Part shown: in pieces, positions 1 through 51,865 of the stretch
Position numbering within the stretch: position 1 is the stretch's first letter
How the letters are laid out: each line of letters begins with the position of its first letter
Assembly (NCBI GenBank): GCA_903873135.1
Contig: CAIQNH010000155.1
Coordinates: forward strand, 1-51,865
Direction of reading: 5' to 3'
Origin: an uncultured Actinomycetes bacterium
GTDB taxonomy: Bacteria; Actinomycetota; Acidimicrobiia; Acidimicrobiales; Microtrichaceae
Length of the DNA stretch: 51,865 bases
Translations under genes and position numbers: made by a program
Notes under the pieces: generated by a model
Database searches by the model: none
What the model saw: only the letters and a program-made list of their open reading frames with translations
What the model was told of the DNA's origin: nothing

Positions 1-1140
1 GTCCTCATGGTCATCGCCGTGCACGCGGCGCCGCTCAAGCTGGAGTCGTTCTCCTCGATCCTCGACGTGTTCCTGGCCCTCAGCGCGTTCCTGGTCACCA
101 CGCTGCTGCTGGAGGAGGGCCAGCGGTCCGGCACGGTCTCGGTCCGGACGTTCCTGACCAAGCGCGCCTGGCGCCTCCTGCCGGCGCTCTACGTCACGCT
201 GGCCGTCGTCACCGCCGTGGCTGCCGTGCTGTTCGCCGTCGCCGGCCGGAACGTGGACCTGCAGGGGTTCACCTTCGGCGGGTTCGTCACACGCGAGATC
301 CTCCCGGCTGGCCTGTACGTCTACAACCTGGTGAACCCGCTCGGGTACCCCAACCAGGGAGTGGCGCTCTACCAGATGTGGTCGCTGTCGCTCGAGCAGC
401 AGTTCTACGTGCTCGTTGCCTTCCTGGCGCTGCTCATGGTCACGCGTCGGTGGATCACCCAGATGGCGGTGCTCATGGCCGTGCTCGCCGTCGGCATCCA
501 GGTCGCCCGGGCCACCGGACACTTCGGTCCGCTCAACTTCTGGCTCCAACGACCCGACGCGCTCATGCTCGGCCTCGTCGCCGCCGTGATCAACAGTCGC
601 ATCCCGGAGACCCCGACCGAACGGCAGCGTCGCGCCTTCACCGTCGGGGCCTGGATCGGCGGCGTGGCCATCGTGGTGCTCATGACCCTGAGCATCGTCC
701 CGCTCCAGAAGCTCGGTTGGCCCTACGTGCCGTTCCTGCCCGAGGTGGACGAGACGCTGTCGCCCCAGCAGGCCTTCGAGGTGGCCATGGCCGAGCTGTC
801 GACCGGCAACTTCTGGGTCAAGTGGGCCTTCACCATCACCAACTGGGCCATGGTGCCGGTGCTGATCTGCATGGTCAGATCACCCGGCTGGCTGCCCGGG
901 CGGGGCCTGTCGATCCGGCCGATCCGGGCGGTCGGCCGGATGTCCTACAGCCTCTACCTGATCCACACCCTGCCGATCCTGCTGTTCGTCCTGCCCATCC
1001 CCGCCGGCAACGTCCCGCTCCGGGTCCTGGTCGCCTGGATCACGGCGTTCGTGTTCGCGTGGCCGCTCTACCAGTTCGTGGAGAAGCGCTCGATGGCCCG
1101 GAAGGACCGGGTCGACACCGGCAGGGTGGCTGCGGCGTGA
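1..1140 (+). CDS. Acyltransferase family 3 (OafA/YrhL-like) membrane protein, 5' end outside window
   Basis: Integral membrane O-acyltransferase of the family that moves acyl groups onto envelope glycans or secondary metabolites. The frame is open to base 1, and the first visible residues (VLMVIAVHA) are the conserved first helix carrying the family His, so the true start lies upstream of the window. It shows a degenerate FFVLSGFL motif (FLALSAFLVTTLL), the basic RAWRLLPAL stretch and the typical MWSLSLEQQFY motif, followed by about eight more hydrophobic segments. Its stop overlaps the start of a closely related paralogue, and both share a distinctive extracytoplasmic insert of the form YVPxxPxxVD. 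The acceptor cannot be told from sequence. Confidence 0.85.
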   Translation, partial: VLMVIAVHAAPLKLESFSSILDVFLALSAFLVTTLLLEEGQRSGTVSVRTFLTKRAWRLLPALYVTLAVVTAVAAVLFAVAGRNVDLQGFTFGGFVTREILPAGLYVYNLVNPLGYPNQGVALYQMWSLSLEQQFYVLVAFLALLMVTRRWITQMAVLMAVLAVGIQVARATGHFGPLNFWLQRPDALMLGLVAAVINSRIPETPTERQRRAFTVGAWIGGVAIVVLMTLSIVPLQKLGWPYVPFLPEVDETLSPQQAFEVAMAELSTGNFWVKWAFTITNWAMVPVLICMVRSPGWLPGRGLSIRPIRAVGRMSYSLYLIHTLPILLFVLPIPAGNVPLRVLVAWITAFVFAWPLYQFVEKRSMARKDRVDTGRVAAA

Positions 1141-2384
1141 GCATCCCCCTGCACCCGTTCGAGTCCCGGGCGCCCCGGCTCGGTGCCGTCAAGCCGTTCG
1201 ACGGGATCCGGGGCGTCGGCGTGTGGTGCGTCGTGCTGCAGCACGCGTACGCCGTGGCCGACTCCCTCTCGGGGTACATCGACCTCTTCTTCGTGCTGTC
1301 CGGTTTCCTGATCACGACGCTGATCTTCGAGGAGCGCCGGTCGACCGGGGCGATCTCACTGCGGAACTTCTACGCCCGGCGTGGCATCCGCCTGCTCCCC
1401 GGCCTGATCGTCACGCTGATCGTGTTCTTCCTGCCGATCCTGGCGATCCGACTGTCCAACCCCACGCCCGACACCGAGTACCTGTTCAACAACGTGGTGT
1501 GGGAGTCGATCACCACCCTGTTCTACGTGCACAACATCTTCTTCTCGCCGCTGCTCGGGAGCTTCCAGTTCATGGGGCAGATGTGGTCGCTCTCGCTCGA
1601 GGAGCAGTTCTACCTGGTGGGTGCGCTCGCCACGTACTGGTGCCTGAAGCGGAACTGGATCCGTCAGCTCGCCGTGGCGCTCGTCGTGTTCATCCTCGTG
1701 GTCTGGGTGGCCAGGGGCATGGGACTGGGCGGACCCGGTCAGTTCTGGTTCCAGCGACCGGACGCGATCGCCATGGGGGTGCTGCTCGCCATCATCCACG
1801 CCGTGGCGCCCACGGAGCTGAGCGCCACGGCCAAGCGGCGACTCCACGCAGTCGCCTGGGTGGCCACGGGCGGCATGATCTTCGCGTTGCTCTCCTCGTC
1901 CAAGCTGGTGGAGCGTCTCGGCGGGTTCTACGTCCCGCTCTACCCGACCGACGTGGACATCGAGGCGCCACCCGAGGGCCTGACACCGCCCCAGCTCAAG
2001 GAGTACGCGGACAACGCGATCCAGGTCGTCCTCGCCGAGCTCCCGAACGGCAACTACTGGGTGCGGTGGGGGTTCACCCTCTCGACCATCTGCGCCGCAG
2101 TCCTGGTCTTCGCGTTCGTCCGCCTGCGGGACGAGTTCGCGCTCAGCCGGTGGCTGAGCGTGCGACTGCTCTGCTACTTCGGTGTGCTCAGCTACGCGAT
2201 CTACATCACCCACTACCAGCTCTTCCAGCTCATGACCCCCGGGTTCTCGGGCGGCCCCAAGTGGATCCCGATCAAGCTGCTGGCCGCCTACCTGGTGGGA
2301 GCCGCACTCCACCGCTTCGTGGAGCGTCCGGCGCTGCGGCGCTACCGTCACCGGTTCGTGCACGCGACCGCCTCCACCCGCTGA
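1137..2384 (+). CDS. Acyltransferase family 3 membrane protein, tandem paralogue
   Basis: A 415-residue membrane acyltransferase. The GTG at 1137 overlaps the preceding stop (GTGA), which implies translational coupling. Motifs run in the expected order: a His in the first helix (LQHAYAV), FFVLSGFLITTLIFEE, RRGIRLLPG, then MWSLSLEEQFYLV. It aligns along its whole length with the preceding gene, including FWFQRPDA and the loop before the late helices, so the pair arose by tandem duplication. It is followed after 4 nt by a GT-C glycosyltransferase, which suggests that a glycan or glycolipid made here is both glycosylated and acylated. That functional link is inference; the family assignment is firm. 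Confidence 0.87.
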   Translation: MSIPLHPFESRAPRLGAVKPFDGIRGVGVWCVVLQHAYAVADSLSGYIDLFFVLSGFLITTLIFEERRSTGAISLRNFYARRGIRLLPGLIVTLIVFFLPILAIRLSNPTPDTEYLFNNVVWESITTLFYVHNIFFSPLLGSFQFMGQMWSLSLEEQFYLVGALATYWCLKRNWIRQLAVALVVFILVVWVARGMGLGGPGQFWFQRPDAIAMGVLLAIIHAVAPTELSATAKRRLHAVAWVATGGMIFALLSSSKLVERLGGFYVPLYPTDVDIEAPPEGLTPPQLKEYADNAIQVVLAELPNGNYWVRWGFTLSTICAAVLVFAFVRLRDEFALSRWLSVRLLCYFGVLSYAIYITHYQLFQLMTPGFSGGPKWIPIKLLAAYLVGAALHRFVERPALRRYRHRFVHATASTR

Positions 2385-2388
2385 GCCC

Positions 2389-3948
2389 GTGCAGCTCACC
2401 GACGCCGACCGACCCTCCGGACTCGTCCGCTGGTTCGTCGCCGTCGCCGCGGCCCTGCCGGCCGTGCTGACCCTGGTCGCCGTCCGACTGACCCGTCCCG
2501 CCGCCGGCACCGACGCCGTGGCCTACATCGCGGTGGCCGACTCACTCCGCGCCGGCGACGGCCTCGGCTTCTTCATCGAGCGTCCGCTGACCACCTGGCC
2601 ACCCCTGTGGCCGATGGTGCTGGCGGCGGGTTCGGCCGTCACCGGGTGGCGTGGCGACCAGGTCGCGGTCGTCGTCAACGCCGCGATGCTGGTCGGCGTG
2701 GTGCTCGTCGGTGCCGCCGTCGCCCAGCGGGTCCTGGTCGACCTGCGGCTCCGGGCGGTGCTCGTCGCCGGGCTGGCGGTGTCGCCGCTGCTGGTCGGAC
2801 TGGCGGCGTTCGTGCAGACCGAGGTCGCCTTCGTGCTGGTCTCGCTGGTGACGATCTGGCTGCTCCTGCTGGCCACGGAGCGATCGCAGCCGGCACTGCT
2901 CGTGGCGGCGGGCCTGGCCACGTGCGTCGGGTTCTACATCCGGTACCAGGCCCTCTACGTGGTGCCGCCGCTGGCCCTGTGGCTCGCCGTGCGGTCGTGG
3001 CGCCAGGACCGGAGCGTCGGTCGGGTCGTCGCCGAGGTGTGCTGGTTCGCCGTCCCGGCGGTCGTGCCGAGCGTGGCGTGGATGCTGCGCAACCTCTCGG
3101 TGTCCGACACCGCCATGGGTCCCCGGTTCCCGTCGTCGGTCGGGCCGGTGCAGAACGTCGCTGCTGCGTTCCGGACCACCGCCAAGTTCGTGACCTCCAT
3201 CCCCGACGGCCCCAACGTGGTGCTCGCCGCCCTGGGCGTGGTGATCGTCGCGGTCGTGGTGGTCACCGCCGCGCGCACCCAGGGGTTCCGGCCGCTCGAC
3301 GCCGTCAGCGGGCCGGTCGGACTGCTGGGTGTCTTCGTGGTGGGGTTCACGGCCCTCATGGTGCTCAGCCGGTCCGTCGTGGGCTTCGACGACCTCGACA
3401 TCCGGCTCCTCGCGCCCTGCATGGTGCCCACGGCGCTGCTGTTCCTCCGGTGGGTCGAACTGGTGCTGGTCGACCGGCCGCGGTGGCGACGGGTGGGGTG
3501 GACGGTCGCCGGCGTGTGGTTGGGCGCCCAGGCACTCGTCACGCTGGCGCTCCTGGGCCCGCTCAACACCGTGATCTCGGACGTCGGCTACAACACGCCC
3601 CGCGCCGTGGCCGCCTCGACGAGCCCGGCGCTCGACGCACTGCCCGAGGGGTGCGTCCTCTACTCCAACAACTCCGCCGACCTGTACCGCTCCAAGCTCG
3701 AGACCCAGATCAGCCCCCGCCGGACCGAGTACAAGTCCGACCAACCGACCGACGACCTGCAGGAGCTCCGCGACCGGGTCACCTCCGCAGCTCGTGACGG
3801 AGGCCAGGTGTGCCTGGTGTGGGTCGAGTACACGGTCGACCCCGAGTTCCACGACCGGGACGACCTCGCCGACGTGGTCGACCTCCGGGAGCTGGCCTCC
3901 GCCGACGGTGTGACCACCTACGTGCTCGCTCCGCGCGGCTCGTCGTGA
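2389..3948 (+). CDS. GT-C (GT39-like) membrane glycosyltransferase, paralogue A
   Basis: A 519-residue polytopic protein resembling dolichyl/polyprenyl-phosphate sugar transferases. The first extracytoplasmic loop contains an acidic residue followed by YIAVADSL, then a strongly conserved RPLTTWPPLWP motif. Hydrophobic helices fill the protein to about residue 390, and the last 110 or so residues look like a small soluble extracytoplasmic domain with PRRTEYKS, PTDDL and VCLVWVEY. Starts with GTG 4 nt after the upstream acyltransferase. A full-length paralogue lies at 10043-11632 and shares these motifs at both ends. Presumed to transfer a sugar from a polyprenyl-phosphate donor at the outer face of the membrane; donor and acceptor are unknown. 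Confidence 0.72.
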   Translation: MQLTDADRPSGLVRWFVAVAAALPAVLTLVAVRLTRPAAGTDAVAYIAVADSLRAGDGLGFFIERPLTTWPPLWPMVLAAGSAVTGWRGDQVAVVVNAAMLVGVVLVGAAVAQRVLVDLRLRAVLVAGLAVSPLLVGLAAFVQTEVAFVLVSLVTIWLLLLATERSQPALLVAAGLATCVGFYIRYQALYVVPPLALWLAVRSWRQDRSVGRVVAEVCWFAVPAVVPSVAWMLRNLSVSDTAMGPRFPSSVGPVQNVAAAFRTTAKFVTSIPDGPNVVLAALGVVIVAVVVVTAARTQGFRPLDAVSGPVGLLGVFVVGFTALMVLSRSVVGFDDLDIRLLAPCMVPTALLFLRWVELVLVDRPRWRRVGWTVAGVWLGAQALVTLALLGPLNTVISDVGYNTPRAVAASTSPALDALPEGCVLYSNNSADLYRSKLETQISPRRTEYKSDQPTDDLQELRDRVTSAARDGGQVCLVWVEYTVDPEFHDRDDLADVVDLRELASADGVTTYVLAPRGSS

Positions 3949-5156
3949 CCGGCCGGTCCTCCGACGCCGCGGTCGTCGTGGTCGGGGCGGGGCTCGTCGG
4001 GCTCGCCGTGGCCCGTGCCGTGCAGACCCGGCTGGGCACCGGCGAGGTGGTCGTGTTGGACAAGGAGGACGGACCGGCCCGCCACCAGAGCGGCCGCAAC
4101 TCGGGCGTCGCCCACTCGGGGCTCTACTACGCGCCCGGCTCCGGCAAGGCCCGCCTCGCCGTGGACGGCCGTCGCCGGCTCGAGCGGTACTGCTCGGAAC
4201 GGTCGCTCCCCCACCGGACCTGCGGCAAGGTGGTGGTCGCCACCGACGGGTCGCAGCTCCCGGCGCTCGCCGAGCTCGAACGGCGAGGACACGCCAACGG
4301 GGTGCGGCTCGAGCGTCTCGACCGGGCCGGACTCCGGGAGGTGGAACCCCACGCCCGGGCGGTGGCGGCACTCCACGTGCTCGACACCGGAGTGGTCGAC
4401 TTCCCGGCCGTCGCCCGGTCGCTCGCGACGGAACTCCGGGACGCCGGCGGCGAACTCCGGTTCGGCGCGGAGGTCGCCCGGGCCACGGTCGACCCCGACG
4501 GCCTCGAGGTCGAGTGCGTCGACGGCAGCCGACTCCGGACCCGGGCCCTGGTCAACTGCGCCGGCCTGCACAGCGACCGGGTCGCCGTCCGGTGCGGGGC
4601 GGAGCCGACCGTGCGCATCCTGCCGTTCCGCGGCGACTACCTGGACGTGACCGGGCCGTCGGCCGACCTGGTCCGGGCCCTCGTCTACCCGGTGCCCGAC
4701 CCCCGGTGGCCGTTCCTCGGGGTGCACCTGACCCGGTCGGTCGACGGCAGGGTCCACGCCGGACCGACCGCCGTCCTGGCGCTCGGTCGGGAGGCCTACG
4801 ACCGCTCGGTGGACCGCACCGACACGCTCGGGATGCTCCGGGACCGCGCCCTGTGGCGGCTCGGTCTCCGGTACTGGCGGACCGGGCTGACCGAGCTGCG
4901 CCGGGCCCGCTCACGCGAGCTGGTCCTCGCCGACCTCAGGCGACTCGTGCCCGAGCTCGACGGTGCCGATCTCCGGTCGTCCGCACCGGGCATCCGGGCC
5001 CAGGCCGTCTCGGCCGACGGCCGCCTGGTCGACGACTTCGCGTTCGGCACCTCGCCCCGGTGCGTCCACGTGCTGAACGCCCCGTCACCGGCGGCCACGG
5101 CGTCGCTCGCGATCGCCGAGGTGGTCGCCGACCGGGTGGTCGCACTCGCGGACTGA
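3945..5156 (+). CDS. lhgO: FAD-dependent oxidoreductase, L-2-hydroxyglutarate oxidase type
   Basis: A 403-residue DAO-superfamily flavoenzyme. It opens with the dinucleotide-binding motif VVVVGAGLVGLAVA. It then carries the signature of LhgO/L2HGDH proteins, SGRNSGVAHSGLYY, followed by a late FAD-contact segment (PGIRAQAV) and the conserved C-terminal HVLNAPSPAATASLAI. The family oxidises L-2-hydroxyglutarate to 2-oxoglutarate and passes electrons to the membrane quinone pool. GTG at 3945 overlaps the stop of the glycosyltransferase (GTGA), so it closes the left operon even though a metabolic-repair enzyme is an unexpected partner for envelope genes. A strong hairpin follows at 5174-5203. An alternative reading is another 2-hydroxy-acid oxidase. 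Confidence 0.82.
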   Translation: MTGRSSDAAVVVVGAGLVGLAVARAVQTRLGTGEVVVLDKEDGPARHQSGRNSGVAHSGLYYAPGSGKARLAVDGRRRLERYCSERSLPHRTCGKVVVATDGSQLPALAELERRGHANGVRLERLDRAGLREVEPHARAVAALHVLDTGVVDFPAVARSLATELRDAGGELRFGAEVARATVDPDGLEVECVDGSRLRTRALVNCAGLHSDRVAVRCGAEPTVRILPFRGDYLDVTGPSADLVRALVYPVPDPRWPFLGVHLTRSVDGRVHAGPTAVLALGREAYDRSVDRTDTLGMLRDRALWRLGLRYWRTGLTELRRARSRELVLADLRRLVPELDGADLRSSAPGIRAQAVSADGRLVDDFAFGTSPRCVHVLNAPSPAATASLAIAEVVADRVVALAD

Positions 5157-5173
5157 GCCGGGCCGGGAACGAC

Positions 5174-5203
5174 CGACGGGAGGACCCGGAGGTCCTCCCG
5201 TCG
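5174..5203. terminator. 13-bp perfect hairpin between convergent genes
   Basis: A perfect 13-bp stem (5174-5186 pairing with 5191-5203) closed by a CGGA tetraloop, located just after the lhgO stop and before the 3' end of the convergent minus-strand gene ending at 5285. There is no clear U tract on either side, which is common in G+C-rich actinobacteria. Its position suggests a bidirectional terminator. Confidence 0.75.
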
Positions 5204-5284
5204 ATTGGCACCGTGTCCGACGAGGGGGGAGTCGGACCGGGCGGACCCACGTGCGGCGAGGGGACCGCAGCGGGCGAGGTGGGC

Positions 5285-5605
5285 TCAGGCCGCGGCGACC
5301 GTCGCCTTGCGCGCCGACCGGCGGTCGAGCAGCTGGTCGGTCACCGGGGCGGCGGCCTTGGCGGCTGCGGTGGCCACGGTCTTGGTGGTCCGGACCACGT
5401 TGGTGGCGAACTTGGCCTGGTTGTCGATCAGCTCGACCGGCGTCGGCAGCTTCTCGGCGAAGGGGACCGCCGGGAACTCGCTGCGGCGCTCGGTGACGAA
5501 GCCGACGACGGTGCTGACGGCCTTGGTCACGGGCTGCTTCAGCTCGCCGATCGCCTGGACGATGCGCTCCTGGATGTCGGTCACGGGCTCGAGGATGGTG
5601 CTCAC
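5285..5605 (-). CDS. Small phasin/HbhA-like helical protein
   Basis: A 106-residue protein with no catalytic motif, predicted to be mostly amphipathic helix. It has an early helical segment (IQERIVQAIGELKQPV), a middle part resembling the LPTPxELIDxQxxFA pattern of actinobacterial HbhA/phasin-like proteins, and a basic, Ala-rich C-terminus. I chose GTG at 5605 because GGAG lies 4 nt upstream; a longer reading frame to 5782 has no start support and would cover the intergenic dyads. Possible roles are lipid- or polymer-granule coating or DNA/heparin binding, but the family call rests on a short motif only. It is divergent from the peroxiredoxin gene. Confidence 0.6.
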   Translation of the reverse strand: MSTILEPVTDIQERIVQAIGELKQPVTKAVSTVVGFVTERRSEFPAVPFAEKLPTPVELIDNQAKFATNVVRTTKTVATAAAKAAAPVTDQLLDRRSARKATVAAA

Positions 5606-5655
5606 TGGACTCCTGCTCTCTGCTCGGTGGCGACCGGGGGCCGCCTCGGGGGTAC

Positions 5656-5669
5656 TGCTAACTGTAGCA
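5656..5669. promoter_or_regulatory. Dyad TGCTA-n4-TAGCA upstream of phasin-like gene
   Basis: Perfect 5-bp arms separated by ACTG, about 50 bp upstream of the minus-strand start at 5605. The minus strand of this dyad also reads TACAGT, a possible -10. Role inferred only from position. Confidence 0.35.
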
Positions 5670-5680
5670 AGCATGTGCGT

Positions 5681-5697
5681 ACTCCGGTAGTCGGAGT
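5681..5697. promoter_or_regulatory. Dyad ACTCCG-n5-CGGAGT between divergent genes
   Basis: Perfect 6-bp arms with a GTAGT spacer, in the 211-bp gap between the phasin-like gene and the peroxiredoxin gene. A plausible operator for either gene; the cognate regulator is unknown. The rest of the gap holds no gene that I can support. Confidence 0.35.
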
Positions 5698-5816
5698 GCT
5701 TGCGACAGTTGTCACTCCGCCCCTCCGCTCCGGGGCTGGCGTCGGAGGCATATACATGACTAAAGTGGTCAGGTATTCGCACCGCAGTTCAACTGCACGA
5801 GACCACGGGAGTGAAC

Positions 5817-6452
5817 GTGAGCATCCGACTGGGCGACGAGGCCCCGAACTTCACCGCAGCGACGACCGAGGGCACCATCGACTTCCACGAGTGGAAGGGC
5901 GACAGCTGGGCGATCCTGTTCTCCCACCCCAAGGACTTCACCCCCGTGTGCACCACCGAGCTCGGGACGGTCGCCAGGCTCAAGGACGAGTTCGACCGCC
6001 GCGACGTCAAGGTCGTGGGGCTGTCGGTGGACCCGCTGGACTCCCACGTCGAGTGGGCCGATGACATCGCCGAGACGCAGGGTCAGGCCCTGAACTTCCC
6101 GCTCATCGCCGACCACGACCGGGTCGTCTCGGACCTCTACGACCTCATCCACCCGAACGCCAACGACACGCTCACCGTGCGGTCGGTGTTCGTCATCGGT
6201 CCGGACAACAAGGTCAAGCTCACCCTGACCTACCCGGCCTCGACCGGTCGGAACTTCGACGAGATCCTCCGCGTGGTCGACTCGCTGCAGCTCACCGCCC
6301 AGCACCAGGTCGCCACGCCGGCCGACTGGCAGCAGGGTGGCGACGTCATCATCGTGCCGGCGGTGTCCGACGAGGACGCAGCTGCGAGGTACCCGGACGG
6401 GTGGCGGGCCGACAAGCCCTACCTCCGCTGGGTGCCACAACCGCAGGACTGA
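5817..6452 (+). CDS. 1-Cys peroxiredoxin (Prx6 type)
   Basis: Cytosolic thiol peroxidase that reduces H2O2 and organic or lipid hydroperoxides. The catalytic motif SHPKDFTPVCTTE carries the single cysteine of the protein (Cys45 from this start). There is no resolving cysteine, and the long C-terminal extension (VIIVPAVSDEDA, PYLRWVPQP) is that of the Prx6 subfamily. The 211-residue length fits. GTG at 5817 is preferred because GGGA lies 6 nt upstream; the GTG at 5811 is only one base from that sequence. It converges, with a 7-nt gap, on the large cyclase regulator. The upstream region contains two dyads and the TATACAT sequence at 5751, a weak -10 candidate. Confidence 0.92.
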   Translation: MSIRLGDEAPNFTAATTEGTIDFHEWKGDSWAILFSHPKDFTPVCTTELGTVARLKDEFDRRDVKVVGLSVDPLDSHVEWADDIAETQGQALNFPLIADHDRVVSDLYDLIHPNANDTLTVRSVFVIGPDNKVKLTLTYPASTGRNFDEILRVVDSLQLTAQHQVATPADWQQGGDVIIVPAVSDEDAAARYPDGWRADKPYLRWVPQPQD

Positions 6453-6459
6453 TCCCGCG

Positions 6460-9400
6460 TCAGGCCCGGGCGGCGATCCGTCGGTAGAGGTCCCGCCACG
6501 CAGTGTCCGTGATCCCGAGCGACGCCAGACGGCGCTCGCTGTCCTGCGCTGCGGCCACCCGGGCCGGGGCCTCGGGGTCCGGGTGGGTCACCTCCGTCCT
6601 GACCGACACGGCCAGCGCCACCAGGGCTGTCGTCACGGCGTCGTCCGTGGCCGAGACGGAGGCGACGATCCGCTCGAGCACCGCGTCGCCCTCGGGTCCC
6701 GGGACGGCCAGGGCGAGCGCCAGGTCGGCCGTGGCACGATCGACGTACGTCGCCGTCGGGTCCTCGGCCACCAGCGCCGCCGCCGTCCGGGTGTCGTCGA
6801 GTCGACCGAGCGCCGCGCAGACGATGGCGGCGGCGGAGGTCAGGTAGCCGGTCCGGCCGGTCAGTCCGTCGATGCCGTCGTCCACGCCGAGCAGGGCGGC
6901 TGCCTCGTCCAGTCGCCCCGCCTGCGCCAGCGCCAGCGCGCCGATGGCCACCACCTCGTCGACGCCGACCGGTGACTCCGACGACTCCGAGTACGACAGC
7001 AGGTCCCCCAGGGTCAGCTCCGGTTGGCCGAGTTGCACCTCGGTCGAGCGCGACACGGCCCGGGCGAAGCCGGTGGAGGTCACCGCGCTCTGCGTCCGGG
7101 CCTCGGCGAGGAGGTCCAGACCCCGCTCGACGCTGCCCGACATGACCTCGGCCCGCCCGGCCACCGACAGCGCCTGCTCGAGTCCCACGGGGTCGCCTGC
7201 GGCGCGCAGCGCCGTCACCGCGACCGCCGACTCCTCGACCGCCTCGAAGGTGCGACCACGCCACAGGCGGACGCCGGCCCGCACGACGCGCATCATCCCC
7301 TCGCCGTAACGGTCGCCGCGACGCTCGCTCTCGCGGAGCACCTTGGCGGCCAGCTGGTCGGCACCGTCGAGGTCGCCACGGATGAACAGCAGGTACGACC
7401 GGAGCCCCTCGACCCAGGCCAGCCCCCCGGCGTCGCCGACCTCCTCGAAGGCGCTGCGGGAGACCGCGAGGACCCGCTCGGACTCGTCGAGCCGACCGTC
7501 CGTGAACGCGATCCACGCCAGGTTCTGCAGCGACCACGCCTCGCCGCGACGGTCGCCCACCATGCGGAAGGCCTCGAGTGCCGCAGCGATGGGCTCCTCG
7601 GCGGACCGGTGGTCGCCACGGAGCAGTCGGGACATGCCCCGCTGGCGGAGCGCCTCCGCACGGCCGCGACCGTCACCGATGGTGTCGAACAGGTCGAGCG
7701 CGGCGTCGAGCTCCTCCTCGGCGAGCATGATCTCGCCCGACCGCGACGCCGCCGCCGCCAGACTCAGGTAGGCCTGGGCACGGGCGCCGACGTCGCCCGT
7801 GGCCTCCGCCGCCTCCATGGCCGCCGAGGCGTCCTCGCGGGCCTCGGCGGTCAGCCACTGCTCCACCCGGGACCTCGACCGACCGGTCAACGCCTCGAAG
7901 CGACGGGCGTGGTCGGACTCCCCGAGGATCCCGAGCAGCTGGGAGTACAGCCGCTCCGCCTGCACGTACAGGCCGGACTGCTCGGTGCGACGGGCTGCCT
8001 CCAGGATCCAGAGCGCCGCACGGTCGACCAGCGCCGCGTCGACGCGACCCTCCCGGCTGAGCGTGAGGCCCACCGCCTCGTAGTAGTGCCGGGCGACGGT
8101 CTCGACGATCGAGTCGTCGGCCTCGTCGAGTCGGAGACGCTCGTCGAAGTTGCGGGCGATGCCCAGGTGCCGCTGCATGCGGTCCCGGCGCGTGAGGCGG
8201 GCGTAGGCCACCTCACGGACGAGGTCCGACCGGAACGACCACTCCTCGCCGTCGAGGGTGAGGACGTCCTTGTCGACGAGCGTCGAGACGACGTCGGCCA
8301 CGCTCTCGACACCCCGGGTCGCCTGTGCCGTCAGGTCGAGGATCCGCAGCGGTCCGGCCGAGCCCCACACCGCAGCGTCCTCGAGCACGTGCTGCTCGTC
8401 GGGCGTCAGGCCGTCCACCCGGGCGGCGACCAGTCCGCGCAGGGTGTCGGGGAGCGTCTCCGGGAAGGTCCCCGGCGCCTCCGGCGTGCCCAGCCCGGCG
8501 CCGTGGCCGACCAGGGTGACCAGCTCCTCCAGGTAGAACGGATTGCCGCCCGACCGGTCGAGCAGGGCCTCCCGGTCGACCGGGGACAGCTCCCGGCCGC
8601 CGAGCGAGTCGAGCAGCACCTCGGCGGCCGTCCGGTCGAGCGGCGAGAGGTTGAGCACCATCGAGTTGAACCGACCCCAACGGGGCGACCACCGCTCCTG
8701 CAGCGAGCGACGGGCCGTGGCGACCATGACGAAGGGCTGACGGGCGAGCTGGGTGGAGAGCTCGTCGATGAGCTCGAGCACCACGTCGTCGGCCCAGTGC
8801 AGGTCGGCGAGTCGGACCAGGAGGGGGCGGCGCTGCACGAGGCCCTCGATGAAGCGCAGCAGCGCCCCCGTCGCCTCGGCCCGGGCCCGGCTGCCGGGCA
8901 GGAGTCGCAGGGGCGTGTCGTAGCCCATGAGGTGCAGCAGGCCGTCGGTGATCGTCCGGTCCTCACCGGCACCGACGTCGTCGACGACGAACGCGCCCAC
9001 GGCAGCGGCGACCTTGGGTCGCGCCGTCTCGACCGACTCGTCTCGATCGACCCGGCACCCGTCGCGGAGCGCCTCGGCCACCGGCCACCACGGGTTGGAC
9101 TCGCCGTACGGCACGCACCGCCCGGAGACCTCGAACACGCCGTCGGTCGCCCCCACCACCTCGGCGAGCTCGTTGGCCACCCGGGTCTTGCCCACACCCG
9201 CCTCACCCAGGATCACCAGGTGCAGGCCACGCCCGGACTCGATCGACACGTGGACGGCGTTGGTGAGCAGGGCCATCTCGTGCTCCCGCCCCACCAGGGG
9301 GGTGAAGCGCCGTCGTGGACGGTGGCCCGGCGGCAGCAGGGCCGCGGAGGCCACCCAGACGTTGACCGGCCGCTCCCGACCGCGGGCGACCAGCGCCCCG

Positions 9401-9963
9401 CGCGACTCGTACTCGATCACCTCGCTGGTGGCGAGGTAGGTCGTCTCGCCGACGAGCACCTCGTCGGGTCCTGCCATGGTCTGGAGCCGGGACGCCGTGT
9501 TCACCACGTCACCCATGGCCGTGTAGTCGCCACCGGCCCGCAGCGCGCCGACGAGCACCTCGCCCGTGTTCACACCGATGCGCATGCGCACGTTCGCGTC
9601 GCTGGTGGCGGCGTACTCCGCGAGCGTCTCCTGCATGCGCAGCGCGGCACGCACCGCTCGTTCGGCGTCGTCCTCGTGGGCGACCGGCGCTCCGAACAGG
9701 GCGATGATGGCGTCGCCGACGATCTTGTCCACCTTGCCACCGAAGGCCGTCACGTCGACCACGAGCCGTTCGAAGGCCGCCTCGACGAGGCGCTTCACCT
9801 CCTCCGGGTCGCGCGACTCCGACATGGCGGTGAAGCCGACCAGGTCGGCGAAGAGGACCGTGACGACCCGACGCTCCTCGGTGGGGGTGACCAGGGAGTG
9901 GCCACAGGACCAGCAGAACCGGGCTCCGACCGCACACTCGGTTCCACAGCTGGGGCACTCCAC
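6460..9963 (-). CDS. Zinc-ribbon / class III cyclase / AAA ATPase / TPR regulator
   Basis: A 1167-residue signalling protein. Residues 3-20 form a CxxC...CxxC zinc ribbon. A class III nucleotide cyclase domain covers roughly 30-200, with both metal Asp residues (D40 and D84), K80 in the KIVGD motif, and N155 and R159 of the transition-state site, so it looks catalytically intact. An AAA/ORC-type NTPase follows, with Walker A GEAGVGKT at 253-260, then a long helical TPR-like C-terminal half. This architecture is common in actinobacterial cyclase regulators; the output and ligand are unknown. GTG at 9963 is supported by a TAGACT -10 ending 7 nt upstream and by the start of the zinc ribbon. It is divergent from a GT-C gene. 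Confidence 0.85.
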   Translation of the reverse strand: MECPSCGTECAVGARFCWSCGHSLVTPTEERRVVTVLFADLVGFTAMSESRDPEEVKRLVEAAFERLVVDVTAFGGKVDKIVGDAIIALFGAPVAHEDDAERAVRAALRMQETLAEYAATSDANVRMRIGVNTGEVLVGALRAGGDYTAMGDVVNTASRLQTMAGPDEVLVGETTYLATSEVIEYESRGALVARGRERPVNVWVASAALLPPGHRPRRRFTPLVGREHEMALLTNAVHVSIESGRGLHLVILGEAGVGKTRVANELAEVVGATDGVFEVSGRCVPYGESNPWWPVAEALRDGCRVDRDESVETARPKVAAAVGAFVVDDVGAGEDRTITDGLLHLMGYDTPLRLLPGSRARAEATGALLRFIEGLVQRRPLLVRLADLHWADDVVLELIDELSTQLARQPFVMVATARRSLQERWSPRWGRFNSMVLNLSPLDRTAAEVLLDSLGGRELSPVDREALLDRSGGNPFYLEELVTLVGHGAGLGTPEAPGTFPETLPDTLRGLVAARVDGLTPDEQHVLEDAAVWGSAGPLRILDLTAQATRGVESVADVVSTLVDKDVLTLDGEEWSFRSDLVREVAYARLTRRDRMQRHLGIARNFDERLRLDEADDSIVETVARHYYEAVGLTLSREGRVDAALVDRAALWILEAARRTEQSGLYVQAERLYSQLLGILGESDHARRFEALTGRSRSRVEQWLTAEAREDASAAMEAAEATGDVGARAQAYLSLAAAASRSGEIMLAEEELDAALDLFDTIGDGRGRAEALRQRGMSRLLRGDHRSAEEPIAAALEAFRMVGDRRGEAWSLQNLAWIAFTDGRLDESERVLAVSRSAFEEVGDAGGLAWVEGLRSYLLFIRGDLDGADQLAAKVLRESERRGDRYGEGMMRVVRAGVRLWRGRTFEAVEESAVAVTALRAAGDPVGLEQALSVAGRAEVMSGSVERGLDLLAEARTQSAVTSTGFARAVSRSTEVQLGQPELTLGDLLSYSESSESPVGVDEVVAIGALALAQAGRLDEAAALLGVDDGIDGLTGRTGYLTSAAAIVCAALGRLDDTRTAAALVAEDPTATYVDRATADLALALAVPGPEGDAVLERIVASVSATDDAVTTALVALAVSVRTEVTHPDPEAPARVAAAQDSERRLASLGITDTAWRDLYRRIAARA

Positions 9964-9970
9964 CGCCCGG

Positions 9971-9976
9971 AGTCTA
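9971..9976 (-). promoter_or_regulatory. Leaderless-type -10 (TAGACT) for cyclase regulator
   Basis: On the minus strand TAGACT ends 7 nt before the GTG at 9963 and matches TANNNT. No Shine-Dalgarno sequence is present. Confidence 0.5.
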
Positions 9977-10030
9977 CGGGCGACCGGACCGACCCGGGCC
10001 GGGGTACTTGTGTCGCACCGCCGGACCTCC

Positions 10031-10036
10031 GACACT
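10031..10036 (+). promoter_or_regulatory. Leaderless-type -10 (GACACT) for GT-C paralogue B
   Basis: GACACT ends exactly 6 nt before the GTG at 10043. It deviates from TANNNT at the first base but has the same spacing as many other starts in the window. Confidence 0.35.
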
Positions 10037-10042
10037 GTGGCG

Positions 10043-11632
10043 GTGAGTTCGACGGAGCGACGCGGCCCGGTCCTCGACGTCCGCTCCGTGGCCGGCCTCG
10101 CCGTCCTGAGCGCGGTGGCCGTGATCGTGGCCAACGTCGGCGGGATCGCCGTGGGTGACGACGGCGTGGGCTACACCGCGATCGCCGACTCGATCCTGGA
10201 GGGACGCGGCCTCCGGTTCTTCCTGGAGGATCCGCTCACGGTGTGGCCGCCCCTCTGGCCGGGTCTGATGGCCCTGATCGCGTGGCTCACCCCGCTCGGC
10301 ACCCAGACGGCGGCGATCGTGCTCAACGCTGCGGTGAGCGCGCTCGCCGTCGTGGTGGCGTGGCGGGTGTTCCGTCGGTTCGTGGTGGACGACCGACTGG
10401 TCCTGCTCGGCACCGTGGTCGTGGCCGTCGGGTCGTCCACCATCGGGTTCGGCCACCTCCTCATGACGGACCGGGCCTTCTCGGTCGTGGTGCTGCTGTG
10501 GATCCTGTGCATGGCTCGCGCGTGGGACGGCGAACGCCGCCTCCAGTGGCTCGCCGCCACCGTCGCCCTGGTGTGGCTCGGCTTCGGACTCCGCTACGTG
10601 GGCGTGGTGCTCGTGCCGACCGGCGCGCTGTGGCTGCTGCTCGACCGCCGCCGCCCACTCGCCCAGCGGTTCGTGACCGCCGCCGGATTCGCGGTGGCCG
10701 CCGCAGCGGTTCCGGTGGCGTGGATCCTCAGGAACCTGGCCGCCGACGGCACCCTGCTCGGCCCCCGGGACTCCTCGGCGCGCGGCGTCGTCCAGAACCT
10801 GTCCGACATCGTGGCGACGCTCGGGCGCTTCGTCCTGCCCGGGGTCGCCAACGGCCGCGAGCGGCTCTGGGCCGCCGTCGCCGTCGTCACCATCGCGGCC
10901 GCCGCCGCTGCGGGCTGGCGGCTCCTCGGAGCACTCGCCGCCCGCCGGAACCGAACTCGCGTGCAGGTGGTGGCCGGCGCGCTCGGTCGGCCGGTGGGGC
11001 TCCTGGTCCTGACGCCGGTGCTCTACCTCACCTACATGCTCTACATCCGCTCCACCACGGCGCTGAACCAGCTCGACCTGCGCCTCCTCGAGCCCGCGTA
11101 CCTCCCGTTGGTGGCCGTCGGCCTCTCGCTGGCCGCCCGACTGCGCGCCGTGCCTCCCGAGGGGGCGAGTCCCTGGTGGCGGGTGGCCCGGACCGGTGCC
11201 CACGTCTGGGCCCTGGCCAACGTGGCGGCGGGCGTGGTCGCCGTCGTGGCGTTCGCCGCCGGGAACCCCTTCTTCGACGGCAACTACTCCTCGGACACCT
11301 ACGAGCGTGCCCGGGCGTCCGTCGCACTGGACGCCCTCCCCGACGGCTGCGTGGACTCCTCCAACCTGCCGACGGCGCTCTACCCGGAGCTGGAGGCCGA
11401 CTGGAGTCCACGGCGGACGGGACTCGAGTCGAACGACCCCACCGACGACCTCGACGTGCTCGTCGAGCAGCTCCGCTCGGGCGACGAGCGCTACTGCCTG
11501 GTCTGGGTGGACGCGCCGCCGCGCTACGGACACCTGTGGACGCGCGAGCAGCTCGCCGAACGGGTCGAACTCCGGGAGCTGGGCCGGGACGGGATCGTCA
11601 CCGTCTACCAGCTCGAACCCCGCACTCCGTGA
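10043..11632 (+). CDS. GT-C (GT39-like) membrane glycosyltransferase, paralogue B
   Basis: A 529-residue polytopic protein homologous to the one at 2389-3948. Shared features are the YTAIADSI loop, EDPLTVWPPLWPG, a conserved central LDLRLLEPAYLPL segment, and a soluble C-terminal domain with PRRTGLES, PTDDL and YCLVWVD. About eleven to twelve hydrophobic segments precede that domain. The GTG at 10043 has a -10-like GACACT 6 nt upstream and no Shine-Dalgarno sequence; an in-frame GTG at 10037 is the alternative. It stands between the cyclase regulator and a GT2 gene. Probably a polyprenyl-phosphate-sugar-dependent transferase acting outside the membrane; substrate unknown. Confidence 0.7.
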   Translation: MSSTERRGPVLDVRSVAGLAVLSAVAVIVANVGGIAVGDDGVGYTAIADSILEGRGLRFFLEDPLTVWPPLWPGLMALIAWLTPLGTQTAAIVLNAAVSALAVVVAWRVFRRFVVDDRLVLLGTVVVAVGSSTIGFGHLLMTDRAFSVVVLLWILCMARAWDGERRLQWLAATVALVWLGFGLRYVGVVLVPTGALWLLLDRRRPLAQRFVTAAGFAVAAAAVPVAWILRNLAADGTLLGPRDSSARGVVQNLSDIVATLGRFVLPGVANGRERLWAAVAVVTIAAAAAAGWRLLGALAARRNRTRVQVVAGALGRPVGLLVLTPVLYLTYMLYIRSTTALNQLDLRLLEPAYLPLVAVGLSLAARLRAVPPEGASPWWRVARTGAHVWALANVAAGVVAVVAFAAGNPFFDGNYSSDTYERARASVALDALPDGCVDSSNLPTALYPELEADWSPRRTGLESNDPTDDLDVLVEQLRSGDERYCLVWVDAPPRYGHLWTREQLAERVELRELGRDGIVTVYQLEPRTP

Positions 11633-11663
11633 CGAGGTCCGCGCCCAGCGCCGCCGCGTCGTT

Positions 11664-11669
11664 CACAAT
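11664..11669 (+). promoter_or_regulatory. Leaderless-type -10 (CACAAT) for GT2 gene
   Basis: CACAAT ends 6 nt before the GTG at 11676. The intervening GGAG is too close to that GTG to act as a ribosome-binding site. Confidence 0.35.
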
Positions 11670-11675
11670 GGAGCC

Positions 11676-12656
11676 GTGCAACCGCGATTCAGCGTGGTGC
11701 TCCCTGTGCGGGACCGGGCCGACGCCGTGGGTCGGGTCGTGACGGGGGTCCTGAGCCAGACGTTCGCGTCCACCGAGGTGGTCGTCGTCGACACCGGGTC
11801 GACCGACGAGACCGTCGCGGCCGCCCGGGCTGCGGGCGACGACCGCGTGCGAGTCCTGGAACTCGAGCGCACGAGCACACCGGAGGCGCTCGCCGAGGGT
11901 CTGGCGGCGGCCCGGGGCACCTGGTCAGCGGTCGTCGACGTCGACACCGAGCTCAGCCCGGTCTGGCTCGCCCGCCTCGGCCGGCTGGTCGACTCGACCG
12001 GGGCCAGGTTCGCCACCTGTGGCGGCGAACAGCAGCACCTCGACGGGTCGACCACCCGGATCTCCCCGCGGGCCGGCTCGAGCGACCCACTGGCCGGTGC
12101 CTGCCTGCGGAGCGGGGCGTTCGTCACCGAGACCCACCTGCTGCGGCAGGCCTCCGAACACCTCCTCGACAGCAGCGTCAGGGACGAGGTCAACCCGGTG
12201 GTCGTCATCGGTGGCGAGGCCCTCCACTGCGTGATCGACGACGACGCCGTCGTGGCCCGGACCCCGGAGCGACTGGTGCGCTGGACCGAACCGCTCCCGC
12301 GGGAGCCGGCCGTCGGCGACGAACTCCGTCTCGAGTGGGCGTTCCAGGCCCTCGAGGTGATGTCCCGGTCCCCGATCCCCGACGCCACCATGCTCGCCCG
12401 CTACGCCACGATCGGCGGGGTCGCCGCCGCCCGACTGCGGCGGCGACGGGACTCCCGGCTCCTGTTCCGGGTGGCCTGTCTCAGCCAGCCCGAGGACCGA
12501 CGCCACTGGGGACGGCTCCTGGTGAGCTACGTGGCCCCGATCAGCGACCGGGTGTGGAATCCCGAGGACGACGAGGTGGTGCTCGACCTCACGGATCCCG
12601 ACGAGATCGCCGACGATCCGGCGGCCGATCCCACGCTCGCCGACGACTCCCGGTAG
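11676..12656 (+). CDS. Glycosyltransferase family 2 protein
   Basis: A 326-residue GT-A fold transferase. The N-terminal FSVVLPVRDRAD, VVVVDTGSTDET and the DVDTE motif (a DxD equivalent, near residue 88) are the nucleotide-sugar and metal-binding elements of GT2. The second half (from about residue 190) has no transmembrane helices and is less conserved, ending in an acidic tail rich in Asp and Glu. It probably acts at the cytosolic face on an envelope glycan, in keeping with the neighbouring GT-C gene 43 nt upstream. The start is set by the onset of the GT2 fold and by the -10-like sequence at 11664. Acceptor unknown. Confidence 0.8.
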   Translation: MQPRFSVVLPVRDRADAVGRVVTGVLSQTFASTEVVVVDTGSTDETVAAARAAGDDRVRVLELERTSTPEALAEGLAAARGTWSAVVDVDTELSPVWLARLGRLVDSTGARFATCGGEQQHLDGSTTRISPRAGSSDPLAGACLRSGAFVTETHLLRQASEHLLDSSVRDEVNPVVVIGGEALHCVIDDDAVVARTPERLVRWTEPLPREPAVGDELRLEWAFQALEVMSRSPIPDATMLARYATIGGVAAARLRRRRDSRLLFRVACLSQPEDRRHWGRLLVSYVAPISDRVWNPEDDEVVLDLTDPDEIADDPAADPTLADDSR

Positions 12657-12695
12657 CCTCGCCGGGTCCCCCCGACGAGCGCTGCTGGAGGCTCC

Positions 12696-13445
<750 letters not shown>

Positions 13446-13449
13446 CGCC

Positions 13450-16092
13450 GTGTTCCGGATCGCCCTCAAGGACCTCTTCGCCCGCAAGCGGCGACTCGTC
13501 ACGACGGGCGTCGCCGTCGTGCTCGGGATCGCCTTCCTCACCGGCACCCAGCTGCTGTCGGTGACCCTGAGCGACTCGATCAAGTCCCTCGTCGGCGACG
13601 TCTACTCGAGCTTCGACGCGGTCGTGCGCTCCCCGCGGACCCAGGAGACCCCGTTCGGCCAGCCCATCCGGACCCAGGTACCGGGGCCGGTGGTCGAGCA
13701 GGTCGCCGCGGTCGACGGCGTGGCTTCGGCGGCCGGGGTGGTCGAGTCGCCCGGGCCCGAGCTCGTCGGCAACGACGGCAAGGTGGTCGGCGGTGGGTTC
13801 GGGCCCCCGACGCTCGTCTACAACTGGATCGACGACGAGGGGCTCCGGATCGGCGCCCTCCGGGAGGGCGGTCCACCCCTGGAGCCGGGCCAGATCGTCG
13901 TCGACTTCCGGACGGCGGAGTCGCTCGACAAGCGACTCGGGGACGAGATCTCCATCGCCACGACCCAGGAGGGCGTCCGGCAGTACCAGCTCGTCGGCAT
14001 CGTGGGCCTGGGCGACGGCTCGCAGTCGACGGGGGTGCGCGCCCTGTTCTTCACGACCCCCGAGGCCCAGCGACTGGTGAACCAGCCCGACGAGTTCAAC
14101 TACGTCGTCGCAGGCGCCGCCGAGGGCGAGAGTCAGGCCGAGCTGGCCGGACGCATCGGGGACGCCCTCCCCGAGTGGCAGGTCCTGACCGGCGAGGCCT
14201 TCACCGCCGAGAACCAGGAGCAGATCTCGCAGTTCGTCGACATCCTCGAGATCTTCGTCTCCGTGTTCGGCTACGTGGCGCTGTTCGTCGCCATCTTCAT
14301 CATCTACAACACGTTCTCGATCATCATCACCCAGCGCACCCGGGAGACCGCGCTGCTGCGTGCCGTGGGGGCCACCCGCCGCCAGGTCGTCGTGGCGACG
14401 CTCCTCGAGGCGGTGGTGGTCGGCCTCCTCGCTGCGGCGATCGGGCTCGCAGCCGGCTACGGCCTGGCCGCGCTCCTGCTGCGGGTGCTCAGCGGCTTCT
14501 TCACCATCGCGTCCACGACTCCCGGTCTGTCCGTGGGCGTGGTGGTCCTCGCCGTGCTCATCGGCGTGGGTGTCACGGTGCTCTCGGCGGTCATCCCGGC
14601 GATCCGTTCGTCCAAGGTCCCCCCGGTCGCGGCGATCAGCGAGGTGTCGGTGGACCGGACCGACCTGTCGCTCTCCCGACGGATCTGGGGTGTCGTCCTG
14701 GTGGTGGGCGGCGTGGCGCTCATCGCCACCGGACTGGCGAGGGTGGGGCCGAACCCGCTGTACCAGGTGGGTGGTGGAGCGGTGGCGATCCTGGTCTCGG
14801 TCGCCGTGATCCTGGGTCCGCTCCTCGCCGGACCGTTCAGCCGACTCATCGCCCGTCCGTTCTCGATCGGCGGTCGGGTCGACGGCCGTCTCGCCGGCGA
14901 GAACGCCGCCCGCAGCCCCAAGCGCACCGCGGCGACCGCTGCGGCGCTCACGATCGGTGTGACGCTCGTGACGCTCATCGCGATCGTGGCCTCGTCCATC
15001 AAGGCCTCGGCCGACGACGCCATCAACAACTCGGTCCAGGCCGACTTCGTGGTCGCGACCGCGTCGCTGACGTCGTTCGGTGCCATCCCGGCCGGCAGCA
15101 CCGAACGGATCGAGCAGGTGCCCGGCGTCGCCGAGGCCAGTCCGGTGCGGTTCGCACTACTCCGCCTGCTCGACCCGGTGGGCGTGGCCACGGCGAGCAC
15201 CTCGACGACGATCCCGGCCGGACAGCTCGGGGCTCCGCCCGAGGCGCCCGCGGGCGAGGACGACTTCGCCCTCGGGATCGACCCGGCCACGTGGTTCGAC
15301 GTGATCTCGGCCGGTGACCTGCAGGGCGCCCCCGAGGACCTGGTGGCCGGCACCCTGGCCGCCGAGCGTTCCTTCGCCGAGGAGCGGGGCTGGCGCATCG
15401 GCGACACCATCCCCGTCTACTTCGTGGCCACCGGCGTCCAGCAGCTCCGGCTCGCCCTCACCTACGACGAGCCGCTCGGTCAGGCGTCGCTCTGGCTCCC
15501 GCTCGCCACGTTCGAGCCGAACTCGCTGCCGTTGTTCAACGTGGACAGCCAGATCTTCGTCACCACCGAGCCGGGTGCCGACACGGCGCAGGTGCAGTCC
15601 GACCTGGACGCGCTGTTCGCCGACATCCCCACGGTCCAGGTCCAGGACCTCCAGGAGTACGTCCAGTCGCAGACCGGCCCGATCAACACCTTCCTCGGGA
15701 TCGTCTACGCCCTCCTCGGACTGGCGATCGTGATCGCCCTGATCGGGATCGCCAACACGCTGTCGCTGTCGGTGCTCGAACGCACCCGGGAGCTCGGGCT
15801 GCTGCGCGCCGTGGGGATGACCCGTCGTCAGCTGCGTCGGACCATCCGGATCGAGGCCGGCATCATCGCCGTGTTCGGCACGCTCATCGGGTTGGTGATC
15901 GGGATCCTGTTCGCCATCGCGCTCACGATCGCCATCTCGGCGGACAACCCCGGCGTGCTCCGGTTCCAGCTGCCCGTCACCCAGCTGGTCGTGATCGTGG
16001 TGGTCGCGTCGCTCGCGGGCGTGGCCGCTGCGCTGCTCCCGGCGTGGCGGGCCTCCCGGATGGACGTGCTCGAGGCGGTGTCCTCGACGTGA
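13450..16092 (+). CDS. ABC transporter permease with two FtsX domains
   Basis: An 880-residue permease with the layout usual for large actinobacterial FtsX/MacB-type proteins: an N-terminal helix, an extracytoplasmic MacB-PCD-like domain, three helices (from about residue 270), a second helix plus extracytoplasmic domain, then three C-terminal helices. Both FtsX domains show the TRETALLRAVGATRRQV-type coupling motif; the second reads RTRELGLLRAVGMTRRQL. GTG at 13450 lies 4 nt after the ATPase stop, so the two are co-translated. Mechanotransmission or lipid/lipoprotein handling is likely from the family; the cargo is unknown. Confidence 0.92.
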   Translation: MFRIALKDLFARKRRLVTTGVAVVLGIAFLTGTQLLSVTLSDSIKSLVGDVYSSFDAVVRSPRTQETPFGQPIRTQVPGPVVEQVAAVDGVASAAGVVESPGPELVGNDGKVVGGGFGPPTLVYNWIDDEGLRIGALREGGPPLEPGQIVVDFRTAESLDKRLGDEISIATTQEGVRQYQLVGIVGLGDGSQSTGVRALFFTTPEAQRLVNQPDEFNYVVAGAAEGESQAELAGRIGDALPEWQVLTGEAFTAENQEQISQFVDILEIFVSVFGYVALFVAIFIIYNTFSIIITQRTRETALLRAVGATRRQVVVATLLEAVVVGLLAAAIGLAAGYGLAALLLRVLSGFFTIASTTPGLSVGVVVLAVLIGVGVTVLSAVIPAIRSSKVPPVAAISEVSVDRTDLSLSRRIWGVVLVVGGVALIATGLARVGPNPLYQVGGGAVAILVSVAVILGPLLAGPFSRLIARPFSIGGRVDGRLAGENAARSPKRTAATAAALTIGVTLVTLIAIVASSIKASADDAINNSVQADFVVATASLTSFGAIPAGSTERIEQVPGVAEASPVRFALLRLLDPVGVATASTSTTIPAGQLGAPPEAPAGEDDFALGIDPATWFDVISAGDLQGAPEDLVAGTLAAERSFAEERGWRIGDTIPVYFVATGVQQLRLALTYDEPLGQASLWLPLATFEPNSLPLFNVDSQIFVTTEPGADTAQVQSDLDALFADIPTVQVQDLQEYVQSQTGPINTFLGIVYALLGLAIVIALIGIANTLSLSVLERTRELGLLRAVGMTRRQLRRTIRIEAGIIAVFGTLIGLVIGILFAIALTIAISADNPGVLRFQLPVTQLVVIVVVASLAGVAAALLPAWRASRMDVLEAVSST

Positions 16093-16478
16093 GCCTGGAC
16101 CCCGGTGACCTGCCGGCGACCGCGCTCGAGTTCCTCGCCGAGCGCCACCTGGCGTCGCTCACGACCCTGCGTCGGGACGGCAGCCCGCACGTGGTGCCGG
16201 TCGGCTTCGGCTACGACCCGGACGAGCGTCTGGTGCGGATCATCACCATCGACGGTTCACAGAAGGTGGCCAACGCCCGACGCGGCGGCCGGGCGGCGGT
16301 CTCCCAGGTGGACGGCGGCCGGTGGCTCACGCTCGAGGGCGAGGTGACCGCGACCGACGACCCGGACCGAGTGGCGGCGGCCGAGACGGCCTACGGGGCC
16401 CGGTACGGCGACCCGGCCGCCCGCTCGAACCGGGTGGCCATCGAGATCAGGGTCGACCGGATCCTCGGACGACCCTGA
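16089..16478 (+). CDS. PPOX-class (Rv1155-like) F420- or flavin-dependent protein
   Basis: A 129-residue split beta-barrel protein. It has the family opening (FLAERHLASLTTLRRDGSPH), followed by VVPVGFGYD, then ITIDGSQKVANARR, where basic residues contact the cofactor phosphate, and the WLTLEGEV strand. Length and motifs match the Rv1155 group that uses coenzyme F420, though FMN use cannot be excluded. GTG at 16089 overlaps the permease stop (GTGA). It ends 4 nt from a convergent minus-strand gene. A link to the exporter beyond co-transcription is not evident. Confidence 0.8.
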   Translation: MSLDPGDLPATALEFLAERHLASLTTLRRDGSPHVVPVGFGYDPDERLVRIITIDGSQKVANARRGGRAAVSQVDGGRWLTLEGEVTATDDPDRVAAAETAYGARYGDPAARSNRVAIEIRVDRILGRP

Positions 16479-16482
16479 CGTC

Positions 16483-16821
16483 TCAGGTCGACCCGACGGC
16501 GGCCTTGGCCCGGCGCGTGCCGACGAACTGACCGCCGACGGAGCCGGCGACGGCCACCAGGAAGCCGACCGTGCCGATCCAGTCGTCCAACCCGGCGACC
16601 AGGATGACCAGACCGCCCAGGATGGTGACCCCGCCACCGACCCCCACGCCCACGGCGAGCTCACGGTGCGCCTCGGCCCAGACCTCCGGTGACCTCCTGG
16701 CCCACGCCGAGCGGATCCCCCAGATGCTCTCGAAGCGGAGTCGACCCTGGGACCCCAGCCACGCGAGCACGAGCCAGCCCACGCCCACCCCGACCCACAT
16801 CGACCCGACGACGACGTCCAC
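16483..16821 (-). CDS. SdpI-family membrane protein
   Basis: A 112-residue protein with three likely hydrophobic segments. Its middle part (ESIWGIRSAWARRSPEVWAE, then AHRELAVG) matches the GIRT...eeaWreAHr pattern of SdpI/YhfL-like proteins, whose best-known member gives immunity to a killing peptide. Many actinobacterial members have no known role. GTG at 16821 starts 5 nt after the stop of the NTF2-like gene and has GGAGG about 10 nt upstream. No toxin gene is visible next to it. Confidence 0.65.
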   Translation of the reverse strand: MDVVVGSMWVGVGVGWLVLAWLGSQGRLRFESIWGIRSAWARRSPEVWAEAHRELAVGVGVGGGVTILGGLVILVAGLDDWIGTVGFLVAVAGSVGGQFVGTRRAKAAVGST

Positions 16822-16826
16822 GCGGT

Positions 16827-17213
16827 TCAGGCCTCCACGGCCCGGATGTCGGACGAGCTCCAGTAGGCGCGCATCTCGGTGATCAGGCCGTCGTCGCCGA
16901 AGGTGAAGACGTCGATGATGTCGACCTCGTAGACGGTGCCACCGATCGTCGAGCGAGCCTGCAGGGGGACGGCGGCCCACTGACCGACGGCCCGCACCGG
17001 CCCGGTGGCCACGAGCTCCATGCCGTCGATCGACTCGTGGGTGCCGGCGAAGAAGGCCCGGACCGCCGCTCGGCCGAGGTGGGCGGGCTGGTCGACCGGG
17101 TCCGCCAGCACGGCGTCGGTGGCGAACAGGCCGGCGATGGTGTCCACGTCGCCGGCCGAGTGGGCGGCGGTGTAGCGGTGGACGACGGCGGTCATCTCCT
17201 CGGGCGTCAGCAC
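16827..17213 (-). CDS. NTF2-like (SnoaL/ketosteroid-isomerase-fold) protein
   Basis: A 128-residue single-domain protein of the NTF2-like superfamily. Family features are the N-terminal helix with the YTAAHSAGDVDTIAGLF pattern, the DPVDQP segment, GRAAVRAFF, and the strand series ending in DIIDVFTFGDDGLITEMRAYW. Members act as isomerases, cyclases, dehydratases or ligand binders; no specific activity can be assigned. A TAGGTT element ends 6 nt before the GTG at 17213, indicating its own leaderless promoter, and the SdpI-like gene follows closely. Confidence 0.85.
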   Translation of the reverse strand: MLTPEEMTAVVHRYTAAHSAGDVDTIAGLFATDAVLADPVDQPAHLGRAAVRAFFAGTHESIDGMELVATGPVRAVGQWAAVPLQARSTIGGTVYEVDIIDVFTFGDDGLITEMRAYWSSSDIRAVEA

Positions 17214-17219
17214 GTCGTC

Positions 17220-17225
17220 AACCTA
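17220..17225 (-). promoter_or_regulatory. Leaderless-type -10 (TAGGTT) for NTF2-like gene
   Basis: TAGGTT on the minus strand ends exactly 6 nt before the GTG at 17213; perfect TANNNT match. Confidence 0.5.
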
Positions 17226-17245
17226 GTCGGCGGCCACCGGGGCCC

Positions 17246-17809
17246 TCAGGCGGCGACGGCGCTGCGGATCTCGTCGGCGGAGGCTCCGCCCGGCCAACGC
17301 TGCACGACCTTCCCGTCCCGGACCAGCAGGAGGTACGGCTGGGCCGGGACCTCGAAGGCGGCCCACGAGTCGGTGTCCTCGGACCACAGCAACGGGAAGC
17401 TCCGCACGGCGGTGTCGGTGCGGAACTCCCGGGCGGCCGACACGTCGTCGAGCGCACCCACACCCACCACCCGCAGCCCGGCGGGAGCCTCGGCGGCGAG
17501 GTCCTCGAGGACCGGGGCCTCCGAACGGCAGGTCGAGCAGAACGGGGCCCAGAAGAACGCCAGCACCGGCTGACCGGCCGGAGCCTGGAACGCCTCGGCG
17601 AGCGACACCTCACCGCCACCCGTCAGGTCCTCCATGCGGATGCCAGCCAGGTCGACGCCCTCCACCGGACCCGGTGCGGGCGCTGCGGCGGTCGTCGGCA
17701 CGCCGCTGACGTCGCCGACGGTGGTCGACGGCGACGAGTCCTCGACGGTCCCCCCGCACGCGGCGAGCAGGCCGGACACGACGAGGACGGGGATCAGACG
17801 GGAGCGCAC
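17246..17809 (-). CDS. TlpA/ResA-like thioredoxin-fold lipoprotein
   Basis: A 187-residue secreted redox protein. The signal peptide ends in a lipobox (GLLAAC, Cys18). A Thr/Pro/Ala-rich linker leads to a thioredoxin fold with the active site CSTC (Cys91, Cys94) after AFFWAPF and the cis-Pro region VPAQPYLLL. Such proteins reduce or oxidise cysteines outside the membrane, for example in cytochrome c or copper-site maturation; the partner here is not shown. GTG at 17809 lies 8 nt after the nei stop, so it is probably co-transcribed with nei and the SDR. Confidence 0.85.
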   Translation of the reverse strand: MRSRLIPVLVVSGLLAACGGTVEDSSPSTTVGDVSGVPTTAAAPAPGPVEGVDLAGIRMEDLTGGGEVSLAEAFQAPAGQPVLAFFWAPFCSTCRSEAPVLEDLAAEAPAGLRVVGVGALDDVSAAREFRTDTAVRSFPLLWSEDTDSWAAFEVPAQPYLLLVRDGKVVQRWPGGASADEIRSAVAA

Positions 17810-17817
17810 GTGAGGAG

Positions 17818-18618
17818 TCAACCACGCCCCGGGGGCGGCTGGCAGTTCGGGCACCACGATGCCACCCGCCCGAGGGACCCACCGACCGCCGAGTCCACGG
17901 GTGTGCCGCACCGACGGCAGGGCTCGCCCCTGCGGCCGTAGACGGCGAGTCCGCCCGGCACGGTCGTCCGGGCGCCCGGGCCGAGGTTGGCCCGCAGCAG
18001 CCGACCCGCGCAGGCGACCAGGCGGGCGCGGGTCGTCACGTCGACCGCCGAGAGCGGCGTCCACGGGTGCACCCGCTCGGCCCAGCAGACCTCCGACCGG
18101 TAGACGTTGCCCACACCGCAGGCCACCCGCTGGTCCAACAGCACGTCGCCGATCGGGGTGCCGGGGTCGAGCTCGACCATGCGGTCCACGCAGTCGGCGA
18201 CCACCTCCTCGGCCGCGGACTCGGGCCGGCACAGGTCCGGGCCGAGGTGGCCGATGGGCCCGCTCCCCCGCGCCAGTGCCGCCGTCGTGGTCCACTCGAC
18301 GATCGGCGCCGAGAAGCACACCGCCTCCCAGTCGGTCACCGCGATCCGGGCGACCAGTCGGTGACGGGGCTTCCGCCACCGTTCGCCCGGCCGGTACAGG
18401 TGCCAGCTCCCCGTCATCCGGAGGTGGGTCCGCAGGGTCGAGCCACCTGAGAAGTCCACGAGCAGGTGCTTGCCCACAGCCCGGACCTCGACGACCTCCT
18501 CCCCCGGCACCGCTGCGGGACCCACCGCCCGGGGCGTCTCGACCGCCACGACCTGGTGGCCGACCAGCGCGGGGCGGAGCCGGGTGGCGGTCCGCCAGAG
18601 CGTGTCCCCCTCGGGCAC
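17818..18618 (-). CDS. nei: Formamidopyrimidine/endonuclease VIII DNA glycosylase
   Basis: A 266-residue base-excision repair glycosylase/AP lyase. The mature N-terminus is the catalytic PEGDT, typical of the actinobacterial Nei group rather than PELPE of Fpg. Lys50 in AVGKHLL is the conserved beta-turn lysine, the H2TH region carries GVGNVYRSEVCW, and the C-terminal zinc finger CRRC...CPNC is complete. The GTG start at 18618 is fixed because the catalytic Pro must be residue 2. It begins 10 nt after the SDR stop. Confidence 0.93.
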   Translation of the reverse strand: MPEGDTLWRTATRLRPALVGHQVVAVETPRAVGPAAVPGEEVVEVRAVGKHLLVDFSGGSTLRTHLRMTGSWHLYRPGERWRKPRHRLVARIAVTDWEAVCFSAPIVEWTTTAALARGSGPIGHLGPDLCRPESAAEEVVADCVDRMVELDPGTPIGDVLLDQRVACGVGNVYRSEVCWAERVHPWTPLSAVDVTTRARLVACAGRLLRANLGPGARTTVPGGLAVYGRRGEPCRRCGTPVDSAVGGSLGRVASWCPNCQPPPGRG

Positions 18619-18628
18619 GTCGGCCCCG

Positions 18629-19471
18629 CTACTTCTGCAGCGCCCCGGCGTCGACGGGGATCGTCGAGCCCGTGATGTACCGGGCCTCGTCCGAGGCGAG
18701 GAAGAGCACGGCGTTCGAGATGTCGTCCGCCTCCACCCACGGCACGTCCATGGGTTGCATGGTGCGGAGGAACTCCGCGGCGTCGTCGACCCCCGGGTCC
18801 GGCAGGTCCATCCGCACCAGCTTGGGGAACACCTCGTTGAGGATCATCGGCGTGCCGACCGAGGTCGGGTGCACGCTGTTGACACGGATCATGTTGGGGG
18901 CGAGCTCGAGGGCGAGCGACCGCATGAGCCCGACCACGCCGTGCTTCGCTGCGTTGTAGGCGGGCGCCCCGTAGAACCCCTTGAGGCCGGCGGTCGACGA
19001 GGTGATGATCACCGCGCCGCCCTCGTTGCGCTCGATCATCGGCCGGATCCCGGCCTTGACCGTGTGGAACACCCCGGTGAGGTTGATGTCGATCGTCTCG
19101 TTCCAGCTGTCGGCGGCCACGAACTGCACGGGCATCGGGGCGTAGGTGCCGGCGTTGGCCAGCACGACGTCGATCCGACCGAACCGCTCGAGCCCCGCCA
19201 CGGCGACCCGCTTCACCGCACCCCAGTCACGGACGTCGGCGACCTCGGCGTGCATGGCCCCGCCGGCCTGCTCGACGAGCCGGACGGTCTCGGCCAGGTC
19301 GTCCTCGGTGGCGAGCGGGTAGGGGGCGTGGTCCACGTCCTCGCACAGGTCGAAGCCGACCACGTGCGCGCCCTCGGCGGCGAAGCGCACGGCGTGGTTG
19401 CGCCCCTGCCCACGGGCCACGCCCGAGATGAACACCACCTTGTCCTCGAAGCGACGGTTGCGATCGGTCAT
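18629..19471 (-). CDS. Mycofactocin-coupled short-chain dehydrogenase
   Basis: A 280-residue SDR. The nucleotide-binding motif SGVARGQGRNHA, the insertion after the second strand (DLCEDVDHAPYPLATEDDL), the NAG motif, the catalytic Ser in TSSTAG and YNAAK are all present. The ARGQGRxHA motif together with the YPLAT insertion marks the group whose NAD is non-exchangeable and whose electrons are thought to go to mycofactocin. No mft gene is in the window. ATG at 19471 has TACGGT ending 8 nt upstream. The substrate is unknown, probably an alcohol or hydroxy compound. Confidence 0.88.
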   Translation of the reverse strand: MTDRNRRFEDKVVFISGVARGQGRNHAVRFAAEGAHVVGFDLCEDVDHAPYPLATEDDLAETVRLVEQAGGAMHAEVADVRDWGAVKRVAVAGLERFGRIDVVLANAGTYAPMPVQFVAADSWNETIDINLTGVFHTVKAGIRPMIERNEGGAVIITSSTAGLKGFYGAPAYNAAKHGVVGLMRSLALELAPNMIRVNSVHPTSVGTPMILNEVFPKLVRMDLPDPGVDDAAEFLRTMQPMDVPWVEADDISNAVLFLASDEARYITGSTIPVDAGALQK

Positions 19472-19479
19472 GGTCCGTG

Positions 19480-19485
19480 ACCGTA
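19480..19485 (-). promoter_or_regulatory. -10-like TACGGT for SDR
   Basis: Minus-strand TACGGT ends 8 nt before the ATG at 19471, inside the 19-nt gap after lhr. The spacing is at the upper end for a leaderless start. Confidence 0.35.
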
Positions 19486-19490
19486 CCGTC

Positions 19491-22400
19491 TCAGGTGCCG
19501 AGCGAGAGCCCCTGGTAGCCGTCGACGAATCCGGCGGCCCGCAGCGCCGGGGCCCACGGCGAGGTGGTCACCGGCACGCCGTCCGCGGTCTCCAGACGGA
19601 GCCGACCCACCCGACCGGTGTCGACCAGCCCGGCGAGCGCCTCGGCCCACCGCGCCGGCGGGACGCTCGGATCTGCGGGGTCGTCGAAGACGGTGAGCCG
19701 GCGACCCCCGCGCTCCACGAACGCCCGCAGCACGCCGTCGACGAGCACGACCCAGGCGCCGACGGATCGGGACGGTCCCCGACCCTCGGCCACCCGGGGC
19801 CACGGCAGGGACGCGCCGTAGGGCTGGGCCGGGTCCACCGCCTGCAGCACCAGGGCGGTGGGCTCGACCGGGGCCCGGAGCAGGTCCACGGCGCCGACAC
19901 GGGCGAACTGTGCGGCACCGAGTCCCTCCACGAAGTAGCCCCGCCGGACCTGCCCCCGCTCCTCGAGCGTGCGCAGCACCGGGTACACCCCGGCGAACCC
20001 GCCGCTCACACCCTCGGCGAGCGGCATCTCCCGGGTGAGCACCCCGTACCGGTCGAGCAGCTGCAGCGCCCGGGCCAGCGCCCGCTCGGTCGGCGGGGGT
20101 GGGGCGACGAACAGCGGCGCCGTCAGCGACCACCGACCCGAACCCGCCGGCGGGCCCTCACGGCGGAGGCTCCGCAGCGCCGGACCGGGACGGGAGCTCC
20201 GCCTCGGCCGGCGGCCGTCACGACCGCCGGCGACACGGGCCCGGAGCGGCGCCAGCGAGTCGTTGGTGACCTCGCCCCGCCACACCAGGTCCCAGAGCGA
20301 CTCCAGGACCTCCTCGGAGGTGGGCCGGCCGACCGTGGCGGCCGCGGCGAGCAGGTCGGGGAAGAACGATGCACCGCGCGCTGCGAGGTGGGCGCGCAGC
20401 GCATCGTGGAGGGGCTCGTCGTCGTCGGCGGATCCGGGCGGGTCCAGGAGCGTCCCCACCAGGTCGCGCCAGACCAGCTGCACCCGGCCGTCGGCGGGTC
20501 CGAGCGACCCGGCTCCCAACCACACCAGGTCACCCGAGGCGCACCACGCGTCGAGCGTCGCGCCCACCGGGCCGCCGGCGCGGGCGGACAGGATCTCCGA
20601 CTCCAGCACCGACGCCGGCAGCGGGGCGCCCTGCAGCGCGCCGACCGCCTCGGCGAGGGCGGCCGAGCCGGACCGACCCACCCCCTGCCAGCGCGGCAGG
20701 AACACACCGAGCGCCGCACCCTCGACCGGGGCCGCCTCGTCACGGAGCACGGCGAGCGAACGCCGACGGAGCCGCCGCAGGACGTCGACGTCGCACCACT
20801 CGGGCTCGGAACGACCCGGGGTGAAGTCACCGCTGACCACCCGTCCCCGGTCCCGCAGCTCGCGCAGGGCCAGGTCGACCACCTCGCGCCCGACGCCGAA
20901 CCGACCGGCCACCTGCTCGGTCGTGAACGGTGCGTTCGTCCGGGCGTGCCGCTCGACCAGGTCGGTGAGCGGGGTCGGTACCTCGGCGAGGTCCTCGGTC
21001 GGCAGGCCCGCCGGGACCACCACGCCGAGGGCGTCGCGCAGTCGTCCGGCGTCGGCGGCCGCGGCGACGTGCGTCGTCCCGCCGACCGAGACCACGACCG
21101 CGCGTCGCTGTCCGACCAGGTCGGACACCCAGCCCTCGACCGTGCGTGCGTCCGCGGTGGTGCGCTCGCCCAGCCCGTCGGTCGGCAGCGGTCCGACCGT
21201 CCGGATCAGGTCGGCGAGCGCCTCCACGTCACGAGCCCGTCGATCGGCTGCCAGCCACTGGAGCTCGCGGCCGACCTCGGCGACGACCCCGGCGTCGAGC
21301 AGGTCGCGCAGCTCCTCGGTCCCGAGCAGGTCGCGCAGCAGCTCCTGGTCGAGCGTCAACGCTGCGGCGCGTCGCTCCGCGAGCGGCGCGTCGCCCGAGT
21401 ACATGAACAGGGCGACCCAACCGAACAGGAGCGACCGGGCGAACGGCGACGGCACCGTGGTCTCGACCGGCACGACCCGGACGGTCCGGTTCCGGACCTC
21501 GGCGAGGACCCGTCGCAGTGCCGGGAGGTCGTAGGTGTCGGCGCAGCACTCCCGGGTGGCCTCGAGCAGGATCGGGAACGAGGGGTAGCGCGACGCCACC
21601 GCGAGCAGGTCACCCGCCCGCTGGCGTTGCTGCCACAGCGGTGTGCGCCGGTCCGGCCGCCGACGCGGCAGCAGCAGCGCCCGGGCCGCGCACTCCCGGA
21701 ACCTGGCGGCGAACACCCCGGTGGTGGGCAGCACGGCGAGGAGCTCGGCCTCCACCTCCTCCGGGTCGGGGCACAGCAGCTCGACGGGCAGCTCGGTCGC
21801 CGCCTCCGGCAACCGCACGACGATCCCGTCGTCGGACCAGATCACCTCGACCGCCAGGGCGTCACCTCCGAGCGCGTCGTAGTGGTCCGCCAGTCGGGCC
21901 TGCAGCACTGCGGCCCACGGCGCGTGGACACGGGCGCCGAACGGCGAGTGGAGACACACCCGCCAGTCACCGATCTCGTCACGGAACCGCTCCACCACGA
22001 CGGTCCGGTCGTCGGGGACGACCCCGGTGGACCGGGCCTGCTCCTCGAGGTAGGCGACCACGTTCGCTGCGGCCCGCTCGTCGAGGGCGGCACCCGCCAC
22101 CAGGGCGTCGACGGCCTCCTCGGGCGGCAGGGCGCGCACCCGGCGCACGAACTCCCCGAGGGCCCGACCCAGTTCTGCGTCCCGACCCGGCCCGTCGCCG
22201 TGCCAGAACGGCATCTTGCCGGGGGTGCCCGGTGCCGGGCTGACCACGACGCGCTCGAAGGTGATGTCCTCGATCCGCCACGAGGAGGCACCGAGCAGGA
22301 ACACCTCGCCCACCCGGGACTCGTGCACCATCTCCTCGTCGAGTTCGCCGACCCTCGTGCCGTCGGCGAGGAACACGCCGTAGAGGCCCCGGTCCGGGAT

Positions 22401-24029
22401 CGTCCCGCCCGAGGTCACCGCCAGACGCTGGGCGCCCGGCCGACCGCGCACCACCCCGGTCGTGCGGTCCCAGACGAGCCGGGGACGGAGCTCCGCGAAC
22501 TCCTCGGACGGGTAGCGGCCGTCGAGCAGGTCGAGCGTCGCGACGAACGCAGCACGCGACAACGTCCCGGTGTTGGCCGCGCCCAGGACGAGGCGGTGGA
22601 GCTCGTCGGCGTCCCAGTCGTCCACGGCGCACGCCGCGACCACCTGCTGGGCGACCACGTCGAGCGGTCGCTCGGGGATGCGGGTCGACTCGATCTCGCC
22701 GGCGAGCATGCGCTCGGCCACCACGGCGCACTCGAGCAGATCGGCCCGGTGCGTCGGGAAGATCGTGCCGCGGCTCGGCACGCCGACCTGGTGACCTGCC
22801 CGACCCACCCGTTGCAGCCCGGACGCGACCGAGCCCGGCGAGGCGACCTGGACCACGGCGTCGATGGCCCCCATGTCGATGCCCAGCTCGAGCGAGCTCG
22901 TGGCGACGAGTGCACGGACCTCGCCGCGCTTGAGCTCGTCCTCGACGAGCGTGCGCCGCTCCCGGGACAGGGATCCGTGGTGCGCCCGGACGAGCTCCGG
23001 CGGCGAGGCGTCCTCGGGCAGCTCGAGGCCCTGACGCTCAGCGTCGAGCTCGTTCAGCCGGTTGGCCAGGCGCTCGGCCAGCCGACGGGCGTTGACGAAC
23101 ACGAGCGTCGACCGGTGGTCGTGGACCTCGTCGAGCAGGAGCTCGTGCACCGACGGCCAGACGGACCGTCGCACCGGACCGGCGGCTGCGGGACCGGAGG
23201 TCGGCTCCTCGACCACCTGGCCCACGGTCGACAGATCGTCGAGCGCGGTGACCACCCGCAGGTCGAGTTCCTTGGCCACGCCGGCGTCGACGACCGCGAC
23301 CGGCCGGGCGCGCGGTTCGGGCTCTTCCCCGGGCAGGACCTCGTTGCCGCCGAGGAAGTGCGCCACCACCTCGAGCGGGCGCTGGGTGGCGGAGAGCCCG
23401 ACGCGCTGCACCGCCGACCGTCGACGGGGGTCGGGTTCGACGCCCGCAGTCCGAACCAGGTGCTCGAGGCGCTCCAGGCTGAGCGCCAGGTGGGCACCGC
23501 GCTTGGTCGGCGCCAGGGCGTGGATCTCGTCGACGATCACGAGTTCCACCCCGGCGAGCGTGGCCCGCACCTGCGAGGTCAGCATCAGGTACAGCGACTC
23601 CGGGGTGGTGATCAGGATCTCGGGAGGGTGACGCTGCAGCTCACGACGTTCGGCCTGGGTCGTGTCGCCCGTCCGCACGCCGACCGTCGGGGTCCGGAAC
23701 GCCTCCCCCGCCCGCTCGGCCTCGAGCGCGATCCCCCGCAGCGGTGCCCGGAGGTTCCGCTCGACGTCGGTCGCGAGCGCCCGGAGCGGTGAGACGTAGA
23801 CCACCGCCGTGCCCGGCGTGGGATCGGAGCGGGACCCGAGTCGGTCGACCGCACCCAGGAACGCGGCGAGGGTCTTGCCCGACCCGGTCGGCGCGCACAG
23901 CAGGGTGTGGTCGCCCCGGTCGATCGGCGCCCACGCGCCCACCTGGGCGTCGGTCGGTGCACCGAACGTGCGGGTGAACCACCGGCGGGTCGCCGGCGAG
24001 AACCCCTGGAGCGGCTCGGCGGCAGCCAT
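19491..24029 (-). CDS. lhr: ATP-dependent helicase Lhr, long form
   Basis: A 1512-residue superfamily 2 helicase, about the length of the mycobacterial Lhr. Walker A APTGSGKT is at 46-53, the DEIH box at 167-170, and the motif III-type sequence SATQR follows; the second RecA domain contains HHGSLSRERR and RVGRAGHQ. A long C-terminal part with winged-helix and Lhr-core domains completes it. The family translocates on single-stranded DNA and unwinds RNA:DNA hybrids in DNA repair. ATG at 24029 has TACGCT ending 7 nt upstream and shares a 23-bp gap with the divergent DtxR-type gene. Whether it also has the uracil glycosylase activity reported for some Lhr proteins cannot be judged. Confidence 0.95.
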   Translation of the reverse strand: MAAAEPLQGFSPATRRWFTRTFGAPTDAQVGAWAPIDRGDHTLLCAPTGSGKTLAAFLGAVDRLGSRSDPTPGTAVVYVSPLRALATDVERNLRAPLRGIALEAERAGEAFRTPTVGVRTGDTTQAERRELQRHPPEILITTPESLYLMLTSQVRATLAGVELVIVDEIHALAPTKRGAHLALSLERLEHLVRTAGVEPDPRRRSAVQRVGLSATQRPLEVVAHFLGGNEVLPGEEPEPRARPVAVVDAGVAKELDLRVVTALDDLSTVGQVVEEPTSGPAAAGPVRRSVWPSVHELLLDEVHDHRSTLVFVNARRLAERLANRLNELDAERQGLELPEDASPPELVRAHHGSLSRERRTLVEDELKRGEVRALVATSSLELGIDMGAIDAVVQVASPGSVASGLQRVGRAGHQVGVPSRGTIFPTHRADLLECAVVAERMLAGEIESTRIPERPLDVVAQQVVAACAVDDWDADELHRLVLGAANTGTLSRAAFVATLDLLDGRYPSEEFAELRPRLVWDRTTGVVRGRPGAQRLAVTSGGTIPDRGLYGVFLADGTRVGELDEEMVHESRVGEVFLLGASSWRIEDITFERVVVSPAPGTPGKMPFWHGDGPGRDAELGRALGEFVRRVRALPPEEAVDALVAGAALDERAAANVVAYLEEQARSTGVVPDDRTVVVERFRDEIGDWRVCLHSPFGARVHAPWAAVLQARLADHYDALGGDALAVEVIWSDDGIVVRLPEAATELPVELLCPDPEEVEAELLAVLPTTGVFAARFRECAARALLLPRRRPDRRTPLWQQRQRAGDLLAVASRYPSFPILLEATRECCADTYDLPALRRVLAEVRNRTVRVVPVETTVPSPFARSLLFGWVALFMYSGDAPLAERRAAALTLDQELLRDLLGTEELRDLLDAGVVAEVGRELQWLAADRRARDVEALADLIRTVGPLPTDGLGERTTADARTVEGWVSDLVGQRRAVVVSVGGTTHVAAAADAGRLRDALGVVVPAGLPTEDLAEVPTPLTDLVERHARTNAPFTTEQVAGRFGVGREVVDLALRELRDRGRVVSGDFTPGRSEPEWCDVDVLRRLRRRSLAVLRDEAAPVEGAALGVFLPRWQGVGRSGSAALAEAVGALQGAPLPASVLESEILSARAGGPVGATLDAWCASGDLVWLGAGSLGPADGRVQLVWRDLVGTLLDPPGSADDDEPLHDALRAHLAARGASFFPDLLAAAATVGRPTSEEVLESLWDLVWRGEVTNDSLAPLRARVAGGRDGRRPRRSSRPGPALRSLRREGPPAGSGRWSLTAPLFVAPPPPTERALARALQLLDRYGVLTREMPLAEGVSGGFAGVYPVLRTLEERGQVRRGYFVEGLGAAQFARVGAVDLLRAPVEPTALVLQAVDPAQPYGASLPWPRVAEGRGPSRSVGAWVVLVDGVLRAFVERGGRRLTVFDDPADPSVPPARWAEALAGLVDTGRVGRLRLETADGVPVTTSPWAPALRAAGFVDGYQGLSLGT

Positions 24030-24036
24030 GGGAGGG

Positions 24037-24042
24037 AGCGTA
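24037..24042 (-). promoter_or_regulatory. Leaderless-type -10 (TACGCT) for lhr
   Basis: TACGCT on the minus strand ends 7 nt before the ATG at 24029. It overlaps the divergent -10 of the DtxR-type gene by two base pairs (24041-24042). Confidence 0.5.
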
Positions 24043-24046
24043 GGCT
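24041..24046 (+). promoter_or_regulatory. Leaderless-type -10 (TAGGCT) for DtxR-type regulator
   Basis: TAGGCT ends exactly 6 nt before the GTG at 24053; perfect TANNNT match. It overlaps the lhr -10. Confidence 0.5.
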
Positions 24047-24052
24047 GGCCAC

Positions 24053-24724
24053 GTGCCGTCCAACCCGTCGCGACGCAGCGAGTTCCACCCCGCAGCCGAG
24101 GAGTACTGCGAGGTGATCTGGGAGCTGCACGAGGACGACATCGACGTGATCCAGGCCCGGATCGCCGAGCGGCTGGAGGTCTCCCGGCCCGCCGTGTCGG
24201 AGATGATCCGACGGCTCGAGGCCGACGGTCTGATCGAGGTGGGCGCCGGCATCGAGCTGACGGAGGCCGGACGCACGCTCGCCGAACGCGTCGTGCGTCG
24301 GCACCGGCTCGCCGAACGGTTCCTCACCGACGTGCTCGGGCTCTCGTGGTCCGAGGCGCACAACGAGGCCGGCAAGTGGGAGCACGTGATCTCCACCCCC
24401 GTCGAGGAGGCGCTCGTGCGGGTCCTCGGCGAGCCCACCACCTGTCCCCACGGGAACCCGATCCCGGGTGCGGCCTACGACGCCCCGTCGGTCCAGGCGC
24501 TCGCGTCCACGCCCGTCGGCACGATGTTCACCGTGACCCGGATCCCCGAGGAGCTCGAGTTCACGCCCGGCCTGCTCGACTTCCTCGAGTCCAACGACGT
24601 GCTCCCCGGCAGGACGGGGGTGCTCACGGCGCTCTCACCCGACGGGACGGCCACCGTCGAGATCGAGGGCCGACACGTGGGCATCGGTGCGTTCGCCTCC
24701 GAACGCATCCTCGTCACCACCTGA
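24053..24724 (+). CDS. DtxR/IdeR/MntR-family metal-dependent repressor
   Basis: A 223-residue regulator with the three-domain IdeR plan. There is a winged helix in the first 75 residues, with recognition helix SRPAVSEMIRRLEADGL and wing LTEAGRTLAERVVRRHRLAE. The metal-binding and dimerisation domain contains WEHVIS, EEALVRVLGEP and CPHGNPIPG, and the FeoA/SH3-like C-terminal domain starts near residue 150. The Cys and His of CPHGNP and the His/Glu of HNEAGKWEH are the usual metal ligands. It should bind iron or manganese and repress uptake genes, but no metal transporter is near. Its 3' end overlaps the antisense end of helD by 90 nt. Confidence 0.9.
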   Translation: MPSNPSRRSEFHPAAEEYCEVIWELHEDDIDVIQARIAERLEVSRPAVSEMIRRLEADGLIEVGAGIELTEAGRTLAERVVRRHRLAERFLTDVLGLSWSEAHNEAGKWEHVISTPVEEALVRVLGEPTTCPHGNPIPGAAYDAPSVQALASTPVGTMFTVTRIPEELEFTPGLLDFLESNDVLPGRTGVLTALSPDGTATVEIEGRHVGIGAFASERILVTT

Positions 24725-26812
24725 GCCGTCAGCCGGCTCCACCCGCAGCACGTCCGGCAGCGGGCGGGCGTGCACGACGGCGAGCCGCTTCGTCGAGCGG
24801 GTGAGGGACACGTAGAGCGCCTGACCGCCCCGGGCCTCCTCCTCCAGGATGGCGGCGGGCTCGACGACCACGACGCCGTCGAGCTCGAGGCCCTTGACCA
24901 ACCAGATCGGCACCAGCGTGACCTGCTGGTCGAGACCCTGACGGCTGGCCAGGCCGAACGGCAGACCGGCGCCCTCGAGCGCGTCGGCGACCCGGTCCAC
25001 GAGCGACCCGGGCACCACCACGGCCAGGTTGCCCGGCTCGACGGCACGGAGCTCGTCGCGGACCAGCTCGACCACCGCCCGGTCGAACGACTGGTCGCTG
25101 GTCGCCACGACCGTCGGCGGGTCACCGGCACGTCGGATGCTCTCGGGTGGCTCCAGGCCGGGTGCGGCGAGCGGCAGTACCCGGGCGGCGTAGTCCATGA
25201 TCGGTCCGGGCACCCGGTACCCGACACGGAGCTCGGCGAAGCTCGGCGGCCGTCGATCCGGCAGGTGGTCGAGCACCGACTGCCAGTCGTCGTGCGCCCA
25301 CGCACCCGTGGCCTGGGCGATGTCGCCGACGATCGTCATGGACCCGTTGAGCGAACGACGGTCGAGCATCCGCAGCTGCATGGGCGAGAGGTCCTGCGCC
25401 TCGTCGACCACGATGTGGCCGTAGGTGCGGACCTCCCCGTGGTCGCGCTTGGACGGCGGCGGTCCCAGTCGCTCGAGCGCCTCGTCGAGCAGCGGCACGT
25501 CGTCGTGGGTGAACACGAGCCGCTCGGTCTCGCTCTGACGGGGCCGGCCGAGCAGCTCCCACTCCTGACGGCTGAGCCACCGCTCGCACGCAGAGCGCAG
25601 CAGACCGGGCGACCCGAACAGGTCGTTGAGGAGCTCCGACGGGGTCAGGACCGGCCAGATGCGTTCGAGCGCCATGCGGACCTCGGTCAGGTGCCGGGTC
25701 CGCTCGCGGACGACCGCCGGCTCGTCCTCGGTGCGCGACGACGCCGCGAGCGTCTCGAAGAACCGCTTCTCGACGTGGCGGCGCGCCGCGTTGTGGGTCC
25801 GGAACCGGCGGCGGGCGTCGGCGACGATCTCGGCGGACTGGTCGACGGTCACGGTGAGGTACTGCACGCCGAAGGGGACCCGCAGGGTCTCGCGCAGCGG
25901 CCGCTCCCGGTCGCGCACCGCCCGGGTCACCACGTCGATCATGCGCAGGTCGCCCTTGACCCTGGCGGCCGGTTCGTCGTCACGGCCGACGGCGCGGATG
26001 CCGGGGACCAGGTCGGCCAGCACGGCGATCTGCACGCCCGCCTCGCCGAGCGAGGGGAGCACCTGCTCGATGTAGTTCAGGAAGACCCGGTTGGGGCCGA
26101 CGACCAGCACGCCCTGCCCCTCGAGCGGGAAGCGGTGGGAGTAGAGCAGGAACGCCGCCCGGTGCAGGGCCACCACCGTCTTGCCCGTGCCGGGTCCACC
26201 CTGCACCACGAGGATCCCGGGGAGCGGCGACCGGATCACCACGTCCTGCTCACCCTGGATGGTGGCGACGATGTCCGACAGCCGGCCCGTGCGCGCCTCC
26301 TCGAGCGCCGAGATGAGCGCGCCCTGACCCTCGACCCGCCCCCGGTCGAGCGCGGCGGCGGACGAACCGAACAGCTCGTCGTCGACCCCCAGGAGCTGCC
26401 GACCCCGGGTGGCGAAGTGGCGTCGACGACGGAGCCCCATCGGGTCCCGACCCGTGGCCCGGTAGAAGGCCTCGGCGATGGGCGCTCGCCAGTCGACCAC
26501 CACCGGGTTGAACTGCTCGTCGGCCACCGCCACCCGGCCGATGCGGTACGACTCCGACTCGGGCTCGGACTCGGTCGGCTCGAAGTCGATCCGGCCGAAG
26601 ACGAGCGACTGGTCGCCGATGTCGAGCTGCTCGAGCCGGACCTCGACCTGCTGCCAGACGAAGTCCCGCTCGCGACGGTTCTGGTGCGTCCCTCCGGGAC
26701 CGTCGTCGTAGAGGCGACGGCGGGCCCGTGCCGCGTCCCGCATCAGCTCGAGACACACGTACGCGTGGTCGATGGCCGCCTGCTCGGCGATCAGGTCGGG
26801 GTGTTCGGCCAA
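24635..26812 (-). CDS. helD: HelD-like superfamily 1 helicase (RNA polymerase recycling factor)
   Basis: A 725-residue UvrD/Rep-related protein with the HelD arrangement: a long N-terminal helical arm, an early conserved segment (NPVVVDWRAPIAEAFYRAT), Walker A GGPGTGKT at about 205-212, DEAQDLSPMQ and late SF1 motifs (VSLTRSTKRLAV). HelD removes RNA polymerase from nucleic acids and can confer rifamycin tolerance in some actinobacteria; this role is known for the family, not shown here. TTG at 26812 has GAGG 7 nt upstream. A TAGGAT -10 at 26857-26862 implies a leadered mRNA. The C-terminal codons overlap the DtxR-type gene tail to tail. Confidence 0.88.
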   Translation of the reverse strand: MAEHPDLIAEQAAIDHAYVCLELMRDAARARRRLYDDGPGGTHQNRRERDFVWQQVEVRLEQLDIGDQSLVFGRIDFEPTESEPESESYRIGRVAVADEQFNPVVVDWRAPIAEAFYRATGRDPMGLRRRRHFATRGRQLLGVDDELFGSSAAALDRGRVEGQGALISALEEARTGRLSDIVATIQGEQDVVIRSPLPGILVVQGGPGTGKTVVALHRAAFLLYSHRFPLEGQGVLVVGPNRVFLNYIEQVLPSLGEAGVQIAVLADLVPGIRAVGRDDEPAARVKGDLRMIDVVTRAVRDRERPLRETLRVPFGVQYLTVTVDQSAEIVADARRRFRTHNAARRHVEKRFFETLAASSRTEDEPAVVRERTRHLTEVRMALERIWPVLTPSELLNDLFGSPGLLRSACERWLSRQEWELLGRPRQSETERLVFTHDDVPLLDEALERLGPPPSKRDHGEVRTYGHIVVDEAQDLSPMQLRMLDRRSLNGSMTIVGDIAQATGAWAHDDWQSVLDHLPDRRPPSFAELRVGYRVPGPIMDYAARVLPLAAPGLEPPESIRRAGDPPTVVATSDQSFDRAVVELVRDELRAVEPGNLAVVVPGSLVDRVADALEGAGLPFGLASRQGLDQQVTLVPIWLVKGLELDGVVVVEPAAILEEEARGGQALYVSLTRSTKRLAVVHARPLPDVLRVEPADGSGGDEDAFGGERTDAHVSALDLDGGRPVG

Positions 26813-26840
26813 GCTCGGTCCTCAGCTCCGGGTCGGCGGC

Positions 26841-26857
26841 TCTCGGGGAGTCCGAGA
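26841..26857. promoter_or_regulatory. Dyad TCTCGG-n5-CCGAGA at the helD promoter
   Basis: Perfect 6-bp arms overlapping the expected transcription start for the minus-strand TAGGAT -10 at 26857-26862. Could be an operator or the first hairpin of the helD leader. Confidence 0.3.
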
Positions 26858-26882
26858 TCCTACCCGGTGCGGCCCGACCGGT

Positions 26883-27131
26883 TCAGCGGCCCCGGTCCTC
26901 GCCCAGCTCGCCGAGCGCCGAGGACAGGGCCAGCCGGAGGCGTCGCGCCCCGTCGCCGTCGAGGTGCACCACCACGCCGGTCCCCGCTGCGCCCTCCTCC
27001 TCGACGGTGACCCAGACCCGGGGCCGGGCATCGTCGTAGTCGTCGGAGATCCCCACGGACCAGCAGACCGGTGGGGTCGGGTCGTCGGTCGGCACCTCGG
27101 GGACGACGGCGTCGTCGATCGATCGTCGCAT
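26883..27131 (-). CDS. Small conserved-looking protein of unknown function
   Basis: An 82-residue acidic protein without transmembrane segments or cysteine motifs. It can be read as a small beta-rich domain (RPRVWVTVEEEG, GVVVHLDGDGARRLRLALSSAL) followed by a short helix. I recognise no family. It is called real because ATG at 27131 has a perfect TAGGGT element ending 6 nt upstream, strand-typical G+C codon pattern, and clean ends between helD and hemE. Only 35 bp separate its start codon from that of hemE, so the two may share control. Confidence 0.6.
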   Translation of the reverse strand: MRRSIDDAVVPEVPTDDPTPPVCWSVGISDDYDDARPRVWVTVEEEGAAGTGVVVHLDGDGARRLRLALSSALGELGEDRGR

Positions 27132-27137
27132 GGCCCC

Positions 27138-27143
27138 ACCCTA
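27138..27143 (-). promoter_or_regulatory. Leaderless-type -10 (TAGGGT) for small protein
   Basis: Minus-strand TAGGGT ends exactly 6 nt before the ATG at 27131. It lies inside a hairpin-forming dyad at 27136-27150 (CCACCC, TAG, GGGTGG). Confidence 0.5.
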
Positions 27144-27154
27144 GGGGTGGCGGG

Positions 27155-27160
27155 TACGTT
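27155..27160 (+). promoter_or_regulatory. Leaderless-type -10 (TACGTT) for hemE
   Basis: TACGTT ends exactly 6 nt before the GTG at 27167; perfect TANNNT match and no Shine-Dalgarno sequence. Confidence 0.5.
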
Positions 27161-27166
27161 CCCACC

Positions 27167-28213
27167 GTGGCTTCCCGGCACGACGACAGCGCCTTCGTGC
27201 GGACCTGCCGGGGCCAGTCCGCCGAGCACACGCCGGTGTGGTTCATGCGTCAGGCAGGGCGGTCGCTGCCCGAGTACCGGGCCGTGCGCGGGTCGGGCAC
27301 GATCCTCGACGCCATCGCCCAGCCGGACCTCTCGTGCGAGATCACCCTCCAGCCGGTGCGCCGCTACGGGGTCGACGCCGCCATCCTCTACTCCGACATC
27401 GTCACCCCCGTGCACGCGATCGGGTTCGGGGTGGACGTGGCGCCCGGGATCGGCCCGGTCGTCGAGCAGCCGTTCCGGAGCCGGGACGACCTGGCTCGCC
27501 TGCGTCCGCTCGAGCCGGAGGTGGACACGCCCTACGTGCTCGAGACCGTCGACCTGCTCGTCGCCGAGCTGCCGGTGCCGCTCATCGGCTTCGCCGGTGC
27601 ACCGTTCACGGTGGCGAGCTACCTCATCGAGGGGCGACCGACCCGGACCTGGGTCCGGACGAAGTCGCTCATGCACACCGACGAGGCGCTCTGGTTCGAC
27701 CTGCTCGACCGTCTCGCCGACCTGGCGGTGGCGTCGCTGCGGTCGCAGGTCGCGCACGGGGCTGCCGCCGTGCAGCTGTTCGACTCCTGGGCGGGGGCGC
27801 TGAGCCCGGCCGACTACGAGCGCTTCGTGCTGCCGGCGAGCCGCAAGGTGCTCGACGCGGTGGCCGACCTGGGGGTCCCCCGGATCCACTTCGGGGTCTC
27901 CACCGGCGAGCTGCTCGGCCTGATGGCCGCAGCCGGGGCCGAGGTGGTCGGTGTCGACTGGCGCACGCCGCTCGACGTGGCCCGCACCCGGGTGCCCGAG
28001 GGCACGGTCGTCCAGGGCAACCTGGACCCGGCGCTCGTGGCCGCCGGCTGGGCGGCGACCGAGCCTGCCGCCCGGGAGGTGCTGCGGGCCGGTGGCGGCA
28101 CCCACCACGTGTTCAACCTGGGCCACGGGGTCCTGCCCGAGACCGATCCGGCGACGCTCGAGCGGCTCGTCGAGCTGGTCCACGCCGGGCCCGACGAGGA
28201 GGCGACGACGTGA
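27167..28213 (+). CDS. hemE: Uroporphyrinogen decarboxylase
   Basis: A 348-residue cytosolic enzyme that decarboxylates uroporphyrinogen III to coproporphyrinogen III. The family signatures PVWFMRQAGRSLPEYR (substrate-binding arginines) near the N-terminus, the YSDIVTPVHAIG segment, GFAGAPFTVASYLIEG and GTVVQGNLDP are all present. GTG at 27167 is chosen from the leaderless -10 and from where homology begins. It is first in a three-gene heme operon; its stop overlaps the start of the ferrochelatase (GTGA). Confidence 0.96.
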   Translation: MASRHDDSAFVRTCRGQSAEHTPVWFMRQAGRSLPEYRAVRGSGTILDAIAQPDLSCEITLQPVRRYGVDAAILYSDIVTPVHAIGFGVDVAPGIGPVVEQPFRSRDDLARLRPLEPEVDTPYVLETVDLLVAELPVPLIGFAGAPFTVASYLIEGRPTRTWVRTKSLMHTDEALWFDLLDRLADLAVASLRSQVAHGAAAVQLFDSWAGALSPADYERFVLPASRKVLDAVADLGVPRIHFGVSTGELLGLMAAAGAEVVGVDWRTPLDVARTRVPEGTVVQGNLDPALVAAGWAATEPAAREVLRAGGGTHHVFNLGHGVLPETDPATLERLVELVHAGPDEEATT

Positions 28214-29124
28214 CCACCGGAGTGATCGTGATGGCCTACGGCACCCCGGCGAGCCCGGAGGACGTCGAGTCGTACTACACCCACATCCGCCGGGGTCGGC
28301 CCCCCACACCGGAGCTGCTCGCCGACCTCGTCGCCCGCTACGACGCGATCGGTGGCATCTCACCGTTGGCCGCTCGCACCGCCGCGCAGCTCACGGCGAT
28401 CGCCGAGCAGCTCGAGCTGCTCGCTCCCGGGAGGTTCGAGGTCCGACTGGGTCAGAAGCACGCGCACCCCTTCGTGGAGGACGGTGTCGCGGAGCTCGTC
28501 GAACTCGGCGTCGACGGCGTGGTCGGGCTCGTGCTCGCCCCCCACTACTCCGGATTCAGCGTGGGCCAGTACCACGAGCGGGCGGCTGCGGCTGCCGATC
28601 CGGTGCCGTTCGTCGGCGTCGACCACTGGCACCTGAGCCCCGGCTTCGTGGGTCACCAGGCCGCCTCGGTGGTCGAACGCCTCGCCACCCTGCCCGAACG
28701 GTCGGTCGTGGTCTTCACGGCGCACTCCCTCCCCGAACGGGTGCTCGAGGGCGACCCCTACCCCGACCAGCTGCGCGCCTCCGCCGAGGCGATCGCGGAG
28801 CAGGCCGGGCTGGCCCCGTGGTCCGGTTGGGCGCTGGCGTGGCAGTCGGCCGGGCGGACACCCGAACCGTGGCGGGGTCCGGACATCCTCGAGGTGATCG
28901 CCGACCTCGCCGACACGGGCGCCGCCGAGGGCGTGCTCGTGGTGCCCCAGGGGTTCACCGCCGACCACCTCGAGGTCCTCTACGACCTCGACATCGAGGC
29001 GGCCGCAGCCGCCCGGGAGCGAGGACTCGCCTTCGCCCGGACCGAGGTGGTCAACGACGACCCGGCCGTGGCCGCCGACCTGGCCCGGCTCGTCGTGGAC
29101 GCCGCCGCCACCCTCCCCCGGTGA
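28210..29124 (+). CDS. hemH: Ferrochelatase (coproporphyrin III ferrochelatase, CpfC type)
   Basis: A 304-residue chelatase that inserts Fe(II) into the porphyrin. GGISPLA, TAHSLP with the metal-binding His172, the SAGRTPEPWRGPDI segment and VVPQGFTADHLE with Glu255 are the expected catalytic elements. In actinobacteria the enzyme acts on coproporphyrin III within the coproporphyrin-dependent pathway, hence the alternative name cpfC; substrate choice here is inferred from phylum and operon. GTG at 28210 overlaps the hemE stop and its own stop overlaps the next start. Confidence 0.94.
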   Translation: MTTGVIVMAYGTPASPEDVESYYTHIRRGRPPTPELLADLVARYDAIGGISPLAARTAAQLTAIAEQLELLAPGRFEVRLGQKHAHPFVEDGVAELVELGVDGVVGLVLAPHYSGFSVGQYHERAAAAADPVPFVGVDHWHLSPGFVGHQAASVVERLATLPERSVVVFTAHSLPERVLEGDPYPDQLRASAEAIAEQAGLAPWSGWALAWQSAGRTPEPWRGPDILEVIADLADTGAAEGVLVVPQGFTADHLEVLYDLDIEAAAAARERGLAFARTEVVNDDPAVAADLARLVVDAAATLPR

Positions 29125-30518
29125 GCACCGGCGACCCGACCGCCCGGCTGGTCGTGGTCGGCGGGGGCGTCGCCGGACTGGCCGCCGCGTGGGAGGCCAC
29201 CGGGCGCGGGGCCCGGGTCACGGTGCTGGAGGCGGAGGACCGCTTCGGAGGACTCGTCCGGACGAGCCGGATCGAGCTCGACGGTGGGGACCTGCTCGTC
29301 GACGAGGGAGCCGACGCCTTCCTGGCCCGGGTACCGGACGCCGTCGAACTGTGCGCCGAGCTCGGGCTGAGCGACGAGCTCGTCCCACCCGACACCGCTC
29401 ACGCCCGCGTCTGGGTGGACGGCCACCTGCTCCCGCTCCCCGGCCGGCACGCGCTCGGGGTGCCCCTCGACCCCGAGGACCCGGCCACCGTCGCCCTGCT
29501 CGGCAGTCCGACGATCGAGCACATCCGGGAGGAACTGGAGCGGGAGGGCCCCGGCCTGCAGGGCGACACGTCGATCGGCGCGTTCGTCGGCGAGCGCCTC
29601 GGGCGCGAGGTGGTCGACCGCATCGTCGGCCCGCTCGTCGGTGGGATCAGCGCCGGCGACGTCGACCGGTTGAGCCTGGTGTCGGTCACGCCCCAGCTCG
29701 CCGAGGCGGCCCGGCAGGGTGACAGCTTCGTCGGAGCGTTGCGCCGGGCCGTCGCCACCGTCGACGCGGACCGGCCGGTCTTCGCCGGCCTGCGTGGCGG
29801 CACCGAGCAGCTCGTGACCGCCCTGGTCGACCGACTCGCCGACCGGGGCGTGGAACTCCTGACGGGCCGTCCGGTGACGCAGGTCGTCGGACGGGGCAGC
29901 GACCTGCGCGTCGAGACGGTGGACACCCACCACGACGCCGACGGCGTCGTGGTGGCCACCCCGGCCCGCACCGCTGCACGGATCCTCGAGGGACTCAGCA
30001 CCGAGGCTGCACACGAACTGCGGTCCATCCCGACCACCACGGTGGTCCTGGTGACGTTCGTGTTCGATCGCGACCAGGTGCCCGGACCGCTGGACGGGTC
30101 GGGCTTCCTCGTCCCGCGCGACGCCGGACTGCTGTCGACCGCGGTGTCGTGGGGTTCGTCCAAGTGGGGGCACTGGGACGACGGCCGCCACGTCGTGCTG
30201 CGCGTCTCCGCGGGCCACGCCGGCGACCGGCGGGTCGAGTCCCTCGGCGACGACGAGGTGGTGGAGCTGCTGCTCGACGACCTCGGCACGACCATGGGGG
30301 TGGCGGGCCCGCCCCGCAGCACCCGGGTGAGCCGGTGGACCGACGCCTTCCCCCAGTACGAGGTGGGACACGAGGAGCGTCTGGCGCGGATCGACGCGGC
30401 GTTGCGCCGCGACGCGTCGCAGGTGCGACTGGCGGGCATGTCCTACCGAGGCGTCGGGATCCCTGCGAGCATCCGCACGGCACGCGCCGCAGCGCGCTCG
30501 TTGCTCACGCCTCGCTGA
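29121..30518 (+). CDS. hemY: Coproporphyrinogen III / protoporphyrinogen oxidase (HemY/CgoX)
   Basis: A 465-residue FAD enzyme that oxidises the porphyrinogen ring. The FAD motif VVVGGGVAGLAAAWE lies at residues 11-25, followed by VDEGADAF, GLRGGTEQLVTAL in the second FAD-contact region, and the C-terminal GMSYRGVGIPASI. In the pathway typical of actinobacteria it makes coproporphyrin III (CgoX). GTG at 29121 overlaps the hemH stop. The last 14 nt overlap the convergent cupredoxin-like gene. The final coproheme decarboxylase gene is not in the window. Confidence 0.94.
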   Translation: MSTGDPTARLVVVGGGVAGLAAAWEATGRGARVTVLEAEDRFGGLVRTSRIELDGGDLLVDEGADAFLARVPDAVELCAELGLSDELVPPDTAHARVWVDGHLLPLPGRHALGVPLDPEDPATVALLGSPTIEHIREELEREGPGLQGDTSIGAFVGERLGREVVDRIVGPLVGGISAGDVDRLSLVSVTPQLAEAARQGDSFVGALRRAVATVDADRPVFAGLRGGTEQLVTALVDRLADRGVELLTGRPVTQVVGRGSDLRVETVDTHHDADGVVVATPARTAARILEGLSTEAAHELRSIPTTTVVLVTFVFDRDQVPGPLDGSGFLVPRDAGLLSTAVSWGSSKWGHWDDGRHVVLRVSAGHAGDRRVESLGDDEVVELLLDDLGTTMGVAGPPRSTRVSRWTDAFPQYEVGHEERLARIDAALRRDASQVRLAGMSYRGVGIPASIRTARAAARSLLTPR

Positions 30519-30900
30519 CGCGGATCCGGAACTCGCCGCTGGGGTGGACGTCGCACGCACCCACGAGCTCGCCGGGTGAGGTGAACTCCATGGTCACGGT
30601 CTCCCCTGCGGCCACGTTGAAGATGCCGATCCGGGCGGTGGACACGTCGTCGTTGCGGATCCGGATCGTGTCGCCGACGTCGACCTCGAGGACCTGCGGG
30701 ACGACCTCCACCCGACCGCCCGAGTCGACCAGCGCCTCGGTCCCCGGCGGGACGACGAACTCGTGGAGCACCGGCGCACCGTCGTCGCGCAGTTCCACCC
30801 GGACCTCGTCGGTGCCGCTGCAACCGGACCACCCCGCCGCGACCAGCACGGCGAGCAGGATCGAGGCGACCGGACGTCGGGGCGGAGTTCGGCGCTCCAC
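30505..30900 (-). CDS. Cupredoxin-like lipoprotein lacking one expected His ligand
   Basis: A 131-residue predicted lipoprotein (signal helix ASILLAVLVAAG, lipobox WSGC, Cys27). The C-terminal 60 residues have the cupredoxin layout: VDVGDTIRIRNDD, FNVAAGETVTMEF, SPGE and the ligand loop GACDVHPSGEF with Cys116 and His119. The first ligand position, usually a His after the NDD segment, reads STAR (87-90), so a normal type 1 copper site is doubtful. It is third in an operon with SCO1 and cytochrome c; GTG at 30900 follows the SCO1 stop by one base. A copper-handling or assembly role is inferred from that context. Confidence 0.75.
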   Translation of the reverse strand: MERRTPPRRPVASILLAVLVAAGWSGCSGTDEVRVELRDDGAPVLHEFVVPPGTEALVDSGGRVEVVPQVLEVDVGDTIRIRNDDVSTARIGIFNVAAGETVTMEFTSPGELVGACDVHPSGEFRIRVSEA

Positions 30901-30901
30901 C

Positions 30902-31564
30902 TCAACCCCCCCGACCGGTGTCGGACCCGAGGTCGGTGTCGACCGCAGGACGCTCGCCGGCCAGCAGCCGCCGGAGGTCGTCGGCGACCGAGTCCGCCGG
31001 GGTCCCCGCCGGCCAGGCCAGCACCACCCGGCCGGCGTCGTCGACGACGGAGACGTCGCCCGTGTGCGACACCTCGGGCCGACCGTCCGGGCCGGAGCCG
31101 ACCGTGACGTCGGATCCGAAGGCCTCCAGTGCGGCCCGCAACACCGTCGTGTCCTCGGTCCGGTGCGCCGTGGCGTCGGGGACGAACCGGCCGACGTACT
31201 CGACGAGCTGCGCTGCGTCGTCGCGTTCGGGGTCGACGGTCACGACGTCGACCCCCACCCGGGCCCGATCCGCCGGGTCGAGCTCGGCGAGCGCGGCACG
31301 CAGCACGGCCAGCGTGGTGGGGCAGACGTCGGGACACGAGGTGAACCCGAAGAACACGAGCCGCAGCCCACCCGGTGCAGCCGTCAGGGCGTCACCGCCC
31401 GGGCCGCCGACCACAGGGACCGACACCGACGACACGTCGGGCAGCGGCGAGCGGGTGTAGCCGCCGAAGGCGGTGGAACCGGTCCTGCCGCACCCGACGG
31501 TGGTCGCGGACAGCAGCACGAGGAGGAGCGCAGCGGGTGCGAGCCGGGGCACCGGGAGACCCAC
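30902..31564 (-). CDS. SCO1/SenC-family copper chaperone lipoprotein
   Basis: A 220-residue extracytoplasmic thioredoxin-fold protein anchored as a lipoprotein (lipobox ATTVGC, Cys25). The copper/redox motif is Cys77-x3-Cys81 (TSCPDVCPTT), and the third ligand is His167 in the VSHTGD loop. The family delivers copper to, or reduces, the CuA site of cytochrome c oxidase subunit II. It sits between a cytochrome c and a cupredoxin-like gene. GTG at 31564 begins 12 nt after the cytochrome stop. Oxidase subunit genes are not in the window. Confidence 0.92.
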   Translation of the reverse strand: MGLPVPRLAPAALLLVLLSATTVGCGRTGSTAFGGYTRSPLPDVSSVSVPVVGGPGGDALTAAPGGLRLVFFGFTSCPDVCPTTLAVLRAALAELDPADRARVGVDVVTVDPERDDAAQLVEYVGRFVPDATAHRTEDTTVLRAALEAFGSDVTVGSGPDGRPEVSHTGDVSVVDDAGRVVLAWPAGTPADSVADDLRRLLAGERPAVDTDLGSDTGRGG

Positions 31565-31576
31565 GGCCGGGCCGGC

Positions 31577-31990
31577 TCAGCGCAGCGCCGAGATGTACGC
31601 CACCAGGGCGTCGACCTCGGACGGGCTCAGCTCCCGCGCCGGCATCTGGGCGCTGTAGCCGGCGACCCGCTGCGCGGACGGGTTCACGATCGACTCGCGG
31701 ACGTAGGCCTCGTCCGCCGTGACGGTGGTCCCGCCGTCGAGCTCCACCTGCGAGCCGAGGAGGCCCTGCAGGGTCGGGCCGACCCCGTCGGACCCGTCGA
31801 CGCTGTGGCAGGCGGCGCACCCGTTGGACCGGAAGAGCTGCTGCCCCTCTGCGGCGACGCCGGTGACCGGGGGTCCCGACGACTCGTCGCTCCCGGAACA
31901 GGCGGCCGTGCCGAGCAGCACCGCCGCGACGAGTGCGGGACCCGCCGCTCGCCGCAGGAGCCGATGCGCTCCGAGTCCGTGGTGCTCCAC
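31577..31990 (-). CDS. Class I c-type cytochrome, lipoprotein
   Basis: A 137-residue membrane-anchored cytochrome c. The signal helix ends in a lipobox (LLGTAAC, Cys31). The single heme motif CAACH spans 58-62, with His62 as proximal ligand and Met116 (YSAQMPA) as the likely distal ligand. The GVGPTLQGLLG and SEVDALVAYI motifs match short cytochromes of the COX2-associated type. It is first in the operon with SCO1. GTG at 31990 has TATCGT ending exactly 6 nt upstream. It probably carries electrons to a terminal oxidase encoded elsewhere. Confidence 0.92.
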   Translation of the reverse strand: MEHHGLGAHRLLRRAAGPALVAAVLLGTAACSGSDESSGPPVTGVAAEGQQLFRSNGCAACHSVDGSDGVGPTLQGLLGSQVELDGGTTVTADEAYVRESIVNPSAQRVAGYSAQMPARELSPSEVDALVAYISALR

Positions 31991-31996
31991 GGGGAC

Positions 31997-32002
31997 ACGA
32001 TA
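31997..32002 (-). promoter_or_regulatory. Leaderless-type -10 (TATCGT) for cytochrome c operon
   Basis: Minus-strand TATCGT ends exactly 6 nt before the GTG at 31990. The 65-bp gap to the divergent lnt start also holds a GC-rich hairpin. Confidence 0.5.
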
Positions 32003-32043
32003 GGCGGCTCGACCCCGACGCCGGGGCGCGCCCCGCCGGGTGC

Positions 32044-32049
32044 GACAAT
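32044..32049 (+). promoter_or_regulatory. Leaderless-type -10 (GACAAT) for lnt
   Basis: GACAAT ends exactly 6 nt before the GTG at 32056; one mismatch to TANNNT at the first base. Confidence 0.35.
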
Positions 32050-32055
32050 GCCGGA

Positions 32056-33579
32056 GTGGAGTCGTCGGGCCGCAGGCCGTGGGCACTGGACGCGCTGTTG
32101 GCCGTGGTCGCCGGCGGCTGCATCTGTCTGGCCGTCCCCCCGTGGGGGTGGTGGCCCCTGGCGTTCGTCGGGATCGCCCTGTGGCTCCTGATCCTGGAGG
32201 ACCGGGCCGTCGTCGCCCGGTTCGGTCTGTCCTACCTGGTCGGACTGGCGTGGTTCGCACCGTCCACCCTGTGGATGTGGCGGCTCACCGCCCCCGGCTA
32301 CGTGGCGGCCGTCTTCGTCGGGTGGGCCGGACTCGTCGGCCTGGTCGGGGTGGTCAGCTCGGGCGACCAGCGTCGGCTGGTCCTGTTGCCGGCCTCCCTG
32401 GTGCTCCTCGAGTGGGGTCTGCTGCACGCGCCCTTCGGCGGGGTCCCCCTGTCGGAGCTGGCCACCACCCAGGCGGCCGGGCCACTGCGTCCGATCGCCG
32501 CCCTCGGCGGGGTGCTGCTGCTCGGTGGAGCCGTCGCGGCGCTCGGCACGGCGCTGCTCCTGGCACTCCGAGGACGCTGGCGGCCGTCGGGGCTGATCCT
32601 GCTCGGCGTCGTGGCCGCGGCACTGCTCGGTGCGGTGTGGCCGCTCGGGTCCGGCGCCGGTGAGGTCCGGGTGGCCGCGGTCCAGGGCGGCGGCCCGCAG
32701 GGGACCCGATTCGCCGAGGGCGACACCGGACCGGTGCTCAACCGGCACCTGGAGGCCAGCCGGACGATCGAGCCGGGTTCGGTCGACCTGGTGGTGTGGC
32801 CCGAGAACGTGGTCAACGTCGAGGGCCCGTTCGGCGGCCACCCGTTCGCCGAGCAGCTGCGACGGGAGGCGGCCCGGGTGCAGGCACCGATCCTGGTCGG
32901 GGTCGTCGAGGGTGTCGACGAGTCGGAGTTCGTCAACTACGTGGTCGTGGTCGATCCGGACGGGACCGTCTCCGGTCGCTACGACAAGGAGCGACGGGTG
33001 CCGTTCGGCGAGTACGTCCCGCTCCGGAACCTCGTCGAGTCGCTCGCCGCCGGCCAGCTGCCCCCGCGGGACCAGATCCCGGGGGTCGGGTCCTCGGCGG
33101 TGCCGACCTCCGCCGGCGACGTGGCCGTGGCGATCAGCTGGGAGGTGTTCTTCTCCCGTCGGGTCCGCGAGGGCGTCCGGGACGGCGGCCAGTTCGTCGC
33201 CAACCCGACCAACGGTTCGAGCTACTGGCTCACCCAGATCCAGTCCCAGCAGGTGGCCCAGTCCCGGTTGCGGGCGACCGAGTCCGGACGCTGGCTCGTC
33301 CAGGCGGCACCCACCGGCTTCTCCGCGATCGTCGACCCCCGCGGCGAGCTGGAGCAACGCTCCGACATCTCCGAGTCGGTCGTCCTCGAGGCCACGATCG
33401 AGCGTCTGGGCGGGACGACCCCGGCCCAGGCCACGGGCGACCTGCTCCCCGTCGCCCTCGCCACTGGTGCGGTCGGCTCGTTCCTCACCGCCGAGTTGCT
33501 GCGGCGCCGGAGCACCACGGAGCGCGCGCAGCGCACGACCACCAGTCCCTGGGACTCCGGCCGGAGGGGGCGCACTTGA
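32056..33579 (+). CDS. lnt: Apolipoprotein N-acyltransferase homologue with Ser at the Cys position
   Basis: A 507-residue protein with about six N-terminal helices and an extracytoplasmic nitrilase domain. The catalytic Glu250 (WPENVV) and Lys311 (YDKERRVPFGEYVP) are present at normal spacing. The usual ICYE/ICFE motif reads AISWEVFF, putting Ser361 where the acyl-enzyme Cys should be, and the AGC codon is unambiguous. Lnt normally adds a third acyl chain to lipoproteins; with Ser the activity may be altered or lost. Three predicted lipoproteins are encoded divergently next door. GTG at 32056 is supported by GACAAT at 6 nt. Confidence 0.85.
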   Translation: MESSGRRPWALDALLAVVAGGCICLAVPPWGWWPLAFVGIALWLLILEDRAVVARFGLSYLVGLAWFAPSTLWMWRLTAPGYVAAVFVGWAGLVGLVGVVSSGDQRRLVLLPASLVLLEWGLLHAPFGGVPLSELATTQAAGPLRPIAALGGVLLLGGAVAALGTALLLALRGRWRPSGLILLGVVAAALLGAVWPLGSGAGEVRVAAVQGGGPQGTRFAEGDTGPVLNRHLEASRTIEPGSVDLVVWPENVVNVEGPFGGHPFAEQLRREAARVQAPILVGVVEGVDESEFVNYVVVVDPDGTVSGRYDKERRVPFGEYVPLRNLVESLAAGQLPPRDQIPGVGSSAVPTSAGDVAVAISWEVFFSRRVREGVRDGGQFVANPTNGSSYWLTQIQSQQVAQSRLRATESGRWLVQAAPTGFSAIVDPRGELEQRSDISESVVLEATIERLGGTTPAQATGDLLPVALATGAVGSFLTAELLRRRSTTERAQRTTTSPWDSGRRGRT

Positions 33580-33613
33580 CCGTCCGTCGGCCCAACGGCG
33601 AGGCTTGACCGCC

Positions 33614-34945
33614 ATGCGCGTCGGCCCTGAGGACCGGGGCACACCCCCGGGTGGTGCCCGTCGACCCCTCCCGGGGCCCGACGACCCCCTCCGCATCGCC
33701 CTGCTCACGTACCGGGGCAAGCCCCACGTCGGCGGCCAGGGCGTCTACGTCCGCCACCTGGCCAAGGCGCTCCACCGCAGCGGCCACCACGTCGAGGTCC
33801 TCTCGGGCCAGCCCTACCCGATCGTCGACGAGGGCATCCCGCTGGTCGAACTGCCGAGCCTCGACATCTACAACGACTACTTCCCCATGCGGATGCCGGG
33901 ACTCTGGGAGCTGAAGACCCGGTGGGACTGGCTCGAGGTGACGGCGTTCTCCTCGGGCACCTTCCCCGAGCCCCTCGCGTTCTCGATGCGGGCATGGGAC
34001 CACCTGCACCACCGGCTCGACGAGTTCGACCTGGTCCACGACAACCAGTGCCTCGGGTACGGGCTGCTGCTCATGGAGCGCGACGGGCTGCCCGTGCTCG
34101 GCACGATCCACCACCCGATCACCGTGGACCGCCGGCTGGAGATGGAGCACGCCGAGTCGTCCCGACAGCGTTGGTCCAAGGCGCGCTGGTACGCCTTCAC
34201 CAAGATGCAGACCCGGGTGGCCCGACGGCTCCGCAGGGTGATCACGGTGTCGCAGTCCTCCTACGCCGACATCTGCCGTGACCACCTGATCCCGCCGGAC
34301 CGCCTGCACATCGTGCCCGTCGGCGTGGACCCGGAACTCTTCACGCCGGACCCGTCGGTCCGCCGCGACCCGTACCAGATCATCTCGACCGCCTCGTCCG
34401 ACGTGGCCATGAAGGGTCAGCGCTACCTCCTGGAGGCCGTGGCCAAGCTCCGGACCGAGTTCCCGGCGCTCCGACTCGTCGTCGTCGGCCGGCTCAAGGA
34501 GGGCTCGGCGGCCCAGCGGACGATCGAGACGCTCGGCCTGTCCGACGCCGTCGAGTTCGTCTCGGGCGTGTCCGACGAGCGCATCGTGGAGCTCTACAAC
34601 TCCTCGGCGGCCGCGGTCGTGCCGTCGCTCTACGAGGGCTTCTCCCTGCCGGCGATCGAGGCCATGAGCACCGGCTGTCCGCTCGTGGCCACCACCGGAG
34701 GAGCCATCCCGGAGGTCGCAGGCGCCGACGGCGAGACGTGCTTCGCCGTGGAGCCGGGCGACGCCGAGGCGCTCGCCACCGGCATCCGCCGGGTGTTCGA
34801 GGACCCCGAGGCCGCCGGACGGGTGGGTGCCGCCGGCCGGGAGCGGGTCATCAACCGGTGGAGCTGGGCGCACACCGCAGCGCGCACCGAGGAGCACTAC
34901 CGGGCGCTGATCGACGAGGTCCGCCGCGAGCGGACGACGAGCTGA
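33614..34945 (+). CDS. Glycosyltransferase family 4 protein
   Basis: A 443-residue GT-B retaining glycosyltransferase. The N-terminal domain opens with RIALLTYRGKPHVGGQGVY, which contains the acceptor-side glycine loop, and has HDNQCLGYGLLL. The C-terminal nucleotide-sugar domain shows VGVDPELF, VVVGRLKEG and the E-x7-E motif EGFSLPAIEAMSTG. It is followed by a methyltransferase and a QW-motif protein, so it probably glycosylates a lipid or polyprenyl-type acceptor, which is inference. ATG at 33614 is 34 nt after lnt, with GAGG about 10 nt upstream. Confidence 0.88.
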   Translation: MRVGPEDRGTPPGGARRPLPGPDDPLRIALLTYRGKPHVGGQGVYVRHLAKALHRSGHHVEVLSGQPYPIVDEGIPLVELPSLDIYNDYFPMRMPGLWELKTRWDWLEVTAFSSGTFPEPLAFSMRAWDHLHHRLDEFDLVHDNQCLGYGLLLMERDGLPVLGTIHHPITVDRRLEMEHAESSRQRWSKARWYAFTKMQTRVARRLRRVITVSQSSYADICRDHLIPPDRLHIVPVGVDPELFTPDPSVRRDPYQIISTASSDVAMKGQRYLLEAVAKLRTEFPALRLVVVGRLKEGSAAQRTIETLGLSDAVEFVSGVSDERIVELYNSSAAAVVPSLYEGFSLPAIEAMSTGCPLVATTGGAIPEVAGADGETCFAVEPGDAEALATGIRRVFEDPEAAGRVGAAGRERVINRWSWAHTAARTEEHYRALIDEVRRERTTS

Positions 34946-34962
34946 GGCGACGGGGACCGAGC

Positions 34963-35736
34963 GTGCTGACCGTGGACTACGACCGACTGGGGCTGCGAGC
35001 GGGCGACCTGGTGCTCGACCTGGGTGCCGGCGCCGGACGCCACTCCTTCGAGACGTTCCGCCGTGGCGCCGACGTGGTGGCCTTCGACTACGGCTTCGAC
35101 GAGCTGCCGCCGGTGCGCGATCTCTTCTGGGCCATGCAGGACGCCGGGGAGGCCCCCGAGTCGGCCTGGGCGGCGTGCGCCAACGGCGACGCCGTCCGTC
35201 TCCCGTTCCGGGACGGGACCTTCGACCACGTGATCTGCTCCGAGGTCTTCGAGCACATCCCCGACGACACGGGTGCCATGGGTGAGCTCGCCCGGGTGCT
35301 GCGGCCCGGGGGCGTGCTCGCCGCCACCGTGCCGGCGTGGCTGCCCGAGAAGATCTGCTGGGCGCTCTCCGCCGAGTACCACGCCCCGCTCGCCACCGGC
35401 GGGCACGTCCGGATCTACACCGAGGCCCTGCTGCGCCACCGGCTCGAGGAGGCGGGGCTGGTGCCCGAGGGATCGCACCGGGCCCACGCCCTGCACTCGC
35501 CCTACTGGTGGCTCCGGTGCGTGTTCGGGCCGACCAACGACCAGAATCCCCTGGTGCAGGCGTACCACAAGCTGCTCGTGTGGGACATCGCCCGAGCCCC
35601 GGCGCTGACCCGGACCACCGAGCGGGTGCTCAACCCGGTGCTCGGCAAGAGCATCGTCGTCTACGCCCGCAAGCCGGGGCGGTCGACCCCCCGGGAGCGC
35701 AACGAGCTCCACGAGAGCGAGGTCGTCGGTGTCTGA
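34963..35736 (+). CDS. Class I SAM-dependent methyltransferase
   Basis: A 257-residue methyltransferase of the Methyltransf_11 type. Motif I is VLDLGAGAGRHSFE, the acidic strand end is VVAFDYG, the cofactor-loop region reads ANGDAVRLPFRDGTFDHVIC, and motif III is VLRPGGVLAATVP. A short C-terminal extension (from about residue 160) includes SPYWWLRCVFG and may bind a hydrophobic acceptor. GTG at 34963 follows the GT4 gene by 17 nt, and the 3' end overlaps the next gene by 8 nt, so the three work as a unit. The substrate is unknown. Confidence 0.87.
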   Translation: MLTVDYDRLGLRAGDLVLDLGAGAGRHSFETFRRGADVVAFDYGFDELPPVRDLFWAMQDAGEAPESAWAACANGDAVRLPFRDGTFDHVICSEVFEHIPDDTGAMGELARVLRPGGVLAATVPAWLPEKICWALSAEYHAPLATGGHVRIYTEALLRHRLEEAGLVPEGSHRAHALHSPYWWLRCVFGPTNDQNPLVQAYHKLLVWDIARAPALTRTTERVLNPVLGKSIVVYARKPGRSTPRERNELHESEVVGV

Positions 35737-36805
35737 GCACCACCTGAGCGACGTCCCGGGCATCGTCACCGCGGCGGAGCTGGTCGCGACCGTCGACGCC
35801 GTGGCGGAGTGGCAGCTGGCCGACGGCATGATCCCCTGGTTCCCCGGCGGCCACGCCGACGTGTGGAACCACACCGAGGCCCTGATGGCGCTCATGCTCG
35901 GCGGTCGACGCCGGGAGGCGGAGCTCGGGTTCGACTGGCTCCGGTCCACCCAGCGGGAGGACGGCGCCTGGCACCAGTACTACGTCGCCGACGGGGTGGA
36001 GCAGGACAAGCTCGACGCCAACTGCTGCGCGTACGTGGCCGCCGGCGCCTGGTTCCACTGGCTCCTCTACGAGGACCGGGGGGCGCTCGAGGAGATGTGG
36101 CCGATGGTGGAGGCAGCCATCGACTTCGTCCTCGACCTGCAGACGCCTCGGGGCGAGATCCTCTGGGCCCGGCACGCCGACGGAACGCCGTGGAGCTTCG
36201 CCCTGCTGACCGGCTCCTCCTCCATCTGCCACAGCCTCCGCTGCGCCGTGGCGGTCGCCAGCGTCCTCGGCCGCGAGCGGCCGGACTGGGAGCTGTCCGC
36301 CGCCCGGCTCGCCCGGGTGATCCGGACCGAGCCCGAGGCGTTCGCCCCCAAGCACCGCTGGGCCATGGACTGGTACTACCCGGTCCTCGGCGGTGCGATC
36401 GTCGGCGAGGAGGGCCGCAGCCGGCTCGAGGGCCGGTTCGAGGCGTTCGTGATGGACGGGTGGGGTGTGCGGTGCGTGTCCGACCGACCGTGGATCACCG
36501 CCGCCGAGACCTGCGAGTGCGCCATGGCCCACCTGGCCGTCGGCGACCGCGACCGCGCCGTCGAGCTGTTCAGCTGGTCGCAACGACTCCGCACCGCCGA
36601 GGACCGGTACTGGACCGGGATCGTCCTGCCCGACCAGGTCCACTTCCCCGGCGGCGAGCAGTCCACCTACACGGCCTCGGCCGTGGTCCTCGCCGCCGAT
36701 GCCATCACCGGCGGCTCGGCGGCGAGCGGTCTGTTCTCCGACCACGGGCACTTCCCGTCGCTGATCGACACCCACGCCGAACCCGACGCGGTCGAGCCCG
36801 GTTGA
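35729..36805 (+). CDS. Alpha/alpha-toroid protein with QW-like motifs (prenyltransferase/squalene-cyclase-like)
   Basis: A 358-residue protein of the terpenoid cyclase/prenyltransferase or six-hairpin glycosidase fold. Two QW-like motifs are visible: QLADGMIPWFPGG near residue 28 and QREDGAWHQYY near residue 75. They are followed by repeated helical hairpins (DANCCAYVAAGAWFHWLL, SSSICHSLRCAVAVAS). There is no DxDD or DCTAE cyclisation motif, so classical squalene or diterpene cyclase activity is unlikely. The co-encoded GT4 and methyltransferase make a modifying role on a glycolipid, or a glycoside-processing role, reasonable. GTG at 35729 overlaps the methyltransferase gene. Confidence 0.7.
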   Translation: MSEHHLSDVPGIVTAAELVATVDAVAEWQLADGMIPWFPGGHADVWNHTEALMALMLGGRRREAELGFDWLRSTQREDGAWHQYYVADGVEQDKLDANCCAYVAAGAWFHWLLYEDRGALEEMWPMVEAAIDFVLDLQTPRGEILWARHADGTPWSFALLTGSSSICHSLRCAVAVASVLGRERPDWELSAARLARVIRTEPEAFAPKHRWAMDWYYPVLGGAIVGEEGRSRLEGRFEAFVMDGWGVRCVSDRPWITAAETCECAMAHLAVGDRDRAVELFSWSQRLRTAEDRYWTGIVLPDQVHFPGGEQSTYTASAVVLAADAITGGSAASGLFSDHGHFPSLIDTHAEPDAVEPG

Positions 36806-36815
36806 CCCGCCGCGC

Positions 36816-36821
36816 CACACT
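36816..36821 (+). promoter_or_regulatory. Leaderless-type -10 (CACACT) for secreted membrane protein gene
   Basis: CACACT ends 6 nt before the GTG at 36828. It resembles the GACACT that precedes GT-C paralogue B with identical spacing and flank (GTGG). Confidence 0.35.
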
Positions 36822-36827
36822 GTGGGC

Positions 36828-37268
36828 GTGACCGACCTCCTCCCCCTCCTCCGGCGGACCGCCGCCACCGTCGTCCTCGCCCTGGGGGTGGCCGCCACCC
36901 TGACCGCGCCGTCGGCAGGAGCCCAGGACTCGCCCACGACCGTCCCGCCGCTCCGCCCCCCGACCACCCTCGAGGCCGACTCCCCCACGCTCCAGGGGTC
37001 GGACTGCGGACCCGGCAACATCGTCCGGCCCGCCTACTGCGGCGAGGAGCCCGAGTCCAAGGACGACCCGGGCGGCTGGCTCCAGGTCAGCCTGTTCTTC
37101 ATCGTCTGCGCCGTCGTGGTCGGGATCGGTGGGTTCGTGTGGTGGCGTTCGAGGGTCATCCGGCGTGAGCGTCGGGCCGCCGGGCTCGACCCCGAGGACG
37201 TGGCCCGCCGCAGCGGTGCAGGGTTGCGGCCGGGCGAGGCCCCCGACCGGGGCACCGGTCGGGACTGA
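36828..37268 (+). CDS. Small signal-peptide-bearing single-pass membrane protein, unknown function
   Basis: A 146-residue protein. The N-terminal signal peptide (RRTAATVVLALGVAATL) ends near AGAQD. Next come a Pro/Thr-rich extracytoplasmic stretch with two cysteines (SDCGPGN and AYCGEE, a possible disulfide), a transmembrane helix around residues 88-108 (FFIVCAVVVGIGGFVWW), and a basic cytosolic tail. No family recognised. The in-frame GTG at 36822 is an alternative, but 36828 fits the -10 spacing seen elsewhere. It ends 6 nt from a convergent methyltransferase gene. Confidence 0.7.
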   Translation: MTDLLPLLRRTAATVVLALGVAATLTAPSAGAQDSPTTVPPLRPPTTLEADSPTLQGSDCGPGNIVRPAYCGEEPESKDDPGGWLQVSLFFIVCAVVVGIGGFVWWRSRVIRRERRAAGLDPEDVARRSGAGLRPGEAPDRGTGRD

Positions 37269-37274
37269 ACCGGA

Positions 37275-37922
37275 TCAGCCGACGCGACGCAGGACCCGGA
37301 GCGAGCCCTCGGCCGACTCCTCGACGAACCGACCCGACTCGATCGCCGGCAGGTAGATCCGCTCGTACGGCGGTCGACCACCGTCGGCCGGATCCGGGAA
37401 CACGTCGTGGATGGCGAGCAGACCGCCCGGGGCCACGTGCGGGGTCCACAACCGGTAGTCCGACGCCGCCGGCTCCTCCCCGTGTCCGCCGTCGATGAAC
37501 ACGAGCGCACAGGGGGTCGTCCAGAACCTGGCCACGGTGGGCGAGTCCCCCACCAGCGCCACCACGGTCCCCTCGAGTCCGGCGTCGTGGACGGTGCGCC
37601 GGAACACGGGGAGCGTGTCGATCCGGCCGACCGCGGGGTCGACGAGGTCGGGCTCGTGCCACTCCCAACCCGGCTGGTTCTCCTCGGAGCCCCGGTGGTG
37701 GTCCACGGCGACGAGGACGGTGCCGCCGGCTCGGGCGGCGGCACCCAGGTACACCGACGACTTGCCGCAGTAGGAGCCGACCTCGAGGAGCGGAGCGCCC
37801 GGGACCAGCCCGGCGGCCCGGAGACCCGCCGCGTACAGCGCGAGTCCCTCGTCGGTCGGCATGAAGCCCCGCGCCGCCTCGGCGGCGGCTCGCAGGTCGG
37901 GGTCCATCGCTCCGGCGGTCAC
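37275..37922 (-). CDS. Class I SAM-dependent methyltransferase (O-methyltransferase-like)
   Basis: A 215-residue methyltransferase. Motif I is LLEVGSYCGKSSVYLGAAA; VLVAVDHH ends strand 2. GDSPTVARF and ALVFIDGGHGEEPAASDYRLW resemble the DGxH region of TylF/CmcI-type enzymes, which often bind a metal through such Asp and His residues. GTG at 37922 is taken as start; ATG at 37907 is possible. It faces the secreted membrane protein gene and lies 42 nt after the GtrA gene. The substrate is unknown, perhaps a product of the nearby GT4 group. Confidence 0.82.
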   Translation of the reverse strand: MTAGAMDPDLRAAAEAARGFMPTDEGLALYAAGLRAAGLVPGAPLLEVGSYCGKSSVYLGAAARAGGTVLVAVDHHRGSEENQPGWEWHEPDLVDPAVGRIDTLPVFRRTVHDAGLEGTVVALVGDSPTVARFWTTPCALVFIDGGHGEEPAASDYRLWTPHVAPGGLLAIHDVFPDPADGGRPPYERIYLPAIESGRFVEESAEGSLRVLRRVG

Positions 37923-37964
37923 GGCGGGCAGGTCAGCACGGGAGCGGGGCAGGGACGACCGGAC

Positions 37965-38498
37965 TCAGATCGGCAGGTCGCCGTGCATCATCTCGAGGTC
38001 GTCCTCGCCGGGCTCCTCGCCGTGGTGCGTGACCTTGAACAGCCACCGGTCGAGGATCAGGTAGCGACCGAGCCAGACGATCCCGAACCCGGTCATCTGG
38101 GCGAAGAACACGGCGACCTTCTCGATCCAACCGTGGCTCTCGATCATGGCGTCGACCACGAACGTGAGGGCGGTCGCGAACGTCACGCCGAGCATCGCCG
38201 CCACCCAGAACACGAGGACCTGGGTACGGAGGTTGTCGCGGGAGGTGTTCTTCCAGACGAGGTACTTGTTGGCGAAGAAGTTGGGGACCGTGAGGATGGC
38301 GGCGCTGGTGATGGACGCGGCGACCCAGTTGGTCTCCTTCACCCCGCCCACCGTCGTGGTGAACACGAGGGCCCCGAGCAACTGGATCAGGACCTGACCC
38401 AGCGGGACGAACACGATCGAGACCGCGGCGTAGCGGAGCTGCTTGCGTCCGGAGTCGGACTTGGCGTGCTGGACCAGCGCTCCGGTCGTGACCTTCAC
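37965..38498 (-). CDS. GtrA-family membrane protein
   Basis: A 177-residue protein with four hydrophobic helices and the GtrA-like pattern: QLRYAAVSIVFVPLGQVLI at helix 1, then NFFANKYLVWKNTSRDNLRTQ, and finally FGIVWLGRYLILDRWLF. GtrA proteins are thought to flip polyprenyl-phosphate-linked sugars or serve glycan assembly. GTG at 38498 has TACGGT ending 7 nt upstream; the in-frame GTG at 38507 would overlap that element and is rejected. Supports a lipid-linked sugar theme for this cluster. Confidence 0.85.
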   Translation of the reverse strand: MKVTTGALVQHAKSDSGRKQLRYAAVSIVFVPLGQVLIQLLGALVFTTTVGGVKETNWVAASITSAAILTVPNFFANKYLVWKNTSRDNLRTQVLVFWVAAMLGVTFATALTFVVDAMIESHGWIEKVAVFFAQMTGFGIVWLGRYLILDRWLFKVTHHGEEPGEDDLEMMHGDLPI

Positions 38499-38505
38499 GG
38501 CTGCC

Positions 38506-38511
38506 ACCGTA
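38506..38511 (-). promoter_or_regulatory. Leaderless-type -10 (TACGGT) for GtrA gene
   Basis: Minus-strand TACGGT ends 7 nt before the GTG at 38498. Confidence 0.45.
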
Positions 38512-38554
38512 CCGGAGGAGTGGCCCGTGCACCCACCGACGGCTCCAGAAGGGG

Positions 38555-38560
38555 TAGAAC
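38555..38560 (+). promoter_or_regulatory. Leaderless-type -10 (TAGAAC) for thioesterase gene
   Basis: TAGAAC ends 6 nt before the GTG at 38567; the last base differs from TANNNT. The 68-bp gap between the divergent genes holds both promoters. Confidence 0.35.
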
Positions 38561-38566
38561 GGCCCG

Positions 38567-39442
38567 GTGGATCAGGCCGCCGTGGACGGACTCGTCGAGC
38601 TGCTCGACCTCGAGCCGATCGAGGTCAACATCTTCAGGGGCGTGAGTCCTGACGACCACCGCCAGCGGGTCTTCGGCGGGCAGGTGGCGGGTCAGGCGCT
38701 GGTGGCCGCGGCCCGGACCGTCGGCGACGCCGACGTGGCCGGGCCGGACGCCCGGTCGGTGCACTCGCTGCACGCCTACTTCCTGCGCCCCGGCGACCCG
38801 AACGTGCCGATCATCTACGAGGTCGAACGGGTTCGGGACGGCCGCTCGTTCAGCACCCGCTGGGTCAAGGCCGTGCAGCACGGGCGGAGCATCTTCACCC
38901 TCTCGGCCAGCTTCCAGGTGGACGAGACGGGCCGCGAGCACCAGTTCGAGGTGCCTCCCGGACTGCCCGATCCGGAGTCCCTCCCCGACTTCGCGGAGCG
39001 GATGGAACCGCACCGGGACGCCGTCGGGGACTTCGTCGACCAGCCGCGGCCGATCGACATCCGCTACTGCGAGGTGGGTCCGTTCGACCGGGTGGGCGTC
39101 CTGCCACCGTTCCAGAACGTCTGGCTCCGGGCCAACGGGAAGCTCCCCGACGATCCGGTGCTGCAGGTCTGCGTCCTGACCTACGCCTCGGACCTGACCC
39201 TGCTCGACACGTCGCTCCTGCCCCACGGCGAGAGCCTCGCCGACGGCGAGGTCTTCATGGCGTCGCTCGACCACGCCATGTGGTTCCACCACCCGTTCCG
39301 GGCGGACGACTGGTTGCTGTTCGCGCAGGACACTCCCGTCACCTCCGGAGGCCGGGGCCTCGGTCGGGGTCTGGTGTTCGACCGGTCGGGCCGACTCGTC
39401 GCCTCCGCCGTCCAGGAGGGACTCGTGAGGAGCGCACGGTGA
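38567..39442 (+). CDS. tesB: Acyl-CoA thioesterase II
   Basis: A 291-residue double-hotdog thioesterase that hydrolyses acyl-CoA to free acid and CoA. Family motifs include FGGQVAGQALVAAARTV, LHAYFLRPGDPNVPI, the catalytic Asp in LTYASDLTLLD, the Ser/Thr of TSGGRGLGRG and the Gln of SAVQEGLVR. Length and motif order match TesB. GTG at 38567 is supported by the TAGAAC element. Its stop overlaps the start of the sugar dehydrogenase gene, an unusual pairing without an obvious pathway. Confidence 0.94.
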   Translation: MDQAAVDGLVELLDLEPIEVNIFRGVSPDDHRQRVFGGQVAGQALVAAARTVGDADVAGPDARSVHSLHAYFLRPGDPNVPIIYEVERVRDGRSFSTRWVKAVQHGRSIFTLSASFQVDETGREHQFEVPPGLPDPESLPDFAERMEPHRDAVGDFVDQPRPIDIRYCEVGPFDRVGVLPPFQNVWLRANGKLPDDPVLQVCVLTYASDLTLLDTSLLPHGESLADGEVFMASLDHAMWFHHPFRADDWLLFAQDTPVTSGGRGLGRGLVFDRSGRLVASAVQEGLVRSAR

Positions 39443-40674
39443 GGACTCGACTCGTCGCCGGGGCTGCCGCGGTGGTCGCCGTGCTGCTGTCGGCGTGCGG
39501 CTCCGGGGAGACGGTTGCGCCGACGAGCTCGGTGCCGAGCGCCGGCGGACCGTCGACCGAGACCTCCACGAGCACGACCCTGGCCACCGGCGAGCTGCCC
39601 GAGCTGCAGCTGGTGGACCTGGGACTCGACCTGGACCAGCCCATCGACCTGACCGCCCGGCCCGGGAGCACCTCGTTGCTCGTCGCCGAGCGGGGCGGGC
39701 GGATCCGCGAGGCCGTGGCCGAGGGCGACGGGTTCCGCGTGGGCGGCCCTCCCGTGCTCGACCTGACCGAGCAGGTCGGCTCGACCGACGGCGAACGGGG
39801 TCTGCTCGGCATCGCCGTCAGCCCCGACGGCGACCAGCTGTACGCCAGCTACACCGAGGCCTCAGCCGGCGACTCCCGTGTCGACGCCTACGACCTCACC
39901 GGCACCGACGGGACCCTGCGGGCCGATCCGGCCACCCGCACGGAACTGGTGGCGATCGAGCAGCCGTTCGCCAACCACAACGGCGGGAGCCTCGCCGTGG
40001 GGCCCGACGGCATGCTCTACGCAGGGTTCGGTGACGGCGGTGCGGCGAACGACCCGGCGGGTCGAGCCCAGGACCTGTCGACGCAGCTCGGCAAGCTGCT
40101 CCGCCTGGACCCGACGGGCCGTGACGACGCCGACGGCGACGGCTACCCCGACGACAACCCGGACCTGGGTGGGGCCCCGGGCATCTGGTCCTCGGGTCTC
40201 CGCAACCCCTGGCGGATCAGCTTCGACCCCGCCACCGGGGACCTGTGGATCGGCGACGTCGGGCAGGACTCGGTCGAGGAGATCGACCTCCTCCCCGCCG
40301 ACGAGGGCGGCGGTCGGGGAGCCAACCTGGGCTGGGACCTCGCCGAGGGTGACCGACCGTTCGAACCGGGTCCGACACCCGTGGAGGGCCTGGTGGCTCC
40401 CGTGCACACCTACACACGGGAGGCGGGCGGCTGCTCCGTGACCGGCGGGGTGGTCTACCGGGGTGCGGCCATCCCGGCCCTGGACGGCACCTACCTCTTC
40501 GGCGACCTGTGCGACCCGACGATCCGAGGACTCCGGCCGGCGGGCGAGGGCGCATTCGAGCCCGTCGACCTGGGCGTCGAGGTCGACACGCTCGTGTCGT
40601 TCGGAACCGGGGGCGACGGCGAGGTCTACGTCGTGGGACTCGCCGGCACCGTGGCGCGCCTCGCACCCGCCTGA
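39439..40674 (+). CDS. PQQ-dependent aldose sugar dehydrogenase-like lipoprotein
   Basis: A 411-residue beta-propeller of the glucose/sorbosone dehydrogenase (YliI/Asd) family. A lipobox (LLSAC, Cys20) and a Ser/Thr-rich linker place it outside the membrane. Signatures are GERGLLGIAVSPD, NHNGGSLAVGPDGMLYAGFGDGG (catalytic His in the NHNGG segment), SSGLRNPWRISFDP and EIDLL. Soluble members bind PQQ and calcium and oxidise sugars; some homologues do not use PQQ. GTG at 39439 overlaps the thioesterase stop and has GAGG upstream. Confidence 0.88.
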   Translation: MRTRLVAGAAAVVAVLLSACGSGETVAPTSSVPSAGGPSTETSTSTTLATGELPELQLVDLGLDLDQPIDLTARPGSTSLLVAERGGRIREAVAEGDGFRVGGPPVLDLTEQVGSTDGERGLLGIAVSPDGDQLYASYTEASAGDSRVDAYDLTGTDGTLRADPATRTELVAIEQPFANHNGGSLAVGPDGMLYAGFGDGGAANDPAGRAQDLSTQLGKLLRLDPTGRDDADGDGYPDDNPDLGGAPGIWSSGLRNPWRISFDPATGDLWIGDVGQDSVEEIDLLPADEGGGRGANLGWDLAEGDRPFEPGPTPVEGLVAPVHTYTREAGGCSVTGGVVYRGAAIPALDGTYLFGDLCDPTIRGLRPAGEGAFEPVDLGVEVDTLVSFGTGGDGEVYVVGLAGTVARLAPA

Positions 40675-40683
40675 CCGGCCCGG

Positions 40684-41511
40684 TCAGTCCTCCTTCATGG
40701 TGCGGAGCTGCGCAGCGATCAGGGCGCGCACGTCCTCACGCAGGGACGCCACGTCGTCGAGCGTCAGACCGTCCGTGGGGATCGGTGGGAGCACGTGCAC
40801 CTCGGCCTCGGCCCGACCGAAGCGCCAGTCGTGCTTGCGCAGCGCCTCCTTGGTCCCGGACACCGCCAGGGGGAGGATCGGGGTCCCCGTCTCGATCGCC
40901 AGCCGGAACGCCCCGTCCTTGAATCGGCCCAGCTCCCCGTCGGCTGCCCGGGTGCCCTCCGGGAAGATCATCACCGACACGTGGCGGCGCAGGTACTCCG
41001 CGCACCGGTCCATGGCCCGTTGCGCGCTCACCTTGTCGCCCCGGTCGAGCTGCACGTCACCGGCGAGGAACATGAGCCACCCGGCGATCGGGATCCTGAA
41101 CATCTGCTTCTTGGAGAGCCACTTCATCTCCCAGGGCAGGTGCGAGATCAACAGGATGTCCACGAACGACTCGTGGTTCGACACCACGACGTAGGGGTGA
41201 CGCGGGTCGGCGGGCAGGTCACCGGTGATCCGGAAGTGCCACAGGGGGTTGAGCGCCTGGTGGACCACGGGCAGCTTCCGGTACAGGTACCCCGTCCAGT
41301 ACCGACCCCGGTCGAAGGGCAGGGTGACCAGGAACGTGAGGAGCATCAGCGGCACCCACACGATCACGCAGGCGCCGAAGACGAACCAGGACCAGATCGA
41401 GATCAGGGTCACGCCGAGGCCGGCCCGCGACCGGGTCGCCGTCGAGTCGGCGGGCTCCTCAGCGACGGCCCCCTCGTCGGGATCGACCTGCTCAGGCTGC
41501 TGCGCTGCCAT
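40684..41511 (-). CDS. plsC: 1-acyl-sn-glycerol-3-phosphate acyltransferase family protein
   Basis: A 275-residue membrane-associated acyltransferase of phospholipid synthesis. The catalytic H-x4-D motif is His113-Asp118 (SNHESFVD), and the phosphate-binding FPEGTR motif is at 183-188. One long hydrophobic N-terminal region (about 32-65) anchors it. ATG at 41511 shares bases with the stop of the upstream FUSC gene, and TAGGGT ends 6 nt upstream, so it may be translated both by coupling and from its own leaderless mRNA. Acyl donor and exact acceptor are not determined. Confidence 0.9.
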   Translation of the reverse strand: MAAQQPEQVDPDEGAVAEEPADSTATRSRAGLGVTLISIWSWFVFGACVIVWVPLMLLTFLVTLPFDRGRYWTGYLYRKLPVVHQALNPLWHFRITGDLPADPRHPYVVVSNHESFVDILLISHLPWEMKWLSKKQMFRIPIAGWLMFLAGDVQLDRGDKVSAQRAMDRCAEYLRRHVSVMIFPEGTRAADGELGRFKDGAFRLAIETGTPILPLAVSGTKEALRKHDWRFGRAEAEVHVLPPIPTDGLTLDDVASLREDVRALIAAQLRTMKED

Positions 41512-43682
41512 CACGCCACCCTAGTGACCGCACGTCCGTGACGTACTCCCGGCGTGCCGCCGGCGACCACGGCGATCCGCTGGAGACCGGCACCGAGACG
41601 GACCAGGTCCACCAGCGGGGCGCCCGGGCGCTCCTCGCCCACCCGCTCACGGGCCAGGTCCAGCAGCGCCGAGGACGGCACCACCTCCGGAGGCGGCGCC
41701 CCGTGGGTCTCGATCCGGTCGGCCAGACCGTCCACGGCATCGCCGGCCCGGTCCGCGTCGGACCGGAGCGCCTCCAGGGCGGCCGGGTCGTCCCAGCCCG
41801 GGACCGGGACCTCGAGCGGCGCAGCCCCGACCTCGCCGGCCCGGTCGGCCAGGACCGACGAGGTCACCGCACCCAGCTGCACCACGACACCGAGCCGGAA
41901 CCGGATCGACACCGGGATGCTGCGGGGCGAGGACGTGGCGACCATGTCGACGACACGGTCGAGATCGGTCACGCACGTCACCGCCGAGGGTCCGTCGGGG
42001 CCGGACGGGTCCTCGGCCCGCCCACGGACCGACGCGCCGAGCCGGTGCAGGACCTCGGCGACGGCACCCTCGGGCACGGTGCCGACCCGCGGCCAGAGCA
42101 GGGTGGCCACACCGAGCGCGACGAGCGCACCGATGGTGATGTTGACCAGTCGCAGCTGACCCACCGAGTCCAGCTCCGGACTGGTGATCGTGATGGTCGT
42201 CACCACGAACGTCGTGAACGCCGCCGTCCCCACGATCGGGTGGATCCCGTTCTCCGCCGCGGTCAGGAAGAGCACCACGGGCAGCACGAGCCAGAGGAGC
42301 TGCTCGACGTCGCCGGCGAGGGCGATCACGACCGTGGAGATCCCGAAGCCGACCGCCGTGCCCACGACCGCGGACCACGCGCTGCGGGACACCGTGGCCA
42401 GATCGGCACGGAGGACCGAGAGGGTCCCGAGCGCGATCCAGAACCCGCGGCCGGAGCCGAGTCCCAGCTCGACCAGCCCCACCGCCACGGTGCAGGCGAC
42501 GGCGGCACGCAGCGAGTTCCGGAACCACAGGGAGTCCAGCCGGGCGTGACGGCGCAGGGAGTCGACCGGACCGCTCTCCACGAACGGTTCGACCACCTCC
42601 ACCTCCCGGGCACCGGCACGGGTTCCGGACCGCCAGGCCTCGGTCAGATCGGCCAGGGTGAGCGCCGCCAGAGCGACCGCCCGGTACTCGGTGGAGCGAG
42701 CCACCAGGTCGACGTCGGACTCGGTGGCCGCCAGTGGTGCGAGCCGCTGCTCGCCGGCGGCGACGTGGTCGACCACGGCACGTCGCAGCCGGGCGCAGGG
42801 CACGGGCGGCCGCTGCGCCGCCGAGTGACGCGAGCCGTCGATCGTCGAACCCACCGCCTCGAGGGTCGATGCGGTCTCGGCGAACAGCACCCGGTCCTCG
42901 GGGGCCGCCCGCTCCCGCTCGGCACCCAGGACGACCAGCGACGCGACGAGACGCTCGGACTGGTGGACGCACTCGGCGAGCAGCCGGTCCCGGACGGCTG
43001 CCGCTCCCGTCCGGAGCCGACGGGAGACCGAGACCGACCGGAGTTCGTCGGCCACGGCCAGCAGGCGATCGTGGTCGGCGGCGGCGTCGGTGCGGAGCAC
43101 CGCTGCCGCCACCTCCGCCAACTCGGCCAGCAACGACCGGACGGGGTAGCGCCGGTGCGCCGGCCAGAACGCCACCGAGGCCACCGCCGCAGCGAACGTG
43201 CCCAGCATCCACCCCGCCACGTCGTCGAGGGAGGTGGCACCCTCCGGCAGGGCCGTGGCCGAGTAGAGGAAGGCGATCATCACCGGGAACCTGGCGGCGA
43301 ACCACGGGCCGCCGAGGACACCGAGGAAGTAGACGCCGAAGGTGACCACCGCCGTGACCGCCAGCAGCAGCGGCACGGAGGGCCGCACCAGCGCCACGAG
43401 TGGGAACGTGCAGGCCCCGGCCGCACCGGCGGCCACGTAGCGGCCGAAGCGCCGCAGCGGCGGGCCGTAGAAGTCGGTGAAGCCGTCGAGGGAGATGATG
43501 GCGAAGAGGGCGGCGGCCGCCACGGCCTCGAGCTCCAGGATCCGGCCGAGCACCACGAACGCAGCCGTGCCCAGCACGGCGACGCGGACAGCACGACGCA
43601 GCACGGTGCCGCCCGGGTCGACGAACAGGGGGCGCACCACACGGTCGCGGGCGAGCTGCTCGACCTCCGTGACGTCGTTCAC
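41511..43682 (-). CDS. FUSC-family inner membrane protein
   Basis: A 723-residue protein with two membrane blocks (roughly 30-165 and 370-525) separated by, and followed by, helical soluble regions. This is the arrangement of FUSC/YccS/aromatic-acid-exporter-like proteins. Sequence cues are LDGFTDFYGPPLRRFGRYVA, RNSLRAAVACTVAVGLVEL, and ILRADLATVSRSAW-type repeats within the second block. Transport is presumed from the family; the substrate is unknown. GTG at 43682 overlaps the GNAT stop, so GNAT, FUSC and PlsC form one minus-strand operon. Confidence 0.85.
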   Translation of the reverse strand: MNDVTEVEQLARDRVVRPLFVDPGGTVLRRAVRVAVLGTAAFVVLGRILELEAVAAAALFAIISLDGFTDFYGPPLRRFGRYVAAGAAGACTFPLVALVRPSVPLLLAVTAVVTFGVYFLGVLGGPWFAARFPVMIAFLYSATALPEGATSLDDVAGWMLGTFAAAVASVAFWPAHRRYPVRSLLAELAEVAAAVLRTDAAADHDRLLAVADELRSVSVSRRLRTGAAAVRDRLLAECVHQSERLVASLVVLGAERERAAPEDRVLFAETASTLEAVGSTIDGSRHSAAQRPPVPCARLRRAVVDHVAAGEQRLAPLAATESDVDLVARSTEYRAVALAALTLADLTEAWRSGTRAGAREVEVVEPFVESGPVDSLRRHARLDSLWFRNSLRAAVACTVAVGLVELGLGSGRGFWIALGTLSVLRADLATVSRSAWSAVVGTAVGFGISTVVIALAGDVEQLLWLVLPVVLFLTAAENGIHPIVGTAAFTTFVVTTITITSPELDSVGQLRLVNITIGALVALGVATLLWPRVGTVPEGAVAEVLHRLGASVRGRAEDPSGPDGPSAVTCVTDLDRVVDMVATSSPRSIPVSIRFRLGVVVQLGAVTSSVLADRAGEVGAAPLEVPVPGWDDPAALEALRSDADRAGDAVDGLADRIETHGAPPPEVVPSSALLDLARERVGEERPGAPLVDLVRLGAGLQRIAVVAGGTPGVRHGRAVTRVA
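41518..41523 (-). promoter_or_regulatory. Possible internal leaderless -10 (TAGGGT) for plsC
   Basis: Minus-strand TAGGGT ends 6 nt before the ATG at 41511, inside the last FUSC codons. Spacing and sequence match the window-wide pattern, but coding constraint could produce it. Confidence 0.35.
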
Positions 43683-44245
43683 GGTCGGAGTCGGGCGTGG
43701 ATCGCCACGTCGCGACGCTCCCCCCGGTGCTCCGTCCGGGACCGGAGGACTCCCTCGAGCTCGAAGGCGCACCGTCGCGCCACGGCGAGCGACCCGGTGT
43801 TCCGTGGGTCGATGTGCAGCTCGAGTCGGACCAGCCCGACCACGTCGAACGCCCAGTCCACCAGCAGGCCGACGGAGTCGGCCGCCACCCCCCGGCCCCG
43901 GGCGGCGGGCGCGGTGTAGTAGCCCACCTCACCGACGCCGGGCGCACCGGGCACCAGCACGAGCGCCACCGACCCGAGCCCCTGCCCGGAGGCGACGTCG
44001 ACCACGGCGAAGTGGAACTCCTCACCCCGCTCCCAGGCGCGCGACGCGAACTCGGTGACGAACCACTCCGCGTCGACCCGCGTGTAGGGCACCGGGATCC
44101 TCGTCCAGCGCTGGATCTCCGGGTCCTGACAGACGGCGTCCACCCAGTCGGCGTCGTCGGGCCGCCACGGGCGCAGGAGGAGGCGGCCGTCGGTGAGCTC
44201 GACCGGTGGCGGCCCTCCCACGGTGTCGTCCGTCCCTGCTCCCAC
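43679..44245 (-). CDS. GNAT-family N-acetyltransferase (RimJ/RimL-like)
   Basis: About 188 residues. The RimJ/RimL pattern is clear: LTDGRLLLRPWRPDDADW at the N-terminus, IQRWTRIPVPY, the acetyl-CoA loop region AARGRGVAADSVGLLVDWAF (Q/RxxGxG/A equivalent), LELHIDPRNTGSLAVARRCAFELEG and a final RDVAIHARL. It would acetylate an amine, often a protein N-terminus or an antibiotic. The start is uncertain: GTG at 44245 has a -10-like TTGCAT 6 nt upstream, TTG at 44257 extends it by four residues, and a GTG further in is also possible. First gene of the FUSC-PlsC operon. Confidence 0.87.
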   Translation of the reverse strand: MGAGTDDTVGGPPPVELTDGRLLLRPWRPDDADWVDAVCQDPEIQRWTRIPVPYTRVDAEWFVTEFASRAWERGEEFHFAVVDVASGQGLGSVALVLVPGAPGVGEVGYYTAPAARGRGVAADSVGLLVDWAFDVVGLVRLELHIDPRNTGSLAVARRCAFELEGVLRSRTEHRGERRDVAIHARLRP

Positions 44246-44327
44246 CCCACCATGCAAGCGCGTGGAGGGCGACGATGCACCCTCGACGACCGCGACGCAG
44301 CCGGGACGTTCGCTTCATCACCCGGGC

Positions 44328-44375
44328 GGCTGCACGACCCCTCAGGTGCAGCCCGCACGGAGTCGCCGTGCAGCC
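44328..44375 (+). promoter_or_regulatory. Leader with three copies of one 8-mer (mutually exclusive hairpins)
   Basis: GGCTGCAC at 44328-44335 is the exact complement of GTGCAGCC at both 44346-44353 and 44368-44375. It can pair with either copy, giving two mutually exclusive stems. A separate CACGG-n5-CCGTG stem (44356-44370) overlaps the second copy. The GGAGG-type ribosome-binding site starts 6-7 nt after the last copy, so pairing could control access to the GTG at 44395. Function inferred. The rest of the 149-bp gap to the GNAT start shows nothing else. Confidence 0.45.
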
Positions 44376-44394
44376 ACGAGCGGAGGAGCCCACC

Positions 44395-44895
44395 GTGAGC
44401 CAGGAGACCATCGAGAACACCCAGTCCGCAGCGGCCGTCGCTCGCACCGACGGCGCGGCCGCCGATCCGACGAACCTCGGCCAACGGAGCAGCATCGTCG
44501 TCACCACGTCGCCGTCGGCGGCCGACTCGGGGTGGTTGATGTTCGCGTCGGTGGTGCTGCTCCTCGGCGGCATCGTGAACGCCGCCTACGGCACCGTCGC
44601 GATCCTCAACGACCAGTGGGTGGTCTGGTCGAACCGCGGTGCGGTGTTCTTCGACCTGACGACCTGGGGCTGGATCCTCTTCGCCGCAGGAGCCGTCGCC
44701 TTCATCGCCGGCCTCGGCCTGCTCGTCGGCAGTCCGGGGGCCCGGGCGCTCGGAGTGTTCGTGGCTGCGCTGAGCCTGATCGCCAACTTCTTCTTCATCC
44801 CCGCCTTCCCGTTGTGGGCCCTGACCGTGATGGCGCTCGACGTCATCGTCATCTGGGCGATCACCACCAACGGACCTGCGATGCAGCGGCAGTGA
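44395..44895 (+). CDS. DUF7144-family membrane protein
   Basis: A 166-residue four-helix membrane protein of unknown function. After a hydrophilic Ser/Thr/Ala-rich N-terminus of about 40 residues, the domain shows GWLMFASVVLLLGGIVNAAYG, then FDLTTWGWILFAAGAVAFIA, GLGLLVGSPGARALGVFVAA and FFIPAFPLWALTVMALDVIV, which closely follow the DUF7144 pattern. GTG at 44395 has a GGAGGAG ribosome-binding site at good spacing, unlike the many leaderless genes here. The upstream leader contains alternative hairpins. Confidence 0.85.
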   Translation: MSQETIENTQSAAAVARTDGAAADPTNLGQRSSIVVTTSPSAADSGWLMFASVVLLLGGIVNAAYGTVAILNDQWVVWSNRGAVFFDLTTWGWILFAAGAVAFIAGLGLLVGSPGARALGVFVAALSLIANFFFIPAFPLWALTVMALDVIVIWAITTNGPAMQRQ

Positions 44896-44911
44896 GGGCT
44901 GCTGCGGTGGA

Positions 44912-44939
44912 CCCGGGCTGACGGGGTCGTCCGCCCGGG
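44912..44939 (+). terminator. Possible GC-rich hairpin terminator after DUF7144 gene
   Basis: A 7-bp CCCGGGC/GCCCGGG stem (44912-44918 with 44933-44939) continues after one mismatch with a 3-bp GAC/GTC stem and a 6-nt loop. It starts 16 nt after the stop; no U tract. Confidence 0.4.
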
Positions 44940-44983
44940 GCCCCTCGGAGCCGACCATTCGGAGGCCGGCGTCCCGGGTTCCC

Positions 44984-44989
44984 TAGGCT
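44984..44989 (+). promoter_or_regulatory. Leaderless-type -10 (TAGGCT) for membrane protein gene
   Basis: TAGGCT ends 7 nt before the GTG at 44997 (4 nt before the adjacent GTG at 44994). Same hexamer as at the DtxR-type gene. Confidence 0.45.
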
Positions 44990-44996
44990 CGGGGTG

Positions 44997-45728
44997 GTGA
45001 GCACGACCGGACCCGGTGGGTCGACCACCGCCGGCTCGGACGAGCCTGAGCGGGACGAACCTGAGCGGGACGAGGAGGCGACCGGCGAGGAGCAGGTCGC
45101 CAACTCGCCCCGGGAACGCGCCCTCGAGCTCGTCATCACCATCCTGTTGTCCCTCAGCGCCCTGCTGTCGGCCTGGTGCGCCTACCAGTCGACCCAGCTC
45201 AGCGGCGACCAGAGCCGGCTCGACACCCGGGCCTCGGTGCTGCAGCTCCAGGCGTTCCGGGCCGAGCAACGGGCCACCCAGCAGGCGCAGGCCGACCTGG
45301 GCGCCTTCGACCGCTGGCTGGAGGCCACCTCGGACGGGAACACCGTCCGGGCCAGCTTCGCCGAGCAGCGGTTCTCCACCGAGCTCGCCACCGCCTTCCG
45401 GGCGTGGCTGGCGCTCGACCCGCTGGTCGACCCCGACGCCCCGGGATCGCCGCTCGAGATGACCGAGTACGTGACCCCGGACGAGACCGCGTCGGTGCGC
45501 CTCGAGGCCGAGGCCCAGCGCTACGAGTCCACGGCGGAGGTGGCCGACGTGGCGGCCGGCGACTACGTCCTGGCGGTCGTCCTGCTCGCTGCGGCGCTGT
45601 TCCTGCTCGGGATCCAGTCGAGGATCGGCATCTTCGAGCTGCGGGCCGCCATGGTCACCGTGGCGGGGTTCATCGTCCTCGGGACCGGTCTGTGGGCCCT
45701 GCGTCTGCCGACCGAGGTCGCCCTCTGA
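44997..45728 (+). CDS. Three-helix membrane protein with central coiled region, unknown function
   Basis: A 243-residue protein. An acidic, Glu-rich N-terminus (about 1-38) precedes a transmembrane helix (ELVITILLSLSALLSAWCAY). A central hydrophilic helical region follows (TQLSGDQSRLDTRASVLQLQ, rich in Gln and Ala), then two C-terminal helices (YVLAVVLLAAALFLLGI and MVTVAGFIVLGTGLWAL). The layout loosely resembles DUF4337 proteins, but I do not claim that family. The adjacent GTG at 44994 is an alternative start. Its last 59 nt overlap the 3' end of the convergent MFS gene. Confidence 0.72.
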   Translation: MSTTGPGGSTTAGSDEPERDEPERDEEATGEEQVANSPRERALELVITILLSLSALLSAWCAYQSTQLSGDQSRLDTRASVLQLQAFRAEQRATQQAQADLGAFDRWLEATSDGNTVRASFAEQRFSTELATAFRAWLALDPLVDPDAPGSPLEMTEYVTPDETASVRLEAEAQRYESTAEVADVAAGDYVLAVVLLAAALFLLGIQSRIGIFELRAAMVTVAGFIVLGTGLWALRLPTEVAL

Positions 45729-47316
45729 CCCGACCGGGCGCAGCAGCCAGGATCGGCTCGACGGGCAGGCCCTTGGTGAGGAACGTCGACCCCACCACGA
45801 TCAGCCCGACGAGCAGGAGCCCGATCCGGAGTCCTTGGAGCTGGGCCTGACCGTAGGCGGCCACGATCGCCTCGGCCTCGGGCGGCGGGAGGGACGTCGA
45901 GTCGACCGCGGCGCGCACCTGGTCCACGGGGACGAACGACACCCCCGACTCGAGCGCCAACCCGACCTGGCCCTCGACCTCGTCGCTGACCGCCGGGTCG
46001 GAGGCGACCAGGGCGCCGAGTGCCGTCGCCAGGCCGCCGATGACCACCGCGCCGATCAGCGCGGTGCCGAGCGCGCCGCCGAACTGCTGCGCCGTCCACT
46101 GGAGCCCCCCGGCCTCGCTGCGTCCCGACTCGTCGACCGAGGACTGCACCACGTTGCCGAGCTGCGACGCGAGGAGTCCCATGCCCACGCCGAGCACGCC
46201 CATCGCCGCCAGGAAGGCCGGTCGGGCCAGATCGGGATCGACCAGCGACAGCAGCGCCACGTCGGCGACGAGGAGCACCACCAGGCCGGCCCGGACGATC
46301 GTGCGCGGCGACCACCGCCGACCGAGCAGCGGTCCTGCAGCCGACGTCAGGAACAGCGCGACCGACACCGGGAGCATCAGGACACCGGTCTCGAGCGCGT
46401 CGAAGCCCTGGACCACCTGCAGGTACAGCGGGATCGAGAAGAAGATCCCCATGAGGATGAGGTTCTGGGCGGTGAACATGGTGAGCCCGGCCCGCAACGG
46501 GACGATCCGGAGGCGGTCCAGGTGGACGAGCGGCTCTCGGCCGATCGCCTCCCGGTGACGCTCCCACCGGACGAACAGGCCGAGCACCACGAGGCCGGCG
46601 CACACGACGAAGGGGGTGAGGGCGAGCCCGAAGGGTTCGACCGGCGAGTTCCTCGGATCCAGCCACCCCCAGGTGCTCGACTGCAGGACGCCGTAGACGA
46701 CCAGCCCGAGTCCGGTCGCCGACAGCGCCGAGCCGACCACGTCGAGCTCGGGGGGTTCGGCGTCCCGCTCCGGCTCCCTGATCCAGCGGACGAACAGCAG
46801 GATGAGGACCGCGACCACGACCTCGCCGGCGAACACCACGCGCCACGAGAGGTTGGTCGTGACCCACCCGCCCAGGATCGGGCCGACGGCCACGCCGGCG
46901 CCTGCGATCCCGCCCATGACGCCGTAGGCCGCCGCCCGGTCCCGACCCTCGAAGTTGCCGGCGACCAGTGCCACCATCGCCGGCATCACGAGCGCCGCCC
47001 CGATGCCCTCGATCACCGACCACCCGAGGGTCAGCACCCCCACGTTCCACGACACCGCCGTGATCGCGGAGCCGACGGCGTAGACACCGAGTCCGATCCC
47101 GAAGGCCCGACGTCGCCCCCACCGGTCGCCGAGCTTCCCGCCCGTGATCATGAGCGCAGCCATGACGAGGGCGTAGAAGGTGATCGCCGCCTGGATGCTC
47201 GTCACGTCGGTGTCGAGGTCCTCGACCAGCTGGCTGATCGAGACGTTCATCACCGCCTGGTCCAGGACCATGAGGAACTGGGCCGCCCCCAGGACGACGA
47301 GGACTCGACGGTTCAC
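45670..47316 (-). CDS. MFS drug exporter, DHA2 (EmrB/QacA-like, 14 helices)
   Basis: A 548-residue proton-driven exporter. Motif A GGKLGDRWGRRRAFG follows helix 2, the Asp of helix 1 lies in VLDQAVMNVSISQL, and motif C GIAGAGVAVGPILGGW marks it as an antiporter. The length and extra central helices fit the 14-helix DHA2 group. GTG at 47316 begins the conserved N-terminus; there is no strong Shine-Dalgarno sequence. A TACGGT at 47382-47387 could be its -10, with a leader of about 60 nt. The substrate is unknown. The tail overlaps the convergent upstream gene. Confidence 0.9.
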   Translation of the reverse strand: MNRRVLVVLGAAQFLMVLDQAVMNVSISQLVEDLDTDVTSIQAAITFYALVMAALMITGGKLGDRWGRRRAFGIGLGVYAVGSAITAVSWNVGVLTLGWSVIEGIGAALVMPAMVALVAGNFEGRDRAAAYGVMGGIAGAGVAVGPILGGWVTTNLSWRVVFAGEVVVAVLILLFVRWIREPERDAEPPELDVVGSALSATGLGLVVYGVLQSSTWGWLDPRNSPVEPFGLALTPFVVCAGLVVLGLFVRWERHREAIGREPLVHLDRLRIVPLRAGLTMFTAQNLILMGIFFSIPLYLQVVQGFDALETGVLMLPVSVALFLTSAAGPLLGRRWSPRTIVRAGLVVLLVADVALLSLVDPDLARPAFLAAMGVLGVGMGLLASQLGNVVQSSVDESGRSEAGGLQWTAQQFGGALGTALIGAVVIGGLATALGALVASDPAVSDEVEGQVGLALESGVSFVPVDQVRAAVDSTSLPPPEAEAIVAAYGQAQLQGLRIGLLLVGLIVVGSTFLTKGLPVEPILAAAPGRVRGRPRSADAGPTDRSRGR

Positions 47317-47431
47317 CGGGCCGCCACGCAGCCGGCGTCCGCCGACGGCGGGCTGGACGTCGCGGGGCCGGACACACCGCCACCGTAGGCCGGTGCGGCA
47401 CTCCGGGGACGGGCCGATTGGACGGCGCTGC

Positions 47432-47668
47432 TCAGGGGCAGGCGTGGACGGCGGGTGCCCGCTCGGTGGAGGCCGGGAACGACTCGAGGAGCGCCTCGTC
47501 CCGGGGAGGTCGGGCCACCAGGGCGCCCCCGCAGTTCGGACACACACCTCCCAGGTGCTCGGCGCACGCCTCGCACCAGGTGCACTCGAACGAGCAGATG
47601 CGGGCGTCCCGACCCGTCGGGTCCAGGTCCCGGTCACAGCACTCGCAGTTGGGCTTCAGGGTCAGCAC
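47432..47668 (-). CDS. DUF1272 zinc-ribbon-like protein
   Basis: A 78-residue cysteine-rich protein. The N-terminal 55 residues match DUF1272 closely: LTLKPNCECCDRDLDP, ICSFECTWCEACAEH and GGVCPNCGGALVARPPR, with cysteines able to bind two zinc ions. Function unknown. GTG at 47668 is chosen because GGAGGAC precedes it and because family members begin at this point. It lies 37 nt after the CGNR regulator gene and is probably the last gene of the RidA operon. Confidence 0.88.
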   Translation of the reverse strand: MLTLKPNCECCDRDLDPTGRDARICSFECTWCEACAEHLGGVCPNCGGALVARPPRDEALLESFPASTERAPAVHACP

Positions 47669-47705
47669 GGTGTCCTCCTCGGTGGACGGTGGGTCAGGGT
47701 TGCGC

Positions 47706-48275
47706 TCAGCCCTCGGTGTGCTCCGCACGTCGTCGGCGGTGCGCAGCGAGGTTCACCCGGTTGCCGCAACGCTGGGCAGAGCACCAGCGACGACGACCGG
47801 GGCGGGACGAGTCGTGGAACAACAGCGCGCACGCCGGTCCCTCGCAGGCCCGGAGGCGACCGTCGTCGGCCGACAGCAGGTCCACGGCGTCGAGCGCCAC
47901 CGCGGCGAGCGCGCTCTCGACCTCGGCTCCGGGACGCAGGCGTACCGTGGCCGCACCCGACGGCGACAGCTCCAGGTACGGCGCCGGGCGTGCCGCGTGG
48001 TCGTTGATCACGGCGCGGTCGACGGGTCGCACCCGGCGGCCGTCCACCACGGCCCGGGCGGCGTCGTGGATCGCCTCCCGGAGGCGGACCGCCTCGGCGA
48101 GCAGCCCGTCGGACACGGTCTCGGTGACCGGTGCGACTGCGGCGGTGACCCAGCGGGCGAGGTCGGGGGGTCCGACCAGGAGTTCGGTCGGCGCCACCGC
48201 CCGGTACCGGAGGGTCCACGTGAGGTCGAGCGCCAGCCGCCCGTCCAGGATGAACGCGGGCTCGTCGACGCTCAC
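47706..48275 (-). CDS. CGNR zinc-finger (ABATE-domain) putative transcription regulator
   Basis: A 189-residue protein with an N-terminal ABATE-type domain (LDLTWTLRYRAV, helical LREAIHDAARAVVDGRRV) and a C-terminal CGNR zinc finger. The finger reads CEGPACALLFHDSSRPGRRR, then WCSAQRCGNRVNLAAHRRR, with all four zinc cysteines present. Such proteins are treated as stress-related DNA-binding regulators, but their targets are mostly unknown. GTG at 48275 overlaps the RidA stop (GTGA). A perfect palindrome at the operon promoter is a likely site for this protein. Confidence 0.9.
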   Translation of the reverse strand: MSVDEPAFILDGRLALDLTWTLRYRAVAPTELLVGPPDLARWVTAAVAPVTETVSDGLLAEAVRLREAIHDAARAVVDGRRVRPVDRAVINDHAARPAPYLELSPSGAATVRLRPGAEVESALAAVALDAVDLLSADDGRLRACEGPACALLFHDSSRPGRRRWCSAQRCGNRVNLAAHRRRRAEHTEG

Positions 48276-48757
48276 GTCGGCCCGTCACGCACGTCGAGGA
48301 CGGCCTCGATCTCGAGCACCAGGTCGCCCGGGAGCGCGGCCACGCCGACGGCGAGCCTGGCGTGGCGGCCGGCGTCGCCGAGGACCGCCACCAGCAGCTC
48401 CGAGGCCGCGTCGATCACGCTGGTCTGGCCGGTGAAGTCCGGCGTGGAGTTGACGACCCCGTGGACGTGCACGACCCGTTCCACCCGGTCGAGCGAGCCC
48501 AGCTCCGACCGGACGGTCGACAGGAGGTTGATCGCCGCCGAACGCGCCGCGAGCCGCGCCTCCTCGGCGTCGACCCGGGCGCCGACGGTCCCGGTGTGGA
48601 TGGTCCCGTCGGGTCGGGTTCCGAAGTGCCCGCCGACCCACAGCTGGTGACCGGACCGGACGGCGGGGACGTACTCACCGAAGGACGGGACGGGCTCGGG
48701 CAGCTCGATCCCCAGGTCCCTCAGGCGCTGCTCGGGGGTGGGCTGCTGGCTGGCCAC
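48272..48757 (-). CDS. RidA-family (YjgF/YER057c/UK114) protein
   Basis: A 161-residue enamine/imine deaminase-family protein. Family elements are LWVGGHFGTRPDGTIHTG, the helix AARSAAINLLSTVRSELGSL, VVNSTPDFTGQTSVIDAASE and RHARLAVGVAALPGDLVLEI. Arg134 aligns with the catalytic Arg105 of E. coli RidA, so deaminase activity is plausible. It is longer than the 128-residue archetype because of an N-terminal extension. GTG at 48757 has TACACT ending exactly 6 nt upstream. It leads the operon with the CGNR and DUF1272 genes. Confidence 0.92.
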   Translation of the reverse strand: MASQQPTPEQRLRDLGIELPEPVPSFGEYVPAVRSGHQLWVGGHFGTRPDGTIHTGTVGARVDAEEARLAARSAAINLLSTVRSELGSLDRVERVVHVHGVVNSTPDFTGQTSVIDAASELLVAVLGDAGRHARLAVGVAALPGDLVLEIEAVLDVRDGPT

Positions 48758-48763
48758 CTCCGG

Positions 48764-48769
48764 AGTGTA
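48764..48769 (-). promoter_or_regulatory. Leaderless-type -10 (TACACT) for RidA operon
   Basis: Minus-strand TACACT ends exactly 6 nt before the GTG at 48757; perfect TANNNT match. A palindromic operator begins one base further upstream. Confidence 0.55.
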
Positions 48770-48770
48770 C

Positions 48771-48791
48771 GACAGAGGTCATACCTCTGTC
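48771..48791. promoter_or_regulatory. Perfect palindromic operator upstream of RidA-CGNR-DUF1272 operon
   Basis: Arms GACAGAGGT (48771-48779) and ACCTCTGTC (48783-48791) are exact complements around a CAT spacer. The site occupies the spacer and -35 region of the operon promoter (-10 at 48764-48769), the classic place for a repressor. The 27 nt between it and the next gene hold nothing else. Confidence 0.7.
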
Positions 48792-48818
48792 TCGGTCCGG
48801 TCGGCGCGGGAGGACCGG

Positions 48819-49685
48819 TCAGGGTCGACGGGTCCGGGCTGCGGGCATCCACTCCGGACCGGCGGTCCGGTCGATCCGGTCCACCAGTCGCTCGCCGACG
48901 GGCTCGACCAGCGCGAGGAACTCGAGCGTGCGCTCCGCCCCCAGGGTCCGCCACGCCCGCTGGCAGAGCTCGTCGGTCCGCTCCTCCACTCGTCGACGCA
49001 GCGCCAGCCCGGCGTCGTCGACCCGACCGTCGCTGGCGAGGCCCCGGGCCTCGAGGTCGGCCATCGCCGCAGCGATCGCTGCGTCGTCGGCACCCCGGCT
49101 CCGGGGAATCCAGTCCGCGGGGTAGTTCAGGAACGCGTTGTGCAGGATCCCGGCCTGCGTGCCGCTCAGGTCCTCGGCGACCAGCACCGCCCAGTGCGTG
49201 TCGCCCCGCCACTCCCGGATGCAGTTGACGGCCAGCCAGGCGCTCACCAGTGGGTCGTCGGGCCGGCCCCACTGCCGGTGCGCAGCGAACAGCACCCGAC
49301 CCGACGACGGGAGGGCGTCTGCGGCGGCCCACAGGTCGGGTCCCATGGCAGCGAGGTCGTCGCAGATCTCCGGGACGAACGCCCGGAGTCCCGCTCCGAC
49401 CGCACCGTCACGGGCGTCGGTGATCGCCACCCAGGTGGTGGCCGCAGCGGCCAGGTCCAGGCACACCTCGATGAAGCCGGGGTGGATCGAGTAGCAGGCG
49501 GCAGCCACCGCCTGGTGACCAGCGGCGGCGAGCGGTGCGGTCCGGCTGGCGACGTAGTAGCCGGTGCCGCCCTCCACGCCCAGATCCGCGTACCGGGCGA
49601 TCGCGACCGGGTCCCAGTAGATCCAGCCGACGAGACGGTGGGATGCGAGCGAGGCGCGAGCGCTCAGGTCCTGCCAGTCGGTCAC
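48819..49685 (-). CDS. SCO6745-family protein
   Basis: A 288-residue mostly helical cytosolic protein of an actinobacterial family of unknown function. Recognisable family segments are YFVASRTAPL-like text (YYVASRTAPLAAAGHQAVAA), ACYSIHPGFIEVCL, DPLVSAWLAVNCIREWRGDTHW and the C-terminal QRAWRTLGAERTLEFLALVEPV. The C-terminal part resembles a winged-helix arrangement, but this is weak. GTG at 49685 has TAGCCT ending 8 nt upstream. No operon partner; the cyclase gene upstream ends 117 nt away. Confidence 0.8.
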   Translation of the reverse strand: MTDWQDLSARASLASHRLVGWIYWDPVAIARYADLGVEGGTGYYVASRTAPLAAAGHQAVAAACYSIHPGFIEVCLDLAAAATTWVAITDARDGAVGAGLRAFVPEICDDLAAMGPDLWAAADALPSSGRVLFAAHRQWGRPDDPLVSAWLAVNCIREWRGDTHWAVLVAEDLSGTQAGILHNAFLNYPADWIPRSRGADDAAIAAAMADLEARGLASDGRVDDAGLALRRRVEERTDELCQRAWRTLGAERTLEFLALVEPVGERLVDRIDRTAGPEWMPAARTRRP

Positions 49686-49693
49686 GGTGACCG

Positions 49694-49699
49694 AGGCTA
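49694..49699 (-). promoter_or_regulatory. -10-like TAGCCT for SCO6745-family gene
   Basis: Minus-strand TAGCCT ends 8 nt before the GTG at 49685; matches TANNNT, spacing slightly long. Confidence 0.4.
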
Positions 49700-49802
49700 C
49701 CGCTGGGCTGACTCCGACGGCCGGTGGGGATCGGGCCGCTCCACGACGGACGCTCGACCGAGGTGGGGGGGTCGCTCGGCCTCGGCCGCCGCTCGGAACC
49801 GC

Positions 49803-50927
49803 CTAGCCGACGTGGGGTGTCCGGAGCACCACCCGACTCAGGTGGACCGGTTCGGCGACCCCGGACAGGTCGTGGAGACCGAGTGGCTCCACCTCCCACG
49901 AGGCAGGGTCGAGCGTTCGCTCGACCTCCGCGGTCACCACGACGCCGCCCGGCACGGCGAGTTTCCCGGCCCGAGCCACGGTGTTGACCAGCGGACCGAA
50001 GTAGTCCCCGTCCCTCGCCGTCACCACACCGAAGCCGACCGCACCCCGTGCGCTGGGCAGGTCGAGGTCACGCTCGGCCAGGTCGCAGATCCCGAGCGCG
50101 ACCTCGGTGAGCTGTCCCGGATCGTCGCCCACCACCATCGCCTCGTCGCCGATCAGCTTGACCAGCCGGGCACCGTGCTCGGCCGCCACCGCAGCCGCCT
50201 GCATCTCGAAGCGACGCAGGGCCGCCGTGTGTCGGGACGCGTCGACGTCCTCGGCCCAACTGGTGGATCCGACCAGGTCCACGAAGGCGACCGCTGACCG
50301 CAGCTCGCCCGCCATCAGCGAGTGGACGAACCCGACGTCCCGGAGCGCCTGTTCCGTCAGCAGGTGCTGCACGATGGAGCCCACCTGGACCCAGGCGGCG
50401 ATGGCTGTCTCGTTCGCCTGCGACCACTCCAGCTCGGTGCGCCGCTGGCCTCCCGACTCCGAGCTGCTCCCGAACATGGCCCGGGCCGCCTCCATCATCC
50501 GCGCCGTGGACCAGCCCAGCACCCGGACGAACGACAGCGTGTCGTCCCGGCCGAAGAGCTCGACCCCGAGCAGGTAGGTGGACAGATCCTCGACCACCGT
50601 CTCCGGCATGGACGGCACCTGAGGATCGACGACGGGGAAGCCGAGTGCCTGCCGCATCTCGACCACGGTTGCCACCGGCACGCCGGCCCGGTCCGCCGCC
50701 TCGACAGCGCTGATCAAGGGTGGTGGTCGATCGACCGACCGTGCGGCGACGCCCATCACGTGCGACCTCGCCGCCCAGGCGACGATCTCGTCGACCTCGA
50801 AGCGCTCCAGCAGGTGTGCGAGCAGCTCGACGCGTTGGTCTGCGGTCGGTGCGTCGGGGTCGAACAGTCCCGCTGCTCGGAGCGCAGCCAGCGCTGCCGG
50901 GTCGATCGGAGGATCCACCTCGTCCAC
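49803..50927 (-). CDS. Class III adenylate/guanylate cyclase with N-terminal regulatory domain
   Basis: A 374-residue soluble cyclase. Residues 1-205 form a helical regulatory region of the type seen before many actinobacterial cyclase domains. The catalytic domain follows, with metal-binding Asp217 (AFVDLVGST) and Asp261 (LIGDEAM), Lys257 at the purine-selecting position, and Asn315/Arg319 in NTVAR. All key residues are present, so cAMP synthesis is likely. GTG at 50927 is supported by TACCCT ending 7 nt upstream; a longer frame to 51200 would cover the intergenic region. It is the second cyclase-domain protein of the window. Confidence 0.88.
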   Translation of the reverse strand: MDEVDPPIDPAALAALRAAGLFDPDAPTADQRVELLAHLLERFEVDEIVAWAARSHVMGVAARSVDRPPPLISAVEAADRAGVPVATVVEMRQALGFPVVDPQVPSMPETVVEDLSTYLLGVELFGRDDTLSFVRVLGWSTARMMEAARAMFGSSSESGGQRRTELEWSQANETAIAAWVQVGSIVQHLLTEQALRDVGFVHSLMAGELRSAVAFVDLVGSTSWAEDVDASRHTAALRRFEMQAAAVAAEHGARLVKLIGDEAMVVGDDPGQLTEVALGICDLAERDLDLPSARGAVGFGVVTARDGDYFGPLVNTVARAGKLAVPGGVVVTAEVERTLDPASWEVEPLGLHDLSGVAEPVHLSRVVLRTPHVG

Positions 50928-50934
50928 GGGCCAC

Positions 50935-50940
50935 AGGGTA
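50935..50940 (-). promoter_or_regulatory. Leaderless-type -10 (TACCCT) for cyclase gene
   Basis: Minus-strand TACCCT ends 7 nt before the GTG at 50927; perfect TANNNT match. Confidence 0.5.
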
Positions 50941-51063
50941 GGCCCACCACGTCCCCCTCCCGACAGGTGCACGACACCCGACCACCACCGTTCGTGCTGG
51001 AGGTCGTCGTTCGCGGAACCCTCCCCGGGGAATGTCGGCGGCTCCGTACGAGTTCTCGCTCCC

Positions 51064-51405
51064 GTGCAGTTCCCGGCCGTCCTCGGTGCCAGCGTGTCGG
51101 TCCTCGCAGGCCTGCTGGGCCTGATCTGGCCGCAACAGGTGAGCAGGGTCGTGGGCCTCGAGCTCCCGGGACGGCTGGGAGTCTCCGAGTTCCGCGCCAC
51201 CTACGGCGGGCTCTTCATCGGTGCCGGTGTCGCCGTGCTCGTCATCGGGTCCGCAGACGCTGCGCTCGTGCTCGGCGCTGCGTGGCTCGGAGCGTTCGCC
51301 GCCCGGGTGGTGTCACTGGTGGTCGACCGGAGCGTCTCCCGGGAGAACCTGGCCGGGTGCGCGATCGAGCTGACCGTCGGCGGCCTGCTCGCCATCGGCC
51401 GCTGA
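51064..51405 (+). CDS. Small four-helix membrane protein (DUF4345-like)
   Basis: A 113-residue hydrophobic protein with about four helices. It contains VSEFRATYGGLFIGAGVAVL, the RAxYGGLxxGxG pattern common in DUF4345-type proteins, and ends with LTVGGLLAIGR. Function unknown. GTG at 51064 is taken as start; no clear Shine-Dalgarno sequence or well-spaced -10 is visible. It is divergent from the cyclase gene and converges on a broken SRPBCC gene. Confidence 0.7.
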   Translation: MQFPAVLGASVSVLAGLLGLIWPQQVSRVVGLELPGRLGVSEFRATYGGLFIGAGVAVLVIGSADAALVLGAAWLGAFAARVVSLVVDRSVSRENLAGCAIELTVGGLLAIGR

Positions 51406-51480
51406 CACGGCTGGCCCGGGGCGAGCCGAGGGTCCTCCCCGCGACCGACACGGAGCCCGGAGGTCCAACCTCGACGGGGT

Positions 51481-51760
51481 GCCGAACCGCTGCCGGAGGC
51501 GTCGGTGCCGGTGGCGGAACACTCGGGTGACAACCCACCTCACCAGTGGACGCGCAGGTGTGAGACGTGGCTCGACGAGCAGACGGTCAGTCACGGTGCA
51601 CTGACCACGAGATGACTCCGCAACGATCCGCCGGGTGGGTCATCCGCACGAGCGGCAGGAGTTCCTGGTTCACACCCTCCATCGACGACGCGGCCTCCCA
51701 CACCGCGTCCGCAGATGCAGTGAGCTGGGTGCTCAGCTCGAGCTCAATCGGGCCCTTCAT
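51481..51760 (-). pseudogene. Broken SRPBCC-family gene (internal deletion plus frameshift)
   Basis: The ATG at 51760 opens a 57-codon frame whose first 45 residues match the start of actinobacterial SRPBCC proteins (ELSTQLTASADAVWEAASSM, then EGVNQELLPLVRMTHPAD). It soon runs to a stop at 51587. In another frame the family's C-terminus appears: CTVTDRLLVEPRL, VRWVVTRVFRHRHRRLRQRF. The central 70 or so residues expected between these parts are missing, and the junction lies near 51625-51640. A gap that size cannot be a single sequencing error. Family assignment is from remembered motif pattern, so the deletion size is approximate. Confidence 0.65.
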
Positions 51761-51865
51761 GCTGCGAGAGTGTCACGGGCCCCTGTTGCGGCGGACCTCA
51801 GCCCTTGCGTTCGTACCTGTACACATTCGTCTACCGGAAAAAAGTAGAAGCGCGAACTGACCTCA
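51761..51865. other. Window end without a supported gene; lower G+C
   Basis: I see no gene here. The last 59 bases are about half G+C by my count, far below the rest of the window, and include a run of six A. It may be the edge of a different segment; the window ends before this can be decided. Confidence 0.4.

Follow-up and report, generated by a model that had tools for sequence, protein, structure and literature searches.

A conserved palindrome at a RidA-CGNR-DUF1272 operon as a predicted operator of ABATE-CGNR regulators

Autoregulated one-component repressors of the TetR, MarR and GntR types control detoxification or efflux genes. For the ABATE-CGNR family, which carries the Pfam name 'putative stress-induced transcription regulator', a structure has been available since 2009 (Jann_2411, 3h0n; PMC2954205). 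The accessible portion of that paper reports a dimer of Jann_2411 as likely, counts Lys177 with the conserved charged residues that may form a nucleic-acid site and gives a general hint at ligand-controlled DNA binding, and the words operator and palindrome are absent from its main text as available (PMC2954205). In Bordetella, the CGNR gene bp3097 was strongly raised along with the molybdate transport genes bp3094 and bp3095, which bear nearby numbers, according to the accessible part of the report (PMC9976334). No DNA target or binding site for the ABATE-CGNR family was found in the available text of the open-licence papers found on this family and on DUF1272. Among Rid proteins, the Rid1 imine deaminases PA0814 and ACIAD3089 act on 2-aminoacrylate and several amino-acid imines, as given in the available part of their description (PMC5619798), and the words CGNR, DUF1272 and DUF1470 are absent from the main text, as available, of a 2015 comparative genomics study of Rid (PMC4433059).

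The locus described here lies in the window, that is, the whole stretch of 51,865 nt of DNA that was analysed, and comprises the following features:

48788-48793, minus strand: putative −35 element GAGACA, placed with the aid of the aligned clade loci
48771-48791, no strand assigned: predicted 21-bp operator, GACAGAGGT-N3-ACCTCTGTC, from the letters and the fixed distance to the RidA start
48764-48769, minus strand: putative −10 element TACACT, placed with the aid of the aligned clade loci
48272-48757, minus strand: Rid protein, 161 aa, likely leaderless GTG start (Pfam, solved relatives)
47706-48275, minus strand: ABATE + zf-CGNR regulator, 189 aa, proposed specificity residue Asn175 (CGNRV-N) (Pfam, fold, alignment)
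47432-47668, minus strand: DUF1272 Cys-rich protein, 78 aa from GTG 47668 (Pfam, clade comparison)

Like the autoregulated repressors of the TetR, MarR and GntR types, this regulator would act as a dimer on a palindrome over its own promoter, with enzyme or exporter genes as neighbours, both the dimer and the binding being predicted for CGNR. Unlike them, the window protein carries a treble-clef zinc finger and not a helix-turn-helix, and its sensor would be the ABATE domain.

The three proteins and their described relatives

All three products match Pfam families, namely Rid (PF14588/PF01042; 62.7 bits for PF14588, cut-off 35), ABATE with zf-CGNR (PF07336 and PF11706; 70.6 bits for ABATE against a Pfam cut-off of 24.4 and 63.1 bits for zf-CGNR against 24) and DUF1272 (PF06906; 87.7 bits, cut-off 25.3). 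In the regulator, C144, C149, C165, C170, G171, N172 and R173 are invariant across 12 aligned sequences. Its structure model (mean pLDDT 75, with the finger helix poorly modelled) matches 3h0n at E 3.5e-6 with a TM score of 0.62, the only PDB match under E 0.001, and the profile match to the same entry reaches E 2.7e-11. Jann_2411 is the founding ABATE + CGNR protein and shares with the window protein the two domains, the zinc-finger cysteines and the CxNR motif at 24% identity in the structural alignment. Lys177 of Jann_2411 lies five residues past Cys172 and aligns with the window residue five past the fourth finger cysteine (Cys4+5), which is Lys in Jann_2411 and Asn in the window protein.

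In the Rid protein, Arg134 is invariant in eight aligned sequences, the window included, and falls opposite an Arg in both 3d01 and 9bk9; its putative match to the catalytic Arg-105 of RidA was made by eye. Five solved relatives of this protein were found at E 0.01, among them PA0814 and ACIAD3089 of the Rid1 subfamily. Since imine deaminases stand among these relatives, an imine or enamine is plausible as a putative signal for the ABATE-CGNR regulator. For DUF1272 outside the operon, no partner common to all was found in six of 15 loci (10 of 15 selected frames scanned with Pfam), and a chaperonin-family frame was seen at two such loci.

The palindrome, its promoter and its conservation in the clade

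An earlier note on this DNA had described three co-directional genes, with a GTGA overlap and a gap of 37 nt, behind a perfect palindrome on the promoter beside a TACACT −10, and this description holds in the coordinates and in the letters. The GTGA overlap joins RidA (48757-48272) to CGNR (48275-47706), and 37 nt separate the CGNR stop from the likely DUF1272 start (GTG 47668). The palindrome, GACAGAGGT-CAT-ACCTCTGTC at 48771-48791, is a perfect 9+3+9 repeat with arms complementary at 9/9 positions. On the minus strand the order is GAGACA (48793-48788), an 18-nt spacer, TACACT (48769-48764), CCGGAG and GTG (48757-48755), with the palindrome beginning within the −35, occupying the spacer and stopping 1 nt short of the −10. 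The GTG of RidA follows the −10 by 6 nt, which is a leaderless layout, and the RidA promoter is apparently leaderless on this sequence. A sigma-70 consensus scan called no promoter at the palindrome, GAGACA being a poor −35. With up to three mismatches allowed, the window has a single match to the palindrome pattern, where shuffles give an expectation of 0.03. The whole 3.18-Mb genome, which has one zf-CGNR match, contains one perfect copy and one copy with two mismatches; the latter, the sole other copy, is close to where a 401-aa open frame starts and was rejected as a second target in this genome.

A search at E 1e-15 gave a CGNR match in 14 of 198 relatives, the genome itself counted among them, and nine of the other 13 reach 60% or more CGNR identity. 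In all nine of these, CGNR lies between Rid and DUF1272 sequence, and the palindrome stands at the Rid start with up to a few changes. Three further loci carry the palindrome (L062, L230 and L231), so that it is found at all 13 RidA-CGNR loci found in the clade, in agreement with the earlier proposal of an operator on the promoter, kept at the RidA start. Likewise conserved is the association of RidA and CGNR with each other and with DUF1272, which is present at 12 of the 13 loci and has no match in the L231 stretch. In L062, the CGNR protein is 45% identical, DUF1272 is divergent across the site, and the arms form a perfect 18+3+18 palindrome. In 12/12 aligned loci, as in L062, 13 nt separate the end of the site from the RidA start, and the aligned loci show no change in 12 of the 21 site columns (GACA, A, GT, ACC, TG). 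Within the same alignment, GACA of the −35 region is invariant and T at −36 occurs in 10/12 loci, and in the −10 the T is kept in 10/12, the A in 11/12 and the last T in 12/12.

The palindrome lies 27 nt past the stop of an upstream HTH_67 gene and could fold as a 9-bp stem, and an RNA hairpin or terminator ending that gene would account for it in principle; this reading is highly improbable. The palindrome has no T-run, a terminator scan at its position called none, and the site stays while a search of the 13 relative stretches, some of them short, detects no HTH_67 at E 1e-5; its distance to the RidA start is fixed and most arm changes are one-sided. Because arm mismatches in the 12 aligned loci are few and mostly one-sided, the palindrome is better taken as a protein site than as an RNA stem. 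The HTH_67 gene was rejected on the same search (no match at E 1e-5 in 13 relative stretches, that of L018 holding only about 350 nt upstream) as a regulator or member of the operon. Similarly, the MFS exporter gene at 45670-47316 was rejected as a member of the system, since no counterpart was detected at E 1e-5 in these 13 stretches, of which L024 and L026 end soon after the DUF1272 start.

Some further features of the clade loci were noted. In genome G005 (L020:6431-6619), the Rid frame is split in two with operator, CGNR and DUF1272 intact, which may be an assembly fault, and in L026 a contig end cuts DUF1272. In G019, the contig ends of L037/L055 (C196) and L018 (C226) share the operator and the Rid start with only 10 nt in common upstream, so that the RidA operon seems to occur in two contexts in this genome; the second copy was rejected as a new target, as it has the same RidA start at another contig end, with 98/98 nt downstream identical. 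The minus strand at 49803-51200 encodes a protein in which regulatory and catalytic domains of adenylate cyclase are combined; in L018, L019, L022 and L023 the operon has long matches to this protein next to it.

The distribution of the site was compared with that of CGNR and of its partners. In all nine of the 198 genomes with a site of at most one mismatch, the site is at the RidA start. At up to three mismatches, sites occur in 21 genomes, 10 at the RidA operon and 11 elsewhere; every off-operon match is at three mismatches, and a reversed control pattern has matches in 22 of the 198 genomes by our count. A search for the partner genes covered 61 genomes, in which neither those with a Rid homologue (44-52% identity) and no close CGNR (G018, G027, G035, G042 and G055) nor those with DUF1272 and no close CGNR (G010, G017, G035, G050 and G053; G035 thus appears in both lists) have a site at three or fewer mismatches. 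Genome G009, with a Lys-class CGNR and DUF1272, lacks the window-type site, and L061, whose CGNR is 52% identical, has neither an adjoining RidA nor the site. Conservation and linkage to CGNR are plain at the level of these sequences. The 13 clade loci share ancestry, and their conservation could therefore reflect another regulator of the same operon.

Such a regulator might be a GntR protein of the FadR type, whose operators have the style GGT-N3-ACC, with CGNR as a bystander or a co-regulated partner; we regard this as quite unlikely. The palindrome core GGT-N3-ACC does resemble FadR/GntR sites, and in G166, which lacks a close CGNR, a three-mismatch look-alike stands before a gene recognised by eye as GntR-like. 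Against this, no GntR protein occurs among the six neighbouring window proteins scanned with Pfam, and off-operon matches at three mismatches occur in 11 of the 198 genomes, compared with 22 for the reversed control. The look-alike itself, AAAAGAGGTTAGACCTCTGTT, precedes the gene at L056:4062-4853. The earlier note had named as decisive against CGNR that the palindrome be absent from orthologous operons and present before an unrelated regulator. The proposal was not refuted in this way: the palindrome is present at 13 of the 13 orthologous operons found, and before an unrelated regulator stands this one look-alike, at a level at which the reversed control matches as well.

Sites and finger residues in the wider ABATE-CGNR family

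An ABATE match was found in 95 of 296 sampled genomes of the phylum, with up to nine per genome. Named genomes were scanned with the 12-sequence alignment, and the best 80 of 203 confirmed CGNR loci were taken. A width-21 palindrome with perfect outer six bases lies near the CGNR start in 36 of these 80, compared with 4.2 (maximum 7) in shuffles and 7.0 (maximum 11) elsewhere in the same loci, the controls for the wider family being other positions and not other promoters; start codons here, in the phylum sample and in a later wider sample were assigned by rule, in some cases downstream of the true one. In the same best 80 of 203, widths 19 (34 loci) and 23 (21 loci) were also raised, partly as nested forms, as was width 32 (14 loci vs 3.2 in shuffles), and the Lys class described below had small excesses at other spacings too. 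Typical site forms, by eye, are GTAACCAGTTATAGTGGTTAC-ATG and GACACCACTTATAGTGGTGTC, which contain a −10-like TATAGT 6 nt before the start codon.

At 13 loci, a site of 21 bp, in some cases an imperfect palindrome, forms the whole gap between two possible divergent start codons; these come from a scan of 212 loci with 14 pattern matches, of which L151, with an opposite frame of 6 aa, was dropped. By sequence, the opposite gene is glyoxalase-like at 12 of the 13 and Rid at one (one representative of each scanned). With CGNR constant, the partners vary and include glyoxalase-like, Rid, MFS, CMD, cupin, BKACE, ketopantoate reductase and zinc dehydrogenase proteins (nine representatives scanned), and a Rid gene of another type is on the opposite strand in 13 of 84 loci (the best 80 of 203 plus L027-L030). 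A foreign regulator is argued against by such sites of one size, 21 bp, at CGNR genes with different partners.

In the phylum sample, 15 of 87 ABATE loci (the window's own row, L165, dropped) have perfect width-21 sites, vs 7.15 (maximum 13) at other positions; five repeats were dropped from the later wider sample. A fixed size of 21 bp was rejected as a rule for the whole family, the phylum, class and second-phylum samples being too weak, so that the 21-bp frame belongs to part of the ABATE-CGNR family. Other elements were seen by eye. The CGNR genes L185-L221, of the Asn or His class and outside the window's clade, have GTAAGG or GTCAGG (GTAAGGAGTCAA or GTCAGGAGTCAAC) beside the start with partial inverted copies upstream, perhaps another type of operator. 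Upstream of the CGNR genes of L248, L249 and L253, which belong to the second phylum sample, inverted GTAAC arms span about 32 bp, roughly one helical turn beyond 21 bp.

The residue at Cys4+5 was read from 206 loci and the window, left after six duplicates were dropped; three had no readable residue, and the remaining 204 proteins were classed as Lys (129), Arg (36), Asn (26), His (8), Ser (3) and Ala (2). Where 21-bp palindromes have perfect arms, the Lys class shows CC at bases 5-6 in 35/36 and the Arg class CG or TG in 7/11, and the two His palindromes fit no site form. The motif [AC]ACC-N9-GGT[TG] lies within 150 nt upstream in 70/129 Lys loci (control mean 1.9), 1/36 Arg, 0/26 Asn and 0/13 others, hence 1/75 of all non-Lys loci. 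Within the same distance, CACG-N9-CGTG occurs in 4/36 Arg and 1/129 Lys loci and CATG-N9-CATG in 4/36 and 0/129, together 8/36 vs 1/129. The GACAGAGGT form, sought within 750 nt because operons of the window type start with Rid, was found by strict pattern in 13/26 Asn loci, those of the window's clade, and in 0/178 of the rest. The form of their own class is lacking in 59/129 Lys, 28/36 Arg and 13/26 Asn loci. Site sequence thus goes with the Cys4+5 residue in these sequences (Lys with ACC..GGT, Arg with CACG or CATG, Asn with GACAGAGGT), residue and site forms having been picked from the same loci on which they were counted, and with a relaxed or hand-set site for the window clade in the classing and the tree (eight by hand in the tree).

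This link is confounded by relatedness. By clusters of 60% identity, the ACC motif occurs in 24/65 Lys clusters and 1/35 others, and at 50% identity in 12/39 and 1/21; the Lys-class motif is found in 17/41 of the phylum sample and in 1/21 of the class and second-phylum samples together. A quick tree of 58 rows, built without the finger end and with 25 of 55 inner branches weak, many of them deep, has seven residue changes and 13 changes of positions 5-6. On it, the ACC form spreads over many Lys branches, the CG/TG Arg forms turn up at two or more points, and a single clade takes in the Asn rows that have sites. Paralogues within G350 differ at positions 2-3 (GTAACC, GTCACC and GGAACC). That site sequence tracks the finger residue of CGNR counts against a foreign regulator of the GntR kind, as such a regulator would not explain the association.

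A repressor model and its meaning

A dimeric CGNR protein probably binds the 21-bp palindrome and represses its own operon until released by a ligand, with relatives acting alike. The CGNR protein would be a dimeric zinc-finger one-component transcription factor, and its dimer would sit on the palindrome and cover the −35 and the spacer in the apparently leaderless promoter of RidA, so that RNA polymerase would be blocked and RidA, CGNR and DUF1272 repressed. A small molecule, plausibly a reactive metabolite removed by the partner enzymes, would bind to the ABATE domain and release CGNR. Related ABATE-CGNR proteins would each use a 21-bp palindrome close to the start of their own gene and built on this frame, which is GNNA-XX-N9-XX-TNNC in most, with the bases at positions 5-6 going with the residue five past the fourth finger cysteine. 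Within this model, the sequence comparisons give good support to binding of the palindrome by CGNR and to autoregulation, which the earlier note had suggested and with which the site at all 13 RidA-CGNR loci found is consistent; for repression and ligand release we infer a mechanism of the kind described.

CGNR might instead work as an activator in the manner of MerR, whose promoters have a spacer of 19-20 bp with the dyad between −35 and −10, the dimer realigning the elements of a long spacer. The operator does fill the −35/−10 spacer in the window clade, and L231 has a good −35, TTGACA; the spacer, however, is 18 bp, and many Lys-class operators cover the −10 and abut the start codon, a place typical of repression, so that activation of this kind appears unlikely.

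For the repressor model, the reach within the family is an evenly balanced question: in at least one large branch, ABATE-CGNR proteins may be self-regulating repressors of detoxification or efflux modules, in which the finger residue sets bases 5-6. On the same even footing, the dimer may read GNNA-XX-N9-XX-TNNC, with Lys taking CC, Arg CG or TG and Asn GA at the XX bases, and other positions may keep the paralogues of one genome apart. With the same even odds, the 21-bp operator may in some streptomycetes be the entire control region of two divergent leaderless genes. The partner genes suggest that ABATE-CGNR regulators sense reactive small metabolites or drugs. For the ABATE-CGNR regulators, of which a structure was already known, the comparisons point to a predicted DNA target, and with a predicted operator and a predicted specificity residue in hand, ABATE-CGNR function becomes directly testable.
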